Part shown: positions 1 through 64,000 of the stretch, piece by piece
Position numbering within the stretch: the stretch's first letter is position 1
Layout of the letters: every line of letters starts with the position of its first letter
Assembly (NCBI RefSeq): GCF_017094505.1
Contig: NZ_CP064787.1
Span: 1,054,001 to 1,118,000, forward strand
DNA from: Halapricum desulfuricans
GTDB lineage: Archaea > Halobacteriota > Halobacteria > Halobacteriales > Haloarculaceae
DNA: 64,000 nucleotides
Reading direction: 5' to 3'
The notes under the pieces: generated by a model
Told to the model about the DNA's origin: nothing
Database searches by the model: none
The model's input: only the letters and a program-made list of their open reading frames with translations
Position numbers and translations under genes: made by a program

Positions 1-408
1 CGGGAGGGCGGCGGCCGGGCGCACGTCTACTTCGACGGGGCCTCCCGTGGCAACCCCGGGCCGGCGGCGATCGGCTGGGTGGTCCTGACCGGCGACGGAA
101 TCGTCAGCGAGGGGAGCGAGCGCATCGGCCGGGCGACCAACAACCGCGCCGAGTACGAGGGGCTGGTCAAGGCCGTAGAGGTCGCCGCCGACCACGGGTT
201 CGAGGAGATCCGGATCCGAAGCGACTCGGAACTGGTGGTCAAACAGCTTCGCGGGGAGTGGAACACGAACGATCCGGACCTGCGCGAGCGGCGGGTCCGG
301 GCCCGGGAATTGCTCACGGATTTCGACTCGTGGTCGATCGAACACGTCCCGAGAGCGGTAAACGAGCGCGCTGACAGGCTGGCAAACGAAGCGCTCGACG
401 AGGCGTGA
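1..408 (+). CDS. rnhA: Ribonuclease HI, archaeal type (5' end outside window)
   Basis: RNase HI cleaves the RNA strand of RNA-DNA hybrids in the cytoplasm. The frame is open from base 1, so the N-terminus lies upstream of the window. The visible protein starts in the fold's first strand with YFDGASRGNPGP, which supplies the first catalytic Asp. NNRAEYEGL follows with the catalytic Glu, then IRSDSELVVKQLRGEW with the third acidic residue, and VNERADRLANEAL near the end with the C-terminal Asp. All four acidic residues are present, so it should be active. The stop lies 20 nt before the ATG of the next gene, with which it probably forms an operon. Confidence 0.93.
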   Translation, partial: REGGGRAHVYFDGASRGNPGPAAIGWVVLTGDGIVSEGSERIGRATNNRAEYEGLVKAVEVAADHGFEEIRIRSDSELVVKQLRGEWNTNDPDLRERRVRARELLTDFDSWSIEHVPRAVNERADRLANEALDEA

Positions 409-428
409 TCCGCCATGGAGCGACGAAA

Positions 429-992
429 ATGACTGAACTACCCGAGGACGCCATAGACGAGGCCGAGCGACTGACGCGGCTGGCTCGCCGGGCGAGCGGC
501 GAGGAGGCGCGAGCGTACCGACGGGACCGCGAGGAGACGCTCGCCGAGTACGGATACACGGCCCGGGTCCGCGAGGAGGACGACACGCTCGTCTGTCATC
601 CCGAGGAGTGGCTCGACGAGGAGGGGCTGGTCCGCACCGAACGGATCGAAGACCTCGAGCGGGGCGTCGAGCGCTCGCTGTCCGGACCGGGCGAGTCCGA
701 GGACTGGGAGGCGGTCGCGTCACACAACGCCGAGATCGCCCAGCGAGTCGAGACTGAACACGGCGAGACACACGGGGCGACGGCCCGGGCGCTGGCCGAG
801 TTCGCGAGCAACCACTACGCCAAGCCGATCGAGTCCCTGACCGAGGCCGAGCTGGCGGAGTTTCGCGAGGAGTATTTCCCCCGCAACGCCTGGCCCAGCG
901 ACGACCAGCGCGAGCGGCTCCCGCTGTCGATCGAGTATACTATCGACGCGGCGACGACAGACCGAAACGAAACGACCGGAAAAAACGCCTAG
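429..992 (+). CDS. Conserved haloarchaeal rnhA-operon protein, function unknown
   Basis: A 187-residue, very acidic, soluble protein without signal peptide or membrane segment. I recognise it only as the haloarchaeal protein commonly found downstream of rnhA (I believe the DUF7108 group). The N-terminal half is helical and rich in Glu and Arg; the centre contains a VCHPEEWLDEEG stretch. The ATG at 429 is preferred over an upstream in-frame GTG at 405 because that GTG overlaps the rnhA stop and would add residues with no protein-like character. The stop overlaps the stop of the convergent PadR gene by a few bases. No function is assigned. Confidence 0.85.
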   Translation: MTELPEDAIDEAERLTRLARRASGEEARAYRRDREETLAEYGYTARVREEDDTLVCHPEEWLDEEGLVRTERIEDLERGVERSLSGPGESEDWEAVASHNAEIAQRVETEHGETHGATARALAEFASNHYAKPIESLTEAELAEFREEYFPRNAWPSDDQRERLPLSIEYTIDAATTDRNETTGKNA

Positions 993-1348
993 TGGGCCCG
1001 GTCGATCAGTTCGCGCAGATCCGCCGCGCGAGCGTCGTCGGTGACGACCTTTGAGAGCTCCCAGCCGAGCTGATCGAGCAGCGCCTCGTAGCCGTCGTCG
1101 GTCAGCGCGTACTGGTTGGTTCGCTTGTCGAGTTCGCTCTTCTCGACGAGTTCCATCTCGACGAGGTCGTCGAGGTTCGGGTAGAGCCGGCCGTGGTTGA
1201 CCTCCGAGTCGTAGTACGACTCGAGTTCGCGCTTGATCGCAAGCCCGTATCGGGACTCCTCGGCCAAGATGACCAGGATATTGCGCTGAAACGCGGTGAG
1301 TTCCTTCGTGATGCCAGGATCGTTCTGAATTGCTTGTGCCTCTGACAT
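989..1348 (-). CDS. PadR-family transcriptional regulator
   Basis: A 119-residue winged-helix DNA-binding protein. The PadR-type domain spans about residues 18-95, including AFQRNILVILAEESRYG, GLAIKRELESYY, the turn HGRLYPNLDDLVEM, and a wing ending in YALTDDGYEAL. The C-terminal helix is short, as in small PadR proteins that dimerise through it. The start codon directly abuts a large interrupted palindrome (1349-1379) that also covers its TATA-like sequence, so self-repression is likely. It runs convergently to the rnhA-linked gene. The ligand or stress sensed cannot be read from the sequence. Confidence 0.9.
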   Translation of the reverse strand: MSEAQAIQNDPGITKELTAFQRNILVILAEESRYGLAIKRELESYYDSEVNHGRLYPNLDDLVEMELVEKSELDKRTNQYALTDDGYEALLDQLGWELSKVVTDDARAADLRELIDRAH

Positions 1349-1379
1349 GGTTAACTGGATGTCATGGGGACATTTAACC
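1349..1379. promoter_or_regulatory. Candidate PadR auto-operator (31-bp interrupted palindrome)
   Basis: Outer arms GGTTAA and TTAACC enclose inner arms ATGTC and GACAT around a 5-nt centre. The palindrome begins one base upstream of the padR start codon and overlaps a TTAAAT box (minus strand) centred about 26 nt upstream of it. Binding here would block transcription initiation. Confidence 0.5.
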
Positions 1380-1570
1380 CTTGTTAACTCTCTCCAGCAG
1401 TACCGTGGTTTTCGTAACTGCTCGACGGATTAACTGTACATTAGTCGTATCGAGTAGATATAGTATAACCGCCGTGGTGACCCGCATTTCACCGTCCCGC
1501 CGCGGAAGCCGATCGGACGTTGGGGCTGCTGTCGAAAGGACTTTTTGGCCGCTCCCCGGAGAGGCGAGTG

Positions 1571-2104
1571 ATGACGAACCTCTGGGAAGACCTGGAAACC
1601 GGACCGAACCCGCCCGAAGAGATCTACGCGGTCGTCGAGTGTCTCAAGGGCGAGCGCAACAAGTACGAGTACGACAAGGACATTCCCGGTGTCGTGCTCG
1701 ATCGAGTCCTGCACAGCAACGTCCACTACCCCTCCGATTACGGGTTCATCCCCCAGTCCTATTACGACGACGAGGACCCGTTCGACGTGCTGGTACTCGT
1801 CGAAGATCAGACTTTCCCCGGCTGTGTCATCGAGGCGCGTCCGGTCGCGCTGATGAAGATGGACGACGACGGCGAACAGGACGACAAGGTCATCGCCGTC
1901 CCGAGCGAGGACCCCCGCTACGACCACATCGAGGACCTCGAGGACATCCCCCAACAGACGCTGGACGAGATCGACGAGTTCTTCGCGACCTACAAGAACC
2001 TCGAAGAAGGCAAGGAAGTCGAAACGCTGGGCTGGGAGGACAAGCAGGCCGCCTTCGACGCGATCGAACACGCCCAGCAACTGTACGACGAAACGTTCGC
2101 GTAA
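1571..2104 (+). CDS. ppa: Inorganic pyrophosphatase (family I)
   Basis: Hydrolyses pyrophosphate to two phosphates, pulling biosynthetic reactions forward in the cytoplasm. The 177-residue length is normal for soluble family I enzymes. Visible signatures are KYEYDKDIPGVVLDRVL, the SDYGFIPQ strand, and the family motif DEDPFDVLVL with its Mg2+-binding Asp residues. EDPRYDHI and the C-terminal GWEDKQAA segment also fit the family. The ATG at 1571 is chosen over an upstream TTG because MTNLWEDLETGPNPPE is the typical haloarchaeal N-terminus. A TATA-like tract lies near 1459-1467, which would imply a leader of about 80 nt. Confidence 0.96.
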   Translation: MTNLWEDLETGPNPPEEIYAVVECLKGERNKYEYDKDIPGVVLDRVLHSNVHYPSDYGFIPQSYYDDEDPFDVLVLVEDQTFPGCVIEARPVALMKMDDDGEQDDKVIAVPSEDPRYDHIEDLEDIPQQTLDEIDEFFATYKNLEEGKEVETLGWEDKQAAFDAIEHAQQLYDETFA

Positions 2105-2201
2105 CGCCGCGACGCCGATTTCCGGCCGTTTCTGCGTTCGATACCGGGTCGTATGCATCGCGGACATGTGCCGGTTCGCTCCGATTCGTTATGAGCATGG
2201 G

Positions 2202-2209
2202 TAATTATA
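2202..2209 (+). promoter_or_regulatory. TATA box of the 42-residue small protein gene
   Basis: TAATTATA lies about 34 nt upstream of the ATG at 2239, the spacing expected for a leaderless or nearly leaderless haloarchaeal transcript. Confidence 0.5.
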
Positions 2210-2238
2210 TGCGGATCGAGCGCGTAGGAACGCCTGCG

Positions 2239-2367
2239 ATGGCAACCACTCGTCCGCCAGCCGGCATGGATCACCCGACGGTCGTTCCCGAGCGCCGTCC
2301 CCGGTCGGGGCTCTATCACGTGACAGTCGTGCCGGAGAACTACGACCCGTCAGCGGACGACGACTAG
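2239..2367 (+). CDS. Small protein, 42 aa, with an internal VVPE repeat
   Basis: A short frame with its own TATA box at the right distance. The product is proline-rich and acidic at the C-terminus. It contains an internal near-repeat, HPTVVPERR and HVTVVPENY, about 18 residues apart. It has no membrane segment and no cysteines. It sits alone between ppa and the phosphatase-superfamily gene, in the same direction as both. I do not recognise the family. The promoter spacing and repeated motif argue for a real gene; its length is the main weakness. Confidence 0.55.
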   Translation: MATTRPPAGMDHPTVVPERRPRSGLYHVTVVPENYDPSADDD

Positions 2368-2434
2368 CAGTTCCCCGTGTCGGAGGAAACTCGCGAAAAG
2401 AAGCTTCTTGTGCCCGTCACTGGTAAGCGTGGGT

Positions 2435-3778
2435 ATGGGACTGTTCGACCGGCTTCGAGGCGACGACGGACCCCGCGTCGCGTTTTTCGGGATTGACGGG
2501 GTGCCCTACAGCCTGCTCGCCGACCACGAGGAAGAGTTCGAGAACCTCGCCGCGATCGCCGACGAGGGGAGCGCCGGCGCGATCGACAGCATCGTGCCCC
2601 CTGAGTCAAGCGCCTGCTGGCCGTCGCTGACGACCGGCGTCAATCCCGGAGAAACCGGCGTCTACGGCTTTCAGGACCGTGAAGTCGGCTCGTATGACAC
2701 CTACGTCCCCATGGGTCGAGACGTGCAGGCGACCCGTGTGTGGGACCGCATCGAGGACGAGGACAGGCGAGCGACGGTCATGAACGTGCCAGTCACGTTC
2801 CCGCCCCAGCGTGACGTCCAGCGGATGGTCTCGGGCTTTCTCTCGCCGGGCGTCGAGAAGGCCGCCTACCCCGACGAGCTTCGGGACTACCTCGAGGGGA
2901 TCGACTACCGGATCGACGTCAACGCCAAACTCGGCCACGACGACGACAAGCGCGAGTTCATCGAGGACGCCCACGAGACGCTCGAAAAACGGTTCGAGGC
3001 GTTCAAACACTACATCCAGGAGGACGACTGGGACCTGTTTTTCGGCGTCTTCATGACGACCGACCGGGTCAATCACTTCCTGTTCAAAGACTACGAGCAG
3101 GACGGCGAGTACAGAGAGGAATTCATCGAGTTCTATCGCACGGTCGACGACTACCTCGGCCAGTTGCGGGAGTTGCTCGACGACGACGTGACGATGATGG
3201 TCGCTTCCGACCACGGGTTCACCTCGCTGGAGTATGAGGTCCATCTCAACGAGTGGCTCGCCCGGGAAGGGTGGCTCTCCTATGACAACGAGGACCACGA
3301 GGAACTGGGCGACATCGCCGACGAGACGACGGCGTACTCGCTGATCCCCGGCCGGTTCTACCTCAACCTGGAGGGGCGCGAGCCGCGCGGGAGCGTGCCC
3401 GAATCCGAGTACGAGGAGGTGCGCGCCGAACTCAAGGCCGAACTCGAGCGCCTCGAAGGGCCGGACGGAAACCCGGTCGCGGACCGGGTCGTCACCGGCG
3501 AGGACGCCTTCCGTGGCGACCACGACGACATCGCGCCCGACCTCGTCGTGGTTCCCAACCACGGATTCGACCTGAAAGCCGGGTTCAAAGGCGACAGCGA
3601 CGTCTTCGGCGTGGGGCCGCGCAACGGCATGCACAGCTTCGACAACGCGACGCTGTACGTCGACGACCCCGACGTCCGCATCGAGGACGCCGACCTGTTC
3701 GACATCGCGCCGACGATCCTCTCGCTGATGGACGTTGAGTACGACCGGACCGAGTTCGACGGCCGCAGCCTCGTCTAG
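2435..3778 (+). CDS. Alkaline phosphatase superfamily phosphodiesterase/nucleotide pyrophosphatase-like protein
   Basis: A 447-residue soluble enzyme of the alkaline-phosphatase superfamily, which hydrolyses phosphate mono- or diesters at two metal ions. The first metal Asp lies in VAFFGIDGVPYSLL near residue 20. The nucleophile region is PPESSACWPSLTTGVNPGE near residue 60. TTDRVNHFLF supplies a metal Asp/His pair, VASDHGFTSLEYEV the DHG pair, and GPRNGMHSFDNATLYV the last metal His. No signal peptide is seen, so it probably acts in the cytoplasm. MGLFDRLRGDDGP is the likely start; 9 upstream in-frame codons look non-coding. The substrate is unknown. Confidence 0.86.
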   Translation: MGLFDRLRGDDGPRVAFFGIDGVPYSLLADHEEEFENLAAIADEGSAGAIDSIVPPESSACWPSLTTGVNPGETGVYGFQDREVGSYDTYVPMGRDVQATRVWDRIEDEDRRATVMNVPVTFPPQRDVQRMVSGFLSPGVEKAAYPDELRDYLEGIDYRIDVNAKLGHDDDKREFIEDAHETLEKRFEAFKHYIQEDDWDLFFGVFMTTDRVNHFLFKDYEQDGEYREEFIEFYRTVDDYLGQLRELLDDDVTMMVASDHGFTSLEYEVHLNEWLAREGWLSYDNEDHEELGDIADETTAYSLIPGRFYLNLEGREPRGSVPESEYEEVRAELKAELERLEGPDGNPVADRVVTGEDAFRGDHDDIAPDLVVVPNHGFDLKAGFKGDSDVFGVGPRNGMHSFDNATLYVDDPDVRIEDADLFDIAPTILSLMDVEYDRTEFDGRSLV

Positions 3779-3828
3779 CCGTCGATCGAACTGTCAGTCG
3801 AGCTGACCGGCGGTTGCGACACAGGAGT

Positions 3829-3836
3829 ATTTATAC
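3829..3836 (+). promoter_or_regulatory. TATA box of the ribbon-helix-helix-like gene
   Basis: ATTTATAC centred about 27 nt upstream of the ATG at 3859, indicating a leaderless transcript and supporting that start over an in-frame ATG at 3814. Confidence 0.6.
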
Positions 3837-3858
3837 TTCGACCGACGAACTGGAAACG

Positions 3859-4320
3859 ATGGCGGACGTTTCCCTGGACCTCGATCCGGCGATGATCGAC
3901 AACCTGCGCCGCGAGGCCGACGAGCACGGGTTCGAGGACCTCGACGGCTACGTCGAGTGGCTGCTGGGTCATCGCGACACAGTGCTCGGCGAACACGACG
4001 TCTGGAACAGCCCTCCCGGCGGGGACTTCGACGCCGATCTGGGACAGTCGAGCGGCCCGTCGCTCGATCCCGATCGGCCCGGCGTGGACGCAGGGACGAC
4101 CGAGGCGTCGTCTCCGGAGTCAGACACTGCCGGAGGACCGTCACTGGAACCAGACCGGACAGAGCGTTCGTCGCCGGAGCCCGACAGCTCCACACAGAAG
4201 TCGGACGAGCCGTCGCAGGACGAGCAGACCGACGAGGACGACGTGGCGCTCCCCGACGAAGACGGGGCCGACGACGACGACGTCGCCGCGGCGCTCGAAG
4301 ACCTCGACCTCGACGAGTGA
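3859..4320 (+). CDS. Acidic protein with ribbon-helix-helix-like N-terminus
   Basis: A 153-residue protein. Residues 1-45 (SLDLDPAMIDNLRREADEHG, then GYVEWLLGHRD) look like a ribbon-helix-helix/CopG strand and helices. The rest is disordered and rich in Ser, Pro, Asp and Glu, ending in an almost purely acidic tail. That design suggests a small nucleic-acid or protein adaptor with a charged tail. The TATA box at 3829 fixes the start. It is convergent with the CetZ-like gene, with only 14 nt between stop codons. No family name can be given. Confidence 0.75.
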   Translation: MADVSLDLDPAMIDNLRREADEHGFEDLDGYVEWLLGHRDTVLGEHDVWNSPPGGDFDADLGQSSGPSLDPDRPGVDAGTTEASSPESDTAGGPSLEPDRTERSSPEPDSSTQKSDEPSQDEQTDEDDVALPDEDGADDDDVAAALEDLDLDE

Positions 4321-4334
4321 CGACGCGTCGACTG

Positions 4335-5414
4335 TCAAAAGAGGTCTTCGAGCTGGTCGTTCTCGAAGGCGTCGTTCGGATCCGGCGTCGGTTCGCTGGC
4401 CCGCTCGTGTGCCTCGCGGGCGCGGTCGAGGAACTCGTCGATCCGACTGGAGCGTTCGACCCCGCCGAGCAGCACGAGCGCGGCGAGCCGCTCGCTATCG
4501 AGCGGGAAGTCCCCGCCCCTGACCTCCAGACAGCCGGTCTCGTCCTCGAGCCAGCGGCGCGCGCGTTCGACGCCCTTGCGGGCGATGCGATCGGGGTCGC
4601 CGCCGATCACCAGCAGCGCCGTGTCGGCCTCGACCGCGTTCGGCAGGCTGGTACCCGAGAGCAGGGCGTTTCGCGTCGCTGTGACGATATTATTGACGTT
4701 GTCCGCGCTGTCCTCGGCGGCCGCCGCGGAGGCGTATCCGATCGACGCGATCCCCCCGGGCCGGAGCGTGTTGATGACCTCGCTGGAGTCGACGACGCTC
4801 TCTGCGACCCCGTCGACGACCTCGCCGGCGGCCAGCAACAGACCGACGCGCTGGGCGATGTTCCGGTTTATCGTCTCGAAACTCGCCTCGAGGCTCTCCT
4901 CGTTGTCGTGCCAGGCGTCGTTGTCGATCAGGACCGTCGCGTCGGCCTCGCGGGCGACGGTCTTGAGCGACCGACCGGCGTTCGCCTGATAGATCGACCC
5001 CTCGTTGCGCCCCGGTAACACGCCGAGCACGTAGACAGGGACGTCGTAGATGCGCCTGAGTTCGTGAGCGAGCATCGGCGCGCCGCCGGAGCCGGTCCCG
5101 CCGCCGAGCCCGGCGACGATCACGATCCCCTCCGCGCGGGAGGTGATCCGGCCGTCGAGTTCGTCGATCACTTCCGTCGACTCCTCGCGCATGATCTCAG
5201 CGCCGAGTTCGTTGTCCCCGCCGACGCCGTGACCTTTCACGCGATCGCGCCCGATCAGCTGCGTGTCGATGTCGAGCGCCTGCAGATCGGCCTCGGCGGT
5301 GTTGACCGCCAGCGCCCCCTGAATCGCGTCGAACCCCATCTCGTAGTCGTATTCGGCGAGGGCCTGCGTGATCTTGCCGCCGGCTTGACCGACCCCGATC
5401 AGGACGACCTTCAT
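4335..5414 (-). CDS. cetZ: CetZ-like tubulin/FtsZ-superfamily GTPase
   Basis: CetZ proteins are tubulin/FtsZ-superfamily GTPases of haloarchaea that polymerise and influence cell shape and motility rather than division. The 359-residue protein begins MKVVLIGVGQAGGK, the first nucleotide-contact loop. GLGGGTGSGGAPMLAHEL near residue 100 is the tubulin signature loop, and a FtsZ-like C-terminal domain follows. The basic C-terminal FtsA/ZipA-binding tail of true FtsZ is absent. The start at 5414 is chosen because the preceding 10 codons do not belong to the fold. It lies 60 nt after hisS on the same strand. Whether it is CetZ1, CetZ2 or another paralogue cannot be settled here. Confidence 0.88.
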   Translation of the reverse strand: MKVVLIGVGQAGGKITQALAEYDYEMGFDAIQGALAVNTAEADLQALDIDTQLIGRDRVKGHGVGGDNELGAEIMREESTEVIDELDGRITSRAEGIVIVAGLGGGTGSGGAPMLAHELRRIYDVPVYVLGVLPGRNEGSIYQANAGRSLKTVAREADATVLIDNDAWHDNEESLEASFETINRNIAQRVGLLLAAGEVVDGVAESVVDSSEVINTLRPGGIASIGYASAAAAEDSADNVNNIVTATRNALLSGTSLPNAVEADTALLVIGGDPDRIARKGVERARRWLEDETGCLEVRGGDFPLDSERLAALVLLGGVERSSRIDEFLDRAREAHERASEPTPDPNDAFENDQLEDLF

Positions 5415-5473
5415 ACACGCAGGGTCGGCACACCGCGTAATCAACGTTTGGTCCGCTTCGGCCGGTATTTGAG

Positions 5474-6763
5474 CTATGCCAGTTCGTCGACGACGTCCTC
5501 GATCGGCACCCGCCGTTCGTCGCCGCTGTCCATGTCCCGGACCGTCACGACCCCGTCGTCGAGATCGCGCTGGCCGACGATAAGCACCGTCTCGGCGTTG
5601 ATGCTGTCGGCGTACTCGAACTGCCCGCCGAGCCCTCGATCCGCCAGATCGGTCTCGACGACCAGTCCCGCCCCGCGGAGGTCGCTCGCGAACCCGAGCG
5701 CTTCCTCGCGGACGTCCCCGGAGACGGCGGCGACGTAGACGTCAGTCGTCAGTTCCTCGGCGGGCCACTCGCCCTCCTTCTTGAGCAGTTCGCGCGTCGT
5801 CGAGTAGCCGAAGGCAAAGCCCACTGCGGGCACGTCCTGACTGCCGAACAGGCCCACGAGGTCGTCGTAGCGGCCGCCGCCGAACAGGGCGCGCAGCTCG
5901 CCCTCGCTGTCGAAGGCCTCGAAGACCAGCCCCGTGTAGTAGGCGAGCCCGCGGACGATCGACAGATCGAGCTTGCAGGCCTCGGCGACGCCGTACGACT
6001 CCAGCGCGTCGGCAAGATCGGCCATCCGATCGACCGCCTCGAGGGCGTCCTCGTCGTCGGGCGCGAGCTCGCGCAGCCGGTCGATCTCCTCGGTGATCGG
6101 TCCCCGGATCGAGGTGAGTTCGTCGATCCGTTCGGCCGACTCGTGGGCGACGCCGGTGTTGCGCAGCTCGGTCAGGAACTCCTCGCGGGCGAGTTTCTCC
6201 TTGTCGTCGATGACTTTCATCACTTCGTCAGTCCCGTCGATCCCCTCCGCTTCGAGCAGCGCGTCCAGCAGCGTTCGGTCGTTGATCAGAAACTCGACGC
6301 GATCGGCCACGCCCAGCCGCTCGTAAATCGTCGCGGCGACGGCGATGACCTCGGCGTCGGCCTCGACCGACTCGATCCCGAAGACGTCGACGTCGGTCTG
6401 GAAGAACTCCCTGTCCCGCCCCTTCTGGACGTTCTCGTAGCGCCACCGTTTCGAGGTGTCGTACCACTTGATCGGGGTCTTGAGGTCCTTGCGCTGCTGG
6501 ACCAGCCGCGCGCGAGTCGGCGTCTGCTCGGGCGTGAGCGTGACCTGCCGGCCCCCGCGATCCTCGAAGGAGTAGGTCTGGTCCATCAGCTCCTCGCCGG
6601 ACTTGATCTCGTAGAGTTCCCGGCGCTCGACGGCGGGCGTGTCGATCTCCCGGAAGCCGAATTCCGCGGCGGTCGTCTCGACGACGTCGATGACGTCCCG
6701 CCAGGCGGCGAACTCTTCGGGATAGCGATCGTAGAATCCCTTCAGGCTCTCGATGTCGGTCAT
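5474..6763 (-). CDS. hisS: Histidyl-tRNA synthetase
   Basis: Class II synthetase that charges tRNA-His with histidine in the cytoplasm. The 429-residue length is usual. Class II motif 2 is at about residues 108-120 (RYENVQKGRDREF, ending in DVDVFG). The histidine-specific signature LAYYTGLVFEAF lies at about 273-284. Motif 3 follows in GFAFGYSTTRELL, and the C-terminal anticodon-binding domain runs from about residue 335 (YVAAVSGDVREEALG). The gene precedes the CetZ-like gene on the same strand. An 82-bp palindromic element lies 55 nt upstream of its start. Confidence 0.97.
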   Translation of the reverse strand: MTDIESLKGFYDRYPEEFAAWRDVIDVVETTAAEFGFREIDTPAVERRELYEIKSGEELMDQTYSFEDRGGRQVTLTPEQTPTRARLVQQRKDLKTPIKWYDTSKRWRYENVQKGRDREFFQTDVDVFGIESVEADAEVIAVAATIYERLGVADRVEFLINDRTLLDALLEAEGIDGTDEVMKVIDDKEKLAREEFLTELRNTGVAHESAERIDELTSIRGPITEEIDRLRELAPDDEDALEAVDRMADLADALESYGVAEACKLDLSIVRGLAYYTGLVFEAFDSEGELRALFGGGRYDDLVGLFGSQDVPAVGFAFGYSTTRELLKKEGEWPAEELTTDVYVAAVSGDVREEALGFASDLRGAGLVVETDLADRGLGGQFEYADSINAETVLIVGQRDLDDGVVTVRDMDSGDERRVPIEDVVDELA

Positions 6764-6818
6764 TACCCCGTTGTGATCACGGGAGCGACATAGGGGTTCG
6801 GAAAGCGATCGGTCGAGT

Positions 6819-6900
6819 CATACTGGTGGCTATCGGTTCGTAACGATATCTGGCACGACGGCGTGCCAGATCAGTTCGAAATGGTATCGCCACCAGTATC
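6819..6900 (+). repeat. 82-bp palindromic MITE-like element, copy 1
   Basis: The ends are inverted repeats (ATACTGGTGGC at 6820-6830, GCCACCAGTAT at 6889-6899). The centre is a perfect 10-bp stem (ATCTGGCACG/CGTGCCAGAT) on a 4-nt loop. The reverse complement matches copy 2 at 12682-12763 at 77 of 82 positions with no gap. It encodes nothing. It lies in the hisS/amidohydrolase intergenic region. Confidence 0.85.
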
Positions 6901-7125
6901 AGAGAGGACGCGCGAAGGCGTCGGCGACCTCGTCGAAGCGTTTGACGGACGCTACTGGATACGTCGGTTCGGATCGTCGCTCGGACGCATTGATCGTCAA
7001 ACTAGCCGGACAAACGCTCGTCCTGTCGGCTGTACTCGTTCGGCAGTATACCGGCCCCGGAGTACCGAAGCCTTCAGGAACGCACAGCCGACAGTCTTAA
7101 CGCAGTTCCGGCCCCGGCTTTCCCC
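6901..7125. other. Non-coding stretch between element copy 1 and the amidohydrolase gene
   Basis: 225 bases with no frame of protein-like composition. Apart from the promoter region expected just before 7126, I see no RNA gene or further repeat. Confidence 0.4.
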
Positions 7126-8646
7126 ATGACCGCGCCGGCCGACCGGATCCTCACGAACGTCGAGGGACACACGTTGACCGAACCCGACGAGACCTTCCGA
7201 GCGGTCGCGATCCGCGACGGCCGGATCGTCCGGATCGGTCGAGCCGAGGAGGTCCGGTTTCTGGAGGGCGTCGAGACCGACACGCACGACCTCGAGGGCG
7301 CGACGCTGTTGCCCGGGTTCGTCGACGCGCACACGCACATGGACGTCCTGGGCCGGCGACAGGTCGAGACCGACCTCGGGGACGCCTCTGGACCGCGGGA
7401 GGCCGTCTCCCGACTCCGAGCAGGGGCTGACGGCGACGGCTGGGTCCTCGGGTTCGGCTACGACGAGTCGACCTGGGAGGTGTCGCGATATCTCACGCGC
7501 GAGGACCTGGATCGGGTCAGCGACGATCGGCCGGTCGCGGCGTTCCGCGAGGACCTGCACGTCGTCTCGGTCAACAGCGTCGCGCTCGATCGACTCGCGC
7601 CGGACCTGCCCGACGAGGACGTCCGGACCGAGGGCGGCGAGCCGACGGGCGTGCTCGTCGAGAGCGCACTCGGGATGGTCACCGACGCGATCGAACCCGA
7701 CGTCGACCAGACGAGGGAGCACCTGCTGGCCGCCCAGTCGGTCGCGCTCGAACGCGGCGTCACGACCGTCCACGACATGGTGCGCAACCGACACGCACCG
7801 GGCGTCTACCGCGAACTGGATCTCGCTGGCGAACTCGACCTCCGGGTGCGGCTCAACTACTGGGCCGACTTCCTGGAGGCGCTCGAAGCGACCGGTGCAC
7901 GAACCAACCACGGCAGCGACCGGGTCGCGACGGGCGCGATCAAGACCTACACCGACGGGTCGATCGGGGGCCGCACGGCGAAGCTCTCCCGGCCGTACGC
8001 CGACGCGGATACGGACGGTACCTGGGTCCGCGAGCCCGCCGACCTCGCCGAACTGGCCGAGCGAGTCGCGGACGGCGGCTTCCAGATGGCCGCCCACGCG
8101 ATCGGTGACGCGGCGATCGAGGCCGTCATCGACGCCTACGAGGACATCGAGGGCGATCGCCACCGGATCGAGCACGCCGAGTTGCTGACCGACGGGGCGA
8201 TCGGGCGGCTCGCCGACGCCGGGATCGTCGTCTCGGCCCAGCCGAACTTCCACCGCTGGGCGCGGACGGGCGGGCTCTACGAGACGGCGCTCGGTCCCGA
8301 ACGGCAGGCACGGACCAACCGGTTCGCGGCGTTGCGAGACGCGGGCGTTCGGCTGGCGTTCGGGAGCGACTGCATGCCGCTCGATCCGCTGTTCGGCGTC
8401 CGACAGGCCGTCACCGCGCCCGAACCGAGCCAGCGACTGTCGGTCACCGAGGCGCTGCGGGCCTACACGCTCGGCGGCGCCTACGCCGGCTTCGACGAGG
8501 ACCGGCTGGGAACGATCGAACCCGGAAAGCGGGCCGATCTGGTCGCGCTCGCGGAATCGCCATGGGACGTCCCCGAGACGGCGATCGACGACGTCGACGT
8601 CGTGGCGACGCTGGTCAGTGGCGAGATCGTCGCCGACAGCCGGTAG
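7126..8646 (+). CDS. Amidohydrolase, YtcJ-like family
   Basis: A 506-residue metal-dependent amidohydrolase of the YtcJ type, a group related to imidazolonepropionase and N-substituted amide hydrolases. The first metal site is GFVDAHTHMDVLG near residue 65. The large barrel insertion typical of YtcJ follows. QMAAHAIGDAAIE and RIEHAELLTD provide later metal-site histidines, and FGSDCMPLDPLFGV the catalytic Asp. The C-terminal composite beta domain ends in GTIEPGKRADLVAL, as in the family. No signal peptide, so cytoplasmic. It stands alone between non-coding DNA and small genes; the substrate cannot be inferred. Confidence 0.9.
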   Translation: MTAPADRILTNVEGHTLTEPDETFRAVAIRDGRIVRIGRAEEVRFLEGVETDTHDLEGATLLPGFVDAHTHMDVLGRRQVETDLGDASGPREAVSRLRAGADGDGWVLGFGYDESTWEVSRYLTREDLDRVSDDRPVAAFREDLHVVSVNSVALDRLAPDLPDEDVRTEGGEPTGVLVESALGMVTDAIEPDVDQTREHLLAAQSVALERGVTTVHDMVRNRHAPGVYRELDLAGELDLRVRLNYWADFLEALEATGARTNHGSDRVATGAIKTYTDGSIGGRTAKLSRPYADADTDGTWVREPADLAELAERVADGGFQMAAHAIGDAAIEAVIDAYEDIEGDRHRIEHAELLTDGAIGRLADAGIVVSAQPNFHRWARTGGLYETALGPERQARTNRFAALRDAGVRLAFGSDCMPLDPLFGVRQAVTAPEPSQRLSVTEALRAYTLGGAYAGFDEDRLGTIEPGKRADLVALAESPWDVPETAIDDVDVVATLVSGEIVADSR

Positions 8647-8657
8647 AACGGTGTTCG

Positions 8658-8861
8658 TTGCGGAGTCCAAACGGCGATCGGCCTGTCACGACAACGTACA
8701 CGCGTGGAAACGACGCAGATCGTGTTCGCGCCGGCGGGCTGATAGGATTTCTCGCCCCGGTCTTCTCCATCGTCGCGCAGAAAGACCGCGAGACGGCCGT
8801 CGTCGGTCCCTCGATCGAAGAGACGAAACAGCGACAGCGGCGCAAGCGCGAAAACGAGTGA
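8658..8861 (+). CDS. Possible short protein or gene remnant
   Basis: The last 50 codons look protein-like: a hydrophobic stretch GLIGFLAPVFSIVA, then acidic and basic residues ending ETKQRQRRKREN. No ATG or GTG precedes this in frame except inside the amidohydrolase gene; a TTG at 8658 is the only nearby candidate. It could be a small membrane-associated protein or a remnant that has lost its start. No TATA box is evident. Low confidence. Confidence 0.25.
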   Translation: MRSPNGDRPVTTTYTRGNDADRVRAGGLIGFLAPVFSIVAQKDRETAVVGPSIEETKQRQRRKRENE

Positions 8862-8912
8862 CGTGGACTGCTGTGTGATCTGTGGCTCCAGTCGCCGACG
8901 GTCAGACGGTTG

Positions 8913-9119
8913 CTACTCGTCCTCGAGCAGCCCGAGATCCGCCGCGACCATGTCGGCGATCCGGTCGGCGACGTCGGGATCGACCTGTGCGATCTGCTCG
9001 CCGTCGTGGCGGTTCTCGTTGTGTCGCTCCAACGTCTCGGCCAGGCCCTCCAGGGGAACCCGGGTCTCGGTCCCACACTCCTCGCAGATGATCGGCACTG
9101 TCGGATCGTCCTCAGCCAT
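8913..9119 (-). CDS. Small conserved haloarchaeal protein with CxxC knuckle
   Basis: A 68-residue acidic protein. It opens MAEDDPTVPIICEECGTETR, containing one CxxC knuckle and then a His-x3-5-His pair (ERHNENRH) about 20 residues later. Together these could make a C2H2-type zinc site. The C-terminal half is a predicted helix, DVADRIADMVAADLGLLEDE. It lies downstream of, and on the same strand as, the Hsp70-like gene, 107 nt away. Function unknown; zinc binding is inferred from residue spacing. Confidence 0.7.
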   Translation of the reverse strand: MAEDDPTVPIICEECGTETRVPLEGLAETLERHNENRHDGEQIAQVDPDVADRIADMVAADLGLLEDE

Positions 9120-9226
9120 GGCTCGTGAGTGGTACTCTCGCGCGCATCGAAAAACGTGTTTGGATCGCGAGTCAGGTCTGTGACTCGCTGGTCGGAGTCC
9201 GCGTTCGATTCGATCGCGCGTTCGGC

Positions 9227-10816
9227 CTACTCTTCCTTCTGATCGGCCCCGGCGACCGCGCGGTCTTTCAGCGTCGGCAGCGCTTCCCGCATCTGTTCGA
9301 TCTCCTTCTCGGAGAGACGGACGCCCGATTCGATCGTCGTATCGACCGATTCGCCGGACTCGATGTGGGTCGCGGACGCCTCGAGGGTCCCGTCCGACTG
9401 CACCTCGAAGTCGATCTCCAGGGTCGGCTCGCCGGCGGGCGCTTTCGGGATGCCGGACAGCACCATCTCGCCGAGTTTGGTGTTGTCCTCGGCCTCCTCT
9501 GCCTGCCCCTGATAGATGGGGAACCGGACGCCCGTCTGGTCGTCCATGACCGTCGTGAACCGATCGTCGCTCCGGCTGATCGGGACCTTCTCGTCCTGCT
9601 CGACGACCGGGGCAAAATCGCCGTCGTGCAGCTCGATCCCGATCGGCTGGGGCGTCACGTCGACCAGCAGCAGGTCCGATTCCTCACCGGGCAACACGTC
9701 GTCTGCGGTTGTGTCGCCGCCGGCCGACATCAGCTCGGCCTGGGTCGCCGCACCGAGCGCGACTGCCTCGTCCGGGTTGACCGAGCGAAGCGGCTCCATT
9801 CCGAAGTACGATTCGACGGTCTCCCGGACCTGCGCCATCCTGGTCGCCCCGCCGATCAGCAGCACTTCGTCGACTTCCTCGATGGCGTGTTCAGAGCGCT
9901 CGAACAGGTCGTCGACCTCCTCGATGGTCTGATCGAGCAGGTCCGCGGTCAGCTCCTGGAATTTCTCCCGGGTGAGCGTCGTCTCCAGGCTGTAGTCGGG
10001 TCCGAGATACGGAACCGTGACCTCGGTCTGCTCGCGGCTGGACAGGTCGTGTTTCGCCCGCACGGCGGCGTCGTAGAGGCGCTGTTCCTGTTCGGGATCG
10101 CCGGCGACCTCGACGTCGCCGTCCTCCTCTGCGACCTCGGCGAGGTGATCGACGATCCGCCGGGTCCAGTCCTCGCCGCCGAGGCGGCGGTTGCCGTCGG
10201 TGTTCTTGACCTCGATGTGGTTGTGTTCGAGGTCGATCTCGACGAGCGTCGCGTCGAAGGTCCCGCCGCCGAGGTCGTAGACGAACACGTGTCGCTTCTC
10301 GTGGGTCTCCGACGCCTCGGCGTCGCCGGTCTCCTGGAGCCCGTAGGCCAGGCAGGCCGCCGTCGGCTCGGTCATGACGTGCTCGACGTCGATGCCGGCG
10401 ATCTCGCCGGCGCTGCGGGTCGCCTGCCGCTCGGCGTCACCGAAGTACGCCGGGACGGTGATCACCGCCGAGTCGACGTCTCGACCGAGATACGATTCGG
10501 CGTCGGCCAGCAGTCGCGAGAGGATGAGCGCCGAGACCTGTTCCGGGCGGTACTGTTCGTCGTCGATCTCGACGGCGTAGTCGTCGTCGCCCATGTGGCG
10601 TTTGATGTGCTGTACCGTACGCTCGGCCTTGCTGACGGCCTGATTGGCCGCCGCCTGTCCGACGACTGTCTCGTCGTTCTCGTCGATCATGACGACCGAC
10701 GGTGTCGTCCGGTCGCCGTCGTTGTTCGGGATGATCTCGGGTTCGTCCCCCGTGACCGCGGCGATAGCGCTGTTGGTCGTTCCGAGGTCGATCCCCACTG
10801 CGTACCCTTCTACCAT
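9227..10816 (-). CDS. Divergent Hsp70-family (DnaK-like) chaperone without C-terminal lid
   Basis: Hsp70 proteins use an N-terminal ATPase domain to control a substrate-binding beta domain. The 529-residue protein has all three ATPase signatures: VGIDLGTTNS (7-16), VYDLGGGTFD (179-188) and LLIGGATRMAQV (about 325). A beta substrate-binding domain follows (VTPQPIGIELHDG, then TKLGEMVLSGIPKAPAGEPT). It stops soon after, at LKDRAVAGADQKEE, so most of the alpha-helical lid of roughly 600-650-residue DnaK proteins is missing. No grpE or canonical dnaJ is adjacent. It is divergently transcribed from a membrane protein with a degenerate J-like domain, 101 nt away, suggesting a dedicated pair rather than housekeeping DnaK. 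Confidence 0.88.
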   Translation of the reverse strand: MVEGYAVGIDLGTTNSAIAAVTGDEPEIIPNNDGDRTTPSVVMIDENDETVVGQAAANQAVSKAERTVQHIKRHMGDDDYAVEIDDEQYRPEQVSALILSRLLADAESYLGRDVDSAVITVPAYFGDAERQATRSAGEIAGIDVEHVMTEPTAACLAYGLQETGDAEASETHEKRHVFVYDLGGGTFDATLVEIDLEHNHIEVKNTDGNRRLGGEDWTRRIVDHLAEVAEEDGDVEVAGDPEQEQRLYDAAVRAKHDLSSREQTEVTVPYLGPDYSLETTLTREKFQELTADLLDQTIEEVDDLFERSEHAIEEVDEVLLIGGATRMAQVRETVESYFGMEPLRSVNPDEAVALGAATQAELMSAGGDTTADDVLPGEESDLLLVDVTPQPIGIELHDGDFAPVVEQDEKVPISRSDDRFTTVMDDQTGVRFPIYQGQAEEAEDNTKLGEMVLSGIPKAPAGEPTLEIDFEVQSDGTLEASATHIESGESVDTTIESGVRLSEKEIEQMREALPTLKDRAVAGADQKEE

Positions 10817-10917
10817 ACGCCTACGTGTTCAGCCGTCTCGTAAATGGTTTTTTGTTCTTGTCAGACGGAGACAGGACACTTTTGGGTGATCCGCCCCACG
10901 CGTCGAACGCCGAAGGC

Positions 10918-12528
10918 ATGCCAGAGCCCGACCCGGACGCGATCGACTATTACGCGCGCATCGGCGTCGAACCGGGGGCCGATCCCGAGACGATCGAACG
11001 CCGCCGCAAGCAGGCGGATCGGCGATTCTCCCCGATGGGCGCCAGCCCCGACGCCGACGAGAAGCGCCACATGCGGATCAACGAGGCCAGCAACGTCCTC
11101 GAGGATTCCGGTCAACGCCGGCGATACGACGACTGCCATGACTCGTTCGGCCCCATCAACGGGACGATCGCCTTCGAGACGCTCCCGGCGGAGACGATCG
11201 ACGCGGTGCGGGACGACCAGACGCTGAGCGACCACCTCGGGGGGTTCATCGAGGTCCTGGGTCCGAAGGCGGGCGCCCGGGAGTTTCAGGACTATTCCGA
11301 ACAGGTGACGACGCCGCTCCCGGACGCGATCGAGCGAGACGACATTCAGAACGGGTACGCGGTCGAGGACGCCGGGTTCGGCGTGGCGGTCTGGGGCTGG
11401 CATCGGGCCGACCGACCCTGTCCGATCTCTCTGTGGCTGACCGGTGGACAGCAGCTCTGGCGGACGGCACTGCTCGAGCCCGACGCCGTCGACGACCTGC
11501 TCGCTCAGCTCCGCGAGGGCGGCGCGGCGAGCGTCTCCAAACTGGAGACGACGGCCGGCACACCGGATGATTCGGCCGACGAAACACCGACGACACAGCT
11601 CAGTCTCGGCCATCCCGGTTCGGCCGCTCCCGACCGACTCGAAGGCGACGCCGCGGCCGTCCCCGATCGCCCCGGGAGCGACGGGTCGGTTCGGTCGGCC
11701 GCCGAGACGGCCTCGCGGCTGTCGGCTCCGTTCGACCGACTTCGCGGTGTCGTCTCCTACGTCCTCACAACAGGTGTCTGGAGTGCTGTGACGGCCGTCG
11801 GATCCGCCGGGAGCGGCCTCGTCGGATCGGCCGTCGCTGCTGTGGCGTTCGTTCCGCTGTTGGCCGTCGCGCTGGTCGTCCAGTCGACGGCCGACGTCGC
11901 CGTGGCCGGACTCCCGCTGGTCGATCTCGATCGCCCGTTCGCGACGCTCGGGCTCGTTCACTACCTGGCGGTCGGGCTGGCGGCGGCGACGTCCGCGTGG
12001 ACCGCCGGCCGGGCGCTCGTTCCGCGGACCGTCTCGCGAAAGCGTGCGGCGTTACCCCGCGACGCCTGGCTGGTCTTCGGGCCGACGCTCGCGGCACTCG
12101 CGGGTGCGCTGTTCGTCGGGATCGGTCGGTCGACGCTGCCACAGTGGCCGGGACTTGCGCTCACGTCGGCGCTGGCCGCGTTCACGTTTCAGGCGGCGAT
12201 GGACGTCGGCGCTCCACGTCCCTTGTCGTTGCTGTGTGACGCTGTCTCGACGTTCGCGTTCGCACTGGCGAGCGCCGTCGCCTCGCTCGCGGTGATCGGT
12301 CTCGGTCTGTCGGCCATCTATCCCGGGGGCTTCGAAGTGTATGCTACGATGGTGGCCACAGTCCCGGCGGTCGGACCGCCAGTGTTCGGAGCGGCGAACG
12401 CGGAACTGGTCGTCGTCTCGTTCGGCGCGCTCGCGTTCGTCCCGCTCGCGCTGACCTCGCTGTACAGTCTGGCGTACGCCGTCGAATCGGTCGCCATCCG
12501 CATCCGCTCGCACGCGTTCGGGTCGTAA
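10918..12528 (+). CDS. Membrane protein with degenerate J-like N-terminal domain
   Basis: A 536-residue protein. Residues 9-75 resemble a J domain: DYYARIGVEPGADPETIERR at the start and INEASNVLEDSGQRRRYD at the end. At the loop where true J domains carry His-Pro-Asp, the sequence reads SPM, so the residues that stimulate Hsp70 ATPase are lost. A soluble region (about 80-265) follows, then roughly six to seven hydrophobic segments from residue 280 to the end. The J-like domain is probably cytoplasmic. The divergent neighbour is an Hsp70 relative, an obvious candidate partner. The ATG at 10918 is chosen because MPEPDPDAIDYY starts the domain. Confidence 0.8.
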   Translation: MPEPDPDAIDYYARIGVEPGADPETIERRRKQADRRFSPMGASPDADEKRHMRINEASNVLEDSGQRRRYDDCHDSFGPINGTIAFETLPAETIDAVRDDQTLSDHLGGFIEVLGPKAGAREFQDYSEQVTTPLPDAIERDDIQNGYAVEDAGFGVAVWGWHRADRPCPISLWLTGGQQLWRTALLEPDAVDDLLAQLREGGAASVSKLETTAGTPDDSADETPTTQLSLGHPGSAAPDRLEGDAAAVPDRPGSDGSVRSAAETASRLSAPFDRLRGVVSYVLTTGVWSAVTAVGSAGSGLVGSAVAAVAFVPLLAVALVVQSTADVAVAGLPLVDLDRPFATLGLVHYLAVGLAAATSAWTAGRALVPRTVSRKRAALPRDAWLVFGPTLAALAGALFVGIGRSTLPQWPGLALTSALAAFTFQAAMDVGAPRPLSLLCDAVSTFAFALASAVASLAVIGLGLSAIYPGGFEVYATMVATVPAVGPPVFGAANAELVVVSFGALAFVPLALTSLYSLAYAVESVAIRIRSHAFGS

Positions 12529-12681
12529 TTTGTCTCCCGGCGACTCGGACACGGCGCGATCTGCTAGTTAATCTAAAGGACCGTCCATCGACCACGATCA
12601 GCTGAAGCGGTGGGATTGCCCCCGTTGCCGCTGTGGCCGATCAGTTATTGTCGGACTGCGAATCGGTGTTGCTACCGGTAT
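12529..12681. other. Non-coding stretch with a weak transposon-end-like motif
   Basis: No coding frame. Near 12599-12620 the text CAGCTGAAGCGGTGGGATTG loosely resembles the tnpB-element end at 55264-55289, but does not form the same hairpin. Confidence 0.3.
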
Positions 12682-12763
12682 CATACTGGTGGCGATACCA
12701 TTTCGAACTGATCTGGTACGCCGTCGTGCCAGATATCGTTACGAACGTATAGCCACCAGTATC
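12682..12763 (-). repeat. 82-bp palindromic MITE-like element, copy 2 (inverted)
   Basis: The same element as 6819-6900 in opposite orientation, with identical length and 77 of 82 positions matching. One mismatch breaks the central stem (GGTACG for GGCACG). Coding capacity is nil. It lies upstream of the peptide ABC-transporter operon. Confidence 0.85.
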
Positions 12764-12869
12764 AGTCCCCGAAGTAGGACGCTCCTAACTGTGGATAATA
12801 TATCAGCTGTAGGAGCGCTGCTGGCAAGTGTTCCACTGACCGAAAGTATATTTATCATACAGTCTTTAT

Positions 12870-14822
12870 ATGGCTCCTGTGACATACGATAACACTCTAT
12901 CAACGAGTGATGATTCAGCTATTAGTCGGCGACAGTGGCTCGGCATGCTCGGCGCTGGAGGAGCAGCCGCGTTAGCAGGTTGCAGCGGAGACAACGACGG
13001 AAACGGCAACGGAAACGGCAACGGAAACGGAAACGGCAACGGAAACAGTAATCAAAGCACGATCGATCCCGGCGGAGAGATCCCGGAAGTCAGTGGGACG
13101 TATACCGACGTGCAGGGGTCCAGTTTCGAGACGCTTAACCCGATATACAACGACGAGCAAGGAGCTGGCGAGGCGATCGGATACGCGCTCGATCTGGGGT
13201 ACACATTCGACACGGAGAACGAGCTGGTCCCCCTGTTGTACGACGTGACGACCGACGACGGCGGGGCGACTTGGACGATCGACATCCGCGAGGGGCTACA
13301 GTTCAGTGATCCTTACGGGGAGTATACCGCGGACGATTTCGTGTTCTACGTCCAAGAGGTGCATCAGTCGGACGCGTTCGCAAGCGCGAATTCCTCCGAG
13401 TGGACTGGAGTCGAAGTCGAGCAGGTCGACGACTATCGCGTCGAGGCGACCCTCGAGAACCCGAGTCTGCTCTGGCCCGAAACGTACGCGCCGCTCGAGT
13501 ACCCGATCCCGCGCGGCCTCATCGAGCCCTACGTCGAGGACGAGGACGAAGAGGGAATGCGCCAGGACGAGGAACTGCTCGAACTCCAGTTCGCCGGCAA
13601 CATGGGGGCGTACACGCTCGACGAGTGGGTCCGTGACGGCGGCACCAGTTACTCTCGTAACGACGAGTACTACCTCCGGGACGTCGCAGCGGAAAGCGAC
13701 GGTTACTTCAGGGTCTTCGAAGACGCACCGTACTTCGAGGCCGCCGAAATCGACGTCATCGCGGAAGAATCGTCTCGAGTTGCAGCACTCGAGACGGGGG
13801 ACGCCGATCACGTGACGCTGCCCTCCTCGCGCGGCAAGGAGTTCCAGCAGGACGACGGAACGAACGTCGTGCTGGTCGATACGCCGTACAACAACATCCT
13901 GTCGGTCAACATGCGGGACAACGGCTGGACTGCCGGCCCCGGAAACCTCTTTCGGGTCAAAGAGTTCAGACAGGCCCTCGCCGCGGCGATCGACAAGAAA
14001 GAGTTGATCGAAGGCGTGTATCGAGGGTTCCACAACGAACACTACACGTGGCAACCCCAGTTCTCCGAGTGGTTCCCCGGAACCGACGACCTGACGCTGT
14101 GGGGCAACCCGGACGAGGGCGTCTACGGCGAGGAGGCACGCGAGTTGGCCGAGGAGGCGCTCGAACAGATCGATGAAGACTACGCCTACGACGGCGACGA
14201 CCTGGTCACGCCGGACGGCAATCAGGTCGAACTCGAACTGTATCACAACTCCGCCTCCCAGACCCAGGAGCTGGCCGCGGGGATTTACAAGGACTCCTTC
14301 GAGGAGTATCTCGGGTTCACGCTCAGCATCGAACCGATCGACGCCACGCGATTCAGCGAGGAGTACTGGGGGGCAGCAGATGATATCGCCGAAGCGGGCA
14401 CCACTGTCGAGTATCAGGACAAGGAGTTCGTCTGGAACGCGCCGAACCCGAGCAACCCCGGCCCGCGGGAATACACCTCGAACGAGTCGTGGGACTTCGG
14501 CACGATCTTCGGGCTCAACACCTATCCGCTGAACCCGCTGGCGAACAGCGCGTTCTTCGACGGTGCGGGGGCGTTCTACAATCCCGTCGGATACTACCCC
14601 GAGTTCGACGCGGCGGGGCTCTTCGAGCAGGCCCAGAACGCCGAGGACCGCGAGGAACTGGGCGAGGTGTTCGACGAACTCTTCACCAACCTCAACGAGG
14701 AACAGCCGTACATCATGATGACCTTCGGAGTCGACATCGAAGGGTACAATCCCGACCTGGTCGGCCCGACTCCGGACTTCGCTAACGGCTGGAACTCCCC
14801 GGCGTGGTACTTCGACGACTAA
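12870..14822 (+). CDS. ABC transporter substrate-binding lipoprotein, peptide/nickel family (SBP type 5)
   Basis: Captures the substrate, probably an oligopeptide, outside the cell and delivers it to the permeases encoded next. The 650-residue protein has a Tat signal with twin arginines (SRRQWLGMLGAGG) and a lipobox (ALAGC), so it is exported folded and lipid-anchored. After the anchor Cys comes a flexible linker of about nine Gly-Asn repeats. The SBP type 5 fold then begins (SFETLNPIYNDEQGAGEAIG), with PLLYDVTTDDGGATWTIDIR typical of peptide binders. It is first in a five-gene operon. A TATA-like tract lies only about 20 nt before the ATG, so the exact transcript start is uncertain. Confidence 0.93.
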   Translation: MAPVTYDNTLSTSDDSAISRRQWLGMLGAGGAAALAGCSGDNDGNGNGNGNGNGNGNGNSNQSTIDPGGEIPEVSGTYTDVQGSSFETLNPIYNDEQGAGEAIGYALDLGYTFDTENELVPLLYDVTTDDGGATWTIDIREGLQFSDPYGEYTADDFVFYVQEVHQSDAFASANSSEWTGVEVEQVDDYRVEATLENPSLLWPETYAPLEYPIPRGLIEPYVEDEDEEGMRQDEELLELQFAGNMGAYTLDEWVRDGGTSYSRNDEYYLRDVAAESDGYFRVFEDAPYFEAAEIDVIAEESSRVAALETGDADHVTLPSSRGKEFQQDDGTNVVLVDTPYNNILSVNMRDNGWTAGPGNLFRVKEFRQALAAAIDKKELIEGVYRGFHNEHYTWQPQFSEWFPGTDDLTLWGNPDEGVYGEEARELAEEALEQIDEDYAYDGDDLVTPDGNQVELELYHNSASQTQELAAGIYKDSFEEYLGFTLSIEPIDATRFSEEYWGAADDIAEAGTTVEYQDKEFVWNAPNPSNPGPREYTSNESWDFGTIFGLNTYPLNPLANSAFFDGAGAFYNPVGYYPEFDAAGLFEQAQNAEDREELGEVFDELFTNLNEEQPYIMMTFGVDIEGYNPDLVGPTPDFANGWNSPAWYFDD

Positions 14823-14861
14823 CGGCAGTGTCTCATATCATCTCATAGATTTCAGACAACA

Positions 14862-15836
14862 ATGGGATTCGCACAGTACGTCGGCGCACGCGTGCTCTGG
14901 GCAGTATTCGTCTCGCTCGTGATAGTGACGATTACCTTTCTCCTGCTGTCGTTCGCTCCCAACCCGAACATCTCGCAAGCCGCGACACAGGCCGCACTCG
15001 AGGGGGGAGATCCGTCGGAGGCGGTCGAACGTGAACGGGAGCTGCGTGGACTCGACCAGCCGCTACACGTCCGGTATATGGACTTCCTCGAGGGCGTCTA
15101 CACGTTCGACTGGGGCTGGTCGGAACGCAGGAGTCAACCGGTGACCGAAGCGTTACGCCAGAGCATCTACTACACAGCACAGTATTCGATCCCCTGGACG
15201 ATATTGACGCTCCTCATCGGTCCGCTCATCGGGATCTACTCGGCGGCGAACATGTACTCCTGGAAGGACCACGCCGCGACCGGGTTCGCCTTCTTCGGGT
15301 GGTCGATCCCGAACTACTTCTTCGGGATTATCCTGCTGGTCGTGTTCGGCGTCTGGCTGGAGTGGGTCCCGATCCAGTACAGCACGAACGTGCCGGTGTT
15401 CAGCCTCGAGAACGCCCGCCAGCTGCTGCTCCCGGTGTTCGTCCTCGTGACCGGATCGATCGGTGCGGTGATGCGCGTTTCGAGAAACGAGTCGGCCGAG
15501 TTCCAGAACGCCGACTTCATGAAGACGGCCAAGGCCAAGGGCGTCTCCCCGCTGCGGGCGTACGCCTATCACGTGATGCGGCCGACAATGGTTCCGCTGT
15601 CGACGACGGTCGTCGGCCAGTTACTCGCCATCTTCCTGGGGTCGTCACTACTGATCGAGCTCGTGTTCGGCATCCCCGGTCTCGGACGGCTGACCTACGA
15701 CGCGCTTATCGCCCAGGACACGAACCTCGTGCTCGGGGCGACACTGCTGTTCACGTTCGTCGCCGTCATCGGGAATCTCCTCGAGGACATCGTCTTCACC
15801 CTCCTCGATCCGCGAATTAGCTACGACGATCGCTAA
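14862..15836 (+). CDS. ABC transporter permease, DppB type
   Basis: First membrane subunit of the peptide-type importer. The 324 residues include an N-terminal helix (ARVLWAVFVSLVIVTITFLL), a roughly 70-residue external loop, then five more membrane segments. The EAA loop that docks the ATPase is recognisable around FMKTAKAKGVSPLRAYAYHV near residue 223. The C-terminus GIPGLGRLTYDALIAQD is diagnostic of DppB/OppB permeases. It begins 39 nt after the substrate-binding gene and ends 2 nt before the second permease. Confidence 0.94.
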   Translation: MGFAQYVGARVLWAVFVSLVIVTITFLLLSFAPNPNISQAATQAALEGGDPSEAVERERELRGLDQPLHVRYMDFLEGVYTFDWGWSERRSQPVTEALRQSIYYTAQYSIPWTILTLLIGPLIGIYSAANMYSWKDHAATGFAFFGWSIPNYFFGIILLVVFGVWLEWVPIQYSTNVPVFSLENARQLLLPVFVLVTGSIGAVMRVSRNESAEFQNADFMKTAKAKGVSPLRAYAYHVMRPTMVPLSTTVVGQLLAIFLGSSLLIELVFGIPGLGRLTYDALIAQDTNLVLGATLLFTFVAVIGNLLEDIVFTLLDPRISYDDR

Positions 15837-15838
15837 CT

Positions 15839-17065
15839 ATGGCAACGCAAAAACCAGAACAATTCGATCAGATCGACTGGGACGAGCAATCGACCGGCGG
15901 CCGGTTCGATCTGTCGATCAACTCGAAGCTGATGCTCGTAACCGGTCTCCCGGTCATACTGTTATGGGTCTATGATTACCTGTTCGTTCCCGAACGCGAG
16001 GCGACGTTCGTGAAACTGGGAGCGGACCTCGGGCTCTCCTCGCAGTTCGAGACGCTCGGACTCGATTACAACCCCTCGAGCGTCGATCTCCTGTTTCTGT
16101 TCACGCTCTTTCTCTTCGCGTGGTACATCCTGTTGCCGCTGTATCAGAACGCCCGGATGACCAGGTACTACTGGCGGGAATTCAGGCGCAACCGACCGGC
16201 TGTGGTGAGTCTCGTCTGGTTGGGAATCGTTTTCGTCGGCGGGACCGTCGGGCCGTTCTTCATCGGGCAGCCGGAACAGAACGTTCTGATGGCCAATCAG
16301 CCGCCAGTTTTCCTGGAAGTCGACATGGTCCACACCCCACAGTGCGCCGGACCCGTCGAGGGCGGTGCCTGCCACGGCACGTGGGGGCATCCGCTGGGCA
16401 CCGACTCCGCCGGGAGAGACATCTTCGCGTCGGTCGTCCACGGAATGACGGTCACCATGCAGATCGCGTTCATCACGACGTTGATCGTCACCGTCATCGG
16501 CGTCAGCGTCGGGACGTTCAGCGCGTTCGCGGGCGGCTGGGTCGACGAGATTCTCATGCGGATCGTCGACATCGTGCTGTCGTTCCCCACGCTGCTTTTC
16601 TTCTTGCTCATCCTCTACATCTACGGGGCCGGCCTGGGAATGTTCATCCTCGTCTTCGCGCTGTTCGGGTGGGGATCGACTGCGAGATACGTCAGGAGCA
16701 AGGCGCTCTCGGTCTCCGAAGAGGAGTTCATCAAGGCGACCAGGATTAGCGGTGCCAGTACGTATCGGATCCTCCGCCGACACGTCGTTCCCAACACGGC
16801 AAGCAGCATCATAACGCAACTGACGCTTCTGGTTCCGGGCTTCCTTCTGGCCGAAGCGCAGCTGGCGTATCTCGGGATCGGCGACACCGAGGTCCCCACG
16901 TGGGGCCAGCTGATCTCCTCGGGACGGAACGCGATCGACTTCGCACCGTGGATCGTTCTCGTGCCGGGCATCGCGCTGTTCCTGACGATCCTGGCGTTCA
17001 ACTTCCTCGGTGATGCGCTGCTCGACGCGCTCAATCCGGAAGCCCAGGCGGAGAGTGAACAATGA
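15839..17065 (+). CDS. ABC transporter permease, DppC type
   Basis: Second membrane subunit of the importer. At 408 residues it is longer than the usual 290-330 because of an N-terminal extension of about 100 residues with two extra hydrophobic segments (GLPVILLWVYDYLFV; DLLFLFTLFLFAWYILLPL) before the conserved REFRRNRPAVVSLVWLGIVF helix. GTDSAGRDIFASVVHGMTV and the EAA loop EEEFIKATRISGASTYRILR identify the family. The region around residues 165-185 contains two cysteines in an external loop (HTPQCAGPVEGGACHG) that could form a disulfide. It overlaps the next gene by ATGA. Confidence 0.93.
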   Translation: MATQKPEQFDQIDWDEQSTGGRFDLSINSKLMLVTGLPVILLWVYDYLFVPEREATFVKLGADLGLSSQFETLGLDYNPSSVDLLFLFTLFLFAWYILLPLYQNARMTRYYWREFRRNRPAVVSLVWLGIVFVGGTVGPFFIGQPEQNVLMANQPPVFLEVDMVHTPQCAGPVEGGACHGTWGHPLGTDSAGRDIFASVVHGMTVTMQIAFITTLIVTVIGVSVGTFSAFAGGWVDEILMRIVDIVLSFPTLLFFLLILYIYGAGLGMFILVFALFGWGSTARYVRSKALSVSEEEFIKATRISGASTYRILRRHVVPNTASSIITQLTLLVPGFLLAEAQLAYLGIGDTEVPTWGQLISSGRNAIDFAPWIVLVPGIALFLTILAFNFLGDALLDALNPEAQAESEQ

Positions 17066-18123
17066 CGACGAATCAGGACTTCGACCCGGACGCGACGCTG
17101 CTCGACGCGAGCGATCTCAGCGTCGAGTTCGACACCGACGCGGGGACGCTCGTCGCAGTCGACGGGGTCGATTTTCGCGTCCGCGAGGGCGAGACGGTCT
17201 GTCTCGTCGGCGAATCGGGCTCGGGAAAGACCGTTGCGACAGAGTCGATCACCCGGCTGATCCAGGAACCGCCCGGACGGATCGACGGTTCCGTCGAATT
17301 CAGGGGACGGGACCTGCTGGAGATGGCCGACCGAGAGCTTCGCGCCGTTCGCGGGAATCGGATCGCGCACATCTTCCAGAACCCACAGGAGGCGATGAAC
17401 CACACGTTCACCGTCGGATGGCAGATCGCCGAGGCGATCCAGGTCCACGAGGACGTCCCCGACGCCGAGGCCAGAGCACGTGCAGTTGACCTCCTCGATA
17501 GAGTCGGTATCGACAACGCAAGCGCCAGGTTCGACGACTATCCCCACGAGTTCTCCGGCGGACAGAAACAGCGCGTGATGATCGCGATGGCGCTCGTGGG
17601 CAACCCCGACCTGCTGCTCGCCGACGAACCGACGACCGCGCTGGACGTGACCGTTCAGGCACAGATCCTCCGCCTGCTCGAAGACCTCCAGGAAGAGTTC
17701 GGCATGGGGATCCTGTTTGTCACTCACGACCTCGGCGTCGTCGCCGAGATCGCCGATCGGGTCGTCGTGATGTACGCGGGGAAGGTGATGGAACGCGGCG
17801 ACGTCTACCGGATCTTCGAGAAACCGGCTCACCCGTATACGCAGGCGCTGATGCGGTGTCTCCCCGGTCGAAGCGACGACAGCGGCGGTATTCCGGGATC
17901 GCTTCCGGACCCGACCGATCCGCCTTCAGGCTGCCGGTTCGCCGAGCGGTGTGAGCACGCTATCGAGGCGTGTACGGTCGGCAAACAGCCGCCGGAGTTC
18001 CCGGTCGAAGACGGCCACAGTGCGTCCTGCGTCTACTACGGTTCCGGATACGACAGCACTGTGGTGGCCGATGTCGACATCGAAACCGACGAAACGACCG
18101 CACAGGAGGCGACAGATGACTGA
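17062..18123 (+). CDS. ABC transporter ATPase, DppD type
   Basis: First ATPase of the peptide importer, 353 residues, cytoplasmic face of the membrane. Walker A is GESGSGKT near residue 50, the Q-loop IFQNPQEAMNHTFTVG, the ABC signature FSGGQKQRVMIAMAL, Walker B LLLADEPTTALDVT, and the H-loop FVTHDLGVVAEI. The C-terminal oligopeptide-transporter extension has the usual four cysteines (CRFAERCEHAIEAC, then SASCVYY), which in the family bind metal. Start and stop codons overlap both neighbours, so translation is probably coupled. Confidence 0.95.
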   Translation: MTTNQDFDPDATLLDASDLSVEFDTDAGTLVAVDGVDFRVREGETVCLVGESGSGKTVATESITRLIQEPPGRIDGSVEFRGRDLLEMADRELRAVRGNRIAHIFQNPQEAMNHTFTVGWQIAEAIQVHEDVPDAEARARAVDLLDRVGIDNASARFDDYPHEFSGGQKQRVMIAMALVGNPDLLLADEPTTALDVTVQAQILRLLEDLQEEFGMGILFVTHDLGVVAEIADRVVVMYAGKVMERGDVYRIFEKPAHPYTQALMRCLPGRSDDSGGIPGSLPDPTDPPSGCRFAERCEHAIEACTVGKQPPEFPVEDGHSASCVYYGSGYDSTVVADVDIETDETTAQEATDD

Positions 18124-19453
18124 ACCACTCCTCTCGGTTGTGGACCTGAAGAAGCACTACCCCCTCAAGCGTGGATTGTTCAATCGGACAGTCGGCGCAG
18201 TGAAAGCGGTCGACGGCATCAGCTTCGACCTCTACCCGGGCGAGACGCTCGGACTGGTCGGCGAGTCCGGGTGCGGAAAGTCGACCGCGGCTACCTCGAT
18301 ACTCCAACTGGAGGAACCCACCGACGGTGAGGTGATCTTCAACGGCGGCGGACGTTCGAGAGCGGACAGGAACCCCGACGGGACACACCCAAACGACGTC
18401 ACCACCTTCGACAAGCGGGAACTCAAGCGGTTCCGACGCAGCGCACAGATGATCTTTCAGGACCCCTCCTCGAGTTTCAATCCGCGGATGAGCGTCGGGA
18501 GTTCGATCGCTGAACTCCTGCTGGTCCACGGGATGACCGACCGCGACCAGCGTCGCGCGATCGTCGAGGACCTGCTTGAGCGGGTCAACCTCTCAGCTGA
18601 CGACTACGACCGCTATCCCCACGAGTTCTCCGGCGGGCAGAAACAGCGCATCGCGCTGGCCCGGGCACTGGTGTTGAACCCGGACCTGATCGTCGCGGAC
18701 GAGCCGGTTTCGGCGCTCGACGTCTCGGTGCAGGCGGAGATCCTCTCGTTGATCGACGACCTCCAGGCGGAGTTCGACCTCTCGTTGCTGTTCATCAGTC
18801 ACGACATGTCGACTATCCGCGAGATCTGCGACCGAGTCGCGGTGATGTATCTGGGCGAAATCGTCGAAATCGGGGACGCCGAGACGGTGTTCTCCGACCC
18901 GCAGCACCCCTACACAGAGGCGCTCCTGTCGTCGATTCCGACGACCGATCCGCGAACGCGACAGGAGGGGATCGAACTCCCCGGGACGGTCCCGAGTCCG
19001 GCGGACCCGCCGAGCGGCTGTCGATTCCACACTCGCTGTCACCGGGTCGTACAACCCGACCATCTTGAACTCGATCAGGACGTCTGGCGACGGCTGCTCA
19101 CCTTCCGGAAACGGGTCGAGGAGGGTGCGATCGACCTCGAGAAGGTCCGAGAGAGCATCCAGACGACAGACGACGCGTCGGACCCCCAGGCACTCAAAGC
19201 CGAAATCCGCGAAGAGTTCGATATCCCCCAGCAGATCGGCGATCAAACGGCTCGAGAGACAGTGTCAGAAGCCCTCGAAGAGCTAGTCGCGGGTCGACAG
19301 GTCAGTGCAGCGGAACTGCTCTCGGAGACGTTTTCGACGCCCTGTGAAGAGACCCGTCCCGAGTTCACCGACCACGGTTCGGGCCATCGATCCGCCTGCA
19401 TTCGCCACCGGGAGTCGATCGAGCCGCCGGCGATCAGCGCCGACGACGACTGA
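18116..19453 (+). CDS. ABC transporter ATPase, DppF type, with split C-terminal cysteine motif
   Basis: Second ATPase of the importer, 445 residues. Walker A is GESGCGKST, the Q-loop IFQDPSSSFNPRMSVG, the signature FSGGQKQRIALARAL, Walker B LIVADEPVSALDVS, and the H-loop FISHDMSTI. The C-terminal family motif normally packs four cysteines within about 40 residues. Here the first two (302, 308) and last two (410, 428) are separated by about 100 charged, helical residues. The catalytic core is intact. The ATG at 18116 overlaps the previous gene by 8 nt and gives the standard N-terminus; longer upstream reading is out-of-frame dppD sequence. Confidence 0.94.
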   Translation: MTEPLLSVVDLKKHYPLKRGLFNRTVGAVKAVDGISFDLYPGETLGLVGESGCGKSTAATSILQLEEPTDGEVIFNGGGRSRADRNPDGTHPNDVTTFDKRELKRFRRSAQMIFQDPSSSFNPRMSVGSSIAELLLVHGMTDRDQRRAIVEDLLERVNLSADDYDRYPHEFSGGQKQRIALARALVLNPDLIVADEPVSALDVSVQAEILSLIDDLQAEFDLSLLFISHDMSTIREICDRVAVMYLGEIVEIGDAETVFSDPQHPYTEALLSSIPTTDPRTRQEGIELPGTVPSPADPPSGCRFHTRCHRVVQPDHLELDQDVWRRLLTFRKRVEEGAIDLEKVRESIQTTDDASDPQALKAEIREEFDIPQQIGDQTARETVSEALEELVAGRQVSAAELLSETFSTPCEETRPEFTDHGSGHRSACIRHRESIEPPAISADDD

Positions 19454-19573
19454 TAGTGTAACGATTTACCGCGTCACTTCGTGCGGTCGACCCGGAACAG
19501 ACGTACAGTAATCACTAAGATGGAATTGCCGTACGCCCCTTCCGTATCGACTGTAATACGTGTGTGGAGTAGC

Positions 19574-19617
19574 GGTTCGCGTCCGAACGCGGGTTCGGAC
19601 ATGCCCGCCGTCGAACC
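19574..19617. other. Nested hairpin downstream of the ABC operon
   Basis: An 8-bp perfect stem GTCCGAAC/GTTCGGAC (19581-19600) sits inside an outer 6-bp stem GGTTCG/CGAACC. It lies between two genes whose 3' ends face it, so it may stabilise or end both transcripts. There is no U-tract, so a bacterial-type terminator is not claimed. Confidence 0.4.
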
Positions 19618-19623
19618 ACTAGT

Positions 19624-19722
19624 TCACGCACAGGACTCGCAGAGAGCGTGCCGTCGATAGACGGTCGGGCTGTCCAGTTCCTGCCCGCAGTGCTGACATT
19701 GGTGGTACGCTTTGACTTGCAT
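19624..19722 (-). CDS. 32-residue zinc-finger micro-protein
   Basis: A very short protein with two knuckles: C9-x2-C12 (CQHCGQEL) and C28-x2-C31 (CESCA at the C-terminus), 15 residues apart, the spacing of a four-cysteine zinc ribbon. Between them is a basic, His-containing turn (TVYRRHAL). Similar tiny cysteine-knuckle proteins are known to be common in haloarchaea. It starts ATG at 19722 and ends with TGA at 19624. The cysteine geometry supports a real gene despite its size. Function unknown. Confidence 0.7.
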   Translation of the reverse strand: MQVKAYHQCQHCGQELDSPTVYRRHALCESCA

Positions 19723-19856
19723 ACGATTGACCTCAGTGGAGTCGCAGGTAAAGGGGTTACAGAACGGGCGGGTTCTGCCTCTTTTTTAGGTCTGCCAAAA
19801 ACGCTGGTAGGAGAGGAACGCTTTTGCCGGGGCCGAACAAACTATGTATCCGAACC

Positions 19857-20078
19857 ATGAAATCCGAAGATCTCCAAGAGATGCTCGAACAGAACGGCGA
19901 GCTGATGGTCGCGGTCAGCGAGTTCGACCAGCCCCTCGAATTGCATCTGCACGACGCCGAGATCGGCGACGAGACAGTTCGGCTCCGCCTGACTGACGGC
20001 GTCCTCGAGTTCGACGTCGACGAGGTCACCGGGGCCTGGCAGCACACCCACTCGCTCGCAGACCTCGGCCTCGAATAA
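19857..20078 (+). CDS. Conserved hypothetical protein, 73 aa
   Basis: A small acidic protein that is mostly predicted beta strand after an initial helix: SEDLQEMLEQNGELMVAV, then LELHLHDAEIGDETVRLRL, VLEFDVDEVTGAW and a short C-terminal helix. It has no membrane segment, cysteine cluster or known motif. The ATG at 19857 is preferred over an in-frame ATG at 19824. It is convergent with trmO, 18 nt apart. I do not recognise a function; codon use and acidity match its neighbours. Confidence 0.7.
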   Translation: MKSEDLQEMLEQNGELMVAVSEFDQPLELHLHDAEIGDETVRLRLTDGVLEFDVDEVTGAWQHTHSLADLGLE

Positions 20079-20096
20079 CTGCGGATCGCTGTTTTC

Positions 20097-20588
20097 CTAG
20101 ACGAACCGATCGTCGGCGTACTCGCGGCCGTCGCCGTCGGCCGCGGCGGCGATCCAGCCGCTCTCGGTCCGGTCGGGGACGTCGAACTCGGGGACGAACG
20201 GTTTGACGTCCAGAAGCGGCGTCCCGTCGAGGACGTCGATTCCGGTGACGGTGAGTGTCGCGTCGTCGACGTCGTCGACAGCGACGACCGAAATTCCGAT
20301 CGAGTTCGGCCGTCGCGGCGCGCGCGTCGAGAACAGCCCGTGTTCGGTCGCGTCGAGAAACGGCGTGACGGTCAGATCAGCGTCCGCGTCGCTGGCGTGA
20401 AAGTGATACAGCAGGATACAGTGAGAGAACCCATCAAGGTCCCGCAATGCCGGCGCGTATTCGGGATCGAACTCGACGACGCCGGTCGTCTCCGCGGCCA
20501 CCGACGGCTGGATTGGCATCCCCTCGGCGCGATCGAACGGCGTCGAGATCTCGCCGATCGGTTCGTAGCTGATCGATCGATCGTCCAT
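20097..20588 (-). CDS. trmO: tRNA (adenine37-N6)-methyltransferase TrmO/TsaA family
   Basis: TrmO uses S-adenosylmethionine to methylate N6-threonylcarbamoyladenosine at position 37 of certain tRNAs. The 163-residue protein shows the family's beta-barrel features: EPIGEISTPFDRAEGMPIQP at the N-terminus, RDLDGFSHCILLYHFH, and the signature TRAPRRPNSIGISVVAV. It ends with GTPLLDVKPFVPEFD. The start at 20588 (MDDRSISYEPIGE) fits the family; 42 upstream in-frame codons overlap the promoter of dpsA and are not expected to be translated. It is divergent from dpsA. Confidence 0.92.
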   Translation of the reverse strand: MDDRSISYEPIGEISTPFDRAEGMPIQPSVAAETTGVVEFDPEYAPALRDLDGFSHCILLYHFHASDADADLTVTPFLDATEHGLFSTRAPRRPNSIGISVVAVDDVDDATLTVTGIDVLDGTPLLDVKPFVPEFDVPDRTESGWIAAAADGDGREYADDRFV

Positions 20589-20729
20589 ATTCCGAATTCC
20601 GATCGTCCGGTAATGACAGTTACGCTGTGACACCGGGTGGGCCCCTTGATCGTCACAGATTGCCGCAAACGTTTCCGCAACATCGAACTCTTGTTTTGTT
20701 TTGCGCAAATCCATTTCCGGATTGAGAAA

Positions 20730-20737
20730 CTATATGG
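20730..20737 (+). promoter_or_regulatory. TATA box of dpsA
   Basis: ACTATATG about 30 nt upstream of the dpsA ATG at 20764, giving a transcript start within a few bases of the ATG. Confidence 0.6.
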
Positions 20738-20763
20738 GAGTCGCGTTCGTATCGGTGATTGCA

Positions 20764-21300
20764 ATGAGCACTCAGAGAGAGATCCGCCAGCAGGCAGGCA
20801 CCGTCGAGGAGAACCAGCTTCGTCTCGAGCAGGGGAAAGCCGAGCAGATCGTCGAAGCGCTGAACACCGACCTCGCTTCGACGTACGTCCTGTACCACCA
20901 GCTCAAGAAACACCACTGGAACGTCGAGGGCGCGGAGTTCCGTGACGTACACGAGTATCTCGGCGAGGCCGCCGGGCGCGCCGAGGAGGCCGCCGACGAA
21001 CTCGCGGAGCGACTGCAGGCTATCGGCGGCACGCCGATCGCGAGCGGGAAGAACCTCGAGGAACACGCGCCGGTCGAACCCGAGGGCGAGGACGTCTATG
21101 ACGTCCGCACGTCCCTGGAAAACGACCTGGAGATCTACGGCGAGATCATCGAGAGCCTCCGCGATCACGTCGATCTCACGACAAACCTCGGCGACCACGC
21201 GACCGCCGAGATCCTCCGGCAGATCCTCGTCGAAGTCGAAGAAGACGCCCATCACCTCGATCACTACCTCGAAGACGACACGCTAGTCGTCAGCGAGTGA
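20764..21300 (+). CDS. dpsA: DNA-protecting ferritin-like protein DpsA
   Basis: Dps proteins form 12-subunit shells that oxidise and store iron and protect DNA. The 178-residue, four-helix protein shows the ferroxidase-site helix YHQLKKHHWNVEGAEF with its metal-binding His residues, then RDVHEYLGEAAGRAEEAADE with acidic ligands, as in characterised halobacterial DpsA. The C-terminal helix contains EVEEDAHHLDHYLED, rich in possible metal ligands. The TATA box 30 nt upstream fixes the ATG at 20764 over an earlier in-frame codon. Iron- or oxidant-responsive control is plausible but no operator is evident. Confidence 0.95.
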   Translation: MSTQREIRQQAGTVEENQLRLEQGKAEQIVEALNTDLASTYVLYHQLKKHHWNVEGAEFRDVHEYLGEAAGRAEEAADELAERLQAIGGTPIASGKNLEEHAPVEPEGEDVYDVRTSLENDLEIYGEIIESLRDHVDLTTNLGDHATAEILRQILVEVEEDAHHLDHYLEDDTLVVSE

Positions 21301-21310
21301 CCGAAGCGGT

Positions 21311-21549
21311 CACCCGCGCGAACGGACGTGAGCGCGAGTCCGACGAGCGACTAACGCGAGCGAAGCGAGCGGCAGGAGCGAGGACGGCTTTTGGTCGAGC
21401 TTTTGCAAGTGAGCAGCGCGGGACGCGCCGCGTCCCGCGGGCCGTACGGGCGACTCGCGGGTCGCCCGTACAACGAAGCGAACGCTGCAAAAGGTCGTAA
21501 TGTACGCCCGCAACACTACCGGGCGAGCAACTACTAGTAGGCACGGCGG
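21311..21549 (+). repeat. 239-bp direct repeat, copy A
   Basis: Matches 27537-27775 without gaps at about 231 of 239 positions. It contains GCGAGCGAAGCGAGCG-type dyads, a GCGGGACGCGCCGCGTCCCGC hairpin (21419-21439), CGGGCGACTCGCGGGTCGCCCG, a CGCCCG-9 nt-CGGGCG hairpin and the palindrome CTACTAGTAG. Its last 70 bp recur at 24095-24166. No protein is supported. It begins 10 nt after dpsA. Confidence 0.85.
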
Positions 21550-21611
21550 AAGTGACATTGTGTGGCAGTATCCTTCTCTCAGATGCCGTCGAGCAGGCTG
21601 TCGTGAGCCTT

Positions 21612-22073
21612 TCACTCCTCGCGGTTCCCGTACGCTTGCTCACCCCACCCATAGTCGGACACGTCGTCGTTCCGTTCGATGTAGTTCTCCAGCACCTCCT
21701 GTACCACTCGGCCGAGATCGTCTACTTCATCGTTGATCATCGAAACCGTACTCGAATCGAGCGACGCAGTCGCGTCTCGCTCCCGCCAGTCGTCCGGAAT
21801 CGTCGGGGCGTCGAAGCGAAGGCGGTCCTCTGTTGGGTCCCAGTAGAAGTCCAACGCCTGGAACAGGCCGAAGTCGCTCACGATTCGAATCTGCGCTTCG
21901 TCGAGGGTTGTGTACTCGCCCCACTCGTTAAATCCTTCCTCCCACGCCCCCTCCTGGAGCAGGTCCTCGATGTCCTCGCGGTAGAAGTCCTCTGACCCGA
22001 GCGTCTCGTCTTGCCACTCGAATTCTCGCGGCGTCCCTCGGTTCGAGAGGTCCGGCGGTTCTGGAACGTCCAT
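21612..22073 (-). CDS. Hypothetical acidic protein, 153 aa
   Basis: An acidic, soluble protein with no signal peptide, membrane segment or cysteine motif. The sequence is aromatic-rich in places (WQDETLGSEDFYRED, FNEWGEYTTLDEAQIRIV, GLFQALDFYWDP), and the C-terminal third is a predicted helix. It follows the CBS-domain gene by 37 nt on the same strand, so the two may be cotranscribed. It lies just inside repeat copy A, at the edge of the accessory block. I do not recognise the family. Confidence 0.65.
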   Translation of the reverse strand: MDVPEPPDLSNRGTPREFEWQDETLGSEDFYREDIEDLLQEGAWEEGFNEWGEYTTLDEAQIRIVSDFGLFQALDFYWDPTEDRLRFDAPTIPDDWRERDATASLDSSTVSMINDEVDDLGRVVQEVLENYIERNDDVSDYGWGEQAYGNREE

Positions 22074-22110
22074 CAGGAATCACCCACAGCCCTTCGGACA
22101 ACTGAACCGG

Positions 22111-23316
22111 TCATCCGCCGAGCCACCACCCGTAGAGGCGCTGTTGGGCCTCGTTGTCAGGGCGACGCTCCGATTGCTCGTATGTTTTCCCCTTGAGTAT
22201 CTGTCGCTCGACTTTGTTCGCGGCCAGTCTGAGGGCGTGGGAGGCACCGTATCCTTCAGCATCGGCTGAGAAATAGCCACGGTCAGTCACCAGTCGAATC
22301 CGGGCGAGCACCAGCGATACGCCCCGAGATTGTTCTTTGTGTTCCTGGAGTTCAATGCTGGCTTTGATCACGCTCATCTCAGCGTACTTCGAGGTCATGT
22401 CCTCGATCAATGCGGAGACAGCGTCGTAGTCCTCGCTTTCCAACAGATCGAGCCCGAACACCTGTACTGCGCTCCGGTCGTCCTGTTCCCAGGTGAGTGC
22501 CTCGAGGATATCCGTTTTGGTGAGTAGGCCGATGGGTTCATCGCTCTCATCATCGAGGACGACCACCGAGGAGATCTCCCGGTTGAACATCGTTTCGACG
22601 ACGTCGTCGAGAGTCCCGCTTTGTCGAGCCGTGACGACGACGTCGGACATCAGGTTCCGTATCGGCAGATCGAGCATACGATCGGAATCGCCCTCACGCG
22701 CTCCCATTCCACCGGGGCTCTCACCGCCACCTCGGATCCCGAAGTCCCCTGATGAGCCGCCCTGGCTCTTGGTTCCGCCCCGCGTCGTGAAATCGACGAC
22801 GTCGTACAGGCTGACCATTCCAACGGCTTCGCCGTCCTCGATGACGGGCAGGTGGGCGATTCGTCCTTCTCGGAGCGTGTTGAGGGCTTTCCCGATTGTC
22901 GTGTCGGGGGTCGCACTGATCAGTTTCTCCGTGTACGCGTCCGCGACCGATGCGGCACGGAGGAAGGACTGCACTGCCGTAAGGACGCTATCGCCAGTCA
23001 CGACACCGACGATTCGGTCGTCGTCCAAGACAGGGAGCGTTTTGGCACCGCTGCCGATCATGAGTCGCGCGACTTCGCGGACGTCTTCGGTTCGGTTGAC
23101 AGTCGGGACGTGCTGTACTCGTGATCCAACCTTCGCCGACGGCTGGTTAGAGGACTCGGCCAACTGTCGGCGGCTCACGACGCCCCGGTACTCGTCACCG
23201 TCTGTTACAACGACGGCGTCGAGTTCCTGATTCTCGAACGCCCCCGCGACTTTGGAAAGTGGGGTCCCAATATCGAACTCAGTATACTTCGGCGACACGA
23301 TTTCAGCAATGTCCAT
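22111..23316 (-). CDS. Multi-CBS-domain protein with C-terminal HPF/RaiA-like domain
   Basis: CBS motifs pair to bind adenosyl ligands and sense cell energy state. The 401-residue protein has four: about residues 1-55 (MDIAEIVSPKYTEFDIG), 66-120, 130-180 and 218-280 (IRNLMSDVVVTARQSGTLDD). A flexible Gly/Ser linker separates the third and fourth. Residues about 290-385 form another domain, with KYAEMSVIKASIELQEH and ADAEGYGASHALRLAANKVE resembling the ribosome-hibernation factor HPF/RaiA fold. This assignment rests on strand and helix pattern and is less certain. No membrane segment. It could link nucleotide level to ribosome dormancy (inference). Confidence 0.82.
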   Translation of the reverse strand: MDIAEIVSPKYTEFDIGTPLSKVAGAFENQELDAVVVTDGDEYRGVVSRRQLAESSNQPSAKVGSRVQHVPTVNRTEDVREVARLMIGSGAKTLPVLDDDRIVGVVTGDSVLTAVQSFLRAASVADAYTEKLISATPDTTIGKALNTLREGRIAHLPVIEDGEAVGMVSLYDVVDFTTRGGTKSQGGSSGDFGIRGGGESPGGMGAREGDSDRMLDLPIRNLMSDVVVTARQSGTLDDVVETMFNREISSVVVLDDESDEPIGLLTKTDILEALTWEQDDRSAVQVFGLDLLESEDYDAVSALIEDMTSKYAEMSVIKASIELQEHKEQSRGVSLVLARIRLVTDRGYFSADAEGYGASHALRLAANKVERQILKGKTYEQSERRPDNEAQQRLYGWWLGG

Positions 23317-23496
23317 GTGTGATCCAGCAGGCGGAACCGCACAGTAATGTCGTGCTTAACCGGTCCTGAGGGAGTGTGAAAATGTGACCCGCACACTGTC
23401 GGGGGAAAACTACTGGCAGGCATAGTAACATTGGCGTGTGACTACTTAGTCCAGTAAGCTGGTGCAAACAGGACGAGCGTGAATCGTTCGTCGGCG

Positions 23497-23802
23497 TCAC
23501 TTTCGTCCGCGAGATATTTCGCAGTGCTGTACTTGCCCAACCTCTCTCACCTGTGTCGAGTCGAGTTCGTGAACGACTTCGACGAACAGGTCTGAGCGCT
23601 CCACCTCGACGATACGCAAGAAATTGTCATCACGTAACTCTCGGAGCGGTTCCAGACCCTCCTCCCCCTCGGTGAGTTCGTCCCAGACTCGGCGTGGGAC
23701 AGTACCGTCAGGGAACTGCGTTCGGAGAAGGTCGAGGCGGTCGATAAGCGCACGGTTCAGCAGGAGTGATGTATCCGAGACGACGCGTCCGTTACTCGGC
23801 AT
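23497..23802 (-). pseudogene. PIN-domain toxin (VapC-like), frameshifted and truncated
   Basis: PIN toxins are Mg2+-dependent RNases. The first 82 residues are typical: VVSDTSLLLNRALIDRLDLL with the first catalytic Asp, PRRVWDEL with the catalytic Glu, then NFLRIVEVERSDL. After HELD the frame turns into unrelated sequence and stops at residue 101, whereas relatives run to about 150-160 residues. Reading another frame just after HELD gives LDTGERGWASTAL, resembling the expected D-x-GE motif, so a frameshift is likely. A further protein-like fragment ending LFAPAYWTK runs to 23442 in a third frame. The start overlaps the end of the antitoxin gene. Confidence 0.7.
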
Positions 23803-24058
23803 AGTCGAGATCTTCTTCGAGTTCCTGTTCGCCGTAGTGGCGAGTGATTTCACGCTCGCCGAGGATTTCTTGGAACTCCCGTTTCGACAGTTCTGCCAGC
23901 GCTCGTGCTTTCCCAAACGAGAGAACGTCACGGGCATACAGCGAGACGGCCAACTCTCGCTTCATCGCGGACGACCGCTCCCCCTCCGGGGGCTGTAACG
24001 CGTCGTAAACGTCGTCGTCGATTTCGATCGTCGCCGTACCGGACGTAGGTGGACGCGA
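23792..24058 (-). pseudogene. UPF0175-family antitoxin, start codon lost or unclear
   Basis: Reads as a UPF0175 antitoxin, whose family pairs with PIN toxins: TATIEIDDDVYDAL, then SLYARDVLSFGKARALAELS, then SKREFQEILGEREITRHYGE and an acidic tail ending DLDYAE. The stop overlaps the PIN start, the usual toxin-antitoxin layout. The N-terminal strand has no ATG, GTG or TTG before an upstream stop codon near 24061. Only 35 bp further upstream begins a partial copy of the 239-bp repeat. The first available ATG lies inside the domain (MKRELAVSLYA), so the gene is probably broken at its 5' end. Confidence 0.65.
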
Positions 24059-24094
24059 TTATTGAGTGTTTGACTGGACGTACGAAAGCACACA

Positions 24095-24166
24095 GCGAGC
24101 GCTGCAAAAGGGCGTAGTGTACGCCCGGAACACTACCGGGCGAGAAACTACGAGTAGGCTCGGTGG
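24095..24166 (+). repeat. Partial copy (about 72 bp) of the tail of the 239-bp repeat
   Basis: Corresponds to the last 70 bp of copies A and B: CGCTGCAAAAG, the CGCCCG/CGGGCG hairpin with its 9-nt loop, then CTACGAGTAGGCTCGGTGG. Several substitutions indicate it is older than the A/B pair. Confidence 0.7.
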
Positions 24167-24384
24167 GACTGAAAACGACATATGTCGAGGGTACTTCGTC
24201 GGAAATAGCTAGAATATAATACGAACGGCGTGTTGAATACAGACTCTGTCGCTTGCGTGTTTATACGGTGCATTAATAGTTCAGATTTCGGTCGAATGCT
24301 GTTGAGAATCAGTAAGCCCTGAATAATTACCTCTCGTGCCGGAAAGAGTGGGATAGTCAACAGGATACCCTCGAAGAAATTCCC
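24167..24384. other. AT-richer non-coding stretch
   Basis: 218 bases with lower GC than the surroundings and many TATA-like tracts (GAATATAATACG near 24212, GTTTATACGG near 24260). It probably holds the promoter of the three-gene set that starts at 24385. No coding frame is convincing. Confidence 0.4.
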
Positions 24385-24873
24385 ATGCATTCTGAAAATG
24401 TGAGCAGTAGCAGGGACAGCCGCGACAACAGACAGCCCCGCTGGGCATATCTCCTCCTGGCCTGTCTGGTGTTTCTCGGCAGTGGCGCCATCTACGGTGG
24501 AGTGAGTTTGATCCTCGATCCCACTGGTAATATCCTCGGCATCCCCTTCGAATGGATACAGGATTCCCCGTTCGGAAGCTACCTGATTCCGGGCGTTTTC
24601 CTGCTGATCGTGCTTGGGTTCGGGTCGTTTGTTACAGCGTTTGGCATCGCTCGCCGACAGCTCTGGGCGTGGCCGGCCGGCCTCGTGCTCGGACTCATCA
24701 CGGTCGTCTGGATCGGCGTTCAATACGCTGTCATCCAGCAGTATTTCTTCCTCCAGCCGGTCATCGCCGGCGTCGGAACCACGATAATCGTACTGCTCCT
24801 GCTGCCCTCGATGCAGAGTTATTATCAAGCGAACGCCGCCCTGGCCCGACTCGGGATCGTTCGTCGTCGATGA
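24385..24873 (+). CDS. Four-helix membrane protein, unknown function
   Basis: A 162-residue protein with a short charged N-terminus and four clear membrane segments: YLLLACLVFLGSGAIYGGV (24-42), YLIPGVFLLIVLGFGSFVTA, WAWPAGLVLGLITVVWIGV and PVIAGVGTTIIVLLLLPSM. The basic C-terminus (ARLGIVRRR) suggests a cytoplasmic end. The stop overlaps the next start (ATGA), and that gene in turn overlaps the metal ATPase gene, so all three appear cotranscribed. It might assist metal homeostasis, but nothing in the sequence proves it. Confidence 0.75.
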   Translation: MHSENVSSSRDSRDNRQPRWAYLLLACLVFLGSGAIYGGVSLILDPTGNILGIPFEWIQDSPFGSYLIPGVFLLIVLGFGSFVTAFGIARRQLWAWPAGLVLGLITVVWIGVQYAVIQQYFFLQPVIAGVGTTIIVLLLLPSMQSYYQANAALARLGIVRRR

Positions 24874-25088
24874 CATCACCTGACCCTTTCCAGAAGGCAC
24901 TGTTTGAACTCCCGTCTTCCGCGATCCCGCCAGGGACGTTTTTTGCCGTGACGTTTCTCCTGTCCTGGGGTATCTGGATTCCGCTGGTGCTGGCACAGTT
25001 CGGAGTCGGACCGGTTCTGATACCGGAGGAGATCATCGGGGTGGTTCGACTGCTCGAAGTGATCACACGGAATGGAGGGATCACGTGA
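24870..25088 (+). CDS. Truncated CPBP-like membrane protein fragment, 72 aa
   Basis: Reads MTSPDPFQKALFELPSSAIP and then one membrane helix, TFFAVTFLLSWGIWIPLVLA, followed by a short amphipathic stretch ending at GGIT. The helix with its SWGIWIP pattern resembles the first membrane segment of CPBP (CAAX-protease-like) intramembrane proteins, which normally continue for about 200 residues with EExxR and HxxxN motifs. Those parts are absent. It is probably a remnant cut when the ATPase gene came to lie next to it. It could still be translated, since it overlaps both neighbours. Confidence 0.55.
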   Translation: MTSPDPFQKALFELPSSAIPPGTFFAVTFLLSWGIWIPLVLAQFGVGPVLIPEEIIGVVRLLEVITRNGGIT

Positions 25089-27280
25089 CCGTTACTGCTT
25101 CCCTCCCGCTATCGACGTGTACTGTCCGGATCGAACGACGTGGCGGCCGTGGCGAAGCGGGAGCGCGAGCGCTCGAACGACAGCTTCGTGATACACCCGG
25201 CGTCCACGACGTCGACGTCTCGTTCCGAACGGGGAGCGTTCGAATTATCTACGACGAGAGCGTCACTTCAGTGGAACGGCTTCGAGACGCGATCCGCGAC
25301 CGTAACGTCTCGATTCAAGACGCGCACGATACTGACACCGGCGAGGGGGCCACACGCTCGGCGCTCGGACGGGAGGCAGTGTTCGTCGGTCTGACGCTGG
25401 TCGGCATGGTGACCGGCCTCCTGACAGGGTGGTTCGACGGCCCTCCGCTCCTCATGTGGAGCGGCTACGGCGTCGCGTACGTCTTCGGTGGGTGGTACGG
25501 GCTCGAAGGAGCCATCGAGACACTCCGCCACCTCGCGGTCGATATCGACCTGTTGATGATCGTCGCCGCACTCGGCGCACTCTCGATCGGGGCCCCGTTC
25601 GAAGGTGCAATGCTCCTCTTCCTGTTCTCGCTATCGAACACACTCCAACACTACGCTATCGGGCGCTCGCGCCGGGCGATCAAATCACTCGTCGAGATGC
25701 GACCGGACAACGCGCAGGTGCTGCGTGACGGGAAGGAAGTCACTGTCCCCATCGACGATGTCGCCGTCGGTGACGTGTTCGTCGTCCGCCCCGGTGATCG
25801 AATTCCGCTTGACGGCGTCGTTACCTCCGGTGAGGGAACGGTCGATCAGGCTTCGCTCACCGGCGAGTCCGTCCCCGTCTCGAAGGGGCCCGGCGACGAG
25901 GTGTTCGGCGGCACGATCAACGAGAGCGGAAGCCTCGAAATCGAAGTCGCGCGGCAGGCCCACGAGTCGGCGATCAACCGCCTCATCACCATGGTCGAAG
26001 AGGCCCAAAGCGAGAAGGCCCCGACACAGCGACTCATCGACCGGCTCGAACAGCCGTACGTCCTCGGCGTGTTCGCACTCACGATCGCAGCTATCGCAAT
26101 TCCACTTGCGCTCGGCAGCAAGTTCACGGGGACGTTCTACCGTGCGATGACGCTCATGGTCGCCGCCTCGCCGTGTGCAGTCATCATCTCGACGCCCGCG
26201 GCAGTCCTCTCGGCAATCGCCTCCGGCGGCAGGCAAGGCGTGCTGTTCAAGGGCGGCGAACACGTCGAGACCGCGGCACGCATCGACGCGGTCGCCTTCG
26301 ACAAGACCGGGACACTCACACGGGGCGACACGCAGTTGACCGACGTGTTCGTCCGTGACGGCACGGGAGACGAGACACTGACCGAGGACGAACTGCTCTC
26401 TATCGTAGCCGCAGTGCAGGCCCGCTCGGAGCACCATCTCGCTCGGGCGACCGTGAGGGCGGCTGACGCCCGGTCACTCGATATCCCTGACGCAGAGCGG
26501 TTCCAGTCAGTCGCTGGGAAAGGGGTCAGGGCAGATGTCGACGGCCACACCACCCACATCGGGAATCGTAGTTACTTCCAGACTGTTCTCGGAGACGCAG
26601 CAATCGACGGTCTCGAACCGGGCCTTGATCGCCTCGAAACGGTAGCGGAAGACGGGAAAACGGGTGTCCTCGTCGCCCGAGAGCGTCACGGCGATGTCAG
26701 CGTCCTGGGGGTGCTCGCGTTCACCGACACCGTTCGCCCTGACGCGGCCGGGATGATTGCCGACCTCCGCTCGCTGGGCGTCGAACACATCGTCATGCTG
26801 ACGGGCGACAACGAACGCGTCGCACAGCGAATCGCCGACGAGGTCGGCATCGACGAAGTGCAAGCGGAACTGCTTCCCGAGGAGAAGGTAGCGACCATCG
26901 AGGGACTGGTCGAGCGACACGAGAACGTGGCGATGGTCGGCGACGGCGTCAACGATGCGCCAGCGCTCGCCACAGCAACCCTCGGCATCGCGATGGGCGG
27001 CGCGGGAACCGATGTCGCGCTCGACACCGCTGACGTGGTACTGATGGGCGATGACCTCAGCAAGATCCCTTACGTTCTCGGACTCGGACGCAGAACCCGT
27101 CGGACGCTCACGATCAATCTCGCCATCGCTTTCGGCGCGATTGGACTCATGGTCGGGACGATCCTACTCCGGGGGATCCCGCTCCCACTCGCAGTGGTCG
27201 GACACGAGGGCTCGACGGTCATCGTCTCGCTGAACGGCCTTCGACTACTCGGCTTTCGGGGGATATCGACACACGGCTGA
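25085..27280 (+). CDS. P1B-type heavy-metal-transporting ATPase (P1B-4-like)
   Basis: Exports metal ions from the cytoplasm using ATP. The 731-residue protein has TGES and PGD actuator motifs, the ion-site motif S362-P-C364, phosphorylation site D406 (FDKTGTLTRG), MLTGDNERVA and VGDGVNDAPALATA. SPC combined with H707-E-G near the last helix (VVGHEGSTVIVSLNGLRLL) is the pattern of the P1B-4 group, linked to Co2+, Fe2+ or Zn2+ efflux. The N-terminal region (about 8-75) keeps the fold of a metal-binding HMA domain (GVHDVDVSFRTGSVRIIYDE) but has no CxxC. The start is GTG, overlapping the previous stop. The stop codon falls within a transposon-end-like hairpin. Confidence 0.93.
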   Translation: MTVTASLPLSTCTVRIERRGGRGEAGARALERQLRDTPGVHDVDVSFRTGSVRIIYDESVTSVERLRDAIRDRNVSIQDAHDTDTGEGATRSALGREAVFVGLTLVGMVTGLLTGWFDGPPLLMWSGYGVAYVFGGWYGLEGAIETLRHLAVDIDLLMIVAALGALSIGAPFEGAMLLFLFSLSNTLQHYAIGRSRRAIKSLVEMRPDNAQVLRDGKEVTVPIDDVAVGDVFVVRPGDRIPLDGVVTSGEGTVDQASLTGESVPVSKGPGDEVFGGTINESGSLEIEVARQAHESAINRLITMVEEAQSEKAPTQRLIDRLEQPYVLGVFALTIAAIAIPLALGSKFTGTFYRAMTLMVAASPCAVIISTPAAVLSAIASGGRQGVLFKGGEHVETAARIDAVAFDKTGTLTRGDTQLTDVFVRDGTGDETLTEDELLSIVAAVQARSEHHLARATVRAADARSLDIPDAERFQSVAGKGVRADVDGHTTHIGNRSYFQTVLGDAAIDGLEPGLDRLETVAEDGKTGVLVARERHGDVSVLGVLAFTDTVRPDAAGMIADLRSLGVEHIVMLTGDNERVAQRIADEVGIDEVQAELLPEEKVATIEGLVERHENVAMVGDGVNDAPALATATLGIAMGGAGTDVALDTADVVLMGDDLSKIPYVLGLGRRTRRTLTINLAIAFGAIGLMVGTILLRGIPLPLAVVGHEGSTVIVSLNGLRLLGFRGISTHG

Positions 27281-27287
27281 AGTCGTG
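27272..27287 (-). repeat. Hairpin resembling a tnpB-element right end
   Basis: CACGGCTGAAGTCGTG, a 7-bp stem with one G-T wobble. It differs by one base from the perfect hairpin CACGGCTGAAGCCGTG beside the tnpB gene (55264-55279), and both are followed by GG. The ATPase stop codon TGA is inside it. Probably the scar of an IS200/IS605-type element. Confidence 0.5.
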
Positions 27288-27536
27288 GGCTTGTTCGTGG
27301 ACTTGGGGTCTGGCGACGAAACCAGGTAAGTAGCTACTAGGTAGACTCGGTGCAAGTGAAACAGTCGAAAGAGAGCAGCCGGCGACCGGGCGTTCACAAG
27401 AGCGAAGCTCTTGTGCAGCCCATCAGAACGGCGCCGCCGTTCTGAGGACGGTCCGCAGGATCCGGAAGGTCACCGGGAGACTTTCCTTCGGTCGTCTCCC
27501 GAGCCTTTGCTCGCTACACTCGGAAAGACGCCGGTT
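27288..27536. other. Non-coding scar region before repeat copy B
   Basis: No gene. A tract at 27330-27350 (CTACTAGGTAGACTCGGTG) recalls the end of the 239-bp repeat. 27476-27536 holds a GAGAC/GTCTC hairpin followed by CGAGCCTTTGCTCG, closely matching 33342-33402. Confidence 0.45.
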
Positions 27537-27775
27537 CACTCGCGCGAACGGACGTGAGCGCGAGGCCGACGAGCGACTAACGCGAGCGAAGCGAGCGGCA
27601 GGAGCGAGGACGGCTTTTGGTCGAGCTTTTGCAAGTGAGCAGCGCGGGACGCGCCGCGTCCCGCGGGCCGTACGGGCGACTCGCGGGTCGCCCGTACAAC
27701 GAAGCGAACGCTGCAAAAGGTCGTAATGTACGCCCGCAACACTACCGGCCGAGTTTCTACTAGTAGGCTCGGTGG
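27537..27775 (+). repeat. 239-bp direct repeat, copy B
   Basis: Gap-free match to copy A at 21311-21549, offset 6,226 bp. The eight or so differences cluster in the last 30 bp (GGCCGAGTTTCTAC versus GGGCGAGCAACTAC). It lies in a gene-free stretch downstream of the metal ATPase. Confidence 0.85.
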
Positions 27776-27985
27776 AACTGGAATGAAGCGCTCAAGGGTC
27801 TGAAACTGCATAATCTGTCAGGAGAACCATTGAGTGTGGCCGTTAGCGGTACGGTCCTTCGAAAGCCTGCATGATCGGTCGTGGATTTCGGGATCCTATC
27901 GAGAGAACTTCAGAAGGAGCGTGCTGCATACAGAGCATAAGTGTACGATTAGCTGTCTAAACAAATACCCGGGACCGGTTCGCAC
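27776..27985. other. Non-coding stretch downstream of repeat copy B
   Basis: 210 bases without a convincing frame or repeat; it separates copy B from the 3' end of the disrupted oxidoreductase gene. Confidence 0.35.
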
Positions 27986-28889
27986 TTACCGTACTGGAGG
28001 TTTGCCATCTGTTAACTCAATATCAATTATGACCGTCCCCTCCACACCAGCTTCCAGTTCGTCAAGAGTCGGCTTTCTGTCACCGTGAATCTGTATACCC
28101 AGTCGTCGGGCCGCATCGGTTCCATGACGATCAATGAACTCCTTGATGTACTGAGCAACGGCTTTGGAATCTGGATGCGGCGTTGTGGTACCTTCTCTGT
28201 GCTGGCCCTGAACCCGCATGAACACCGGTTGGCCACCTCTCAGATTCCGCCACCACGGACTCTGGGTAGTGACGATGAGGTGTCCGTCCTTCACCCAGTA
28301 GCCGACTGGTATGGTGTATTCCTGGCCGGTTTTCGACCCGGTAAACGTCAACAACATAATCGAGTCACTCACAAGTGAGTGCAGCGGCGACCGCAACAGA
28401 CGCGACATCACCGGGTTGATGACCTTGTAGGCGATGTCGGGAACCGGCGGTCCGCGAGTTTCGACGTACCCACTCTCAGCATCGTTCCCCGTCAGCGACT
28501 CATTCGGCTGGGAGTCGCCCCGAAAGTCATCTGCGTGGTCTTCGACGAACGCTCGCATTCCCCGAGGGCGTCGGCCAAGGAGTTTCCGGCTGTCGTCGGT
28601 CACCCGAGCAGCTAATCCGAGGCGTGCAGTGGTGTAGATGCCACACATGAGTGCGATGAATCCGAGTGGCTTCCCCCGACGGCGCATCCGTCGTCCGAAC
28701 GCCAACAGGGACGGATTTGGATATCTGATAGACCGATTTAGAACGTCGCTGAAGACGGCGGCGACTTCTTCATAGTCCAGTGATTCGGGTCCCGTGAGAT
28801 CGTAGGCTCGATTCTCGTGTCCGGACTCGGTCAACACGATTGCTGCTGCTTCGCTGATGTCCCGCGCGTCCACGAAACTGGTCTTCCCA
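27986..28889 (-). pseudogene. C-terminal part of a split NmrA-like/deazaflavin-dependent oxidoreductase gene
   Basis: Residues 1-125 continue the NAD(P)-binding NmrA-like protein encoded at 29177-29667: the join GKTS-FVDARDISEAAAIVL is recovered when the insertion is removed, followed by YDLTGPESLDYEEVAAVFSD. After a linker, residues about 150-295 are a split-barrel domain of the deazaflavin (F420)-dependent nitroreductase/quinone reductase family: VSDSIMLLTFTGSKTGQEYT, IPVGYWVKDGHLIVTTQSP, WWRNLRGGQPVFMRVQG. The intact gene would have fused an NAD(P)-binding domain to an F420-binding domain. A GTG at 28873 could restart translation of this part. Confidence 0.8.
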
Positions 28890-29176
28890 CATTCGTCTTT
28901 AGTTAAGACTCACACCCCGGTTGCGTAGCGGTAGCGAGCATCTCCTGTAAGATTGGTCGTTGCTAGTGGATCTTCTGTGCATCTTCGATCAGTCGCTCTA
29001 GCAACGGTGGTGGCGAGTAACCGAGATATTCAGAGGGAAACAGTGTAGCGAGCCGACGCATAACTCTCGATGAGGAGGTGCCGTTGTACACACTCGTCGC
29101 CTCCTCATTCCTCTCGAAGAGTAGCCTCGATAAACGGCCGCTGCCACGTGATTCTTCGCTTAGCTAAAGACGGATG
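28890..29176 (-). mobile_element. 287-bp internally deleted ISH8-type (IS4 family) mini-element
   Basis: Ends are 18-bp inverted repeats with two mismatches (CATTCGTCTTTAGTTAAG at 28890-28907; its partner, complementary strand, at 29159-29176). A 12-bp direct duplication CTGGTCTTCCCA flanks it (28878-28889 and 29177-29188). On the minus strand 29061-28963 encodes MRRLATLFPSEYLGYSP and a short tail. The first 13 residues match my recollection of the ISH8-group transposase N-terminus, so most of the transposase is deleted and the element must move in trans. It interrupts an oxidoreductase gene. Confidence 0.8.
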
Positions 29177-29667
29177 CTGGTCTTCCCATTCCCAGCTGGC
29201 ACGAAAATCTCGTCGTGTTCGACAATATCTCGGCGATGGACTTCAAGGAGGTTCTGCATGAAAAACGACGCCCGCAGCAAGGTGTACTCCATATCTGTCG
29301 CCGTGATCCGGTTCTCGATCCAGTGGTGGGGGATGAGGACGTTCTTCTCTGCCCCGAGCGTCGAAAGGTAGGCGATACGGCCGATACCCACACGGTCCGC
29401 AGCCTCGACAAACGAGCCAATCTTCGATTTGTCCACGACCGGCGGTCGAACGAGGAAGATTCCATCGACATCTGTCAGCGTACGGCCCCACGTTTCTGGC
29501 TTCGTGAAGTCGAACTCAATCACCTCTCGTGCGTCCGTAATCTCGTTCGAAACAGTTTCGGGGTCACGAACTCCGATCTTGATGGTGACGTCGCGGTCTG
29601 AAAGGGCGGCGACAACATGCTGGCCGACGGTTCCAGTTGCTCCGGTAACGAGTATCGACTCCGTCAC
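29177..29667 (-). pseudogene. N-terminal part of the split NmrA-like oxidoreductase gene
   Basis: Encodes a Rossmann domain with ILVTGATGTVGQHVVAAL at residues 5-22, IKIGVRDPETVSNEI, a DVDGIFLVRPPVVDKS strand-loop and LRASFFMQNLLEVHR, all typical of NmrA-like NAD(P)-binding proteins. Reading enters the mini-element after GNGKTS and stops at 29164. The start overlaps the preceding membrane-protein gene by 4 nt, so it was the last gene of a three-gene operon. The second half lies at 27986-28889. Confidence 0.85.
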
Positions 29668-30077
29668 TGTTCGGCCCCCCAGAAGACGAGTACCCCGACT
29701 GACACCGTTGCGACGACCACGTGCATCGCCACCAGGATGACGACGGCAAGCAGTGTCGCAGCTGGATCGATTGCGAGCAACGCAACGTCGGGGACAACCG
29801 AGAGGAGTAGCACGCCGGCGGCTACCCGAACGAACTTTCGGTCAGCGTCACTGGCGTACCGACCGAGAAGCCAGTAGACGACGGTTGCCCCACTTGCGCC
29901 GAGCGCCGAGAGAAACGCTACGGGTGGGATAGCCAACGCGCGGAACGCTGGGGCGATACCGAGAGTATCCACACCAAGCACGAATACCACGTTGACGAAT
30001 ACGGCGAGCACGACAGCAAGCCCGCCCCGCACCGGGACGGACGGTGACCGGGTCGTCGTGTGTTCGGCGCTCGTCAT
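29664..30077 (-). CDS. Four-helix membrane protein, DUF6069-like
   Basis: A 137-residue protein with four membrane helices: LAVVLAVFVNVVFVLGV, IPPVAFLSALGASGATVVYW, VAAGVLLLSVVPDVALLA and LAVVILVAMHVVVATVSVGV. The arrangement and the conserved polar residues SVVPD in the third helix resemble the DUF6069 family often found next to NAD(P)-binding or HxlR genes. It overlaps both neighbours by 4 nt, so it is translationally coupled within the operon. Function unknown. Confidence 0.78.
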   Translation of the reverse strand: MTSAEHTTTRSPSVPVRGGLAVVLAVFVNVVFVLGVDTLGIAPAFRALAIPPVAFLSALGASGATVVYWLLGRYASDADRKFVRVAAGVLLLSVVPDVALLAIDPAATLLAVVILVAMHVVVATVSVGVLVFWGAEQ

Positions 30078-30730
30078 GCGTCTGCCACCTTCGGCATTTC
30101 GTGGACGTACAGGTCGTCTTCCAGGCAGTCGAGGATGAACTCGGCCACGTTCGCCCGGGCAGCGGTATCACGCATGCCCAGCGAGAGATCCGTCCTGTGC
30201 CGAAACTCGCCCGTATGGGCGTCTTCGGTGAGACGCGGCCCGCGGACGACCGTCCATCGAGTGTCGCTGCCTTTGAGTAGTTCGACCTGATCACGAGCAT
30301 CTTCGAGGACTGCCCGTGCGAGCAGTTTCAACAGTACACCCATCATCCGGCCGCCGAGACTCACCGATTCGCCCTCCTCGCGGACGCCCGCACCGACCAG
30401 CGTCACGAACCGCTCGACACCGTGTTGGTCCATCGCCGCGAGCATGTGTCGGCCGGCTTCCGTCAGCAGGTCGTCCGGCCCGTCGGAGGTTTGCGCGAGG
30501 ACGCTGACGACGGCATCGACAGGGTCGCCATCACCAGCGATAGCGCGGTCGACGCCCTCCCCACTGTATGCGTCACCTTCGACGATACTGACCCGGTCGT
30601 CATTCCGGAGCCCAGAGGGGAGGCCGGTTGCATCTCGGACGAAGGCGACCACCTCGTGTCCGCGTTCGAGTGCCTGTTCGACGAGTGGGTGGCCGGTTCG
30701 TCCGGTCGCACCGAAGACTGCGATTCGCAT
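30074..30730 (-). CDS. NAD(P)H-binding SDR/NmrA-like protein
   Basis: A 218-residue Rossmann-fold protein: MRIAVFGATGRTGHPLVEQA carries the dinucleotide-binding GATGRTG loop, then VVAFVRDATGLPSG, a DAVVSVLAQTSDG strand, GVERFVTLVGAGVREEG and WTVVRGPRLTEDA. The SDR catalytic YxxxK is absent, as in NmrA-like and flavin-reductase-like members that mostly bind NAD(P). The start at 30730 gives the glycine-rich loop its normal position; 35 upstream in-frame codons lie in the promoter region. It heads an operon and is divergent from an HxlR regulator, with a palindrome between. Confidence 0.88.
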   Translation of the reverse strand: MRIAVFGATGRTGHPLVEQALERGHEVVAFVRDATGLPSGLRNDDRVSIVEGDAYSGEGVDRAIAGDGDPVDAVVSVLAQTSDGPDDLLTEAGRHMLAAMDQHGVERFVTLVGAGVREEGESVSLGGRMMGVLLKLLARAVLEDARDQVELLKGSDTRWTVVRGPRLTEDAHTGEFRHRTDLSLGMRDTAARANVAEFILDCLEDDLYVHEMPKVADA

Positions 30731-30765
30731 ACGAGAGACACGGACTCCGGAAGGATATGCTTGGG

Positions 30766-30783
30766 ACTTCGAAGTTTCGAAGT
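30766..30783. promoter_or_regulatory. Candidate HxlR operator, perfect 18-bp palindrome
   Basis: ACTTCGAAGTTTCGAAGT? read with a 2-nt centre: ACTTCGAA-GT-TTCGAAGT. It lies 36 nt upstream of the NAD(P)-binding gene and 67 nt upstream of the HxlR gene, in a position to control both directions. Confidence 0.55.
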
Positions 30784-30849
30784 ATTGGCTCCTGGGCCCG
30801 GTTTTGGCCAAAGGTACAAAACCACAAGGAACCACGATCGAACGTCAAG

Positions 30850-31257
30850 ATGACTGACCAGATCGATCCGCCGGACCTCCCCGATCTGAGCGCGGGACTA
30901 TCCCGTGAGCAAGCCACTGCCCTCCGCGAATCGTTCGACCCCGAGCAACAGGAACGCATCCGAACGACGGTCGCGGATCTTCTGGATCTGCTCGGAAAAC
31001 GGCACGCTATGGCGGTACTGAGCGCGTTCGCCTTCGCTGAGGGCTCGCTCCGGTTTAGCGACCTCGAATCCGACCTCGACATCGCGCCGAACACGCTCTC
31101 GACGCGCCTGGGGGAACTGACGGAAGCGGGGTTGCTCGACCGCGAGGCCTACGACGAGGTCCCGCCCCGCGTGGAGTACACGCCGACGGCGAAAGCCCGA
31201 TCCCTGTTCCCCGTGTTCGCCCACCTCCACCACTGGGCGATCGAGCACGAACTCTGA
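30850..31257 (+). CDS. HxlR-family winged-helix regulator
   Basis: A 135-residue DNA-binding protein. The HxlR/MarR-like winged helix spans about residues 42-125: VADLLDLLGKRHAMAVLSAF (the family's W in GxKW is replaced by H in GKRH), RFSDLESDLDIAPNTLSTRL (recognition helix), ELTEAGLLDRE, and the wing PPRVEYTPTAKA. HxlR proteins often sense quinones, aldehydes or redox state through a cysteine, but none is present here. The gene is divergent from the oxidoreductase operon, shares a palindromic intergenic region, and precedes an ABC exporter by 69 nt. It may govern both. Confidence 0.9.
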   Translation: MTDQIDPPDLPDLSAGLSREQATALRESFDPEQQERIRTTVADLLDLLGKRHAMAVLSAFAFAEGSLRFSDLESDLDIAPNTLSTRLGELTEAGLLDREAYDEVPPRVEYTPTAKARSLFPVFAHLHHWAIEHEL

Positions 31258-31326
31258 CTTCGATTTCTGTAGTTACAACCGGCGTTCGAAGTCGAACGTA
31301 TATCACTCCCCAGCCGAAGTGTTAGT

Positions 31327-32376
31327 ATGTCATCACCACAGCCGACTGAGCCAGCCGAACGGTCCCGGGAGGAGGGTGGATCGCACGACACGGAGACGAC
31401 GGCCGCCACGGCGATCGACGTTGACGGACTCGAACTCACGTATGCCGATGGGACGGCTGCCATCCGCGGGATCGACATGACCGTCCCAGAGGGGGAGTTC
31501 TTCGGCTTCCTCGGACCCAACGGGGCGGGGAAGACGACGACGATCAAGGTGTTCGCGACGCTGCTCTCGCCGACCGGCGGGGAGGTCCGGGTCAACGGGT
31601 TCGACGTTCGGTCCGAATCGCGGAAGATTCGCGAGTCCATCGGGTACATGGCCCAAGAGACGAGTATCGATCCGGAACTCACCGCCAGAGAGAACGTCCG
31701 GTTCGCCTGTGAGGCCTACGGGGTGCCGATGGGTGAACGAACCAAGCGCGTCTCCGAATTGCTCGACCTCGTCGATCTCACCGACGTCGCTGGCAAGCGG
31801 GCCGAGGAGTTCTCGGGCGGGATGAAAAAGCGACTCGACGCCGCCACGGCACTCGTCCACCGACCGCCCCTGGTCTTTTTGGACGAACCGACGACGGGAC
31901 TCGACCCGAAGGCCCGCAACCGGCTGTGGGAGTACTTCCGGCGCATCAACGACCGCGGGACGACCATCTTCCTGACGACACAGTATCTCGAGGAGGCCGA
32001 CCAGCTCTGTGACCGGCTGTCGGTCATCCTCGACGGTGAGATCGTCGCAGAAGGGAGCCCCGCGACCCTGAAACGTGAGGTCGGCGGTGAGATCCTCGAC
32101 ATCGAACTGGAGGACGGGCCGACGGCCCGGCAACGAGCGGCGACGATCGCACGGGAGTTCGACGCGTTCGCCGACGCCGCCGTCACCGAGACGGACGCGG
32201 GTATCACCGTCACCGCGGAGACGGCTCGCCAGCACGGGACCGACCTGCTCGTCGCACTCCGGGACGCGGGCCTGACGGTGACCGGGTTCAACATCCGCGC
32301 GCCGACGCTCGACGACGTGTTCCTCGCGATCACGGGCGAAGACCTCGCTGTCGAGGACACGGAGGCCCCACCATGA
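31327..32376 (+). CDS. ABC exporter ATPase, DrrA type
   Basis: ATPase of a two-gene exporter, 349 residues. An acidic N-terminal tail of about 30 residues precedes the domain. Walker A is GPNGAGKTTT, the Q-loop GYMAQETSIDPELTARENVR, the signature EFSGGMKKRLDAATAL, Walker B LVFLDEPTTGLDPKA, and the switch FLTTQYLEEADQL. The C-terminal 90 residues are the extra domain of DrrA-like drug and lipid exporters. Stop and start overlap with the permease gene (ATGA). Confidence 0.94.
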   Translation: MSSPQPTEPAERSREEGGSHDTETTAATAIDVDGLELTYADGTAAIRGIDMTVPEGEFFGFLGPNGAGKTTTIKVFATLLSPTGGEVRVNGFDVRSESRKIRESIGYMAQETSIDPELTARENVRFACEAYGVPMGERTKRVSELLDLVDLTDVAGKRAEEFSGGMKKRLDAATALVHRPPLVFLDEPTTGLDPKARNRLWEYFRRINDRGTTIFLTTQYLEEADQLCDRLSVILDGEIVAEGSPATLKREVGGEILDIELEDGPTARQRAATIAREFDAFADAAVTETDAGITVTAETARQHGTDLLVALRDAGLTVTGFNIRAPTLDDVFLAITGEDLAVEDTEAPP

Positions 32377-33263
32377 GCCTGCCTGAGAGCGAGGAGGGCA
32401 AGACGTCGTCCTCGGCGCGGCCGGAGAGACGCTCCGGAAACACGTTTTTCGGCGACGTGTGGGCGAACTTCATGCGGTGGAACCTCAAGGCTATTCGAAA
32501 CCCGTTCGTCCTGGTCGTCTCGCTCGTCCAGCCGATCATCTTCCTCGTGTTGTTCACGGAGGTGTTCGGCAACGTCGCCGGCGGGGCCGTCGCTCAGGGT
32601 CTCCCGGGCGTCAACTACGAGACGTTTCTGGTGCCCGCGATCGTCATCCAGGTCGCGCTGGCCGCGGCCATCACCTCCGGGATCGGGCTGGTCAACGACA
32701 TCGAGAACGGGATGTTCGAGAAGGTGCTCGTCACGCCGATGAACCGGACGGCCGTCTTCGTCGGGAAATCCGCCGCGGAGGTGTTCCGGATCGCCGTCCA
32801 GATCGCGATCATCCTCGGGCTCGGGGTCGTTCTCGGCGCTGAGATCGTCACCGGCCTCGCCGGTGCCGTCGGCATCGTCGCCATCGGCGTTCTCTTTTCG
32901 TTGTGGTTCATCGCGTTCTCGAACGCGCTGGCGATCCTCACGCAGGACCAGGAGTCGACGATCATCGCGGCGAACCTGTTGCAGTTCCCGCTGCTGTTCC
33001 TCTCGAGTGCGTTCCTCCCGCTTGCGACGCTCCCCGGATGGATACAGACGTTCGCCCGCTTCAATCCGGTCACCTATGGCGTCGACGCGGCACGCTCGCT
33101 AATGATCGATCAGGACGTGATGACCGTCATCGACGTTACGTGGTTTGGCGGCACACTCGACGGCATCGTTCCGGGTGTCGCCGTCCTGATCGGCCTCGCC
33201 ATCGTCTGTGGCGCGATCGCCGTCTACCTGCTGTCCCGCGCCTCGAGTTCGGACGTCAAGTGA
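32373..33263 (+). CDS. ABC exporter permease, DrrB/ABC-2 type
   Basis: Membrane partner of the preceding ATPase, 296 residues. Six hydrophobic segments are visible, beginning with PFVLVVSLVQPIIFLVLFTE and including VQIAIILGLGVVLGAEIVTG, GIVAIGVLFSLWFIAFSNAL and LLQFPLLFLSSAFLPL. The ABC-2 family signature FLSSAFLPLATLPGWIQTFA, then FNPVTYGVDAARSL, is clear. It probably exports a drug, lipid or secondary metabolite; the substrate cannot be read from the sequence. It is the last gene of the exporter pair. Confidence 0.93.
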   Translation: MSLPESEEGKTSSSARPERRSGNTFFGDVWANFMRWNLKAIRNPFVLVVSLVQPIIFLVLFTEVFGNVAGGAVAQGLPGVNYETFLVPAIVIQVALAAAITSGIGLVNDIENGMFEKVLVTPMNRTAVFVGKSAAEVFRIAVQIAIILGLGVVLGAEIVTGLAGAVGIVAIGVLFSLWFIAFSNALAILTQDQESTIIAANLLQFPLLFLSSAFLPLATLPGWIQTFARFNPVTYGVDAARSLMIDQDVMTVIDVTWFGGTLDGIVPGVAVLIGLAIVCGAIAVYLLSRASSSDVK

Positions 33264-33267
33264 TTGG

Positions 33268-33495
33268 ATGCCCACGTTCCCTGGATACACCGTAGAATTG
33301 CCGCCGGACGGGCGTGGATACCTCCGTAGAATCCACTGGGAGACGTGCCTTAGGCGTCTCCGAGCCGTTGCTCGCTACGCTCGCAAAGACGTCGATTCAC
33401 TCGCGCGAATCGAGGACTTGGTAGCGTGGCAGGGGCGTGTTACCAGCGAATTCGTCGGTACTGTCATCGATGAGATAGAGACGTATCTCCGTTAA
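33268..33495 (+). CDS. Short hypothetical protein, 75 aa, possibly chimeric
   Basis: Starts ATG 4 nt after the permease gene and reads MPTFPGYTVELPPDGRGYLR, then a helix-rich, Arg-rich segment, then ARIEDLVAWQGRVTSEFVGT and TVIDEIETYLR. The two ends look like one small conserved protein. The middle (33342-33402) is translated from a hairpin repeat that also occurs in non-coding DNA at 27476-27536, so an insertion into an older gene is possible. No known motif or function. Confidence 0.45.
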   Translation: MPTFPGYTVELPPDGRGYLRRIHWETCLRRLRAVARYARKDVDSLARIEDLVAWQGRVTSEFVGTVIDEIETYLR

Positions 33496-33776
33496 TTCGA
33501 AAGTGTCGCCCGCAACACTAACGACCGACATCATCCCTGGCGGCGTGCCGGGTCAGCCGGGAAACCCTCGTGGCGGGCGGGCGACGCTACGCGTCACCAA
33601 GTGGCGAGGCGGCTAGACCGCCAAGCCAGGGAAATCCAGGACAGGATCTCCAGCGTGTCTGTGCCGTACCTGGGTTCTCCGTGCCGTCATCGCACCCGTT
33701 CGGGAACGCTCGGGCGGGGACTGTGGTACGCACGTTTCCGTTGGCGTCGGCCCCGAATAAGTCCTTCGCGGTAGTG
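33496..33776. other. Non-coding stretch, 281 bp
   Basis: No protein-like frame. A 17-bp run, CGCCCGCAACACTAACG, at 33510-33526 matches the hairpin loop region of the 239-bp repeat. The rest shows no recognisable structure. Confidence 0.35.
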
Positions 33777-35381
33777 TCACATATCGTCCAGCGAGAACGC
33801 GTCGAAGCGTCGAACAGCATACCTGTATCCGCCCCACGACGCGACACCGAGGACGGCCACGTACAGTACCCAGCCGAACGCGGCCGGGAGCAGGTACTCG
33901 CCGGACAGCGTCGTCGCGAGCAATACGAATCCAATCACGGCGACGACCATACCCCCGAAAAAGAAGCCGAGCAACGCCCACTGAGAGGGGTGGGCGCGCT
34001 CGACGTTCATGTACTCGCTGCGCTCGAACTTCGGGGCGATCGCACCGAGACCGACGGCAATGCCGACGCTAGCGGTGATCAACAGGACCGCGAGCAGCGA
34101 TTGCCCGAGGACGTATCCCGGATCGTGTTCGACCACCGCAAGAGGTGTTCCGATCCCGAGCGCGACGACGGTCCCGAGCGCGCCGCCGGCGACCATCCGA
34201 CCGCGAAGCACGACGTCGACAGAGCGCGTGCTGGTCAGCAAAAGCGGGAGTTGATCGCGGTCATCGCCCATCGGGTTCAGACAGTAGGCGCTGCCGGCGA
34301 GTACCGCGCCGGCGACGACCGTCGCGCCCGGACCGATCGTGAGCAGGAGTCCGGGGTCCTGAAACGCCGATCCGGCGAGGCCGAACGCGCCGAACAGCAG
34401 CGGCGTGAGATGGGCGAGCATCCGGGGGTCGCGTCGCGTCCGGACGAGATAGCGCCAGCCGACACGTGCGGCGGGCGACGCATCGAAGACGCGCGGCACG
34501 CCGTAACTCTCCTCGACGTGGCCGGTCGTCGACGCGTCACTGCCGAGGTCGCTGACGAGCAGATACGTCTCGAGTTTGAGCGCGACGACGACCCCGAGCG
34601 GAATCGCCGCCAGCAACAGACCCGTGACGACAACGCCCAGCGGCCCCGGTGTCGTTCCGAACGGCGCGAACACGACAGCGGCGTAGGACTGCAGCGGCGT
34701 CCCGGGGACGAGCGTCCCCACGGCGAACTGGGTGCCAGTCTCGTATCTCGCGTCGAGCAGTGTCTGCGTTCCGAGGAAGATCGCGCCCATCAGCCCGAGC
34801 AAAAGCAGCGCTTTCACCCACATCGAGACCTGTAGGCGCTCGTTGCCGTATCGTGTGACCGCCCCGATCACTCGTCCGACGAACAGTCCGACGACCATCA
34901 GGGGCAGGGCGGCGAGTAGCACGGCTCCCGCGACGAGCGGGCCGCCGCCGACCGCGACGCCCCCGAGCAACAGCGCGCCGAGCGGTACGATAAACCAGGT
35001 CGCCTGAACGGTCTGTGTGACGATCCGTCCGAGCGAGACCGCCCGCGGCGGGATCGACGTCCGGGCGAGAGCGGCTACCGTCCCGACCTGCGACTGATTG
35101 AAGCCGTTGGCCGCTCCGAAGTACGCGACGACTATTGTCACGGTCCACAGCGCCACCCCGGCTGTCCCGAGCGGGACCGCCTCCCCGAACTCGCTACCGA
35201 ACGCGATCGCGCCGGGCACGAAACTCAGGCCAAGAAACGCGCCGAATCCGAGTACGCCGACGACTGTGGCGAGCAATCGTCGCCTGTCCGATCGGAGACG
35301 CCTGAGCTGTGCACGCAACTCGGTCCGGGCGAGCGTCCAGCCGTCCCACAGGTCCTCGATCGCGTGTGCCCGTGCCGTCAT
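33777..35381 (-). CDS. ABC exporter permease, large ABC-2-like
   Basis: A 534-residue integral membrane protein with about twelve hydrophobic segments in two blocks, separated by a polar region near residues 280-320 (GYRYLVRTRRDPRMLAHLTP-type cytoplasmic loop). Examples of segments are LLATVVGVLGFGAFLGLSF and LLGFFFGGMVVAVIGFVLLA. It begins 1 nt after the stop of an ABC ATPase gene on the same strand, so the two encode one transporter. The permease belongs to a haloarchaeal ABC-2-like group that I cannot place more narrowly. Substrate unknown. Confidence 0.82.
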   Translation of the reverse strand: MTARAHAIEDLWDGWTLARTELRAQLRRLRSDRRRLLATVVGVLGFGAFLGLSFVPGAIAFGSEFGEAVPLGTAGVALWTVTIVVAYFGAANGFNQSQVGTVAALARTSIPPRAVSLGRIVTQTVQATWFIVPLGALLLGGVAVGGGPLVAGAVLLAALPLMVVGLFVGRVIGAVTRYGNERLQVSMWVKALLLLGLMGAIFLGTQTLLDARYETGTQFAVGTLVPGTPLQSYAAVVFAPFGTTPGPLGVVVTGLLLAAIPLGVVVALKLETYLLVSDLGSDASTTGHVEESYGVPRVFDASPAARVGWRYLVRTRRDPRMLAHLTPLLFGAFGLAGSAFQDPGLLLTIGPGATVVAGAVLAGSAYCLNPMGDDRDQLPLLLTSTRSVDVVLRGRMVAGGALGTVVALGIGTPLAVVEHDPGYVLGQSLLAVLLITASVGIAVGLGAIAPKFERSEYMNVERAHPSQWALLGFFFGGMVVAVIGFVLLATTLSGEYLLPAAFGWVLYVAVLGVASWGGYRYAVRRFDAFSLDDM

Positions 35382-35382
35382 G

Positions 35383-36138
35383 TTACCACGCCGCCGCCGG
35401 GTCGTCGGTCAGCTCGAGAAACGCCTCCTCGAGGTCGGCGTCTCCGTCGTCTCCCACTCCGTCAGTGAGTTCCGCGGGCGACCCCTCCGAGACCAGCCGC
35501 CCGTCGTAGAGGACGCCCACTCGATCGGCAATCTCCTCGACGACCGGCAGGATATGCGTCGAGAGGAAGACGGTCGTCCCGTCGTCGGCCAGCTCGACGA
35601 TCAGTTCTCTGAGGGTCCGGGCCGCACGCGGATCGAGCCCGGAGGTCGGCTCGTCCAGAAAGACCACCGCCGGATCGTGCTGGACCGCCTGGATGAAGGC
35701 CGTCTTCTGGCGCATCCCCTTCGAGTAGCCGTCGATCCGTCGATCGAGATCGTCGTCGAGATCGAGACGGTCGGCGAGGCCGAGCGCCCGATCGGAGACG
35801 CGCTCCCAGGGGATATCCCGGAGATCAGCCGCGAACTGGAGTTGCTCGCGACCGGTGAGTTCGTCGTACAGCGGCGGTTCTTCGGGTAGTAGTCCGATCC
35901 GATCGACGAGGTGTCGGCGCTCGCTGCAGTGGGTTCCGGCGACGAACCCGTCGCCGTCGGTCGGCTCGACCAGCCCGGTCAACATCCGCATCGTCGTCGT
36001 CTTCCCGGCCCCGTTCGGCCCCAGAAAACCGTAGACGACTCCCGACGGCACCTCGAAGCTCAACCCGTCGACCGCGGTCGTCGAACCGTACTGCTTGGTC
36101 AGTGAGCGTGTCGATATCGCTGGCGAGGACCCATCCAT
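35383..36138 (-). CDS. ABC exporter ATPase
   Basis: A 251-residue ATPase of the ABC-2 exporter class: Walker A GPNGAGKTTT near residue 40, Q-loop GLLPEEPPLYDELTGREQL, signature GYSKGMRQKTAFIQAV (SKGM in place of SGGQ, common in this class), Walker B VVFLDEPTSGLDPRA and switch FLSTHILPVVEEI. It pairs with the downstream large permease. The start at 36138 directly follows a TATA-like ATATAAAAATG tract on the opposite side of the intergenic region shared with pgi's 3' end. Confidence 0.93.
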   Translation of the reverse strand: MDGSSPAISTRSLTKQYGSTTAVDGLSFEVPSGVVYGFLGPNGAGKTTTMRMLTGLVEPTDGDGFVAGTHCSERRHLVDRIGLLPEEPPLYDELTGREQLQFAADLRDIPWERVSDRALGLADRLDLDDDLDRRIDGYSKGMRQKTAFIQAVQHDPAVVFLDEPTSGLDPRAARTLRELIVELADDGTTVFLSTHILPVVEEIADRVGVLYDGRLVSEGSPAELTDGVGDDGDADLEEAFLELTDDPAAAW

Positions 36139-36198
36139 CGCCCGGGAATTCGGCCGATAGATATAAAAATGTCGCTGATCCGATCGACTTGCCTCGCA

Positions 36199-37491
36199 CT
36201 ACTCGATCGTCAGCGTCGTCTTCTCCGCGACGGCGTCGGCCTCCTCGAAGTCGCCGCCACCGAGCAGTCCGCGTGCGGCCTTTTTGCCCCACTCGACGGC
36301 CGGCTGGACGAACGTGTCGACGTCGTAGAGTTCGCCCGCCATGACGGTCGCGGCCTCCATGCTGTAGAGCAACTCGCCCAGCCCGTACTCGTCGACGCTG
36401 TCGATCTCGATCCGGACGTTCGGCAGGTCCGCGGCGGCGAGGCTGGCTTCCGTCGCCTCGAACTCCGCGTCGAGCAACTCGCCCAGCGACGAACCGCCGA
36501 GATACGAGAGGCCTTCGAGGTCGGTCTCGGGGATCGCCGTGTCCTCGCGGTCGGTCGCTCGCACGAACGTGACCATCTTGTCGTTGGGACCGGCCCGGTA
36601 CAGCTGCAGTTGGGAGTGCTGGTCTGTCGCGCCCAGCGCCCGGACGGGCGTCTGGCCCAGTCCGTCCTTGCCCAGACTCTCGGCCCACAGCTGGGCATAC
36701 CACTCGGCGAAGGTCTCCAGGCTCTCCTCGTAGGGCATCATCACGTTCGTTCCCGCCCCGCGAACGTCAAGCGCGTAGGCGATCGCGCCGTAGGCGTAGG
36801 CCGGCGACTCGAAAAGCGACGGCCCGAGGTCGGCCTCGGCAGCCGCGGCACCCTCGACGATCGCGTCGATGTCGTGGCCCTGCAGCGCGGCGGCCGCCAG
36901 CCCGACCGTCGACAGCACCGAAAAGCGGCCGGGGACGCCGTCGGGTACCTTCAGCGACGGGAGGTCGTGTTTCTCGGCCAGATCTCGGAGGTTCCCCTCT
37001 TCGCCGGTCGTGACCCACGTGCGCTCGGTCCAGTCGACGCCCGCGTCGTCCATGGCGTCCCGGACGACCAGGAAGTTCGACAGGGTCTCGGCGGTCGTCC
37101 CCGACCGGGAGACGACGTTGACGGCCGTCTCCGGGAGGTCGACCTCCTCGAGGATCGATGCGACCCACTCCGGATCGACGTTATCGAGGTAGTAGGCCTC
37201 GACGTCGCTTTCCAGCCCGGCCGAAAGCGTCGCCGCGCCCAGCGCCGAGCCCCCGATCCCGACGTTGATGAGGTACTCGCTGTCTGCGAACGGTTCGACG
37301 GCCGCCCGGATCTCGTCGGTGTCGACCGTCTCGGGCAGGTTCAGCGCCTCGTAGCCGTGCTCGTTGTTCGCACGCCCCGCCTCGATGCGGGCGTGGGCGT
37401 CAGCGACCCGATCGTCGAGTCGGTCCAGCGCGTCCTCGGGGACGCCCGGCGTCGCGACTCGCTCCAGTGCGTTTCCGATATCGACTCGCAT
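36199..37491 (-). CDS. pgi: Glucose-6-phosphate isomerase
   Basis: Interconverts glucose-6-phosphate and fructose-6-phosphate. The 430-residue protein follows the PGI fold: LINVGIGGSALGAATLSAG near residue 75 binds the sugar phosphate, VNVVSRSGTTAETLSNFLVV is the second phosphate site, and TTGEEGNLRDLAEKHDLP the following SIS region. ALGATDQHSQLQLYRAGPND carries the conserved QHSQ. VEWGKKAARGLLGGGDFEE holds the catalytic Lys region. The start MRVDIGNALERV at 37491 is chosen over an upstream ATG in frame. It fits the nearby alpha-glucan breakdown genes, whose products enter metabolism through glucose-6-phosphate. Confidence 0.95.
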   Translation of the reverse strand: MRVDIGNALERVATPGVPEDALDRLDDRVADAHARIEAGRANNEHGYEALNLPETVDTDEIRAAVEPFADSEYLINVGIGGSALGAATLSAGLESDVEAYYLDNVDPEWVASILEEVDLPETAVNVVSRSGTTAETLSNFLVVRDAMDDAGVDWTERTWVTTGEEGNLRDLAEKHDLPSLKVPDGVPGRFSVLSTVGLAAAALQGHDIDAIVEGAAAAEADLGPSLFESPAYAYGAIAYALDVRGAGTNVMMPYEESLETFAEWYAQLWAESLGKDGLGQTPVRALGATDQHSQLQLYRAGPNDKMVTFVRATDREDTAIPETDLEGLSYLGGSSLGELLDAEFEATEASLAAADLPNVRIEIDSVDEYGLGELLYSMEAATVMAGELYDVDTFVQPAVEWGKKAARGLLGGGDFEEADAVAEKTTLTIE

Positions 37492-37543
37492 ACCCGGACG
37501 GTCGCCGCCCACCTACCTACCTTTATCGGACTCCGGTCGCCGG

Positions 37544-38149
37544 TCACGCGTCCCGATCGATGTCGGCGCGTCCGCTGGTGGCGCTTCGGATCCGATCTCG
37601 AAGGGCGGCCGCGTCGGGTTCGGGCACTCGCACTGCGAAGGAGACGACCTCGCCGTAGTCGGCCTCGAACTCGACGCCCTCGCTCTCGAGGATCCCCCGC
37701 GCCGTTCCGCTGTCGTCGTACTCGACAGTGACCTCGAAGCGTTCGTGCGGGCGCTCGGTGACGACGCCGGCGTCGTCGACGCCTTCCTTGACGGCCCGCG
37801 AGTACGCCCGGGCCAGCCCCCCGACGCCGAGTTCCGTCCCGCCGAAGTACCGGGTGACGACCGCGACGACGTTCTCGATCTCGCGCTGGGTGAGGACGTT
37901 CAGCGCGGGCTTGCCGGCACTGCCGGAGGGTTCGGCGTCGTCGTTCTGGTACTCGCGCAGCGGGTCCGCCCGGACGCGGTAGGCGGGGACGTTGTGGGTC
38001 GCGTCGGCGTACTCCTCGCGGATCGACTCGACGAACGCCTCCGCCTCCGCGACGGTCGTCGCGGGCGCGACGTGGCCGATGAACTCCGACCCGCGGACCT
38101 CGAAGCGAGCGCGTCCGCGACCGGCGACCGTCTGGTACTGCTCGGACAC
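37544..38149 (-). CDS. YigZ/IMPACT-family protein
   Basis: A 201-residue protein of the YigZ/IMPACT (UPF0029) family. Known members bind nucleic acid or influence translation, but the biochemical role in archaea is unsettled. Signature segments are FEVRGSEFIGHVAPATTVAE, THNVPAYRVRADPLREYQND, DDAEPSGSAGKPALNVL and VVAVVTRYFGGTELGVGGL. The C-terminal DUF1949-like domain starts near residue 130 (ERFEVTVEYDDSGTARGIL). The start is taken as GTG at 38149 because VSEQYQTVAGRG is the usual N-terminus. The longer upstream frame overlaps the ferredoxin gene. Confidence 0.9.
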   Translation of the reverse strand: MSEQYQTVAGRGRARFEVRGSEFIGHVAPATTVAEAEAFVESIREEYADATHNVPAYRVRADPLREYQNDDAEPSGSAGKPALNVLTQREIENVVAVVTRYFGGTELGVGGLARAYSRAVKEGVDDAGVVTERPHERFEVTVEYDDSGTARGILESEGVEFEADYGEVVSFAVRVPEPDAAALRDRIRSATSGRADIDRDA

Positions 38150-38232
38150 GACCGGGCGTTCGTCGGCGAGCGCCAAACGGGTTGTGTTTTGCGGGCTCGA
38201 CGGCGCAACTGCTCGGGTCGCGTGCCCCGGCG

Positions 38233-38562
38233 CTACGCTCGACCGCCCCACATGCGCTTGTCCGGCACGACGACCGAGCAGTCCGTCGCGAGTTTGATCT
38301 GACACGACAGTCGAGGATAGCCGAACTCCTCGGCCAGTCTGTCGTGCCAGTGGTCGGCGTCGGGAGCGTCCGTCTCGAAGCGAACGCCACAGGTCGCACA
38401 CAGGCCACGACCCCCGCAGTTCGCCTTCGTTGCGTACCGGCCGTGCGGCGAGATACCGGCTTCGAGCAGGACGTCCCGTAGCGTCGCCCCGCGCGTGCTC
38501 TCGATGCGACGGGTCTCGCCGGTCGCTTCCTCACGAACCCGGACCACGATGCGCTCGTCCAT
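38233..38562 (-). CDS. [2Fe-2S] ferredoxin, plant type
   Basis: A 109-residue electron carrier. The cluster ligands follow the plant-type pattern: NCGGRGLCATCGVRF supplies C-x5-C-x2-C, and RLSCQIKL the fourth Cys about 27 residues later. Preceding sequence TLRDVLLEAGISPHGRYATK fits the fold. The region between the third and fourth ligands (ETDAPDADHWHDRLAEEFGY) is acidic, as expected in haloarchaea. It lies 83 nt upstream of the YigZ-family gene on the same strand. Redox partners are unknown. Confidence 0.93.
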   Translation of the reverse strand: MDERIVVRVREEATGETRRIESTRGATLRDVLLEAGISPHGRYATKANCGGRGLCATCGVRFETDAPDADHWHDRLAEEFGYPRLSCQIKLATDCSVVVPDKRMWGGRA

Positions 38563-38610
38563 AGGGACGTTCGGGCGGCCGACAGGAAAGTTCTCCCGGC
38601 CGCGGTCGGC

Positions 38611-41190
38611 TCATCCGGTCCGGTAGTTCTCCAGCAGTCGCTCGACCTGTGCGTCGAGATCGGTCAGGGCCGTCCCGACGTCGGTGTCGCGGGCGTCGAG
38701 ATACGCTTCCTCGACGAGCGTCCGAACTGTATCGAAGGGGCCGATCCGGGCTCCGTTGGTCGCCGGACTGTCCGAACTCGCGAGCAACTCCTCGAGGGCG
38801 GTCTCGAAGTGGGGGTTCTCCCGGAACCAGCCGTCGGCGCGCAGCGATTCGACCGCGCCGTGATTGATCGGGAAGTAGCCGGTCTCGCGGTGCCAGCGGG
38901 CCTGCTGGGCGGGCCGGGCCAGCCACGCCAGGAACTCGCCGGCGAGCAGCTGGCGCTCGCGCGACACCGATTCGGGCACCCACAGCGAGGCCCCGCCGAC
39001 GACCAGCCCGCTGCGCTCGTCGGCCACCGGGAGCGGGGTCGTTCCCAGCTCGAAGCCGGCCTCCCGCGCGCCGTCTTCGATCCCGGAAAGCGACGAACTC
39101 GACGCGACGAGCATCGCCGCCGTCCCGTCGAGAAACGCCGATTTGGCCGCTCCGCGCGCCTCGATGCCGGGATTGTGGTACAGCCCGTCGAGTTCGAGGT
39201 CGCGCCACCACGAGAAGAGTTCGCGGCCCGCGTCGCTGTCGAAATGCGACTCTGTGGCGTCGCCGTCCCGGCCGTTGCGCCGGTCCACGAGCGGCTGACC
39301 CGCCTGTGCGAACCACTGCTCGACGTACCAGGCGTAGTTGGCGAACGTGATCCCGTGATCTGCGACGCCCGCGTCGACGAGATCGCTCGCAGCCGTCCGG
39401 ACGGCGTCGAACGTCTCGGGCGGACGGTCGGGGTCCAGCCCGGCGCGCTCGAAGGCCGTGCGGTTGTAACAGAGCACCGGCGTCGAGGAGTTAAAGGGCA
39501 GCGAGTACAACTGGCGATCCGTCGTGTAGTACGACCGGACGGGATCGAGCAGCTCGGTTTCGTCGAAGTCGGCCGGCAACACCGATTCGACGGGGACGAA
39601 CCCGCCGCTGTCCATCGCTCGCTTGGTCCCGATCTCGAATATCTGGGCGATCGCCGGCGGCCGACCGTTCTCGACGGCATTGAGCGTCGCATCGAGCGTC
39701 CCGCGGTAGCTCCCCTTTGCGGTCAGCTCGATCGAGACGTCCCCGTCGTGTTCATCCTCGAACTCGCGAGCCAGCGATTCCAGCAGGACGCCCTTCTGGC
39801 CGCTCATCGCGTGCCACATCTCGATCGTCGTGCTGTCGGCCTCAGCTGCGGCTCGCGTCGTCTCGAAGTCGTCGAGCGATTCGGTCAGCGTCTCGGTCCG
39901 GTCGGCGAGCGTGTTCGTCGCTGTCTGGACCTCGGTGAGGACGCTGGTCTGGTCGCGGGCGGCCGCGGCGACCTCGTCGGCGGTGTCCGCGGTCTCCTCG
40001 CTGATATCGCCGACCTCCTCGGCCATGACGGCCACCTGCTGGGTGGACTCGGCCTGGGACTCGGTCGCGTTGCTGATCTCGCCGACCCGGCCGGAGACCT
40101 CCTCGACGTCCTCGACGATGTCCTCCAGGGCCGTCAGCGCCTCGTCGATCGTCTCCCGGCCGGAACCGACCCGATCGCGCGTCTCGCGCATGTCGGCGGC
40201 GGCCTCGTCGGCCTCCTCGCGCACCGCGTCGATCGCGCCCTCGATGTCGTCCAGCGCCGACTGCGTCTCCTCTGCGAGGCTCTTGACCTCGTCGGCGACG
40301 ACCGCGAAGCCGGCTCCCTCCTCGCCGGCGCGGGCCGCCTCGATCGAGGCGTTCAGCGCGAGGATGTTCGTCTGTTCGGCGATGTCGTCGATCACCTCGA
40401 CGATCGATTCGATGTCCTCGACCGAGTCCGCCAGGCTCTCGACGCTCTCGAGGGTCGTCTCGGTCCTCGTCTCGATCCGTTCGAGTTCGTCGATCGCGGT
40501 CGTCGCGGCCTCGCCACCGGAACGGGCGCGCTCCGCGGAGGCTTCCGCCGCACTGGCGACCTCTTCGGCCGAGGAGGCGACCTCCTCGACCGTCGCCGAG
40601 AGGTCCTCGACTTCGCCGGCGACGTCCTCGATGCGGTCGTGCTGACGGTCGGCGTCGGTCGCGATGTCGCGGATCGACTCGTTGACCTCTCGGCTTTTCG
40701 TCCGGACGGTCTCGGCCGTCGAGGCGACCTGTTCGGTCGCGCCGCTGACCTGCTGGCTGAACTCCTCGACGCGCCTGATGGACGCCGACCACTCGCCGAT
40801 CAGTTCGTTGCACGCGGTCTCGAGTTCTTGTGTCGCCGGGTCGTCGGCAGCGATCTCAGCCCGCACGGTCAGGTCGCCGTCGACCGCCCGCGCCATCGTG
40901 TCGGTCGCCGTCGTGATCGCCGTCTCCAGCCGATCGGCCCGCTCCCGTGCCTGATCGCGCTCGTCCCGGAGCTCATCGCGCTCCTCCCGCAGCTCGCCCA
41001 CCCGCTCGCGCAGACGCGCGAGTTCGTCCGGATCACAGTCCGGTTCGGTCTCCCCCTCCACCGATGCTGATTGTGTCACTGACGCTGTCGATGGGTCGTC
41101 TCCGTCCTCGTCGTCGACATCTGACGTGCTCTTCGCACCGGACGCGTCGTCCGTCATGCCGAGGAGGAGACTGGTGAGGAATCTTGTCAT
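38611..41190 (-). CDS. Chemoreceptor signalling domain fused to UgpB-like substrate-binding domain, predicted cytoplasmic
   Basis: An 859-residue fusion. Residues 1-50 are acidic and disordered; 51-95 form a coiled coil. A HAMP-like segment (about 85-145) leads into a methyl-accepting chemotaxis domain whose hairpin tip is AEQTNILALNASIEAARAGE at 271-290, then GAGFAVVADEVKSLAEE. From residue 455 comes a complete family 1 solute-binding protein: TIEMWHAMSGQKGVLLESLA, KGSYRGTLDATLNAVENGRP and AIAQIFEIGTKRAMDSGG match the UgpB (sn-glycerol-3-phosphate binding) pattern. I see no signal peptide, lipobox or membrane helix anywhere, so both domains should be cytoplasmic. The ATG at 41190 fits a TATA box near 41238; an upstream TTG is less likely. 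Confidence 0.87.
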   Translation of the reverse strand: MTRFLTSLLLGMTDDASGAKSTSDVDDEDGDDPSTASVTQSASVEGETEPDCDPDELARLRERVGELREERDELRDERDQARERADRLETAITTATDTMARAVDGDLTVRAEIAADDPATQELETACNELIGEWSASIRRVEEFSQQVSGATEQVASTAETVRTKSREVNESIRDIATDADRQHDRIEDVAGEVEDLSATVEEVASSAEEVASAAEASAERARSGGEAATTAIDELERIETRTETTLESVESLADSVEDIESIVEVIDDIAEQTNILALNASIEAARAGEEGAGFAVVADEVKSLAEETQSALDDIEGAIDAVREEADEAAADMRETRDRVGSGRETIDEALTALEDIVEDVEEVSGRVGEISNATESQAESTQQVAVMAEEVGDISEETADTADEVAAAARDQTSVLTEVQTATNTLADRTETLTESLDDFETTRAAAEADSTTIEMWHAMSGQKGVLLESLAREFEDEHDGDVSIELTAKGSYRGTLDATLNAVENGRPPAIAQIFEIGTKRAMDSGGFVPVESVLPADFDETELLDPVRSYYTTDRQLYSLPFNSSTPVLCYNRTAFERAGLDPDRPPETFDAVRTAASDLVDAGVADHGITFANYAWYVEQWFAQAGQPLVDRRNGRDGDATESHFDSDAGRELFSWWRDLELDGLYHNPGIEARGAAKSAFLDGTAAMLVASSSSLSGIEDGAREAGFELGTTPLPVADERSGLVVGGASLWVPESVSRERQLLAGEFLAWLARPAQQARWHRETGYFPINHGAVESLRADGWFRENPHFETALEELLASSDSPATNGARIGPFDTVRTLVEEAYLDARDTDVGTALTDLDAQVERLLENYRTG

Positions 41191-41230
41191 GCGCTCTTTG
41201 TGAATAGCACTTTGCACCCTCTTGTACAAT

Positions 41231-41243
41231 AAGTATATTTATT
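41231..41243 (-). promoter_or_regulatory. TATA box of the receptor-fusion gene
   Basis: On the minus strand AATAAATATACTT, centred about 48 nt upstream of the ATG at 41190. It would give a leader of roughly 20 nt and supports that start. Confidence 0.5.
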
Positions 41244-41345
41244 CTTGGTAACCGTCCGACAGTAAACTCCGAGCCACAACCTATCGGGTCGCGCGATCCG
41301 GGTCCGATCGACGGGAAAACGAGCTTGTCGGACTCGACGGGACCG

Positions 41346-43040
41346 CTACTGGATGTAGGCGTCGTCGAGGTACTCTCGGACCATCCGCTGGGTGTGGTAG
41401 TACGGGCCGTTGAAGGACATCGTATTGCGCATGATGTCGATCCACTGCTCGCGGTCCTCGTAGTACATCGGGACGACCGTGTTCTCCAGTTGGTCGTACA
41501 GGTCCATCGCGTCCTGCCGGTCCTCGTCTTCGGCCGCGGTCTCGTCGGGTTCGCTCTCCTCGGCCTCGGGGCCGATCTTCCAGCCGGTCTCGTTCTCGAT
41601 GTGGCCCTCGACCCACCAGCCGTCGAGCGTGCCGAGCTGCGGGATGCCGTTGTAGGCGGCTTTCATCCCTGAGGTGCCGCAGGCCTCAAGCGGCCGTCGG
41701 GGGTTGTTGAGCCAGACGTCGACGCCGGAGGTGAGCTTCGCGCCGACCTCCATGTCGTAGTCCTCGACGTACTCGACGTTGATCGCGTCGTTGAGCTGCC
41801 AGGCGTCGTGGAAAATTTTCTGGATGTTGCCGATGCCGTCCTCGTCACCGGGGAACGCCTTGCCGGCGAAGACGAGCTGGAACTCGCCGACGTTCTCGGC
41901 GATGTGACGCAGGCGCTCGTGCTCGTAGAAGATCAGGTCCGCGCGCTTGTAGGCGGTCGCCCGGCGGGCGAATCCGATCGTGAGCTTCTCGGGATCGAGA
42001 TCCGAGTCCTCGCGCTCGTTGATGAACTCGATCGTGTCCCGCTTTTCCTCCATGTGGGCCTCCCAGAGGTCGTCGTCGGGGATGACCGACGCGTGCTTGA
42101 GCTTGTAGGGGTTCTCGCGCCAGCCCTCGACGTACTCGTCGTACAGTTCCTTGAAGGAGTCACCGACCCAGAAGGGCACGTGGACGCCGTTGGTGATGGC
42201 GTCGATCTCGTACCCGGGGAACATGTTCTGGGAGACTTCCTGGTGTTTCTTCGCCACGGAGTTGGCGTACCGCGAGAGGTTCAGCGCGAGCAGAGTCATG
42301 TGCAGGTCCTGCTCGCGACTGTACTCCTTGAGGACGTCCTGGGGGACGAACTCCCCGAGAACCTCGTTGACCAGTCCCCAGTCGAACTGGTCGTGGCCGG
42401 CCTCGACCGGCGTGTGGGTCGTGAAGACGGTCTGTTCGCGGACCGGCTCCGGGTCCATGTCGTTTTCTTTCAGCAGCTCCAGCGTCAGGAGGGCGGCGTG
42501 GCCCTCGTTCATGTGGTACGTGTCGACCTCGTAGCCGAGTTCGTCGAGGATCCGGGTCCCGCCGATCCCGAGGACGATCTCCTGGGCCAGCTGGACGTCC
42601 TCGCCGTAGCCGGGGCTGTACAGCCGCTGGGTGTACTCCCTGGCTTCCGGATCGTTGCTCTCGACGTTCGTGTCCAGATAGATGATCGGGACCGTGTGAC
42701 CGCTTCGCTCGGAGACGACGTCGTACTGCCAGGCCGTCACCGTCACGTCTCGCCCGTTGATCGGGACTGTCACTTCGACGTCGAGTTTCTCGCAGTACTC
42801 CTCGACCGGCCACGGATCCTCCTCGCTGATCTGTGTCCCGTCTTCTTCGAGCGTCTGCTTGCAGTAGCCACGCTCGTTGAGCTGGGCAACACAGACCGCG
42901 GGGACGCCCATGTCCGCGAAAGACCGGATCGTATCGCCCGCCAGCACGCCCAGCCCGCCGCTGTACGTCTTGACGTCGTTTTCGATCCCGATCTCCATCG
43001 TGTAATACGCGATCCGTCCGTCCAGGTTTTCCGACAGCAT
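41346..43040 (-). CDS. glgP: Alpha-glucan (glycogen/maltodextrin) phosphorylase, GT35
   Basis: Releases glucose-1-phosphate from the ends of alpha-1,4-glucans with phosphate, using pyridoxal phosphate. The 564-residue length suits the short archaeal/thermophile-type GT35 enzymes rather than the roughly 800-residue bacterial MalP. Visible features are YYTMEIGIENDVKTYSGGLG at the N-terminus, TYHMNEGHAALLTLELL, AITNGVHVPFWVGDSF, the phosphate/PLP region GFARRATAYKRADLIFY, and EACGTSGMKAAYNGIPQLGT with the PLP-binding Lys. It is divergent from a GH13 gene across a 285-bp promoter region with a palindrome. Confidence 0.93.
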   Translation of the reverse strand: MLSENLDGRIAYYTMEIGIENDVKTYSGGLGVLAGDTIRSFADMGVPAVCVAQLNERGYCKQTLEEDGTQISEEDPWPVEEYCEKLDVEVTVPINGRDVTVTAWQYDVVSERSGHTVPIIYLDTNVESNDPEAREYTQRLYSPGYGEDVQLAQEIVLGIGGTRILDELGYEVDTYHMNEGHAALLTLELLKENDMDPEPVREQTVFTTHTPVEAGHDQFDWGLVNEVLGEFVPQDVLKEYSREQDLHMTLLALNLSRYANSVAKKHQEVSQNMFPGYEIDAITNGVHVPFWVGDSFKELYDEYVEGWRENPYKLKHASVIPDDDLWEAHMEEKRDTIEFINEREDSDLDPEKLTIGFARRATAYKRADLIFYEHERLRHIAENVGEFQLVFAGKAFPGDEDGIGNIQKIFHDAWQLNDAINVEYVEDYDMEVGAKLTSGVDVWLNNPRRPLEACGTSGMKAAYNGIPQLGTLDGWWVEGHIENETGWKIGPEAEESEPDETAAEDEDRQDAMDLYDQLENTVVPMYYEDREQWIDIMRNTMSFNGPYYHTQRMVREYLDDAYIQ

Positions 43041-43157
43041 ATGCGCTACCTCTTCTATGGACTTGCGTACCTCCGGGTAAAACTGTTGTTGTTTTATTTC
43101 ATCAACGATCCGATCCCAGTAGCGGGCCTGAAACGCCGACAGACGGGAAATAAATCA

Positions 43158-43177
43158 TCGATAATACGATTTATCGA
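43158..43177. promoter_or_regulatory. Candidate operator, 20-bp dyad between the phosphorylase and GH13 genes
   Basis: TCGATAA-N6-TTATCGA, perfect arms, in an AT-rich part of the divergent intergenic region (43041-43325) that also has TATA-like tracts on both strands (GAATAAATATATC near 43192). A TrmB-family regulator encoded nearby at 48507 is one candidate binder. Confidence 0.45.
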
Positions 43178-43325
43178 AGGCACACAGTCGCGAATAAATA
43201 TATCTTGCGACGGCTGCTGTGCGGCTCTGTCCCCTTCTAGTCTGCATATTTGACCAAGGTGTCTCCCCAATGGTGCAGACCGATGTCGGAAGATTGATTG
43301 GAGGTGGTCTCGCTGACATACATAC

Positions 43326-45257
43326 ATGCACCACCCAGGCCCACCGCGGTTCATGGCAGTCGGAGAGACACAAGAACTAGCCCCACGCGACCCCGATCCC
43401 GGCGAGACCTACGTCTGGTCGATCTCGGAGTCGCCGGCGGACAGTTCGGTCGTGCTCGGCGACGAGCCGATCGAGTATCTCACGCCGGACGAACCGGGGA
43501 CTTACACGGTCGAACTCGACGCGCCGGACGGAACCCACGAGCTGACCGTCCGCGTCTATCCCGGTGAGAAAGCGGTCTCCCAGCAACCGGGTCGTGCCGG
43601 CTACAGCGGCCAGAGCGGCTACAGCGGTTACAGCGGCTACAGCGGTTACAGCGGCGTCCCAGGTGTCTCCGGGGGACAGAGCGGTAGCGGCGTCGGTTCC
43701 GGAATCGCCCGCGACATTGGCGAGCGCGGTCGTCCCCGGATCACGCTCACGGGCGAGCAGGTCGGCGACGAGGTCGTCATCACGGCCCATCCCAAGACTG
43801 CGCCAGGCGCTCCCGAGGAAGACCTCGACGTCGAGTTTTTCGTCGACGACCGTGACGATCTCGAAGAGTACGAGATCGACGGCTACGAGTTCCGCGTCCC
43901 GCTTGCGGCTGTCGAGCAGCCGGTTCGGATCCACGGCGTCGCGATCGGTCACCAGTACAGCGTCCCGGACACCGTTAGCGTCCACCCCGACGGCGGCGTC
44001 GATCTGCTCAACGAACCGCCGGAGTGGACCGACGAGATGTCCGTCTACGAACTGTACGTGCGCGGGTTCGTCGAACCCGAAGACGACGAGTCGATCCTCG
44101 AGGCGATCACCGACCGGCTCGACGACATCAAGGATCTCGGGCTGAACACGCTGTGGTTCACGCCCGTTCTGCAGAACGACGACTTCGACCACGGCTACAA
44201 CATCACGGACTTCTACTCGATCGCCGACGACCTCGGTGGGGAAGAAGACTTCCAGAAGTTGGTCGAGGCGGCACACGACCGGGACATGAAGGTCCTGTTC
44301 GACCTCGTGCTCAACCATTCCGCGCGCGACCACGAGTTCTACCAGCGCGCCGTCGAGGGCGATCCGAAGTACCGCGAGTGGTACGACTGGCAGGACGAGG
44401 AGAACAACGTCCCCGACACGTACTTCGACTGGCCGTACATCGCGAACTTCAACTACGACAACCTCGAAGTACGTCGGCACCTGCTGGACGCCGTCGAGAA
44501 GTGGGCCGAATACGTCGACGGCTTCCGCTGTGACATGGCATGGGCCGTGCCACGGCCGTTCTGGCAGGAGATCCGCGCCCTCACCAAGTCCAAGGACAGC
44601 GAGTTCCTGCTGATGGACGAGACGATCCCTTACGTCGCGGACTTCCACAACCTCTGTTTCGACGTTCACTTCGATGCCGGCCTGTATTTCGATCTGCTCC
44701 AGATCGGCCAGGGTAACCAGCCCGCCGATCAGATATTCGATTCGATCGAGAACCGGTACAAGATCGGCTTCCCGGATCACGCCGGGTTCCTCACCTACAT
44801 CGAGAACCACGACGAGGAGCGCTACATCGAGCAGGCCGGTGAAGCGGCCGTCCGGGCGGCTGCAACCGCATCTTGGACGGTTCCCGGCATCCCCATGATT
44901 TACGCCGGCCAGGAAATCGGCGAACGCCAGCGTCGCGGCCACACCCACTGGGAGTACGCCAACGAGGAACTGCGGGAGTTCTACCACCAGTTGACCGAGA
45001 CCTGGGAGGAGACCGACGCGCTGAAAGTCGACGCCGACTTCGAGCGCGTCGACTACGAGAGCGACGACGACGCTGTCACCGCCTTCGCCCGCGACGGCGA
45101 GGACGGTCGCTACGTCGTCGTGCTGAACTTCTCGGGCGAATCAGAGGTCGTCGGACTCGACGAAGAAGTCGAAGCCATCGACCAGATCACCGGCGAGAAC
45201 GTCGCCGCCGAGAACGGCGTCACCGTCGAGGACGCGGTCGTCCTCCCCGCAGAATAG
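43326..45257 (+). CDS. GH13 alpha-amylase-family enzyme, cytoplasmic
   Basis: A 643-residue glycoside hydrolase family 13 protein acting on alpha-glucans. Residues 1-80 are a PKD/Ig-like domain (MHHPGPPRFMAVGETQEL; YTVELDAPDGTHELTVRVYP). A Gly-Tyr-Ser linker of repeated GYSG units (about 92-115) and a second beta domain (about 130-225) follow. The barrel starts at YELYVRGF; LFDLVLNHSARDHEFY is conserved region I, GFRCDMAWAV holds the nucleophile Asp, FLLMDETI the general acid Glu, and TYIENHDEERYIE the third acid. No signal peptide, so it probably processes stored or imported glucans with the phosphorylase and MalQ. Confidence 0.9.
   Translation: MHHPGPPRFMAVGETQELAPRDPDPGETYVWSISESPADSSVVLGDEPIEYLTPDEPGTYTVELDAPDGTHELTVRVYPGEKAVSQQPGRAGYSGQSGYSGYSGYSGYSGVPGVSGGQSGSGVGSGIARDIGERGRPRITLTGEQVGDEVVITAHPKTAPGAPEEDLDVEFFVDDRDDLEEYEIDGYEFRVPLAAVEQPVRIHGVAIGHQYSVPDTVSVHPDGGVDLLNEPPEWTDEMSVYELYVRGFVEPEDDESILEAITDRLDDIKDLGLNTLWFTPVLQNDDFDHGYNITDFYSIADDLGGEEDFQKLVEAAHDRDMKVLFDLVLNHSARDHEFYQRAVEGDPKYREWYDWQDEENNVPDTYFDWPYIANFNYDNLEVRRHLLDAVEKWAEYVDGFRCDMAWAVPRPFWQEIRALTKSKDSEFLLMDETIPYVADFHNLCFDVHFDAGLYFDLLQIGQGNQPADQIFDSIENRYKIGFPDHAGFLTYIENHDEERYIEQAGEAAVRAAATASWTVPGIPMIYAGQEIGERQRRGHTHWEYANEELREFYHQLTETWEETDALKVDADFERVDYESDDDAVTAFARDGEDGRYVVVLNFSGESEVVGLDEEVEAIDQITGENVAAENGVTVEDAVVLPAE
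43599..43654 (+). repeat. Short tandem repeat encoding a GYSG linker
   Basis: Repeats of a 9-12-nt unit (GGCTACAGC / GGTTACAGC) encode Gly-Tyr-Ser-Gly runs within the GH13 gene. Slippage here would change linker length in-frame or frameshift the gene. Confidence 0.7.
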
Positions 45258-45295
45258 CGTTTCCGGTCAGATCCCGCTGCTTTGCTCGTCGACTT

Positions 45296-46747
45296 CTAGC
45301 CCGCTTCGTCCGTGGTCGCGTCCCCGACGACGCCCTCGCGCTCGTCCTCGATGACGCCCGCCTGCCAGCGACCCAGCCGGAACCAGGCCACCGCCACCAG
45401 AAACGACAGGAGCCCGCCGACCGAGAAGGCGATCCAGATACCCTCGACGCCGATTCCGAGCGTCTCGACGGTGTGACCGGTCGGGAGCGCGATCGTGAGC
45501 GAGAACGCCAGGACGATTGCCACGGGAACCCGAAATACCCATCGGGAGAGCAGCGAGAGCACCATCGCGACTTTCGTCTGGCCGGCTCCGCGGAACGCGC
45601 CCTGGATGACCATCGTCCCGCCGAAGAAGGCCCAGAACGGAGCGATAACGTACAGGAATGTCGCGCCTTCGCTGACCGTGGCGGGGTCGTCGAGGAACGC
45701 CCGGATCAGCCACTCGGGGACGAGCAGACAGATCCCCGCCGCGACGCCCAGAAGCGCCATCGTGCCGCCGGTAGCGACCCAGGTCACGCGGCCGGCCCGG
45801 TCGGGCGTCTCCGCGCCGAGGTTCTGGCCGACACCGGTCGCGGTGGCCTGTCCGACCGCGCCCGCGACCGACCACGTCACCGACATCAGGCGGACGCCGA
45901 CGCCGTAGGCGGCGATGGCGGCGTCGCCGAAGGGCGTGACGAACGCCGCCATCACGACCGCGGCGAAGCTCCGGGCCCAGCCGTCCAGCGTCCCCGGGTA
46001 GCCGATATCGATCAGCTTTCGGAGAATACGGGGGTCCGGACGGAGGTCGCCCGCGTGGAGTTTGACGCCGAACCCGCCGCGCAGGAGTATTCCGATTCCA
46101 GCGGCAGTCGCGAGCCCCCGGGAGACGAACGTCGCCCAGCCGGCACCCCGTGTTCCCATCGCCGGGAACGGTCCCCATCCGAGGATGAGAACGGGGTCGA
46201 GGACGACGTTTACACCCGCCGATAGCAGGACCAGCCACATGGCCGTCTTGGTGTCACCCGCGCCCTGCAGGGACGAGCGGAAGGCAAAGAACAGGAACGT
46301 CAGTGGCAGCGCGAGGAAGATGACTTCGATATACGCCAGCGCCTCGGTGAACACCTGTCCGTCGGCACCCATCAGCGAGAGCAGGTCTACCCTGAACGTC
46401 CATCCGAGCGCGGCCAGAGCGAGCCCGACGACGAGCGTCAGCAGCACCGTCTGGGCGACGACGCGGTCGGCCCGGCGCTCGTCGCCGGCCCCGACGTGCT
46501 GTGAGACCAGCGCGATCGTCGCGGCGGTGATCCCGATCGACGTCGAGACGAACATCCACGACAGCGGGAACATCAGCGCGACCGCGGCGACGGCCTCGCG
46601 ACCCACCCGGCCGACCCAGAACATATCGGCGAGATTGTACACCGTCTGGAGGAGGTTCCCGAGCACGAGCGGCCAGGCTAGATGGAGCAGTTTCGGCGGG
46701 ATCGCGCCCGTCGTCATGTCGACGCCGCGTCGTTCCGGGGAAGCCAC
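45296..46747 (-). CDS. MATE-family multidrug/Na+-type efflux transporter
   Basis: MATE proteins export cationic or hydrophobic compounds in exchange for Na+ or H+. The 483-residue protein has twelve predicted membrane helices. LHLAWPLVLGNLLQTVYNLA and DMFWVGRVGREAVAAVAL begin the first half. GMGTRGAGWATFVSRGLATA-type segments and LDGWARSFAAVVMAAFVTPF open the second. The acidic, disordered C-terminus is typical of haloarchaeal membrane proteins. An in-frame ATG at 46717 (MTTGAIPPK) is an alternative start. It lies within the alpha-glucan block but on the strand of malQ, 55 nt downstream; a functional link is not evident. Confidence 0.9.
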   Translation of the reverse strand: MASPERRGVDMTTGAIPPKLLHLAWPLVLGNLLQTVYNLADMFWVGRVGREAVAAVALMFPLSWMFVSTSIGITAATIALVSQHVGAGDERRADRVVAQTVLLTLVVGLALAALGWTFRVDLLSLMGADGQVFTEALAYIEVIFLALPLTFLFFAFRSSLQGAGDTKTAMWLVLLSAGVNVVLDPVLILGWGPFPAMGTRGAGWATFVSRGLATAAGIGILLRGGFGVKLHAGDLRPDPRILRKLIDIGYPGTLDGWARSFAAVVMAAFVTPFGDAAIAAYGVGVRLMSVTWSVAGAVGQATATGVGQNLGAETPDRAGRVTWVATGGTMALLGVAAGICLLVPEWLIRAFLDDPATVSEGATFLYVIAPFWAFFGGTMVIQGAFRGAGQTKVAMVLSLLSRWVFRVPVAIVLAFSLTIALPTGHTVETLGIGVEGIWIAFSVGGLLSFLVAVAWFRLGRWQAGVIEDEREGVVGDATTDEAG

Positions 46748-46802
46748 TGTCCGAACGTTCGTCGGGAGGGAAATGAAGGCGGCGCTTGGGGCAGGCGAGG
46801 CT

Positions 46803-48296
46803 CTAGTCGGTCAGCCGTCCGGTCGCCTCGGTGATGTCGTACAGTCGCTGTGCGACCTCGTCGGTCAGGGCGTCTTCACCGACTCGCCAGGACCAGTTGC
46901 CTTTTTCCGTACCGGGAACGTTGAACCGCGCCTCCGAGCCGTAGCCCAGCGGATCCTGCACCTGCGCGAGCGTGATGACCGAGTCCGACCCCCAGACGGT
47001 ATCGAGGATGTCCCAGTGGACGTCTCCGCCCTCGTAATCGACGGCGTAGTGCAGACAGTCGAGCTGTCGGTCGTCGAGGTCCTCGTACCAGCCGACGAGC
47101 GTGTCGGTATCGTGGGTCGAGGTGTAGGCGACGGAGTTCTCGTCGTAGGTCACCGGGTGATAGCGACTATCGCCGTCACACCAGTCAGCGAACGCTGCGA
47201 CGTTCATGCCCGGATACCCCAGATCGTCGCGGATCCGGTCCATCTCCTCGGTGATCTCGCCGAGGTCCTCGACGACGATCGGGAGGTCGCCCAGCTGGTC
47301 GCGGACGGCATAGAAGACCTCCTCGTGTGGTCCGTCGACCCACTCGCCCTCACGGGCGGTGTCGGCGTCGGCCGGGATCTCCCAGTAGCTCTCGAATGCC
47401 TTGAAGTGGTCGATCCGGAAGATGTCGACTCGCTGGAGCAGACGCTCGAAGCGACTGACCCACCAGCCGTAATCGCGCTCGGCCAGCGCGGTCCAGTCGT
47501 AGACCGGCGTCCCCCACATCTGGCCGTCGTCCGAGAACTCGTCCGGCGGGACGCCGGAGACGTACTCGGGCTCGCGCTGTTCGTCCAGCTTGAATATCTC
47601 CGGGTTGGCCCAGACGTCGGCGCTGTCGAGGTCGACGTAGATCGGTACGTCCCCGACCAGCTTGACGCCGCGCTCGTTGGCGTAGTCTTTCAGCGCCGAC
47701 CACTGCTGGTCGAACAGCCACTGGAGGAACTGCCGGTACTCGACCGTCTCGGCCAGCTGCTCGCGGTACTGTTCGAGCGCGTCCGGATCGCGGGTCTTCG
47801 CCTCTTCAGGCCAGTCAAGCCAGGAGACCCCGCCGAAGTGTGTCCGCAGCGCCCGATACAGCGCGTATTCATCGAGCCACTCGCCGGCGTCGTCCTTGAA
47901 CTGCTCGAACGCCGCCCGCTCGTCGTCGCCGGCCTGCTCCTGGAAGGTCTCGAAGGCCGCCTCGAGACGGGCTTCCTTGAACTCCCGGACCGGTCCGTAC
48001 TCCACGTTCGCGTCGTCGAAGTCGGGACGATCGAGTTCCTCGAGCCAGCCGCGCTCGACCAGGTCATCCAGGTCGAGAAACAGCGGATTGCCGGCGAACG
48101 CCGAGTAGGACTGATACGGTGAGTTGTCGTGGATCGGAATTGTCGGTCCCAGCGGGCAGAACTGCCACAGCGACTGTCCAGAATCAGCGAGAAAGTCGAC
48201 GAACGTTTCCGCCGGACCACCGAGCGTTCCGATGCCGTCCGGGCCCGGTAGCGAGGCAATGTGCAAGAACAGTCCGCTCTGTCTGTCAAACTCCAT
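46803..48296 (-). CDS. malQ: 4-alpha-glucanotransferase (amylomaltase, GH77)
   Basis: Moves alpha-1,4-glucan segments between chains and releases glucose, reshaping maltodextrins for phosphorylase. The 497-residue length is normal for GH77. SGLFLHIASLPGPDGIGTLG starts the barrel; LWQFCPLGPTIPIHDNSPYQ and SYSAFAGNPLFLDLDDLV bind acceptor sugar. FRIDHFKAFESYWEIP carries the catalytic Asp, VVEDLGEITEEMDRIRDDLG the acid Glu, and YTSTHDTDTLVGWY the third Asp. All three are present. It is divergent from the TrmB-family regulator, 210 nt apart. Confidence 0.95.
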   Translation of the reverse strand: MEFDRQSGLFLHIASLPGPDGIGTLGGPAETFVDFLADSGQSLWQFCPLGPTIPIHDNSPYQSYSAFAGNPLFLDLDDLVERGWLEELDRPDFDDANVEYGPVREFKEARLEAAFETFQEQAGDDERAAFEQFKDDAGEWLDEYALYRALRTHFGGVSWLDWPEEAKTRDPDALEQYREQLAETVEYRQFLQWLFDQQWSALKDYANERGVKLVGDVPIYVDLDSADVWANPEIFKLDEQREPEYVSGVPPDEFSDDGQMWGTPVYDWTALAERDYGWWVSRFERLLQRVDIFRIDHFKAFESYWEIPADADTAREGEWVDGPHEEVFYAVRDQLGDLPIVVEDLGEITEEMDRIRDDLGYPGMNVAAFADWCDGDSRYHPVTYDENSVAYTSTHDTDTLVGWYEDLDDRQLDCLHYAVDYEGGDVHWDILDTVWGSDSVITLAQVQDPLGYGSEARFNVPGTEKGNWSWRVGEDALTDEVAQRLYDITEATGRLTD

Positions 48297-48506
48297 CCGT
48301 ACCGTTCTGGTTATTCACCCGAAGACTTGAAAGTAGCCGATTCGTCTCGACCGGCTCACAGTTCAGTTACACTCGCTGCAAGGATGAAGAAAGATTACAA
48401 ACAATATATGTGTCCCGAGCGAGAGAGCACAAATCAGGATGTGGGCACACAGACTGGCGGATCGGACCAGCACTCCCGAACTCCGGGATCGAGGAGGGAT
48501 ACGACC

Positions 48507-49565
48507 ATGAATTCGGTCGCACTCGCAGACCAGCTCAAGCAGTTCGGACTCTCGGAAAAGGAGATTCAGACGTACCTCGCGATTCTCGAACAGGGCGAGG
48601 CGAAGGCGAGTACGATCGCCGACGATACGGGCGTCTCGAAGCGATACGTCTACAGCATCTGCGAGAAGCTCGAAGATCGCGGCTTCGTCGACGTCGACGA
48701 CCACGTCGTTCCGACGAAGATCCGGGCAAAACCGCCCGAAGACGTTATCGAGATGCTTTCCGGGCGGCTCGAAGACATCGAGCCGGCGCTGAAACAGCGT
48801 TTCTCTGAAACGTCCTCGCGCCCACAGCGGTTCGACGTCATCAAATCGCGCGTGACGGTCATCAAGCGCCTGCGCGAGTACATCGAGAGCGCCGAACAGG
48901 AACTGATGCTGGCCGTCCCCGAGGGGTATCTCCCGGAGGTGGCTGAGGAACTTTCCGCGGCCATCGACCGCGGCGTTCTGGTCCTGCTGCTAGTCAGCGA
49001 CGTCGACGATCCCGAGCACGTGCTCGACGGCATCGACGGCCCGGTCGGGAGCGTCGTTCGCGTCTGGGAACTCGGGATGCCGGTCCTGCTGGCGGCCGAC
49101 GAGCAACTCGGAATCGCCTCGCCGGCGGAGATGGTCTCGCGAGCCAACAGCGACGACCGGGCGATCGCCATCGTGCAGGGCCAGATCGTGCCGATCATCG
49201 CCGGGTCGTTCTTCGCGAATTACTGGCCGTTCGCCCAGCAGCACTTCGTGGTCGATCCGGTCGAACTCCCCACGACCTACCGGAGTTTCCGCCACGCGAC
49301 GCTGCAGGCGACGCTGCACAACCGGGCTGAGGCGACGGTCTACGCTCGGGCGACCGACAAGCCGGTCGAAACCGATGACTCGTTCACCACGATACAGGGT
49401 ACCGTCGTCGAGACCCGTCAGGGCATGGTCGAACCGCAGACGAACACGATCCCGATCGAACACACAATCGTCATCGAAACCGACGAAGGCAACGTCTCGG
49501 TCGGCGGCCCGGACTCGTTCCTCGAGGACTACGAGGCGCGCAAAGTCACGCTTGAACGACCGTAG
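48507..49565 (+). CDS. TrmB-family sugar-responsive transcriptional regulator
   Basis: TrmB proteins bind promoters of sugar-uptake and central-carbon genes and release or shift them on sugar binding. The 352-residue protein has an N-terminal winged helix (LKQFGLSEKEIQTYLAILEQ, then STIADDTGVSKRYVYSICEK and LEDRGFVDVDD). A dimerising coiled coil (about 85-110), a phospholipase-D-like core (KRLREYIESAEQELMLAVPE) and the C-terminal sugar-binding TrmB domain follow. A Shine-Dalgarno-like GAGGAGGGA lies about 8 nt before the ATG at 48507, and a TATA box near 48404, implying a leader of about 70 nt. Position suggests control of malQ, the phosphorylase and GH13 genes (inference). Confidence 0.92.
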   Translation: MNSVALADQLKQFGLSEKEIQTYLAILEQGEAKASTIADDTGVSKRYVYSICEKLEDRGFVDVDDHVVPTKIRAKPPEDVIEMLSGRLEDIEPALKQRFSETSSRPQRFDVIKSRVTVIKRLREYIESAEQELMLAVPEGYLPEVAEELSAAIDRGVLVLLLVSDVDDPEHVLDGIDGPVGSVVRVWELGMPVLLAADEQLGIASPAEMVSRANSDDRAIAIVQGQIVPIIAGSFFANYWPFAQQHFVVDPVELPTTYRSFRHATLQATLHNRAEATVYARATDKPVETDDSFTTIQGTVVETRQGMVEPQTNTIPIEHTIVIETDEGNVSVGGPDSFLEDYEARKVTLERP

Positions 49566-49661
49566 GAGTTCTGCCGCCCTCGGCCGCTCACAGGGCTCGT
49601 ATCACTTTCACCACGCTACCGAGAAGGCTTTACGTCAGGCAGAACTGGGTCCGTATAACGA

Positions 49662-52600
49662 ATGCCATCGACCCAGTCGACGCTCGGCGAGACGGGGATA
49701 GCCGAGGAACTGGCCGAAAGCCAGCGCCAGATCTCCATCGCCGAGTTCTTCGAGAAGAACAAGCACATGCTCGGGTTCGACTCGGGTGCCCGGGCGCTGG
49801 TCACGGCCGTCAAAGAAGGGGTCGACAACAGCCTCGACGCCTGCGAAGAAGCCGATATCTTCCCCGATATCTACGTCGAAATCGAGGACCTCGGCGACTA
49901 CTACCGGCTCGTCATCGAGGACAACGGCCCCGGGATCACCCGCGAGCAGGTGCCGAAGGTCTTCGGGAAACTGCTGTACGGTTCGCGGTTCCACAAGCGC
50001 GAGCAGTCGTTGACGCCAGACCAGCGAGTGCTCGTCAGGCGGAACGACACGGTCAAGACAATCCCGATCAGGGTCCTGTGCGACGCCTACCTTCCGGAAG
50101 ACGGGGAAGCAACACGACCGATCCCCGACGACATCGAAGTACCGTCGTTCAATCGTGAAACCCACGAGATGTCCTGGGAGTCGGTCACGCACGCCATTCG
50201 ACACGAAACCGACGAGGCCACGTACGAGATAACGACCGAGAAAGGTCGGACTGTGGAAGTGACCGGCAACCACAGCCTGTTTTCGGTGACGAGTGCGGGC
50301 GAGACGAAGGAGGTCGAGGCCAGCGACTTACAGCCAGGTGACACGGTTCTCACACCCCAGACGCTTCCGTCGTTCGAGGAGTCGGTCGAGTCGGTGAACC
50401 TGCTGGAGTACATCACGCCGGACCAACTCGACGGTCGGCGAGTGTACGTATACGGCTTCGACCGGGAGACACTCGAACGACTAAAAACTGGAGACAAGGT
50501 CCGAAAGAAACCGTCGCCGGACAGCGATCGAAAGCGGACCTTCTATCGGTACGATGGCGTCGAGGTTCTCAAAGACAGTCTCGAAACGAACTACCTCGAA
50601 AAGGGATACCTACCCGCAGAGACGGTGATCGAACTCGGCTGGGAAGCGAAAGCCGCCGACTGCGAGTTCAAGACCTACCAGGTCGGTGGCGAAGAGACGA
50701 CGATACCGGTGTCCGTCCCCATCGACCGGTCGTTCATGCGTCTGCTGGGGTACTACGTCGCAGAAGGACACGTCGACGACCGGCAGGTCGGGTTCACCTT
50801 CGGTACCCACGAGGAGGAACTGATAGCGGAGACCGAGTCGGCCGTCGCTACTGTGGGAGGGACCACGACGACTGTCGATCGCGAGCGCAACTCGACGCGA
50901 GTGAAAGCGTTCGGGTCACCGCTCTCGATGTTTCTCGAAACCGTCTGTGGCGAGAGGGCAGAGAACAAACGGATTCCCGAGTTCGTGTTCAGCACGGACC
51001 GCGAACACCAGCAGGAGTTCATCACGGCACTGTACCAGGGAGACGGCTCCGACTCGCATCCGAGCAACGAACTGTCCCATACGACGACCAGCGAGACGCT
51101 CGCACGGCAGCTATCGGTACTGTGGAACATGCAAGGCGTGCTCGCGAGTACGGAGATTGCGACGGACGTCAACGGATACAGCGACGACCCCAGCACGCAA
51201 TACAGGACGAAAGTCTACGGCGAGGACGTGAACCTGACGGACGTATTCAGCGAGCGCCGCCCGCCGGGCGAGCAGCAGTACAAACGCGTTCCCGTCTCGC
51301 TGCTCTCGGACCACCAAGTGGGACACGTCGGCCACGAGACTGTTCCGGATACCATCCCAGGGTTGTTGCTCGGCGTTGGAATCGGCTCGAACCTCGAACA
51401 CGCCGAGGTCTACCGGTCGTTGATCGAACGGGCACTGGATGGAGAGTACGTCGAGAAGCCCCGGTACGTGCACAATCTCAAAGAGATGGGGCTGCTCGAC
51501 GGCGACCACCAGCCGACTGAAACGCTCGAAGACCTGTGGGAGACGATTCACGAACTCCAGGGGATCACCGAGACGGACCTGTGTCTACTCCCGGTGAAAG
51601 ACGTCGAACAGACTGAACCACCCGAATACGTCTACGACATCTCGGTTCCAGGAACGACGGGCTACGACGAAAATTTCGTCGTGGTCAACGAGGGGGCACT
51701 CTCGGTGAAAAACAGCCGCGGTCAGCAGGGGATAGGGATCTCCGCAGCGGTCCTCTACTCCCAGTTGACGAGCGGCAAGCCCGCCAAGATCACCTCCCGA
51801 ACGAAAGGGTCGAGCGAGGCGCACTACTTCGAACTCATCATCGATACTGACACCAACGAACCGGAGATCGACGTCGACGAGACGACCTCGTGGGACCGGC
51901 CGCACGGCACGCGGATCGAGCTGGAACTGGAGGCGAACATGCGCGCGCGCCAGAGCCTCCACGAGTATATCGAACAGACAGCGGTCGTCAACCCGCACGC
52001 CCGCATCGAGTTCGACGAGCCGAACCTCGAGGCACCGCTGAAGTTCGAGCGCGCGGACGACGCCCAGCTGCCGGCCGAAACCGAGGAGATCCGTCCGCAT
52101 CCCCACGGCGTCGAACTCGGGACGCTGTTGAAGATGCTCGAGGCGACCGATTCCTACTCCGTGTCCGGGTTCCTGCAGGAAGAGTTCACGCGGGTCGGTC
52201 AGAAGACCGCCGACACCGTTCTCGACCGATTTCGCGATCGACACTTCGGTCGCGAGATGGCCTGGCGACCGCCGCAGGTCCACGAGGACAGCGACGTCGA
52301 GACCGCCGTCCGGGCCGCGGTCGCGAACAAGGGCAAGCAGGCAACCAGAGCTTTCGCGGCGGCAGTGGCCGAGTCGGTCGGTGACCGGGACCGGGTAGCG
52401 AACCACGAACTCCGGGCAATCGTCGACCGCGAGGCCGAGGCCGTCGAGGCAGACTTCGAGACCACGTTTGGCTCGACAGTCCGGGAGAAAGCCACTGAGG
52501 CGGCGTGGGCGCAGATACTGGGCGGTGACGGTGACCGCGAGGAGACGCTGGCGTCGGACCTCTATCCGCTGATCGACGAGGCGACCAGCACTCGCAAGGA

Positions 52601-53783
52601 CGACGCGACGCTCCGGGGCGTCGCGGAGCGACTGGCGACGAAGTTCACCGGCGGCGACGACCGGCGCCACCGTCTCACGCGCGACGAACTCACAGACTAC
52701 GTTGACCGGGCCGCCGACGCGACCGAGGAATACGACGACGCGACCTTCGGCGAGACCGCGCGCGAGAACGTCGTCGAAGCCGTCTGGGGCGTGATGGTGA
52801 CCGTGCCGGACGACCTGCCGACGGTCACGACGGTCGCCGACGACCGCGACGCGGCGTCCGAACTGCTGGAGGCGATGCGAGCGACCGATATCATGTCGCC
52901 GCCGACGGGGTGTCTCGCGCCGATCACGGACGACCTCGTTCTCTCGGGTCTGCAAAAGGAGTTCGACGCGGACTTCTACGCCGCTGCGACCCGCGACGCC
53001 TCGGTCCACGGCGGCGATCCGTTCGTCGTCGAGGCGGGAATTGCCTACGGCGGTGAACTCGAAGACAGCAGTAGCGTCGACGTGATGCGCTTTGCCAACC
53101 GCGTCCCGCTGGTCTACCAGCGCGGCGCGTGTGCGACGACCGACGTGGTCAAGGACATCAACTGGCGCAACTACGGGCTCGACCAGCCCGGCGGCAGCGG
53201 CGTCCCGAACGGCCCCGCGGTCGTGATGATACACGTGGCCTCGACGAACGTCCCGTTCACCAGCGAGTCCAAGGACGCGGTCGCGAACGTCCCCGAGATC
53301 GAAAGCGAGATCGAACTCGCCGTCCGGGAGGCGGCCCGCGATCTCAAAAGCTACCTCAAGAAGCGCCGATCGATGCGCAAACGCCGCGAAAAGCAGGACA
53401 AGCTGGCGACGATCCTACCCGAGATGGCAGAGAAACTCGCCTCGGTCACCGGTCACGAAGAGCCGGACATAGACGAGGCGCTGGCCCGCATCATGAACAA
53501 CGTACTGGTCGAACGCGCGGTCGAGGACGGCACGGCGACGATCAGCGTCGAGAACAACTCCGATAGAAACGCAGACCTCGAAGTGACCGAGATTCTCGAT
53601 ACCGAACCCCGCGACGCGAACGGTGCGAACGTCGTCGAGATGGACGGCGAGTACTATCTGAAGTGGTCACCGACGGTGCGGAGCGGCGAGACGGAACGGC
53701 TCGAATACAGCATCGACGGCGACGCCGACAGCGAGATCGCGGTCGACGGAATCGACGACGAGAAACTCACGATCCAGTCATGA
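49662..53783 (+). CDS. top6B: DNA topoisomerase VI subunit B, with intein
   Basis: ATP-binding subunit of the A2B2 type IIB topoisomerase that relaxes and decatenates DNA. The precursor has 1,373 residues; removing the intein (residues 116-684) leaves 804. The GHKL ATPase domain shows [20 protein letters not shown] (Asn in GVDNSLDA), [20 protein letters not shown] and [12 protein letters not shown], joined after splicing to [18 protein letters not shown], the ATP lid. [14 protein letters not shown] and a switch-Lys region VRGKxG-like [20 protein letters not shown] follow, then a C-terminal Ig-like domain. The stop overlaps the start of top6A by ATGA. Confidence 0.96.
50007..51713 (+). other. 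Intein in topoisomerase VI B with LAGLIDADG (DOD) endonuclease domain
   Basis: A 569-residue protein-splicing element inserted in the ATP-lid motif SRGQQGIG. It starts with Ser ([20 protein letters not shown]) and includes the block B motif [13 protein letters not shown]. The two endonuclease motifs are [13 protein letters not shown] and [13 protein letters not shown], each with an acidic catalytic residue. It ends [16 protein letters not shown] and GALSVKN, then extein Ser. The C-terminal Asn is present but the penultimate residue is Lys rather than the usual His. Confidence 0.92.
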
Positions 53784-54886
53784 GCACGGACGACGACATC
53801 AACTACGGCGAGGGCGACGCGCGCCAGCGACTTCTCGATCTGGCCGAACAGTTCTACGAGCAGTTCGAGGACGGTGACGTTCCCCGATTGCAGGTCCCGA
53901 CGCGGACCAAGACCAACATCGAGTACGACGAGGACAGCGACGTCTGGGTGTACGGCGACCGGACCTCGACGCGGAGCGCCAAGACCGTCTCGGGGGCGCA
54001 GAAACTCCTGAAGGCTGTCTACACGATCGACTTCCTCGCCCAGCAACTCGGCGAGGACCGCTCCTCGACCCTGCGTGAACTGTATTATCTCAGCGAGTCC
54101 TGGGACCTCGACGAGGCGCAGTTCAACAGTCAGGACGAATCGAACCAGCTGATCGAGGACCTGGAGATCGTCTCCGGGGTCACGCGCGAGGACTTCCACA
54201 TGCGTCCCGAGGAGTCGGGCGCGACGCTGATGGGGCCGCTCTTGATCCGCGAGCAGACCCGCCGCGGCGAGCGCGAGATCCACTGTCAGGAAGACGTCGG
54301 CGAGGGCGGGTATCAGATCCCGAACAACCCCGATCAGATCGAGTTCCTCGAGAACGACGCCGAGTTCGTGCTCGCGGTCGAGACCGGCGGGATGCGCGAT
54401 CGGCTGGTCGAGAACGGTTTCGACGAGGAACACGACGCCCTGATCGTTCACCTGAAGGGCCAGCCCGCCCGCGCGACGCGGCGGATCACCAAGCGCCTGC
54501 ACGACGAACTCGACCTGCCGGTGACGGTGTTCACCGACGGCGACCCCTGGTCGTATCGCATCTACGGCTCGGTCGCCTACGGCTCGATCAAGTCCGCCCA
54601 CCTCTCGGAGTATCTGGCGACGCCACAGGCGCAGTTCGTCGGCGTCCAGCCCGAAGACATCGTCGAGTACGACCTGCCGACGGACCCGCTGAGCGACTCG
54701 GACATCAACGCGCTGGAGTCGGAACTCGAAGACCCCCGGTTCCAGACCGACTACTGGGAAGAACAGATCGAACTGCAACTGGACATCGAGAAGAAGTCCG
54801 AACAGCAGGCACTGGCCTCTCACGGGCTGGACTTCGTTACCGAGACCTATCTGCCCGAACGTCTCGAGGCAATGGACGTGCTCTAG
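53780..54886 (+). CDS. top6A: DNA topoisomerase VI subunit A (Spo11-like)
   Basis: DNA-cleaving subunit of topoisomerase VI, related to Spo11. The 368-residue protein has the winged-helix cleavage domain with the catalytic Tyr in [15 protein letters not shown] (around residue 105). The Toprim domain starts at [14 protein letters not shown] with its Glu, and [20 protein letters not shown] carries the acidic D-x-D pair that binds Mg2+. ATG at 53780 overlaps the top6B stop by 4 nt; the coupled pair is the standard archaeal arrangement. Confidence 0.96.
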
Positions 54887-54930
54887 AGAGGATCGAGACG
54901 TCGTCTCGTCGCTGAATTCTGCCGCGCGAT

Positions 54931-54938
54931 TTATATAC
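54931..54938 (+). promoter_or_regulatory. TATA box of the small DUF7557-like gene
   Basis: TTATATAC predicts a transcript start near 54960. The first ATG after it (54963) opens a five-codon frame, MVVDD, whose stop overlaps the ATG at 54973. Confidence 0.5.
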
Positions 54939-54972
54939 CCCTGATAGTAACGATCGTTCTTGATGGTCGTGG

Positions 54973-55254
54973 ATGACTAACAGTCACGTGGGAACAATGG
55001 TCACTATCGAAGTCAGTGAGGCTGTATACGAGGCGCTCGAGGCAGAGACCGAGCCGAGGGAATCGATCGACGATCTACTGACGCGCGTACTCGACGTCGG
55101 ATCGGCGGACAAGCCGGCGGAGGTAGACGATTCCGGGGTCGAGTCGGGGGACATCCACGGCGGCACGAACATGTGGACCGTCTACGACCAGCTCGGGCGC
55201 GAACGCAAGGAAGGCGAGTCGCTTTCGGACACGTTCCGGCGGCTTCAGGGTTGA
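54973..55254 (+). CDS. Small VapB/DUF7557-like antitoxin-type protein
   Basis: A 93-residue acidic protein. Residues 9-45 (MVTIEVSEAVYEALEAETEP, then SIDDLLTRVLDV) look like a short strand and two helices, as in ribbon-helix-helix or DUF7557 antitoxin-like proteins. The C-terminal part (NMWTVYDQLGRERKEGESLS) is a conserved haloarchaeal helix ending in DTFRRLQG. No toxin gene is adjacent. The TATA box predicts a start near 54960; ATG at 54973 or at 54997 may be used. The tnpB-element hairpin begins 10 nt after the stop codon. Confidence 0.65.
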   Translation: MTNSHVGTMVTIEVSEAVYEALEAETEPRESIDDLLTRVLDVGSADKPAEVDDSGVESGDIHGGTNMWTVYDQLGRERKEGESLSDTFRRLQG

Positions 55255-55263
55255 CTTCCTCCA

Positions 55264-55289
55264 CACGGCTGAAGCCGTGGGATTCCCAC
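55264..55289 (-). repeat. Right-end hairpins of the tnpB element
   Basis: CACGGCT-GA-AGCCGTG (55264-55279) overlaps a second small dyad GTGGG-ATT-CCCAC (55277-55289). In this family the guide RNA made with tnpB usually ends near here. A close copy of the first hairpin is at 27272-27287. Confidence 0.65.
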
Positions 55290-55305
55290 GTTGGGATATT
55301 AGGGT

Positions 55306-56568
55306 TCACGATACAACCTGTTCTTGTGGGGTTATTCGCCCCGTTGATTTATCGAACAGGCGTACCGAAGGCTGAGCCAAGCAGCCGTTACTCCTATCCT
55401 GTGACGGATTCGGAGTTACCATCGCTCGCATATTCTCTGCCGCGTTTAGGTCGCTATTGGCGACCAACTCGCAATTCTCACACACGTACAGGCCACGTTC
55501 GACTCGATTCGAGTCAGCTTCTGTCCCACACTCACAACAGGTTTTCGACGTTTTCAACCCCGCTTCGTCTACACGTTCCACGTCGATACCGCGTTCTTCG
55601 GCCTTGTACTCGATGTGGCTGAGAAGCGTCTCGAACGCCCAGTCGTGTAGTCGCTTGTTGCCGTGTCGTCCCCAGTCTTCATCTGCACGGATGTTCTTCG
55701 GATGGCCCACAGCAATTGTCCCAACGTCTCGGTCAGCACACTGCTGAACAAGGTCTTTTGAGAGAGCGTGCAGGAAATGCTCTTGTCGCCGGGATTTCTT
55801 TTGTCTGGCCCACTCTGCGTGGTCGCTCGGCCCATTCTCACCTTCCGTGTCGTATTCTTGCTGGCGGAAGTAGTGAGCGTCTTCTTTCAGGGCGTTGCCG
55901 GGATATAGTAGTGTCTCGTCACCGACAGAGATTGCCGCCGTGTTACAGATGCCAAGGTCAACACCTGCTGTCTTCTCACCGGGCGTCTCAGGCGTCTCAA
56001 CCCGCATTTTACAGACGAAGTGCAGTTCCCACTCCTCGCCAGTCCAGACAGCACGCACCGTCTGGATGCTTTCAACAGCGTCGAGCGTCTGGTCGTCTGT
56101 CTGGAGTGTGTATTCACAGAGGATGTAGTCGGCGGCGTAGCGCGACTCTTTCATGTTCGTGCCCTTAGAAAGTCGGACACGGTTGTACTGTGTGTCGAGT
56201 TTGAAGCCCTGATTCTTCCACGTCACTGTTGAGCGTGGGTGTTCCTCGCCGTGTTTGCGGTAGCCGGGTGGGTTCGCGTCTGGGTCGTCCTGTTCGTACC
56301 ACGAGACGAACGCCTCACCGAGTTCCTGAAGAACTCGCTGACTAGATTGGCTGTGTAAGTCTGCGTAGCGTTCGTGGGTTTTGAGGTACGAACAGAGTTC
56401 GTCGGCGTCTGGAATGTGGCCGATAGCATCCCAGACACGCGAAATCGTCCACCGTCCGACGTTCCATAATTTCGACGCGGCAAAGCCATGCGAATCAAGG
56501 TCGTCACAGACCTGCGAGTGGTTGCGGATACTCGCTTTGAGTGTCCGAGTGACGACCTGATTCGACAT
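55306..56568 (-). CDS. tnpB: TnpB, RNA-guided nuclease of IS200/IS605-type element
   Basis: TnpB is the transposon-encoded, RNA-guided DNA nuclease related to Cas12. The 420-residue protein has an N-terminal recognition/wedge region and a split RuvC nuclease: D204 in AGVDLGICNTAAISV (RuvC I), TIAVGHPKNIR at 284-294 where RuvC II normally carries Glu, and D383 in NSDLNAAENM (RuvC III). A zinc-ribbon CxxC pair sits before the last motif (C354/C357 and C373/C376). The canonical RuvC II Glu is replaced by Gly; E320 in SHIEYKAEERGI may substitute, as described for rearranged TnpB/Fanzor sites. Length is normal and the frame is intact. Confidence 0.93.
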   Translation of the reverse strand: MSNQVVTRTLKASIRNHSQVCDDLDSHGFAASKLWNVGRWTISRVWDAIGHIPDADELCSYLKTHERYADLHSQSSQRVLQELGEAFVSWYEQDDPDANPPGYRKHGEEHPRSTVTWKNQGFKLDTQYNRVRLSKGTNMKESRYAADYILCEYTLQTDDQTLDAVESIQTVRAVWTGEEWELHFVCKMRVETPETPGEKTAGVDLGICNTAAISVGDETLLYPGNALKEDAHYFRQQEYDTEGENGPSDHAEWARQKKSRRQEHFLHALSKDLVQQCADRDVGTIAVGHPKNIRADEDWGRHGNKRLHDWAFETLLSHIEYKAEERGIDVERVDEAGLKTSKTCCECGTEADSNRVERGLYVCENCELVANSDLNAAENMRAMVTPNPSQDRSNGCLAQPSVRLFDKSTGRITPQEQVVS

Positions 56569-56887
56569 ATGTAAGCATAGTATTTTTAATTACATAAATG
56601 TTGGGCATCTCGGCGTGGAATATCCAGCCGTGGCTACGAGCGTGGAACGGTTCCCAGTTGTCGGCTTCATCCACACCCGGAAACGGGTGGGCTTTCGCCT
56701 TGCTACCGCTGTAAACACTGCAACCATCGGACGCCGGCACTTCTCCTGATTTCAAGAACGGTAGTTCGCCGCGAAGCCGCCGCCCGGCGGGGCGGATGGG
56801 CTTGCGGCAGCGGCACGGGCCGGCGGTCAGGGGCACCGGCCCGACGGAAACCGGCGGGATCAGAGCACACTTGATCCGCCGGCGCAA
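56504..56887 (-). CDS. Doubtful open frame upstream of tnpB
   Basis: A 127-codon frame that overlaps the 5' end of tnpB by 65 nt. It begins with Arg/Cys/Pro-rich sequence (MRRRIKCALIPPVSVG) that is unlike the acidic proteome. The middle, YSGSKAKAHPFPGVDEADNW, is more protein-like. It may be a relic or just translation of transposon-flanking DNA. I would not rely on it as a gene. Confidence 0.2.
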   Translation of the reverse strand: MRRRIKCALIPPVSVGPVPLTAGPCRCRKPIRPAGRRLRGELPFLKSGEVPASDGCSVYSGSKAKAHPFPGVDEADNWEPFHARSHGWIFHAEMPNIYVIKNTMLTYVESGRHSDTQSEYPQPLAGL

Positions 56888-57141
56888 GCGTCGAACACTG
56901 GTAGCACGCTCAAGGGCACGTGGTCAGTCGTCGGGCGATACGTTCGGTCTGCCGTTTGAGTGAATTTTGATTTATTCTTTGATTCTCTTGCTATCCCATC
57001 GACGTAGGCTGGCTAAATGCTACGTCCTTTTGTTTTCGTCGGCAATTGGTCGCAGGAACGAGTACCATATAAGGTTTATGTGCAGATGTCGCTAGGGTGT
57101 TGGATATTCCTTATATTATATCGTGCCGTGTGTCACCGCGA
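56888..57141. other. AT-rich non-coding stretch
   Basis: 254 bases with markedly low GC from about 56940 to 57125, including ATTTATTCTTTGATTC and CCTTATATTATATCG. No gene. The composition suggests transposon-flanking DNA or a transferred fragment. Confidence 0.4.
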
Positions 57142-57591
57142 TCAGCTGAGGCGTCGTCCGCTGGACAGCCAGAGGACGGCCAGACAGCACGTCCAGATGG
57201 CCACGGTCGGTATCGGTGAATGTCCGGTCGTTCCAAGGTCGAGGTAGTAGTTCGTCTCGAAGAGCGGATAGAGGTGTGGGACGCCCTTCGGGGTGGTCGT
57301 GTCGATCAGCAGGTGCGAGCCGTACGTGACCGCGACGGCCGCGGCGGTCTGGCGGTTTCGATAGGCGACGATCCCGACGACCAGCGCGCCCACGAGCAGC
57401 GTGTGCGTGATCCCCCGATGGACGAACGGCCACCCGAGCGCGTTCGGAAACAAGAAGTCGACGTCCGGGGCCACGCCAGCGAGCAGACCGGCGGTCGGAC
57501 GGTCGAAGAGAACCTTCCCGAGCGTGTAGCCGACGACCCCGTGGGTCGCGATCGCGACGGTCAGAAAGACCGCGTGCTCCAGCGAAACCAT
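57142..57591 (-). CDS. YdjM-like membrane-bound metal-dependent hydrolase
   Basis: A 149-residue member of the YdjM/LexA-regulated membrane hydrolase family (DUF457). Three to four membrane segments alternate with conserved polar sites: AIATHGVVGYTLGKVLF, LLAGVAPDVDFLFPNAL (PDxD motif), FVHRGITHTLLVGALVVGIV (HRGxTHS-like), and TYGSHLLIDTTTPKGVPHLY (HxLxD). The His and Asp residues probably bind metal in the membrane. The C-terminal helix is AIWTCCLAVLWLSSGRRLS. The catalytic role is unproven for the family. Confidence 0.88.
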   Translation of the reverse strand: MVSLEHAVFLTVAIATHGVVGYTLGKVLFDRPTAGLLAGVAPDVDFLFPNALGWPFVHRGITHTLLVGALVVGIVAYRNRQTAAAVAVTYGSHLLIDTTTPKGVPHLYPLFETNYYLDLGTTGHSPIPTVAIWTCCLAVLWLSSGRRLS

Positions 57592-57700
57592 CGTTGCCTG
57601 CTGGGGGCCACCAGCCTATAGTATTGCCGAAGACCGCCCGTATATGCGTGTCGTCGCTGGAGACGAACCTCTTTTGCGGTCGCCACACTCACCTACAGGT

Positions 57701-58546
57701 ATGGACATCGAGGACACGCCGGTACTGGACAACCACATGCATCTCGATCCGATCGAGGGGCAGAATATCGACGCCGTCGAGGACTTCGAAAGCGTCGGCG
57801 GGACGCACCTGCTCGTGCTCAACAAGCCGTCGTGGCATCTGTTCGACCCTGCAAGCGACGAGGCGACCTTCGAGGAGGTGTTCGAGTTGACGATCGAGGC
57901 GGCCGCCGACGCGAGCGAGGTATTGCCCGGTCGCGCCTGGCCTGTGCTGGGCGTGCACCCGGGGCTGATCTCGCAACTGGTCGACGAGGGATACACGGCG
58001 GCGCAGGCGCGGGATATCATGCAGGCAGGGCTCGACGTCGCCGCCGGGTACGTCGCCGACGGCCCGGCGCTGGCGATCAAGTCCGGGCGGCCCCACTACG
58101 AGGTCTCCGAGGACGTCTGGGAGGCCTCGAACGCCGTCATGCGCCACGCGTTCGACCTGGCGAGTGAGGTCGGCTGTGCCGTCCAACTTCACACCGAGGG
58201 AAGCGAGGACCTCACCGAGATCACCGAGTGGGCACAGGAGGAGGGACTGCCGCCCGAGCAGGTCGTCAAACACTACTCGGGGGGCCGCCTCGCTGGCCCG
58301 GTCAAGAGCGTCATCGCCGAGAAGGACGAACTCGATATCGCGGCCGAACTCGACGAGCCGTTCCTCATGGAGACGGACTTCATCGATGATCCCGACCGGC
58401 CGGGCGCGGTGCTGGGTCCGAAGACCGTTCCGAGACGGGTCCGATGGATGCTCGAAGAGGGACGGGAGGACGCCGTCCGGCGCGCGCACGTCGAGACGCC
58501 CGCGAGAGTGTACGGGATCGACACCGAGGCGACGCTGGATCGGTGA
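57701..58546 (+). CDS. TatD-family metal-dependent hydrolase
   Basis: A 281-residue TIM-barrel hydrolase of the TatD type; relatives are Mg2+-dependent DNases. The first metal motif is LDNHMHLDP near residue 12, followed by VLGVHPGLI, GPALAIKSGRPHYEVSEDVW in place of the usual GEIGLD region, CAVQLHTEGSEDLTEITEWA, VVKHYSGG and LMETDFIDDP with the terminal Asp. The degenerate GEIGLD motif suggests an archaeal branch with a different substrate. ATG at 57701 gives the standard start; an upstream in-frame ATG is not needed. A YdjM-like gene is divergent upstream. Confidence 0.88.
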   Translation: MDIEDTPVLDNHMHLDPIEGQNIDAVEDFESVGGTHLLVLNKPSWHLFDPASDEATFEEVFELTIEAAADASEVLPGRAWPVLGVHPGLISQLVDEGYTAAQARDIMQAGLDVAAGYVADGPALAIKSGRPHYEVSEDVWEASNAVMRHAFDLASEVGCAVQLHTEGSEDLTEITEWAQEEGLPPEQVVKHYSGGRLAGPVKSVIAEKDELDIAAELDEPFLMETDFIDDPDRPGAVLGPKTVPRRVRWMLEEGREDAVRRAHVETPARVYGIDTEATLDR

Positions 58547-58643
58547 TCTGGACGGGCCACTGGAGAGTCGGCCCGATCGGCCGACGGCGTCCCCTCCGGT
58601 CCATTACACAACTCTCTTGACGCTGTCGGTCGAACCGCGCCGC

Positions 58644-58850
58644 ATGCAACAGCGGCGCTGCCCGGACTGTGGGGTCTCGCTCGAAGAAGTCGAGTTCGGC
58701 ATGAGCGACGCCTGGAATCCGCACGTCAGGACGGGCGAATCTCGGGAGGGATGGCTCGGGAAGTTAGGGCTCAACGAGCACAAACCTGTCCAGACGTTTG
58801 CGTGTCCCGAGTGTGGGCTGCTCCGACAGTACGTCGATACGGACGCATAA
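58644..58850 (+). CDS. Small zinc-ribbon protein, 68 aa
   Basis: Starts MQQRRCPDCGVSLEEVEFGM and ends FACPECGLLRQYVDTDA, giving two CPxCG knuckles about 45 residues apart that would form one zinc ribbon. The intervening part (AWNPHVRTGESREGWLGKLG) is polar with a conserved Trp. It lies 97 nt after the TatD-like gene in the same direction. Conserved in style among haloarchaeal small zinc proteins; function unknown. Confidence 0.8.
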   Translation: MQQRRCPDCGVSLEEVEFGMSDAWNPHVRTGESREGWLGKLGLNEHKPVQTFACPECGLLRQYVDTDA

Positions 58851-58938
58851 AATCGGGATCATCGTATGGGTATGCGGGACCCCCACAGACGGGCCGGGCA
58901 ACGAAAACCATATCCCCCGACGGACGAACAGGATTGAC

Positions 58939-59517
58939 ATGAGCACACCACCGGGGGAGTACTACACCGAGGAACGGTGGCAGAACTGGTTAGACCGCAT
59001 CGCAGCCGAAGAGATCGATCCGGAAGACGAGGACTCGGCGCGCCTGCTGTTGAATCTGCAGGACGATACGGCCATCGCCGTCGCGAAGATCATCACCGAC
59101 TATCAGGACGACGACCTCGAAGCGGAGACCGCGCTCGAGGAACTGGCGGACATCCGCGAGGTCGTGCTTTCGGAGGTCGATATCGACGACGAAGAGAAGT
59201 TGATGCTCGTCGACGGCGTCCAGACGTCGCTGGTCTGCGTGTTCTACGCGGCCGAGGAGTACGTCGCGGGCGGCCCGCCGGAAGAGGGGACGGTCGGCGG
59301 GTACATCGAGGCCGCGAACGAGGCCGAAAGCGAAGAGGACCTGGACGCGGCGCTCGGCTACTGCGCACAGGCCGGGACGCTGATCATCGACGGGGCGGAG
59401 CTGGACCGGGAGGTCGCCGAGAATCTGGAGTTCGGGCTGGTCGCCGAGTGGGTCAACGGCCTGGATAGCCTCCAGACCGCGATGAGCGACCCGGAAGTCA
59501 TCGAAGAGGACGAGTAG
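58939..59517 (+). CDS. DUF2150-family protein
   Basis: A 192-residue, very acidic, helical protein of archaeal family DUF2150: PPGEYYTEERWQNWLDRIAA, then LLLNLQDDTAIAVAKIITDY, EEKLMLVDGVQTSLVCVFYA and GAELDREVAENLEFGLVAEW. It has no signal, membrane segment or metal motif. The ATG at 58939 follows 47 in-frame codons that look non-coding. Function is unknown across the family. Confidence 0.88.
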   Translation: MSTPPGEYYTEERWQNWLDRIAAEEIDPEDEDSARLLLNLQDDTAIAVAKIITDYQDDDLEAETALEELADIREVVLSEVDIDDEEKLMLVDGVQTSLVCVFYAAEEYVAGGPPEEGTVGGYIEAANEAESEEDLDAALGYCAQAGTLIIDGAELDREVAENLEFGLVAEWVNGLDSLQTAMSDPEVIEEDE

Positions 59518-59586
59518 GCGGCTTCGCTTCGAGCTTTGAGAACCGGGTGGCCACCTTTTTGCGTCTCGGGCAGTCATATCCGAGCA

Positions 59587-62406
59587 ATGCAGTTCCGGGG
59601 CGACCGTCGCGGTCAGGCGATCCAGATCGGAGCCGTGCTGCTGCTCGGCGCGATCGTCCTCTCGTTTGCGATCTATCAGTCGACGGTCGTCCCCGAGCAG
59701 AACCGCGAGATCGAGTTCCAGCACAGCCAGACCGTCGGTGGCCAGCTTCAGGACGCTCGAAACGGGATCGTCTCGACTGGCTCGACCGGTGACGGACGCT
59801 CAGTGTCGGTGACGCTCGGAACCCAATACCCGTCGCGGGTAATCGCGATGAACCCCGCCCCGCCGTCCGGGACGCTCGCGACCGTCGGAACGACGGACGA
59901 GGCGGTCAACGCGACGATCGCCAACGCGGAGGCGACCGGCGAGACAGCCGACTTCTGGAACGGAACGAACCGGACGTACAACACAGGCGCGCTCGTCTAC
60001 CGGCCGGGATACAACGAGTACAGCGGCGCGCCGACGACGTGGTACGAGAACTCGGTGCTGTTCGACGAGTTCCGGGACGCGAACCTGACGACGACCGGTC
60101 AGCAACTGATCGACGGGACGACGATATCGCTGGTAGCGCTCAATGGCTCCTATCGGGCGAGTCGGACAGGAAGCGTCTCGCTGGATTTCCGCGGGACGAG
60201 CGTCTCGAGTCGGACGGTCTCTGTAACGAATGCGTCCGCTGACTCGAACGTCACGATCACGGTGCCGACCCGGCTAGACGAACAGAACTGGGAGGAGTTG
60301 CTCGCAGACGAGCCACACTTCGTGGACGCGCGTCCGGCGTCGGTCGCCGGGGCGGACTATCACCTGATGCAGATCGTCCTCGAGCGGGGCGTGACCTACG
60401 ACCTTCGGTTGTCCCGGGTCGGACTCGGGACGAACGTCGTCAAGCCGGAGCCGGCGTATCTGACCCGGCTCGCCGAGAACACGCCGACAGTGCCCGAAGG
60501 CGGGAAGGTGGACGTCACTGTCGAGGTCCGCGATCGGTTCGACAATCCGAAGCGGGACGTCGAAGTGATCGCTGGAACGAACGAAAGCGAGTCATCAGTC
60601 TCGTCGAAGAGTCTCACAAGCGACGGCGGCGGACGCGTGACAGTGACTTACGAGGCACCGGATATCACTGGTACGCCACAGCAGACCAAATACGTCAATC
60701 TGAGTCTGAATACGTCGCTTTCGAGTGCGGTGAACGGGCCGGGTTTCAACGGCTCGACGCCCGTGAACGTCTCGGTGCCGATTCGGGTCGACAACAGCGA
60801 CGGGAGCGGGCTCGGAAACGAGAGTGGAGGAGATGGGTCGTTGCGCGCCGGCCAGGGCGGCGAATCGACGTACTCTCCGTCGCAATCGACCGAACTGCTG
60901 ACCGACGAGAACGGCGTCTGGTCGGCGATCAGCAAGACCGATCAGATCATCTTCAGTGGCGGCTATCCGGTCGTCGATCCGGCGAATGGTGACGAGTACG
61001 TCCTCTCGGAGTTCACGATCGCGAACGCGAGCGAGACCTTCTCGATCAAGATGGAGGCCAATACGACCGGCGGGAACTACGGCGGGACGGTCAGTATCTA
61101 TTCGTTCGCGGCCGACGACCAGCGGATGTCCTCGCTGACGCCGGGCGCTGTCGAGGACGTCCTCACCGCCGACAGATACAACGGAACTGACGTGATCAAT
61201 CGAGCGAGTTACGAAAACACAGATGCTACGTTCCTCTCGTACCTGCGAGCGATCGCCGAGATGGATCGCTCGACGACGGAGGTCATCTTCTCGGATCAGG
61301 ACGGCCGTGTAAACCTGACGCTGCAAGGCGAAAGTCTGTTCACTGCGGTTATGGCTAATTCGAGTACGGCTAACGACGAAGACGAGTTCGTCCGACTGTA
61401 CTTCGAGAACGAAACCGACACGGGCGGCTGGACGATCTCCGACACGGACGACGAGGCGTCGCTACCCGACGAGCGACTGCAGGGCGAGTACTACTTGACG
61501 AAGAACAAAACGGCGCTGTTGAACGCCGACCCGGATCTCGACCCTGCCTGGGTCTACAACACCTCGCTCCGGCTGGCCGACGGTGGCGAGGCGCTGGAAC
61601 TCAGGGACGCACAGGGAGATCTCCGTGACGAACTCGCGTACGGGACCGAGCAGACGAGTCACGAGTGGAATCTGACACTCGGTGAAGACGAGGTGGCCAA
61701 TCGGACGACCTATGATGACGGCGTCTACGTCGATACTGACACTGCTGGCGACTGGACGATTGAGACGATCGGCAACGCTCCGCCGACGATAACTGGCGTC
61801 ACGAAGCCCCCGGACGGAAACTATACTGAGGGGGATGTCCTCTCTTTCAACGTCAGTTACGATGAAGCTGTGGTTGTTAGTGGGACGCCTGCAATCATAC
61901 TTGACATCGATGGTGATGGTGACAATGAACCAGCCGCCTACCAGAGTGGGTCTAACACTCAGACACTGACGTTCAGCTATACTATCCAGTCAAGTGATAG
62001 CGACAGTGACGGAATTGCGTTCGCCTCGACGAACATGTCTGGCGGAACGATAGAAGACGAAGCCGAAAATACTGCTGGCCGTGACTTCAGCGGCGTTGCG
62101 CCTGACTTGAGCGGGATTACTGTTCTAAGCTACTCCGTGACGATCCAAGAGGCTCAGTCCGCCGGCCCAGGAAACAATATAGATGTCACGTTCGATGTTT
62201 CAACAAACGATCCCAACGCGCAGGTCAGAGTGCAGTCATTGAAAAACGGGGCCATACGAGAGGAAACCGAGATTATCGATGTGGAAGACAACCAGCCTCA
62301 GACTGAAACTGTTGGAGGTAAGAACCAAGCGACTGATGTCCGAGTCATCCTGTATGGCAGCAACGGGACCGAACAAAACAGACAGACAGTCACGTATAAC
62401 CCATGA
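59587..62406 (+). CDS. Large secreted, membrane-anchored protein with lamin-tail-like and SwmB-like domains
   Basis: A 939-residue surface protein. One membrane helix near the N-terminus (AIQIGAVLLLGAIVLSFAIY, residues 11-30) anchors it, with the rest outside. The exterior has an N-terminal domain (about 35-270), an Ig-like domain with VEVRDRFDNPKRDVEVIAGT (about 310-400), a lamin-tail-like domain with GGWTISDTDDEASLPDERLQ (about 610-710), and a SwmB-like beta domain starting VTKPPDGNYTEGDVLSFNVS. Many N-x-S/T sites suggest glycosylation. The last 600 bp have a lower GC than the rest. The stop overlaps the next start, so the two form one unit. Confidence 0.82.
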   Translation: MQFRGDRRGQAIQIGAVLLLGAIVLSFAIYQSTVVPEQNREIEFQHSQTVGGQLQDARNGIVSTGSTGDGRSVSVTLGTQYPSRVIAMNPAPPSGTLATVGTTDEAVNATIANAEATGETADFWNGTNRTYNTGALVYRPGYNEYSGAPTTWYENSVLFDEFRDANLTTTGQQLIDGTTISLVALNGSYRASRTGSVSLDFRGTSVSSRTVSVTNASADSNVTITVPTRLDEQNWEELLADEPHFVDARPASVAGADYHLMQIVLERGVTYDLRLSRVGLGTNVVKPEPAYLTRLAENTPTVPEGGKVDVTVEVRDRFDNPKRDVEVIAGTNESESSVSSKSLTSDGGGRVTVTYEAPDITGTPQQTKYVNLSLNTSLSSAVNGPGFNGSTPVNVSVPIRVDNSDGSGLGNESGGDGSLRAGQGGESTYSPSQSTELLTDENGVWSAISKTDQIIFSGGYPVVDPANGDEYVLSEFTIANASETFSIKMEANTTGGNYGGTVSIYSFAADDQRMSSLTPGAVEDVLTADRYNGTDVINRASYENTDATFLSYLRAIAEMDRSTTEVIFSDQDGRVNLTLQGESLFTAVMANSSTANDEDEFVRLYFENETDTGGWTISDTDDEASLPDERLQGEYYLTKNKTALLNADPDLDPAWVYNTSLRLADGGEALELRDAQGDLRDELAYGTEQTSHEWNLTLGEDEVANRTTYDDGVYVDTDTAGDWTIETIGNAPPTITGVTKPPDGNYTEGDVLSFNVSYDEAVVVSGTPAIILDIDGDGDNEPAAYQSGSNTQTLTFSYTIQSSDSDSDGIAFASTNMSGGTIEDEAENTAGRDFSGVAPDLSGITVLSYSVTIQEAQSAGPGNNIDVTFDVSTNDPNAQVRVQSLKNGAIREETEIIDVEDNQPQTETVGGKNQATDVRVILYGSNGTEQNRQTVTYNP

Positions 62407-64000
62407 TAGACGGCGGAAATTCCCGCTGCCTGCGCGCCCAATCTGAAGTCGTCGGCGTCGCCCTCCTCGTCGGCGTGTTCGCGCTTCTCGCGTTACTCGT
62501 CGGCACTGTCGTCATCGGCAATGTCACCGACCAGGCGAGCAACGAACCGCTGGCCGAGATCAACGCCTCAGCGTCGGCAAAGAACCTCACGCTAACCCAC
62601 GGCGGCGGTGATGGCTTCGAAGAGACTGCTATCACCGTCATCCTCCGACAGAACGGAGACGAAACACGGTACGGACTCGAATCGTTCACCGAAAACCGGG
62701 GCAGCGATACAGCGCGCTTCTCGGCCGGCGAGCGATGGGCCCGAAATCACACTCTCGAAGCCGGATTGGCCCGTGTACTCGTCGTGCATCGCCCGTCGAA
62801 TTCAGTCGTCTACGACGAACGGATCGTGGTCCCAACTGCTCCGAACACACCACCCAAAGCGCAGTTTGACTACACGCCAGCGGATCCGGATCCAACTGAG
62901 AACATCACTGTCGACGCCACCTCTTCGAGCGATCCTGACGGAAATATCACCAGCTACAGGTGGGACTTCAGCGACGGTACCACGGCATCTGGGCCAAGTA
63001 CCAATCACAGCTACTCCGAAGAAGGTGTGTATACGGTCTCACTCACCGTGACCGACGATCGTGGGGCTGCGACGACTGTGAGCGAACAGGTGACCGTCGA
63101 TTCGACTCCACCGTCGATCGCGAATGCGACACTCCGTGACGGCGACGACGACCGCAACGTCACCTCCGGCGACAGTGTCACAATCAGCGCGAACGTTTCA
63201 GATACCCTGACCGGCGTCGACAGTGTGACCGCTAACGCCTCGTCGCTGGATGCCGGGACGGTCACGCTCACCGACGGCGATGGTGACGGCACCTACACGG
63301 AGACGACGACTGTCGGGCCATCGCCGACCGAGGGGGAACAGTCGGTGACAATCGAGGCCGTCGACGGTGCCGATAACTCGAACACGACAGCGACAGATCA
63401 GTTGACCGTCGACACGACGGAACCGTCGGTCACTGATGCAACGCTGACTGATGACGACGGCGATGGCGTCGTCACGTCCCGCGATAGCGTCACAATCTCG
63501 GCTCATGTGTTGGATTCTATCTCGGGTGTTGACAACGTGACCGCAAACGCGTCTGCGTTCGATGCTGGATCGTTGATCGAACTCACTGACGACAACGGTA
63601 ACGGGACGTATACTGCGACAGTAGCCGTTGGCAACTCACCGACCGAAGGGAATCAGTCGGTGAGAATAAATGTCGTCGACAATGCAGGAAACCAGAACAA
63701 CACAACGACGAATCCGCTGACGGTCGATACAACCGCACCACAGATCGAGACGTTTGACGTGACTGATACTGGACGCGAGCGATTCGGTATGTACTGGGAT
63801 GAACAGTACGATATCAAGTGGAGTGTGTCCGACTCCCGGCACCAATCGACGACCGTGTACGTGAATCGGTCGGGGATCGAACAGGAAACTTACAGTACTG
63901 CCAGCGGGAGTCAATCCTATTCTCTTCCCTTTGCTTTTCTCTTCGGAGCCGAAGACACCCGCTACGAAATCAAAGTCGTTGCCGTCGATGAGGCTGGTAA
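62403..64000 (+). CDS. Pilin-like N-terminus with PKD and repeated Ig-like domains (3' end outside window)
   Basis: Open to the last base, so at least 532 residues. The N-terminus RAQSEVVGVALLVGVFALLA is the hydrophobic helix of haloarchaeal type IV pilin-like proteins, although the Gly normally cleaved by the prepilin peptidase is not obvious. A small domain (about 55-155) precedes a PKD domain: ATSSSDPDGNITSYRWDFSD and EGVYTVSLTVTDDRGA. Then come two Ig-like repeats of 104 and 105 residues and the start of a third. N-x-S/T sites abound. It overlaps the preceding gene by ATGA, suggesting joint assembly at the cell surface. Confidence 0.82.
   Translation, partial: MIDGGNSRCLRAQSEVVGVALLVGVFALLALLVGTVVIGNVTDQASNEPLAEINASASAKNLTLTHGGGDGFEETAITVILRQNGDETRYGLESFTENRGSDTARFSAGERWARNHTLEAGLARVLVVHRPSNSVVYDERIVVPTAPNTPPKAQFDYTPADPDPTENITVDATSSSDPDGNITSYRWDFSDGTTASGPSTNHSYSEEGVYTVSLTVTDDRGAATTVSEQVTVDSTPPSIANATLRDGDDDRNVTSGDSVTISANVSDTLTGVDSVTANASSLDAGTVTLTDGDGDGTYTETTTVGPSPTEGEQSVTIEAVDGADNSNTTATDQLTVDTTEPSVTDATLTDDDGDGVVTSRDSVTISAHVLDSISGVDNVTANASAFDAGSLIELTDDNGNGTYTATVAVGNSPTEGNQSVRINVVDNAGNQNNTTTNPLTVDTTAPQIETFDVTDTGRERFGMYWDEQYDIKWSVSDSRHQSTTVYVNRSGIEQETYSTASGSQSYSLPFAFLFGAEDTRYEIKVVAVDEAG
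63096..63722 (+). repeat. Two tandem 312/315-bp coding repeats (Ig-like domains)
   Basis: Units 63096-63407 and 63408-63722 each begin VD(S/T)T-P-S and share the layout DSVTISA, GVD-VTANAS, GTYT-T-VG, SPTEG-QSV. A third unit starts at 63723. They arose by duplication and have diverged. Confidence 0.8.

Follow-up and report, generated by a model that had tools for sequence, protein, structure and literature searches.

In the genome of the haloarchaeon Halapricum desulfuricans, an oxidoreductase gene is interrupted at positions 28890-29176 of the window (the whole analysed stretch of DNA, 64,000 nucleotides long) by an element of 287 bp. This raises the questions of what the element descends from, and whether it entered the gene as a short unit or as a full-length insertion sequence that lost its middle afterwards. 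The locus comprises the following features:

28878-28889, no strand: target-site duplication, copy 1, CTGGTCTTCCCA (exact direct repeat)
28890-29176, minus strand: 287-bp element, very probably an ISH8-subgroup internal-deletion derivative, with its transposase remnant on the minus strand (blastn, two halves against full 1403-bp copies)
28890-28907, plus strand: terminal inverted repeat on the transposase 3' side (end pairing and end-sequence searches)
28963-29091, minus strand: fused transposase remnant, N-terminal part (...MRRLATLFPSEY) in frame with the C-terminal part (LGYSPPPLLERLIEDAQKIH), with a nonsense codon at the end
29022-29032, no strand: deletion junction at the parent's 11-bp imperfect repeat, 9/11 alike with a 5-bp exact run in L020 (the two matches overlap over element positions 133-143; breakpoint scan)
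29159-29176, minus strand: terminal inverted repeat on the transposase 5' side (end pairing and end-sequence searches)
29177-29188, no strand: target-site duplication, copy 2 (exact direct repeat)
29164-29667, minus strand: interrupted NmrA/NAD(P)-binding oxidoreductase gene, 5' part, whose frame enters the element and then stops (Pfam NAD_binding_10 and NmrA; TIGR03649 positions 2-167)
27986-28877, minus strand: interrupted gene, 3' part, plus an extra C-terminal F420/deazaflavin-dependent reductase-like domain (below cut-off: TIGR03649 positions 173-283, TIGR00026; above cut-off: PF04075)

The anatomy given in the original prediction is confirmed: the element is 287 bp long, its 18-bp inverted ends pair at 16 of 18 positions, and the direct repeat that flanks it is exact over 12/12 positions. 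The termini, CATTCGTCTTTAGTTAAG and CATCCGTCTTTAGCTAAG, are inverted and start with 5'-CAT, a feature listed for the ISH8 subgroup in Table 1 of PMC2266710, as far as that source was available, and the mismatches between them are of the same kind as those between the two ends of full ISH8 copies. The end sequence is matched twice in the window, against an expectation of zero from shuffles, and the only good matches to both ends in the 2.94-Mb genome are the element's own two; one extra genomic site resembles the end sequence with 3 mismatches, a level at which the search controls gave similar counts (3 forward, 1 reverse).

A blastn search with the 287 bp, in which two candidates were scored per genome, found matches in 134 of the 392 genomes of the order, the own genome counted. 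These matches form two blocks, covering element positions 1-143 and 133-287, which are carried collinearly at opposite ends of full 1403-bp copies; among the matches listed, none outside the own genome spans the full element. The left block (143 bp) is at best 92% identical to L020, and the right block (last 155 bp) 90% to L021, while over the whole element L020 is the best single parent (89.5%) of the 24 distinct full copies, each exactly 1403 bp long, that could be compared. As the left and right halves are closest to different parents, the true parent is either unsampled or mosaic. The right half is also about 83-85% identical to plasmid copies annotated ISH8E, ISH8B and ISHma1.

The parents encode a DDE transposase of 434-437 aa that scores well above the cut-offs of PF01609 and the NCBIfam IS4 family model NF033592, and a YREK motif of the form Y(2)R(3)E(6)K can be read by eye in their LYRCRWEVETLFRELK. 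The corresponding region is deleted from the element, which, at 287 bp, falls far below the 1400-1800 bp of the ISH8 subgroup, into which the 1403-bp parents fit, and is therefore a derivative rather than an intact member. With ISH8E and ISH8B of Halobacterium salinarum and with ISHma1 it shares the CAT... ends, the sequences of the transposase start and end, and a flanking duplication close to one helix turn in length, but 1116 bp are missing from it, and with them all of the catalytic core, and its duplication is 12 bp instead of the usual 10 bp. The ISH8 origin that had been proposed for the element is borne out by its ends and both its halves; the contrary case, in which the ends would match no IS4-family element, was looked at, and they match ISH8. 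We consider it very probable that the element is an internally deleted ISH8-subgroup element that was brought in by transposition; the points against this are the 12-bp length of the duplication and the differing best parents of its halves.

The missing 1116 bp (1403 - 287) equal exactly 372 codons, so that the beginning and the end of the transposase share one frame, and the fused stub reads VYNGTSSSRVMRRLATLFPSEYLGYSPPPLLERLIEDAQKIH followed by a stop. Thus, the leftover transposase start noted earlier is indeed present, but that picture was incomplete, because the C-terminal end is also kept and is fused to the start. In the parent, the two breakpoint sites resemble each other (CGAG..ACTCA in L020); in a breakpoint scan, positions 138 to 143 tie with L020, and 143 is the single best position with L049, L052 and the consensus. 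Seven of the 287 element positions (2.4%) are seen in none of the 24 full copies; two of these positions (51 and 76) lie, by our reading of the sequences, in the C-terminal stub, one of them being the nonsense codon. By analogy with the known behavior of the IS4 family, a full-length ISH8-subgroup element would have transposed into the NmrA-type oxidoreductase gene on the minus strand, with duplication of 12 bp of the target. The transposase gene would then have lost 1116 bp between a pair of short, imperfect repeats, and with them the entire catalytic core, so that both ends remained together with a stub that is in frame but now nonsense-terminated. The shortened element would be immobile alone, and could move only with an ISH8 transposase acting in trans. 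A comparable case is found on plasmid NZ_CP084885.1 of Natrinema zhouii, in an insertion sequence copy that likewise has ISH8-like ends and lacks the middle of its transposase, although its deletion is a different, smaller one (the match spans 749 bp) with another junction; this internally deleted ISH8-like element (L210, 801-1549) is annotated as a 195-aa hypothetical protein.

The effect on the host gene is equally well defined. When the flanks are joined with one copy of the duplication, they form a single frame of 460 codons without a stop, and the junction expected in the restored frame, GKTS-FVDARD, proves correct, with homologues showing GxTSFVDARD. The two parts match complementary stretches of the NmrA-type model TIGR03649, with scores below the model cut-off that mark the gene as no more than a relative, and the gene is broken after about residue 160. 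Relatives of the interrupted gene occur in 33 of 146 genomes, the own included, and in the alignment around the site it is uninterrupted in 29/29 homologous loci from other genomes, in a set with one genome per species. Near the site, L201 has a one-residue gap, whereas the L202 homologue is in two pieces, split at residues 133-136, away from the insertion site. The homologues are 43-70% identical and probably include paralogues; a paralogue with 50% identity is also present in the own genome. Disruption of an NmrA-type oxidoreductase gene is thus confirmed, and the alternative that all relatives carry the same interruption, which was looked at, is contradicted by the uninterrupted loci.

Read across the site, the gene at 27986-29667 is a fusion of an NmrA-type domain and a C-terminal deazaflavin/F420-dependent reductase-like domain. 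The homologue alignments all stop by residue 321, and the C-terminal domain was found in 0/29 homologous loci; on its own, it has a match in 1 of 95 other genomes of the family (E 1e-8). Two same-strand genes precede the interrupted gene, with overlapping stop and start codons. A DUF6069 match is present in the flanks of 7/29 homologous loci, and the NAD(P)-binding neighbor is matched at 7/29, two of these matches being partial, and one of those two being on the opposite side.

The duplication is 12 bp long, whereas that of ISH8 is given as 10 bp in Table 1 of PMC2266710, as far as available. To place this value, elements were paired by their ends in the collected loci and de-duplicated. In three size classes, 28 other elements have exact duplications, of 10 bp in 22, 11 bp in 5 and 13 bp in one. 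The full-size class (n = 38) comprises 15 with exactly 10 bp, one with 10 bp and one mismatch, three with 11 bp, 18 with none and one at an edge; the 223-bp class (n = 13) six with 10 bp, one with 11 bp, one with 13 bp, four with none and one at an edge; and the 522-bp class (n = 3) one each with 10 bp, 11 bp and none. Eight rows of other lengths (three with none, four of 10 bp, one of 11 bp), which include double pairings of one element, were excluded. The 23 of 54 copies without a duplication may be recombined or false pairings. The 12-bp duplication is therefore slightly atypical but within the observed range of 10-13 bp.

How long ago the insertion took place can be stated only broadly. 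The probability that a 12-bp duplication remains perfect is 0.89 at 0.5% divergence, 0.62 at 2%, about 0.56 at 2.4%, 0.48 at 3% and 0.29 at 5%. Dating by the perfect duplication was accordingly rejected as uninformative, as it would be intact in 0.89 of cases at 0.5% divergence and still in 0.48 at 3%. In a selection-free simulation, the downstream half of the gene, which has an uninterrupted frame of 295 codons and a possible GTG start of its own, stays open with a probability of 0.24 at 2% and 0.03 at 5% divergence when the indel rate is set to 5% of that of substitutions, and of 0.53 and 0.25, respectively, without indels. The seven private sites (2.4%) set a rough upper bound on how far the element has changed after parting from the sampled parents, for sites on which those parents agree. 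The insertion is probably not old, at less than a few per cent divergence, with no sharper date; the description of the insertion as recent is in keeping with this, if weakly, since a perfect duplication gives no sharp date and would survive with a probability of about 0.56 even at 2.4% divergence.

Whether the element was short on arrival bears on its mobility. By DNA search and by search with its ends, the own genome has one copy. Since the order-wide DNA search scored only two candidates per genome, siblings were sought by the junction: with up to 3 mismatches, its pattern occurs in 1/392 genomes of the order, the own, and in 0/391 others. An exact search found it in no viral contig, blastn gave no match to the element in phages, and none of the best 40 of 77 plasmid records in a blastn search carries the junction. 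The suggested check for full-length ISH8 copies with the same ends in this genome returned, besides the element, only a broken piece of an ISH8 transposase, some 118 residues long and containing a TAG in frame, and a search of the genome for an intact ISH8 transposase found none.

A full ISH8 that lost its middle after insertion would show the same ends and the same duplication as a short form that inserted as such. Insertion as a non-autonomous mini-element, the original prediction, is thus one of two readings: with a single copy and no sibling carrying the junction, deletion in place explains the data at least as well. On balance, we favor, with modest confidence, deletion in place after a full ISH8 had inserted over transposition of an already shortened copy; we infer this order of events. 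The rival, which differs on this order only, has the element shortened elsewhere and brought in as a 287-bp MITE-like unit by an ISH8 transposase acting in trans and since lost. It has a substantial chance of being right, though below even: both ends and the duplication are intact, the broken ISH8 fragment tells of an ISH8 once present in the genome, and ISH2, a MITE with ISH8-related ends, is stated in the available part of PMC10264941 to be moved in trans by ISH8, but there is no second genomic copy, and the junction is in none of the 391 other genomes. A stronger form, that of a MITE at birth, in which the element is a founder copy that arose from ISH8 through one in-frame internal deletion and later transposed in short form, is improbable. 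If true, it would illustrate a route from ISH8 to haloarchaeal MITEs, though the known ones match ISH8 only at their ends.

The element does have several properties of MITEs, being short, with inverted ends and a target duplication and without a transposase, but amplification is lacking. ISH2 and other ISH8-dependent haloarchaeal MITEs are likewise short, without transposase, and have ISH8-like ends and a duplicated target, according to the available parts of PMC10264941 and PMC3119063, but they are multi-copy with interiors unrelated to ISH8, whereas the element here is single-copy and ISH8 throughout. Given that MITEs are described in the accessible part of PMC3119063 as related to their transposons in the end bases alone, the element is, under that definition, a degenerate ISH8 and not a MITE. 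The same part of that paper describes MITEs for which every transposase copy is broken, and a partial ISH8A of 311 bp is mentioned in the available part of PMC10264941; the portion at hand of a review of prokaryotic MITEs, PMC10969869, has nothing further on ISH8. General literature searches, not directed at the locus, found nothing on the 287-bp element.

It is very unlikely that the remnant has been retained because it is useful, for instance by giving the downstream reductase domain a promoter or a short peptide: the downstream half is open over 295 codons with a possible GTG start, but an open frame is expected without selection at low divergence, the private nonsense codon breaks the stub, and the junction pattern is in none of the 391 other genomes of the order. 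Membership in an established ISH8-related mini-element family (~522 bp, ISH2-like, or ~223 bp) is scarcely credible and was rejected, as the terminal 17-23 bp are in common, but in six such copies tested the similarity stops beyond the ends, while the whole element is ISH8, and the length differs. We thus regard the element as an ordinary, well-preserved internal-deletion derivative of ISH8. The case provides one clear example of such a derivative, along with a haloarchaeon that has lost an oxidoreductase gene. Were the short form mobile, the case would exemplify MITE formation from ISH8; otherwise it is ordinary decay of an insertion sequence.

Other repeats were seen along the way. A mini-element of 222-224 bp with ISH8-like ends (usually one ...AAG and the other ...AAT) is widespread in several haloarchaeal genera, with many copies flanked by 10-bp duplications (loci L065, L078-L080, L083, L091, L096, L111, L116, L124, L129, L149 and L153). 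Within the window, a 245-bp repeat outside an ATPase gene is present at 21310-21554 and 27536-27780, in two copies that are 96% identical and lie 6.2 kb from each other; between them is a partial third copy (81-nt parts at 24094-24174, 86%), and a 76-bp partial copy lies near 33334-33409; none of such quality lies elsewhere in the genome. Inside this repeat, 27670-27697 forms a loopless, near-perfect palindrome of 28 nt, the 14-nt arms of which are 93% complementary.

Follow-up and report, generated by a model that had tools for sequence, protein, structure and literature searches.

Layout of the receptor gene

The stretch of Halapricum desulfuricans DNA analysed here (the window: 64,000 nucleotides, positions 1,054,001 to 1,118,000 of contig NZ_CP064787.1) carries on its minus strand a gene in which a chemoreceptor signalling hairpin is followed by a UgpB-type solute-binding domain, both read in a single open frame with zero internal stops. 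Its features, in window coordinates, are the following.

38611–41190, minus strand: complete chemoreceptor–UgpB fusion gene, 859 aa, ATG start at 41190, stop at 38611
41230–41237, minus strand: TATA-like element AAATATACTTA, 47–40 bp before the ATG (upstream sequence read by eye)
41035–41190, minus strand: acidic N-terminus, residues 1–52, predicted disordered (AlphaFold2 pLDDT <50)
40840–41031, minus strand: helix, then HAMP-like segment, residues 54–117, with near-invariant G105, D106 and L107
39874–40839, minus strand: methyl-accepting signalling hairpin, residues 118–439 (MCPsignal E 2e-46; antiparallel helices 118–288 and 293–439)
40282–40380, minus strand: hairpin tip AEQTNILALNASIEAARAGEEGAGFAVVADEVK, residues 271–303, predicted CheA/CheW contact
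39832–39873, minus strand: short linker joining the hairpin and the binding domain, residues 440–453 (AlphaFold2 model)
38614–39831, minus strand: UgpB-type (CUT1/SBP_bac_8) solute-binding domain, residues 454–859 (UgpB profile E 3e-71)
38722–39708, minus strand: predicted ligand-contact residues Y495, E519, S569, N618, W621, S697, G733, Y772 and R823

A first-pass annotation of the window, made by a model from the sequence alone, had described a methyl-accepting hairpin and then a complete binding domain in one intact frame, with the signalling domain first and the sensor last, and the profile searches agree with it. Pfam MCPsignal (PF00015) matches residues 228–387, SBP_bac_8 residues 473–797 (E 1e-38; SBP_bac_1, E 1e-28) and NCBIfam UgpB (PRK10974) residues 450–851 with 240 bits; as the latter lies below the equivalog cut-off of 411 bits, we call the domain UgpB-like and do not assign it UgpB identity. 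The motifs quoted by the annotation, WHAMSG, KGSYRGTLDA and QIFEIGTKRAMDSG, are all found in the translation. An alternative in-frame TTG is located 13 codons upstream of the ATG; the latter is favoured, since the TATA-like box directly precedes the TTG.

An AlphaFold2 model, computed from an alignment of 32 family members, consists of a helix at 54–103, two very long hairpin helices and, from residue 454, a compact two-lobed domain with pLDDT mostly >90; its mean pLDDT of 80 and pTM of 0.53 make the relative placement of the domains unreliable. The first 100 residues are weakly conserved (mean identity 23%). Pfam HAMP is matched in 8 of 32 members of the fusion family and, given these scores and the nearly invariant G105-D106-L107, residues about 90–140 are probably a HAMP-like signal converter. 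The hairpin tip, placed at 271–303 already in the annotation, is near-invariant across the 32 fusions, the majority of its residues being identical in all, and together with the MCPsignal domain identifies the protein as a methyl-accepting chemotaxis protein (MCP). Hairpin length is nearly constant and the L435-to-W459 spacing varies only from 23 to 28 residues in the same 32 sequences, as would be expected if signalling depended on geometry. The binding domain matches PDB 4aq4 at E 4e-63, and its top Foldseek matches are E. coli UgpB (6x84; target-normalised TM 0.93, rmsd 1.6) and Phaeobacter UgpB, with dinucleotide- and glycerophosphocholine-binding proteins ranking after them.

Occurrence and probable single origin of the fusion

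The same domain order was sought in other haloarchaea by searching the binding domain alone against 392 Halobacteriales genomes. The matches fall into two size classes, one made up of frames of some 800–1050 aa, present in about 61 genomes, and another of 450–550 aa. A hand count from the table puts the fusion in about 61 of the 392 genomes, in 15 genus groups and three families, which dismisses a single-genome oddity, and the 60 loci classified as fusions after fetching match that count. A maximum-likelihood tree of the domain groups the 62 fusions in a single clade (SH-aLRT 100) that excludes the stand-alone exported haloarchaeal UgpB lipoproteins, and the fusion therefore probably arose once; the tree comes from a quick search under one model, and its deeper branching order is tentative. 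The receptor's own genome contains no second homologue of the binding domain at E 1e-3, and the plasmid search gave only stand-alone binding proteins among the matches listed. In one relative (genome G233, locus L154, 8007–9592), the receptor sequence is broken into two frames, with glpK and glpABC intact next to it; this is either a pseudogene or a sequencing error.

Ligand site and gene neighbourhood

In UgpB, the phosphate is contacted by Tyr64, Ser143, Ser266 and Tyr342 and the hydroxyls by Glu88, Gly303 and Arg393, while Trp188 and Trp191 form a clamp (PMC12718374). Alignment to the Phaeobacter protein equates Y495 with Tyr64, E519 with Glu88, S569 with Ser143, W621 with Trp191, S697 with Ser266, G733 with Gly303, Y772 with Tyr342 and R823 with Arg393, N618 taking the place of Trp188. 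Eight of these nine glycerol-phosphate contact positions are identical to UgpB in 62/62 fusions; the Trp188 position is Asn in 51 of them, Thr in 11 and Trp in none. Invariant columns number 67 of 405, and the contact residues are enriched among them (hypergeometric P 3e-6, a figure that, like those for linkage and the Fisher test below, disregards part of the shared ancestry). Among exported haloarchaeal homologues, the Glu88 and Arg393 positions vary. Judged from this pattern, the ligand site of the fusions is under constraint and suited to glycerol phosphate. Loss of contact residues in the cleft, named by the annotation as evidence against its reading, is thus confined to one position. With one of the two clamp tryptophans replaced by Asn, exact specificity is nevertheless less certain: the clamp arises with specificity for sn-glycerol-1-phosphate (G1P) and sn-glycerol-3-phosphate (G3P) and is missing from relatives that bind glycerophosphocholine and dinucleotides (PMC12718374), and the changed residue may leave room for a larger ligand or alter the affinity.

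A second line of evidence comes from the gene surroundings. In Halapricum, the receptor gene stands beside genes for a phosphorylase, a GH13 enzyme and PGI, with GH77 malQ and TrmB farther off. The first-pass annotation had pointed to these neighbours, and they are present; their synteny with the window is, however, shared with three congeners only, making the genus-confined setting a poor guide to the ligand. Two further genes of the window may be recorded here: a MatE-family transporter gene (45296–46747, minus strand), located between those for the GH13 enzyme and malQ, and a Topoisomerase VI subunit B gene (49662–53783, plus strand; 1373 aa) interrupted by a LAGLIDADG-domain intein. In other genera, equivalog-level NCBIfam matches identify the neighbours as GlpA, GlpB, GlpC and GlpK. 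A glpK gene is found within about 10 kb of the receptor in 27 of the 60 fetched loci, representing seven of the 15 genus groups and several arrangements; in 20 loci, it starts 126–209 bp downstream of the receptor, with glpABC divergent upstream. In other members, genes for DhaK and PtsI are found near the receptor in addition to glpK. By a rough estimate, the chance of glpK occurring in any 18-kb stretch is well under 1%, and the linkage requires five changes on the domain tree. A TATA-like sequence often lies between the receptor stop and glpK, so that co-transcription of the two is not implied.

No glp linkage is seen in over half of the loci fetched, those of the Halorubrum-like group among them, and in H. 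desulfuricans itself the receptor stands next to genes of glycogen and maltodextrin metabolism, about 1.4 Mb away from glpK and glpABC. There, the latter are divergent and 244 bp apart (locus L205, 4723–10824; contig C1, about 2480722–2486823); in Haloarcula-like genomes, the receptor gene fills exactly this glpABC–glpK gap. By presence alone, glpK occurs in about 60 of the 61 fusion genomes versus about 82% of the remaining genomes (Fisher P 2e-4), which is weak evidence of association because most genomes have glpK and the lineages are related. One same-genus genome (G262, C10:46470–47999) carries a glpK with an in-frame TAG, by error or decay. Taken together, the glp linkage elsewhere gives strong independent support to the annotation's guess of glycerol-3-phosphate and, with the local setting confined to the genus, demotes a ligand deduced from the local neighbours (maltodextrin or glucose-1-phosphate).

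It is from these data that the strongest alternative arises, a cytoplasmic receptor for some other phosphate ligand: a glycerophosphodiester, sn-glycerol-1-phosphate or a sugar phosphate such as glucose-1-phosphate. The replacement of Trp188 by Asn or Thr in all fusions, the fold ranking that puts dinucleotide- and glycerophosphocholine-binding proteins next after UgpB and the phosphorylase, malQ and pgi genes of Halapricum all lean this way. Archaea make G1P for lipids, sn-glycerol-1-phosphate being the archaeal lipid precursor. UgpB in turn accepts both G1P and G3P, with no preference for either enantiomer (PMC12718374), and in combination the two facts make G1P a real alternative or additional ligand. 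Against a different phosphate compound speak the invariance of the glycerol-contacting Glu, Gly and Arg, a linkage in other genera to glpK and glpABC rather than to genes for diesterases or lipids, and the identity of the H. desulfuricans receptor with the glp-linked fusions at all nine mapped contact positions; on balance we regard it as rather unlikely. Still less probable is that the binding domain is a relic kept for dimerisation or scaffolding, in a receptor tuned to something else such as redox or energy state. Fusions can retain a fold without its ligand, and binding is here a prediction; yet the eight contacts have stayed invariant in all 62 fusions, whose identity falls to about 50%, a degree of conservation above that of the columns in general, and exported homologues vary at two of those very positions.

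Location, proposed signalling and known receptors

The annotation's statement that no signal peptide, lipobox or membrane helix is visible stands. The best 19-residue Kyte–Doolittle window of the receptor reaches only 1.12, within the binding domain, whereas a membrane helix should score about 1.6 or higher; the AlphaFold2 model shows no helix at the N-terminus, and the sequence has no Tat motif or lipobox. The receptor of H. desulfuricans is consequently predicted to be soluble and cytoplasmic, and an exported protein or lipoprotein is rejected for it. In the 80 residues preceding the binding domain, 0/60 fusions have a Tat motif or lipobox; stand-alone exported haloarchaeal UgpB homologues have a Tat motif in 17/20 cases and a lipobox in 17/20. 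Helix-like hydropathy windows are likewise absent from 57 of 60 relatives, and the three that exceed 1.6 do so at the extreme N-terminus. These three (loci L124, L130 and L148) begin with hydrophobic stretches (Kyte–Doolittle 1.8–2.4) followed by a GFFG-like motif, possibly a membrane anchor or a mis-called start, the start codon being uncertain in these frames; because of them, a lack of membrane contact may fail as a family-wide rule.

The three relatives, and the fact that well-described UgpB-family proteins are all extracytosolic (general knowledge; PMC9602780), could suggest an external sensor, with the whole protein, or its binding domain alone, leaving the cell by a non-classical route. 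We consider this very improbable for a receptor with no Tat motif, lipobox or helix, whose MCP tip must be cytoplasmic and is separated from the binding domain by no membrane segment. A gene-fusion or assembly artefact, including the sequencing frameshift that the annotation had raised against its own reading, can practically be dismissed: we found no point in its favour, and the same single frame is retained in three congeners (binding domain 84–96% identical) and 57 other genomes, about 61 independent assemblies in all, whose fusions form one clade.

We infer binding, ligand identity, location, attractant sign, signal path and taxis from these patterns, and on this basis the gene is likely to encode a soluble cytoplasmic chemoreceptor whose C-terminal UgpB-type clamshell binds intracellular glycerol phosphate, most likely G3P, with taxis toward glycerol as the outcome. 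Direct chemotactic sensing of an internal metabolite, as proposed from the first reading, is supported by the lack of an export signal, the kept contacts and the glp linkage. Glycerol would enter the cell and be converted by the glycerol kinase GlpK to G3P, which would close the clamshell located at the hairpin base. The linker, almost constant in length, would relay this closure to the C-terminal arm of the hairpin and from there to the CheA/CheW tip, with an effect on CheY phosphorylation and on the switching of the archaellum. In this way the cell would find its way toward glycerol by monitoring the first compound formed in its own glycerol breakdown, with sn-glycerol-1-phosphate or a close relative as an alternative or additional ligand. 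More generally, we give an even chance to the proposition that haloarchaeal glycerol taxis measures an internal phosphorylated product with a transporter-type domain that has been moved inward and fused to the receptor, so that the response would depend on glycerol kinase and not on external glycerol, and might extend to glycerol-1-phosphate.

Each half of such a design has a precedent. Car (Htr11) of Halobacterium salinarum, a cytoplasmic arginine transducer, is likewise a membrane-free haloarchaeal MCP reporting an internal metabolite, but its ligand is arginine, and the paper that describes it ascribes no UgpB-type domain to the protein (PMC3579733). The BasT/BasB and CosT/CosB systems of the same species likewise rely on a substrate-binding protein for MCP signalling; theirs is exported separately and acts on a transducer in the membrane (PMC3579733), whereas ours is part of a single fused frame, C-terminal and predicted to be inside; by analogy, the receptor would unite Car-like internal sensing and Bas/Cos-like use of a binding protein in one polypeptide. 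UgpB itself (E. coli 4aq4/6x84; Phaeobacter 9lff) is homologous over the whole domain, with the similarity of fold and contacts described above, but is the exported G3P/G1P-binding component of an ABC transporter and has Trp188; the receptor domain is predicted to be intracellular, lacks a signal peptide and has Asn at that position. The sensor of TlpD is a small zinc-binding C-terminal CZB domain. Like the fusion, TlpD and further cytosolic receptors of this layout are soluble and carry the sensor after the hairpin, but TlpD senses hypochlorous acid (PMC6715182) and has no binding-protein fold. PacP of Pectobacterium is a chemoreceptor whose ligands are glycerol-3-phosphate and further phosphorylated C3 compounds, and it has been described as the first that binds phosphorylated ligands exclusively; it is a transmembrane protein sensing external G3P with a periplasmic sCache domain, unlike our receptor in sensor fold and location (PMC12395807).

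In the literature searched, no description was found of the fusion or of haloarchaeal glycerol taxis. A 2022 census of archaeal receptors (PMC9680633) includes "SBP_bac" in its ligand-binding domains and recognises a class "cytoplasmic C", and the architecture may already be tabulated there. Solute-binding proteins are by definition treated as extracytosolic, and the fusion clade would place such a protein inside the cell, as the sensory part of a receptor, with a conserved gene context pointing to the likely ligand. Haloarchaea use glycerol as a major or preferred source of carbon, and Haloferax volcanii is reported to prefer it over glucose (PMC12366361); the fusion is proposed as a concrete molecular basis for taxis toward it. 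If true, it would be a clear example of metabolism-dependent taxis driven by one defined intermediate and would offer a genetically simple, one-protein model of how clamshell closure is converted to MCP signalling.

The signalling partners that this reading calls for have candidates in the same genome. In addition to glpK and glpABC, we found three matches to archaellins and four to the CheW domain, one of the four being in a 755-aa frame next to the archaellins, which fits CheA. Two other MCP matches of the genome (C1:1135697–1136773 and 848889–849830) contain one in-frame stop each.
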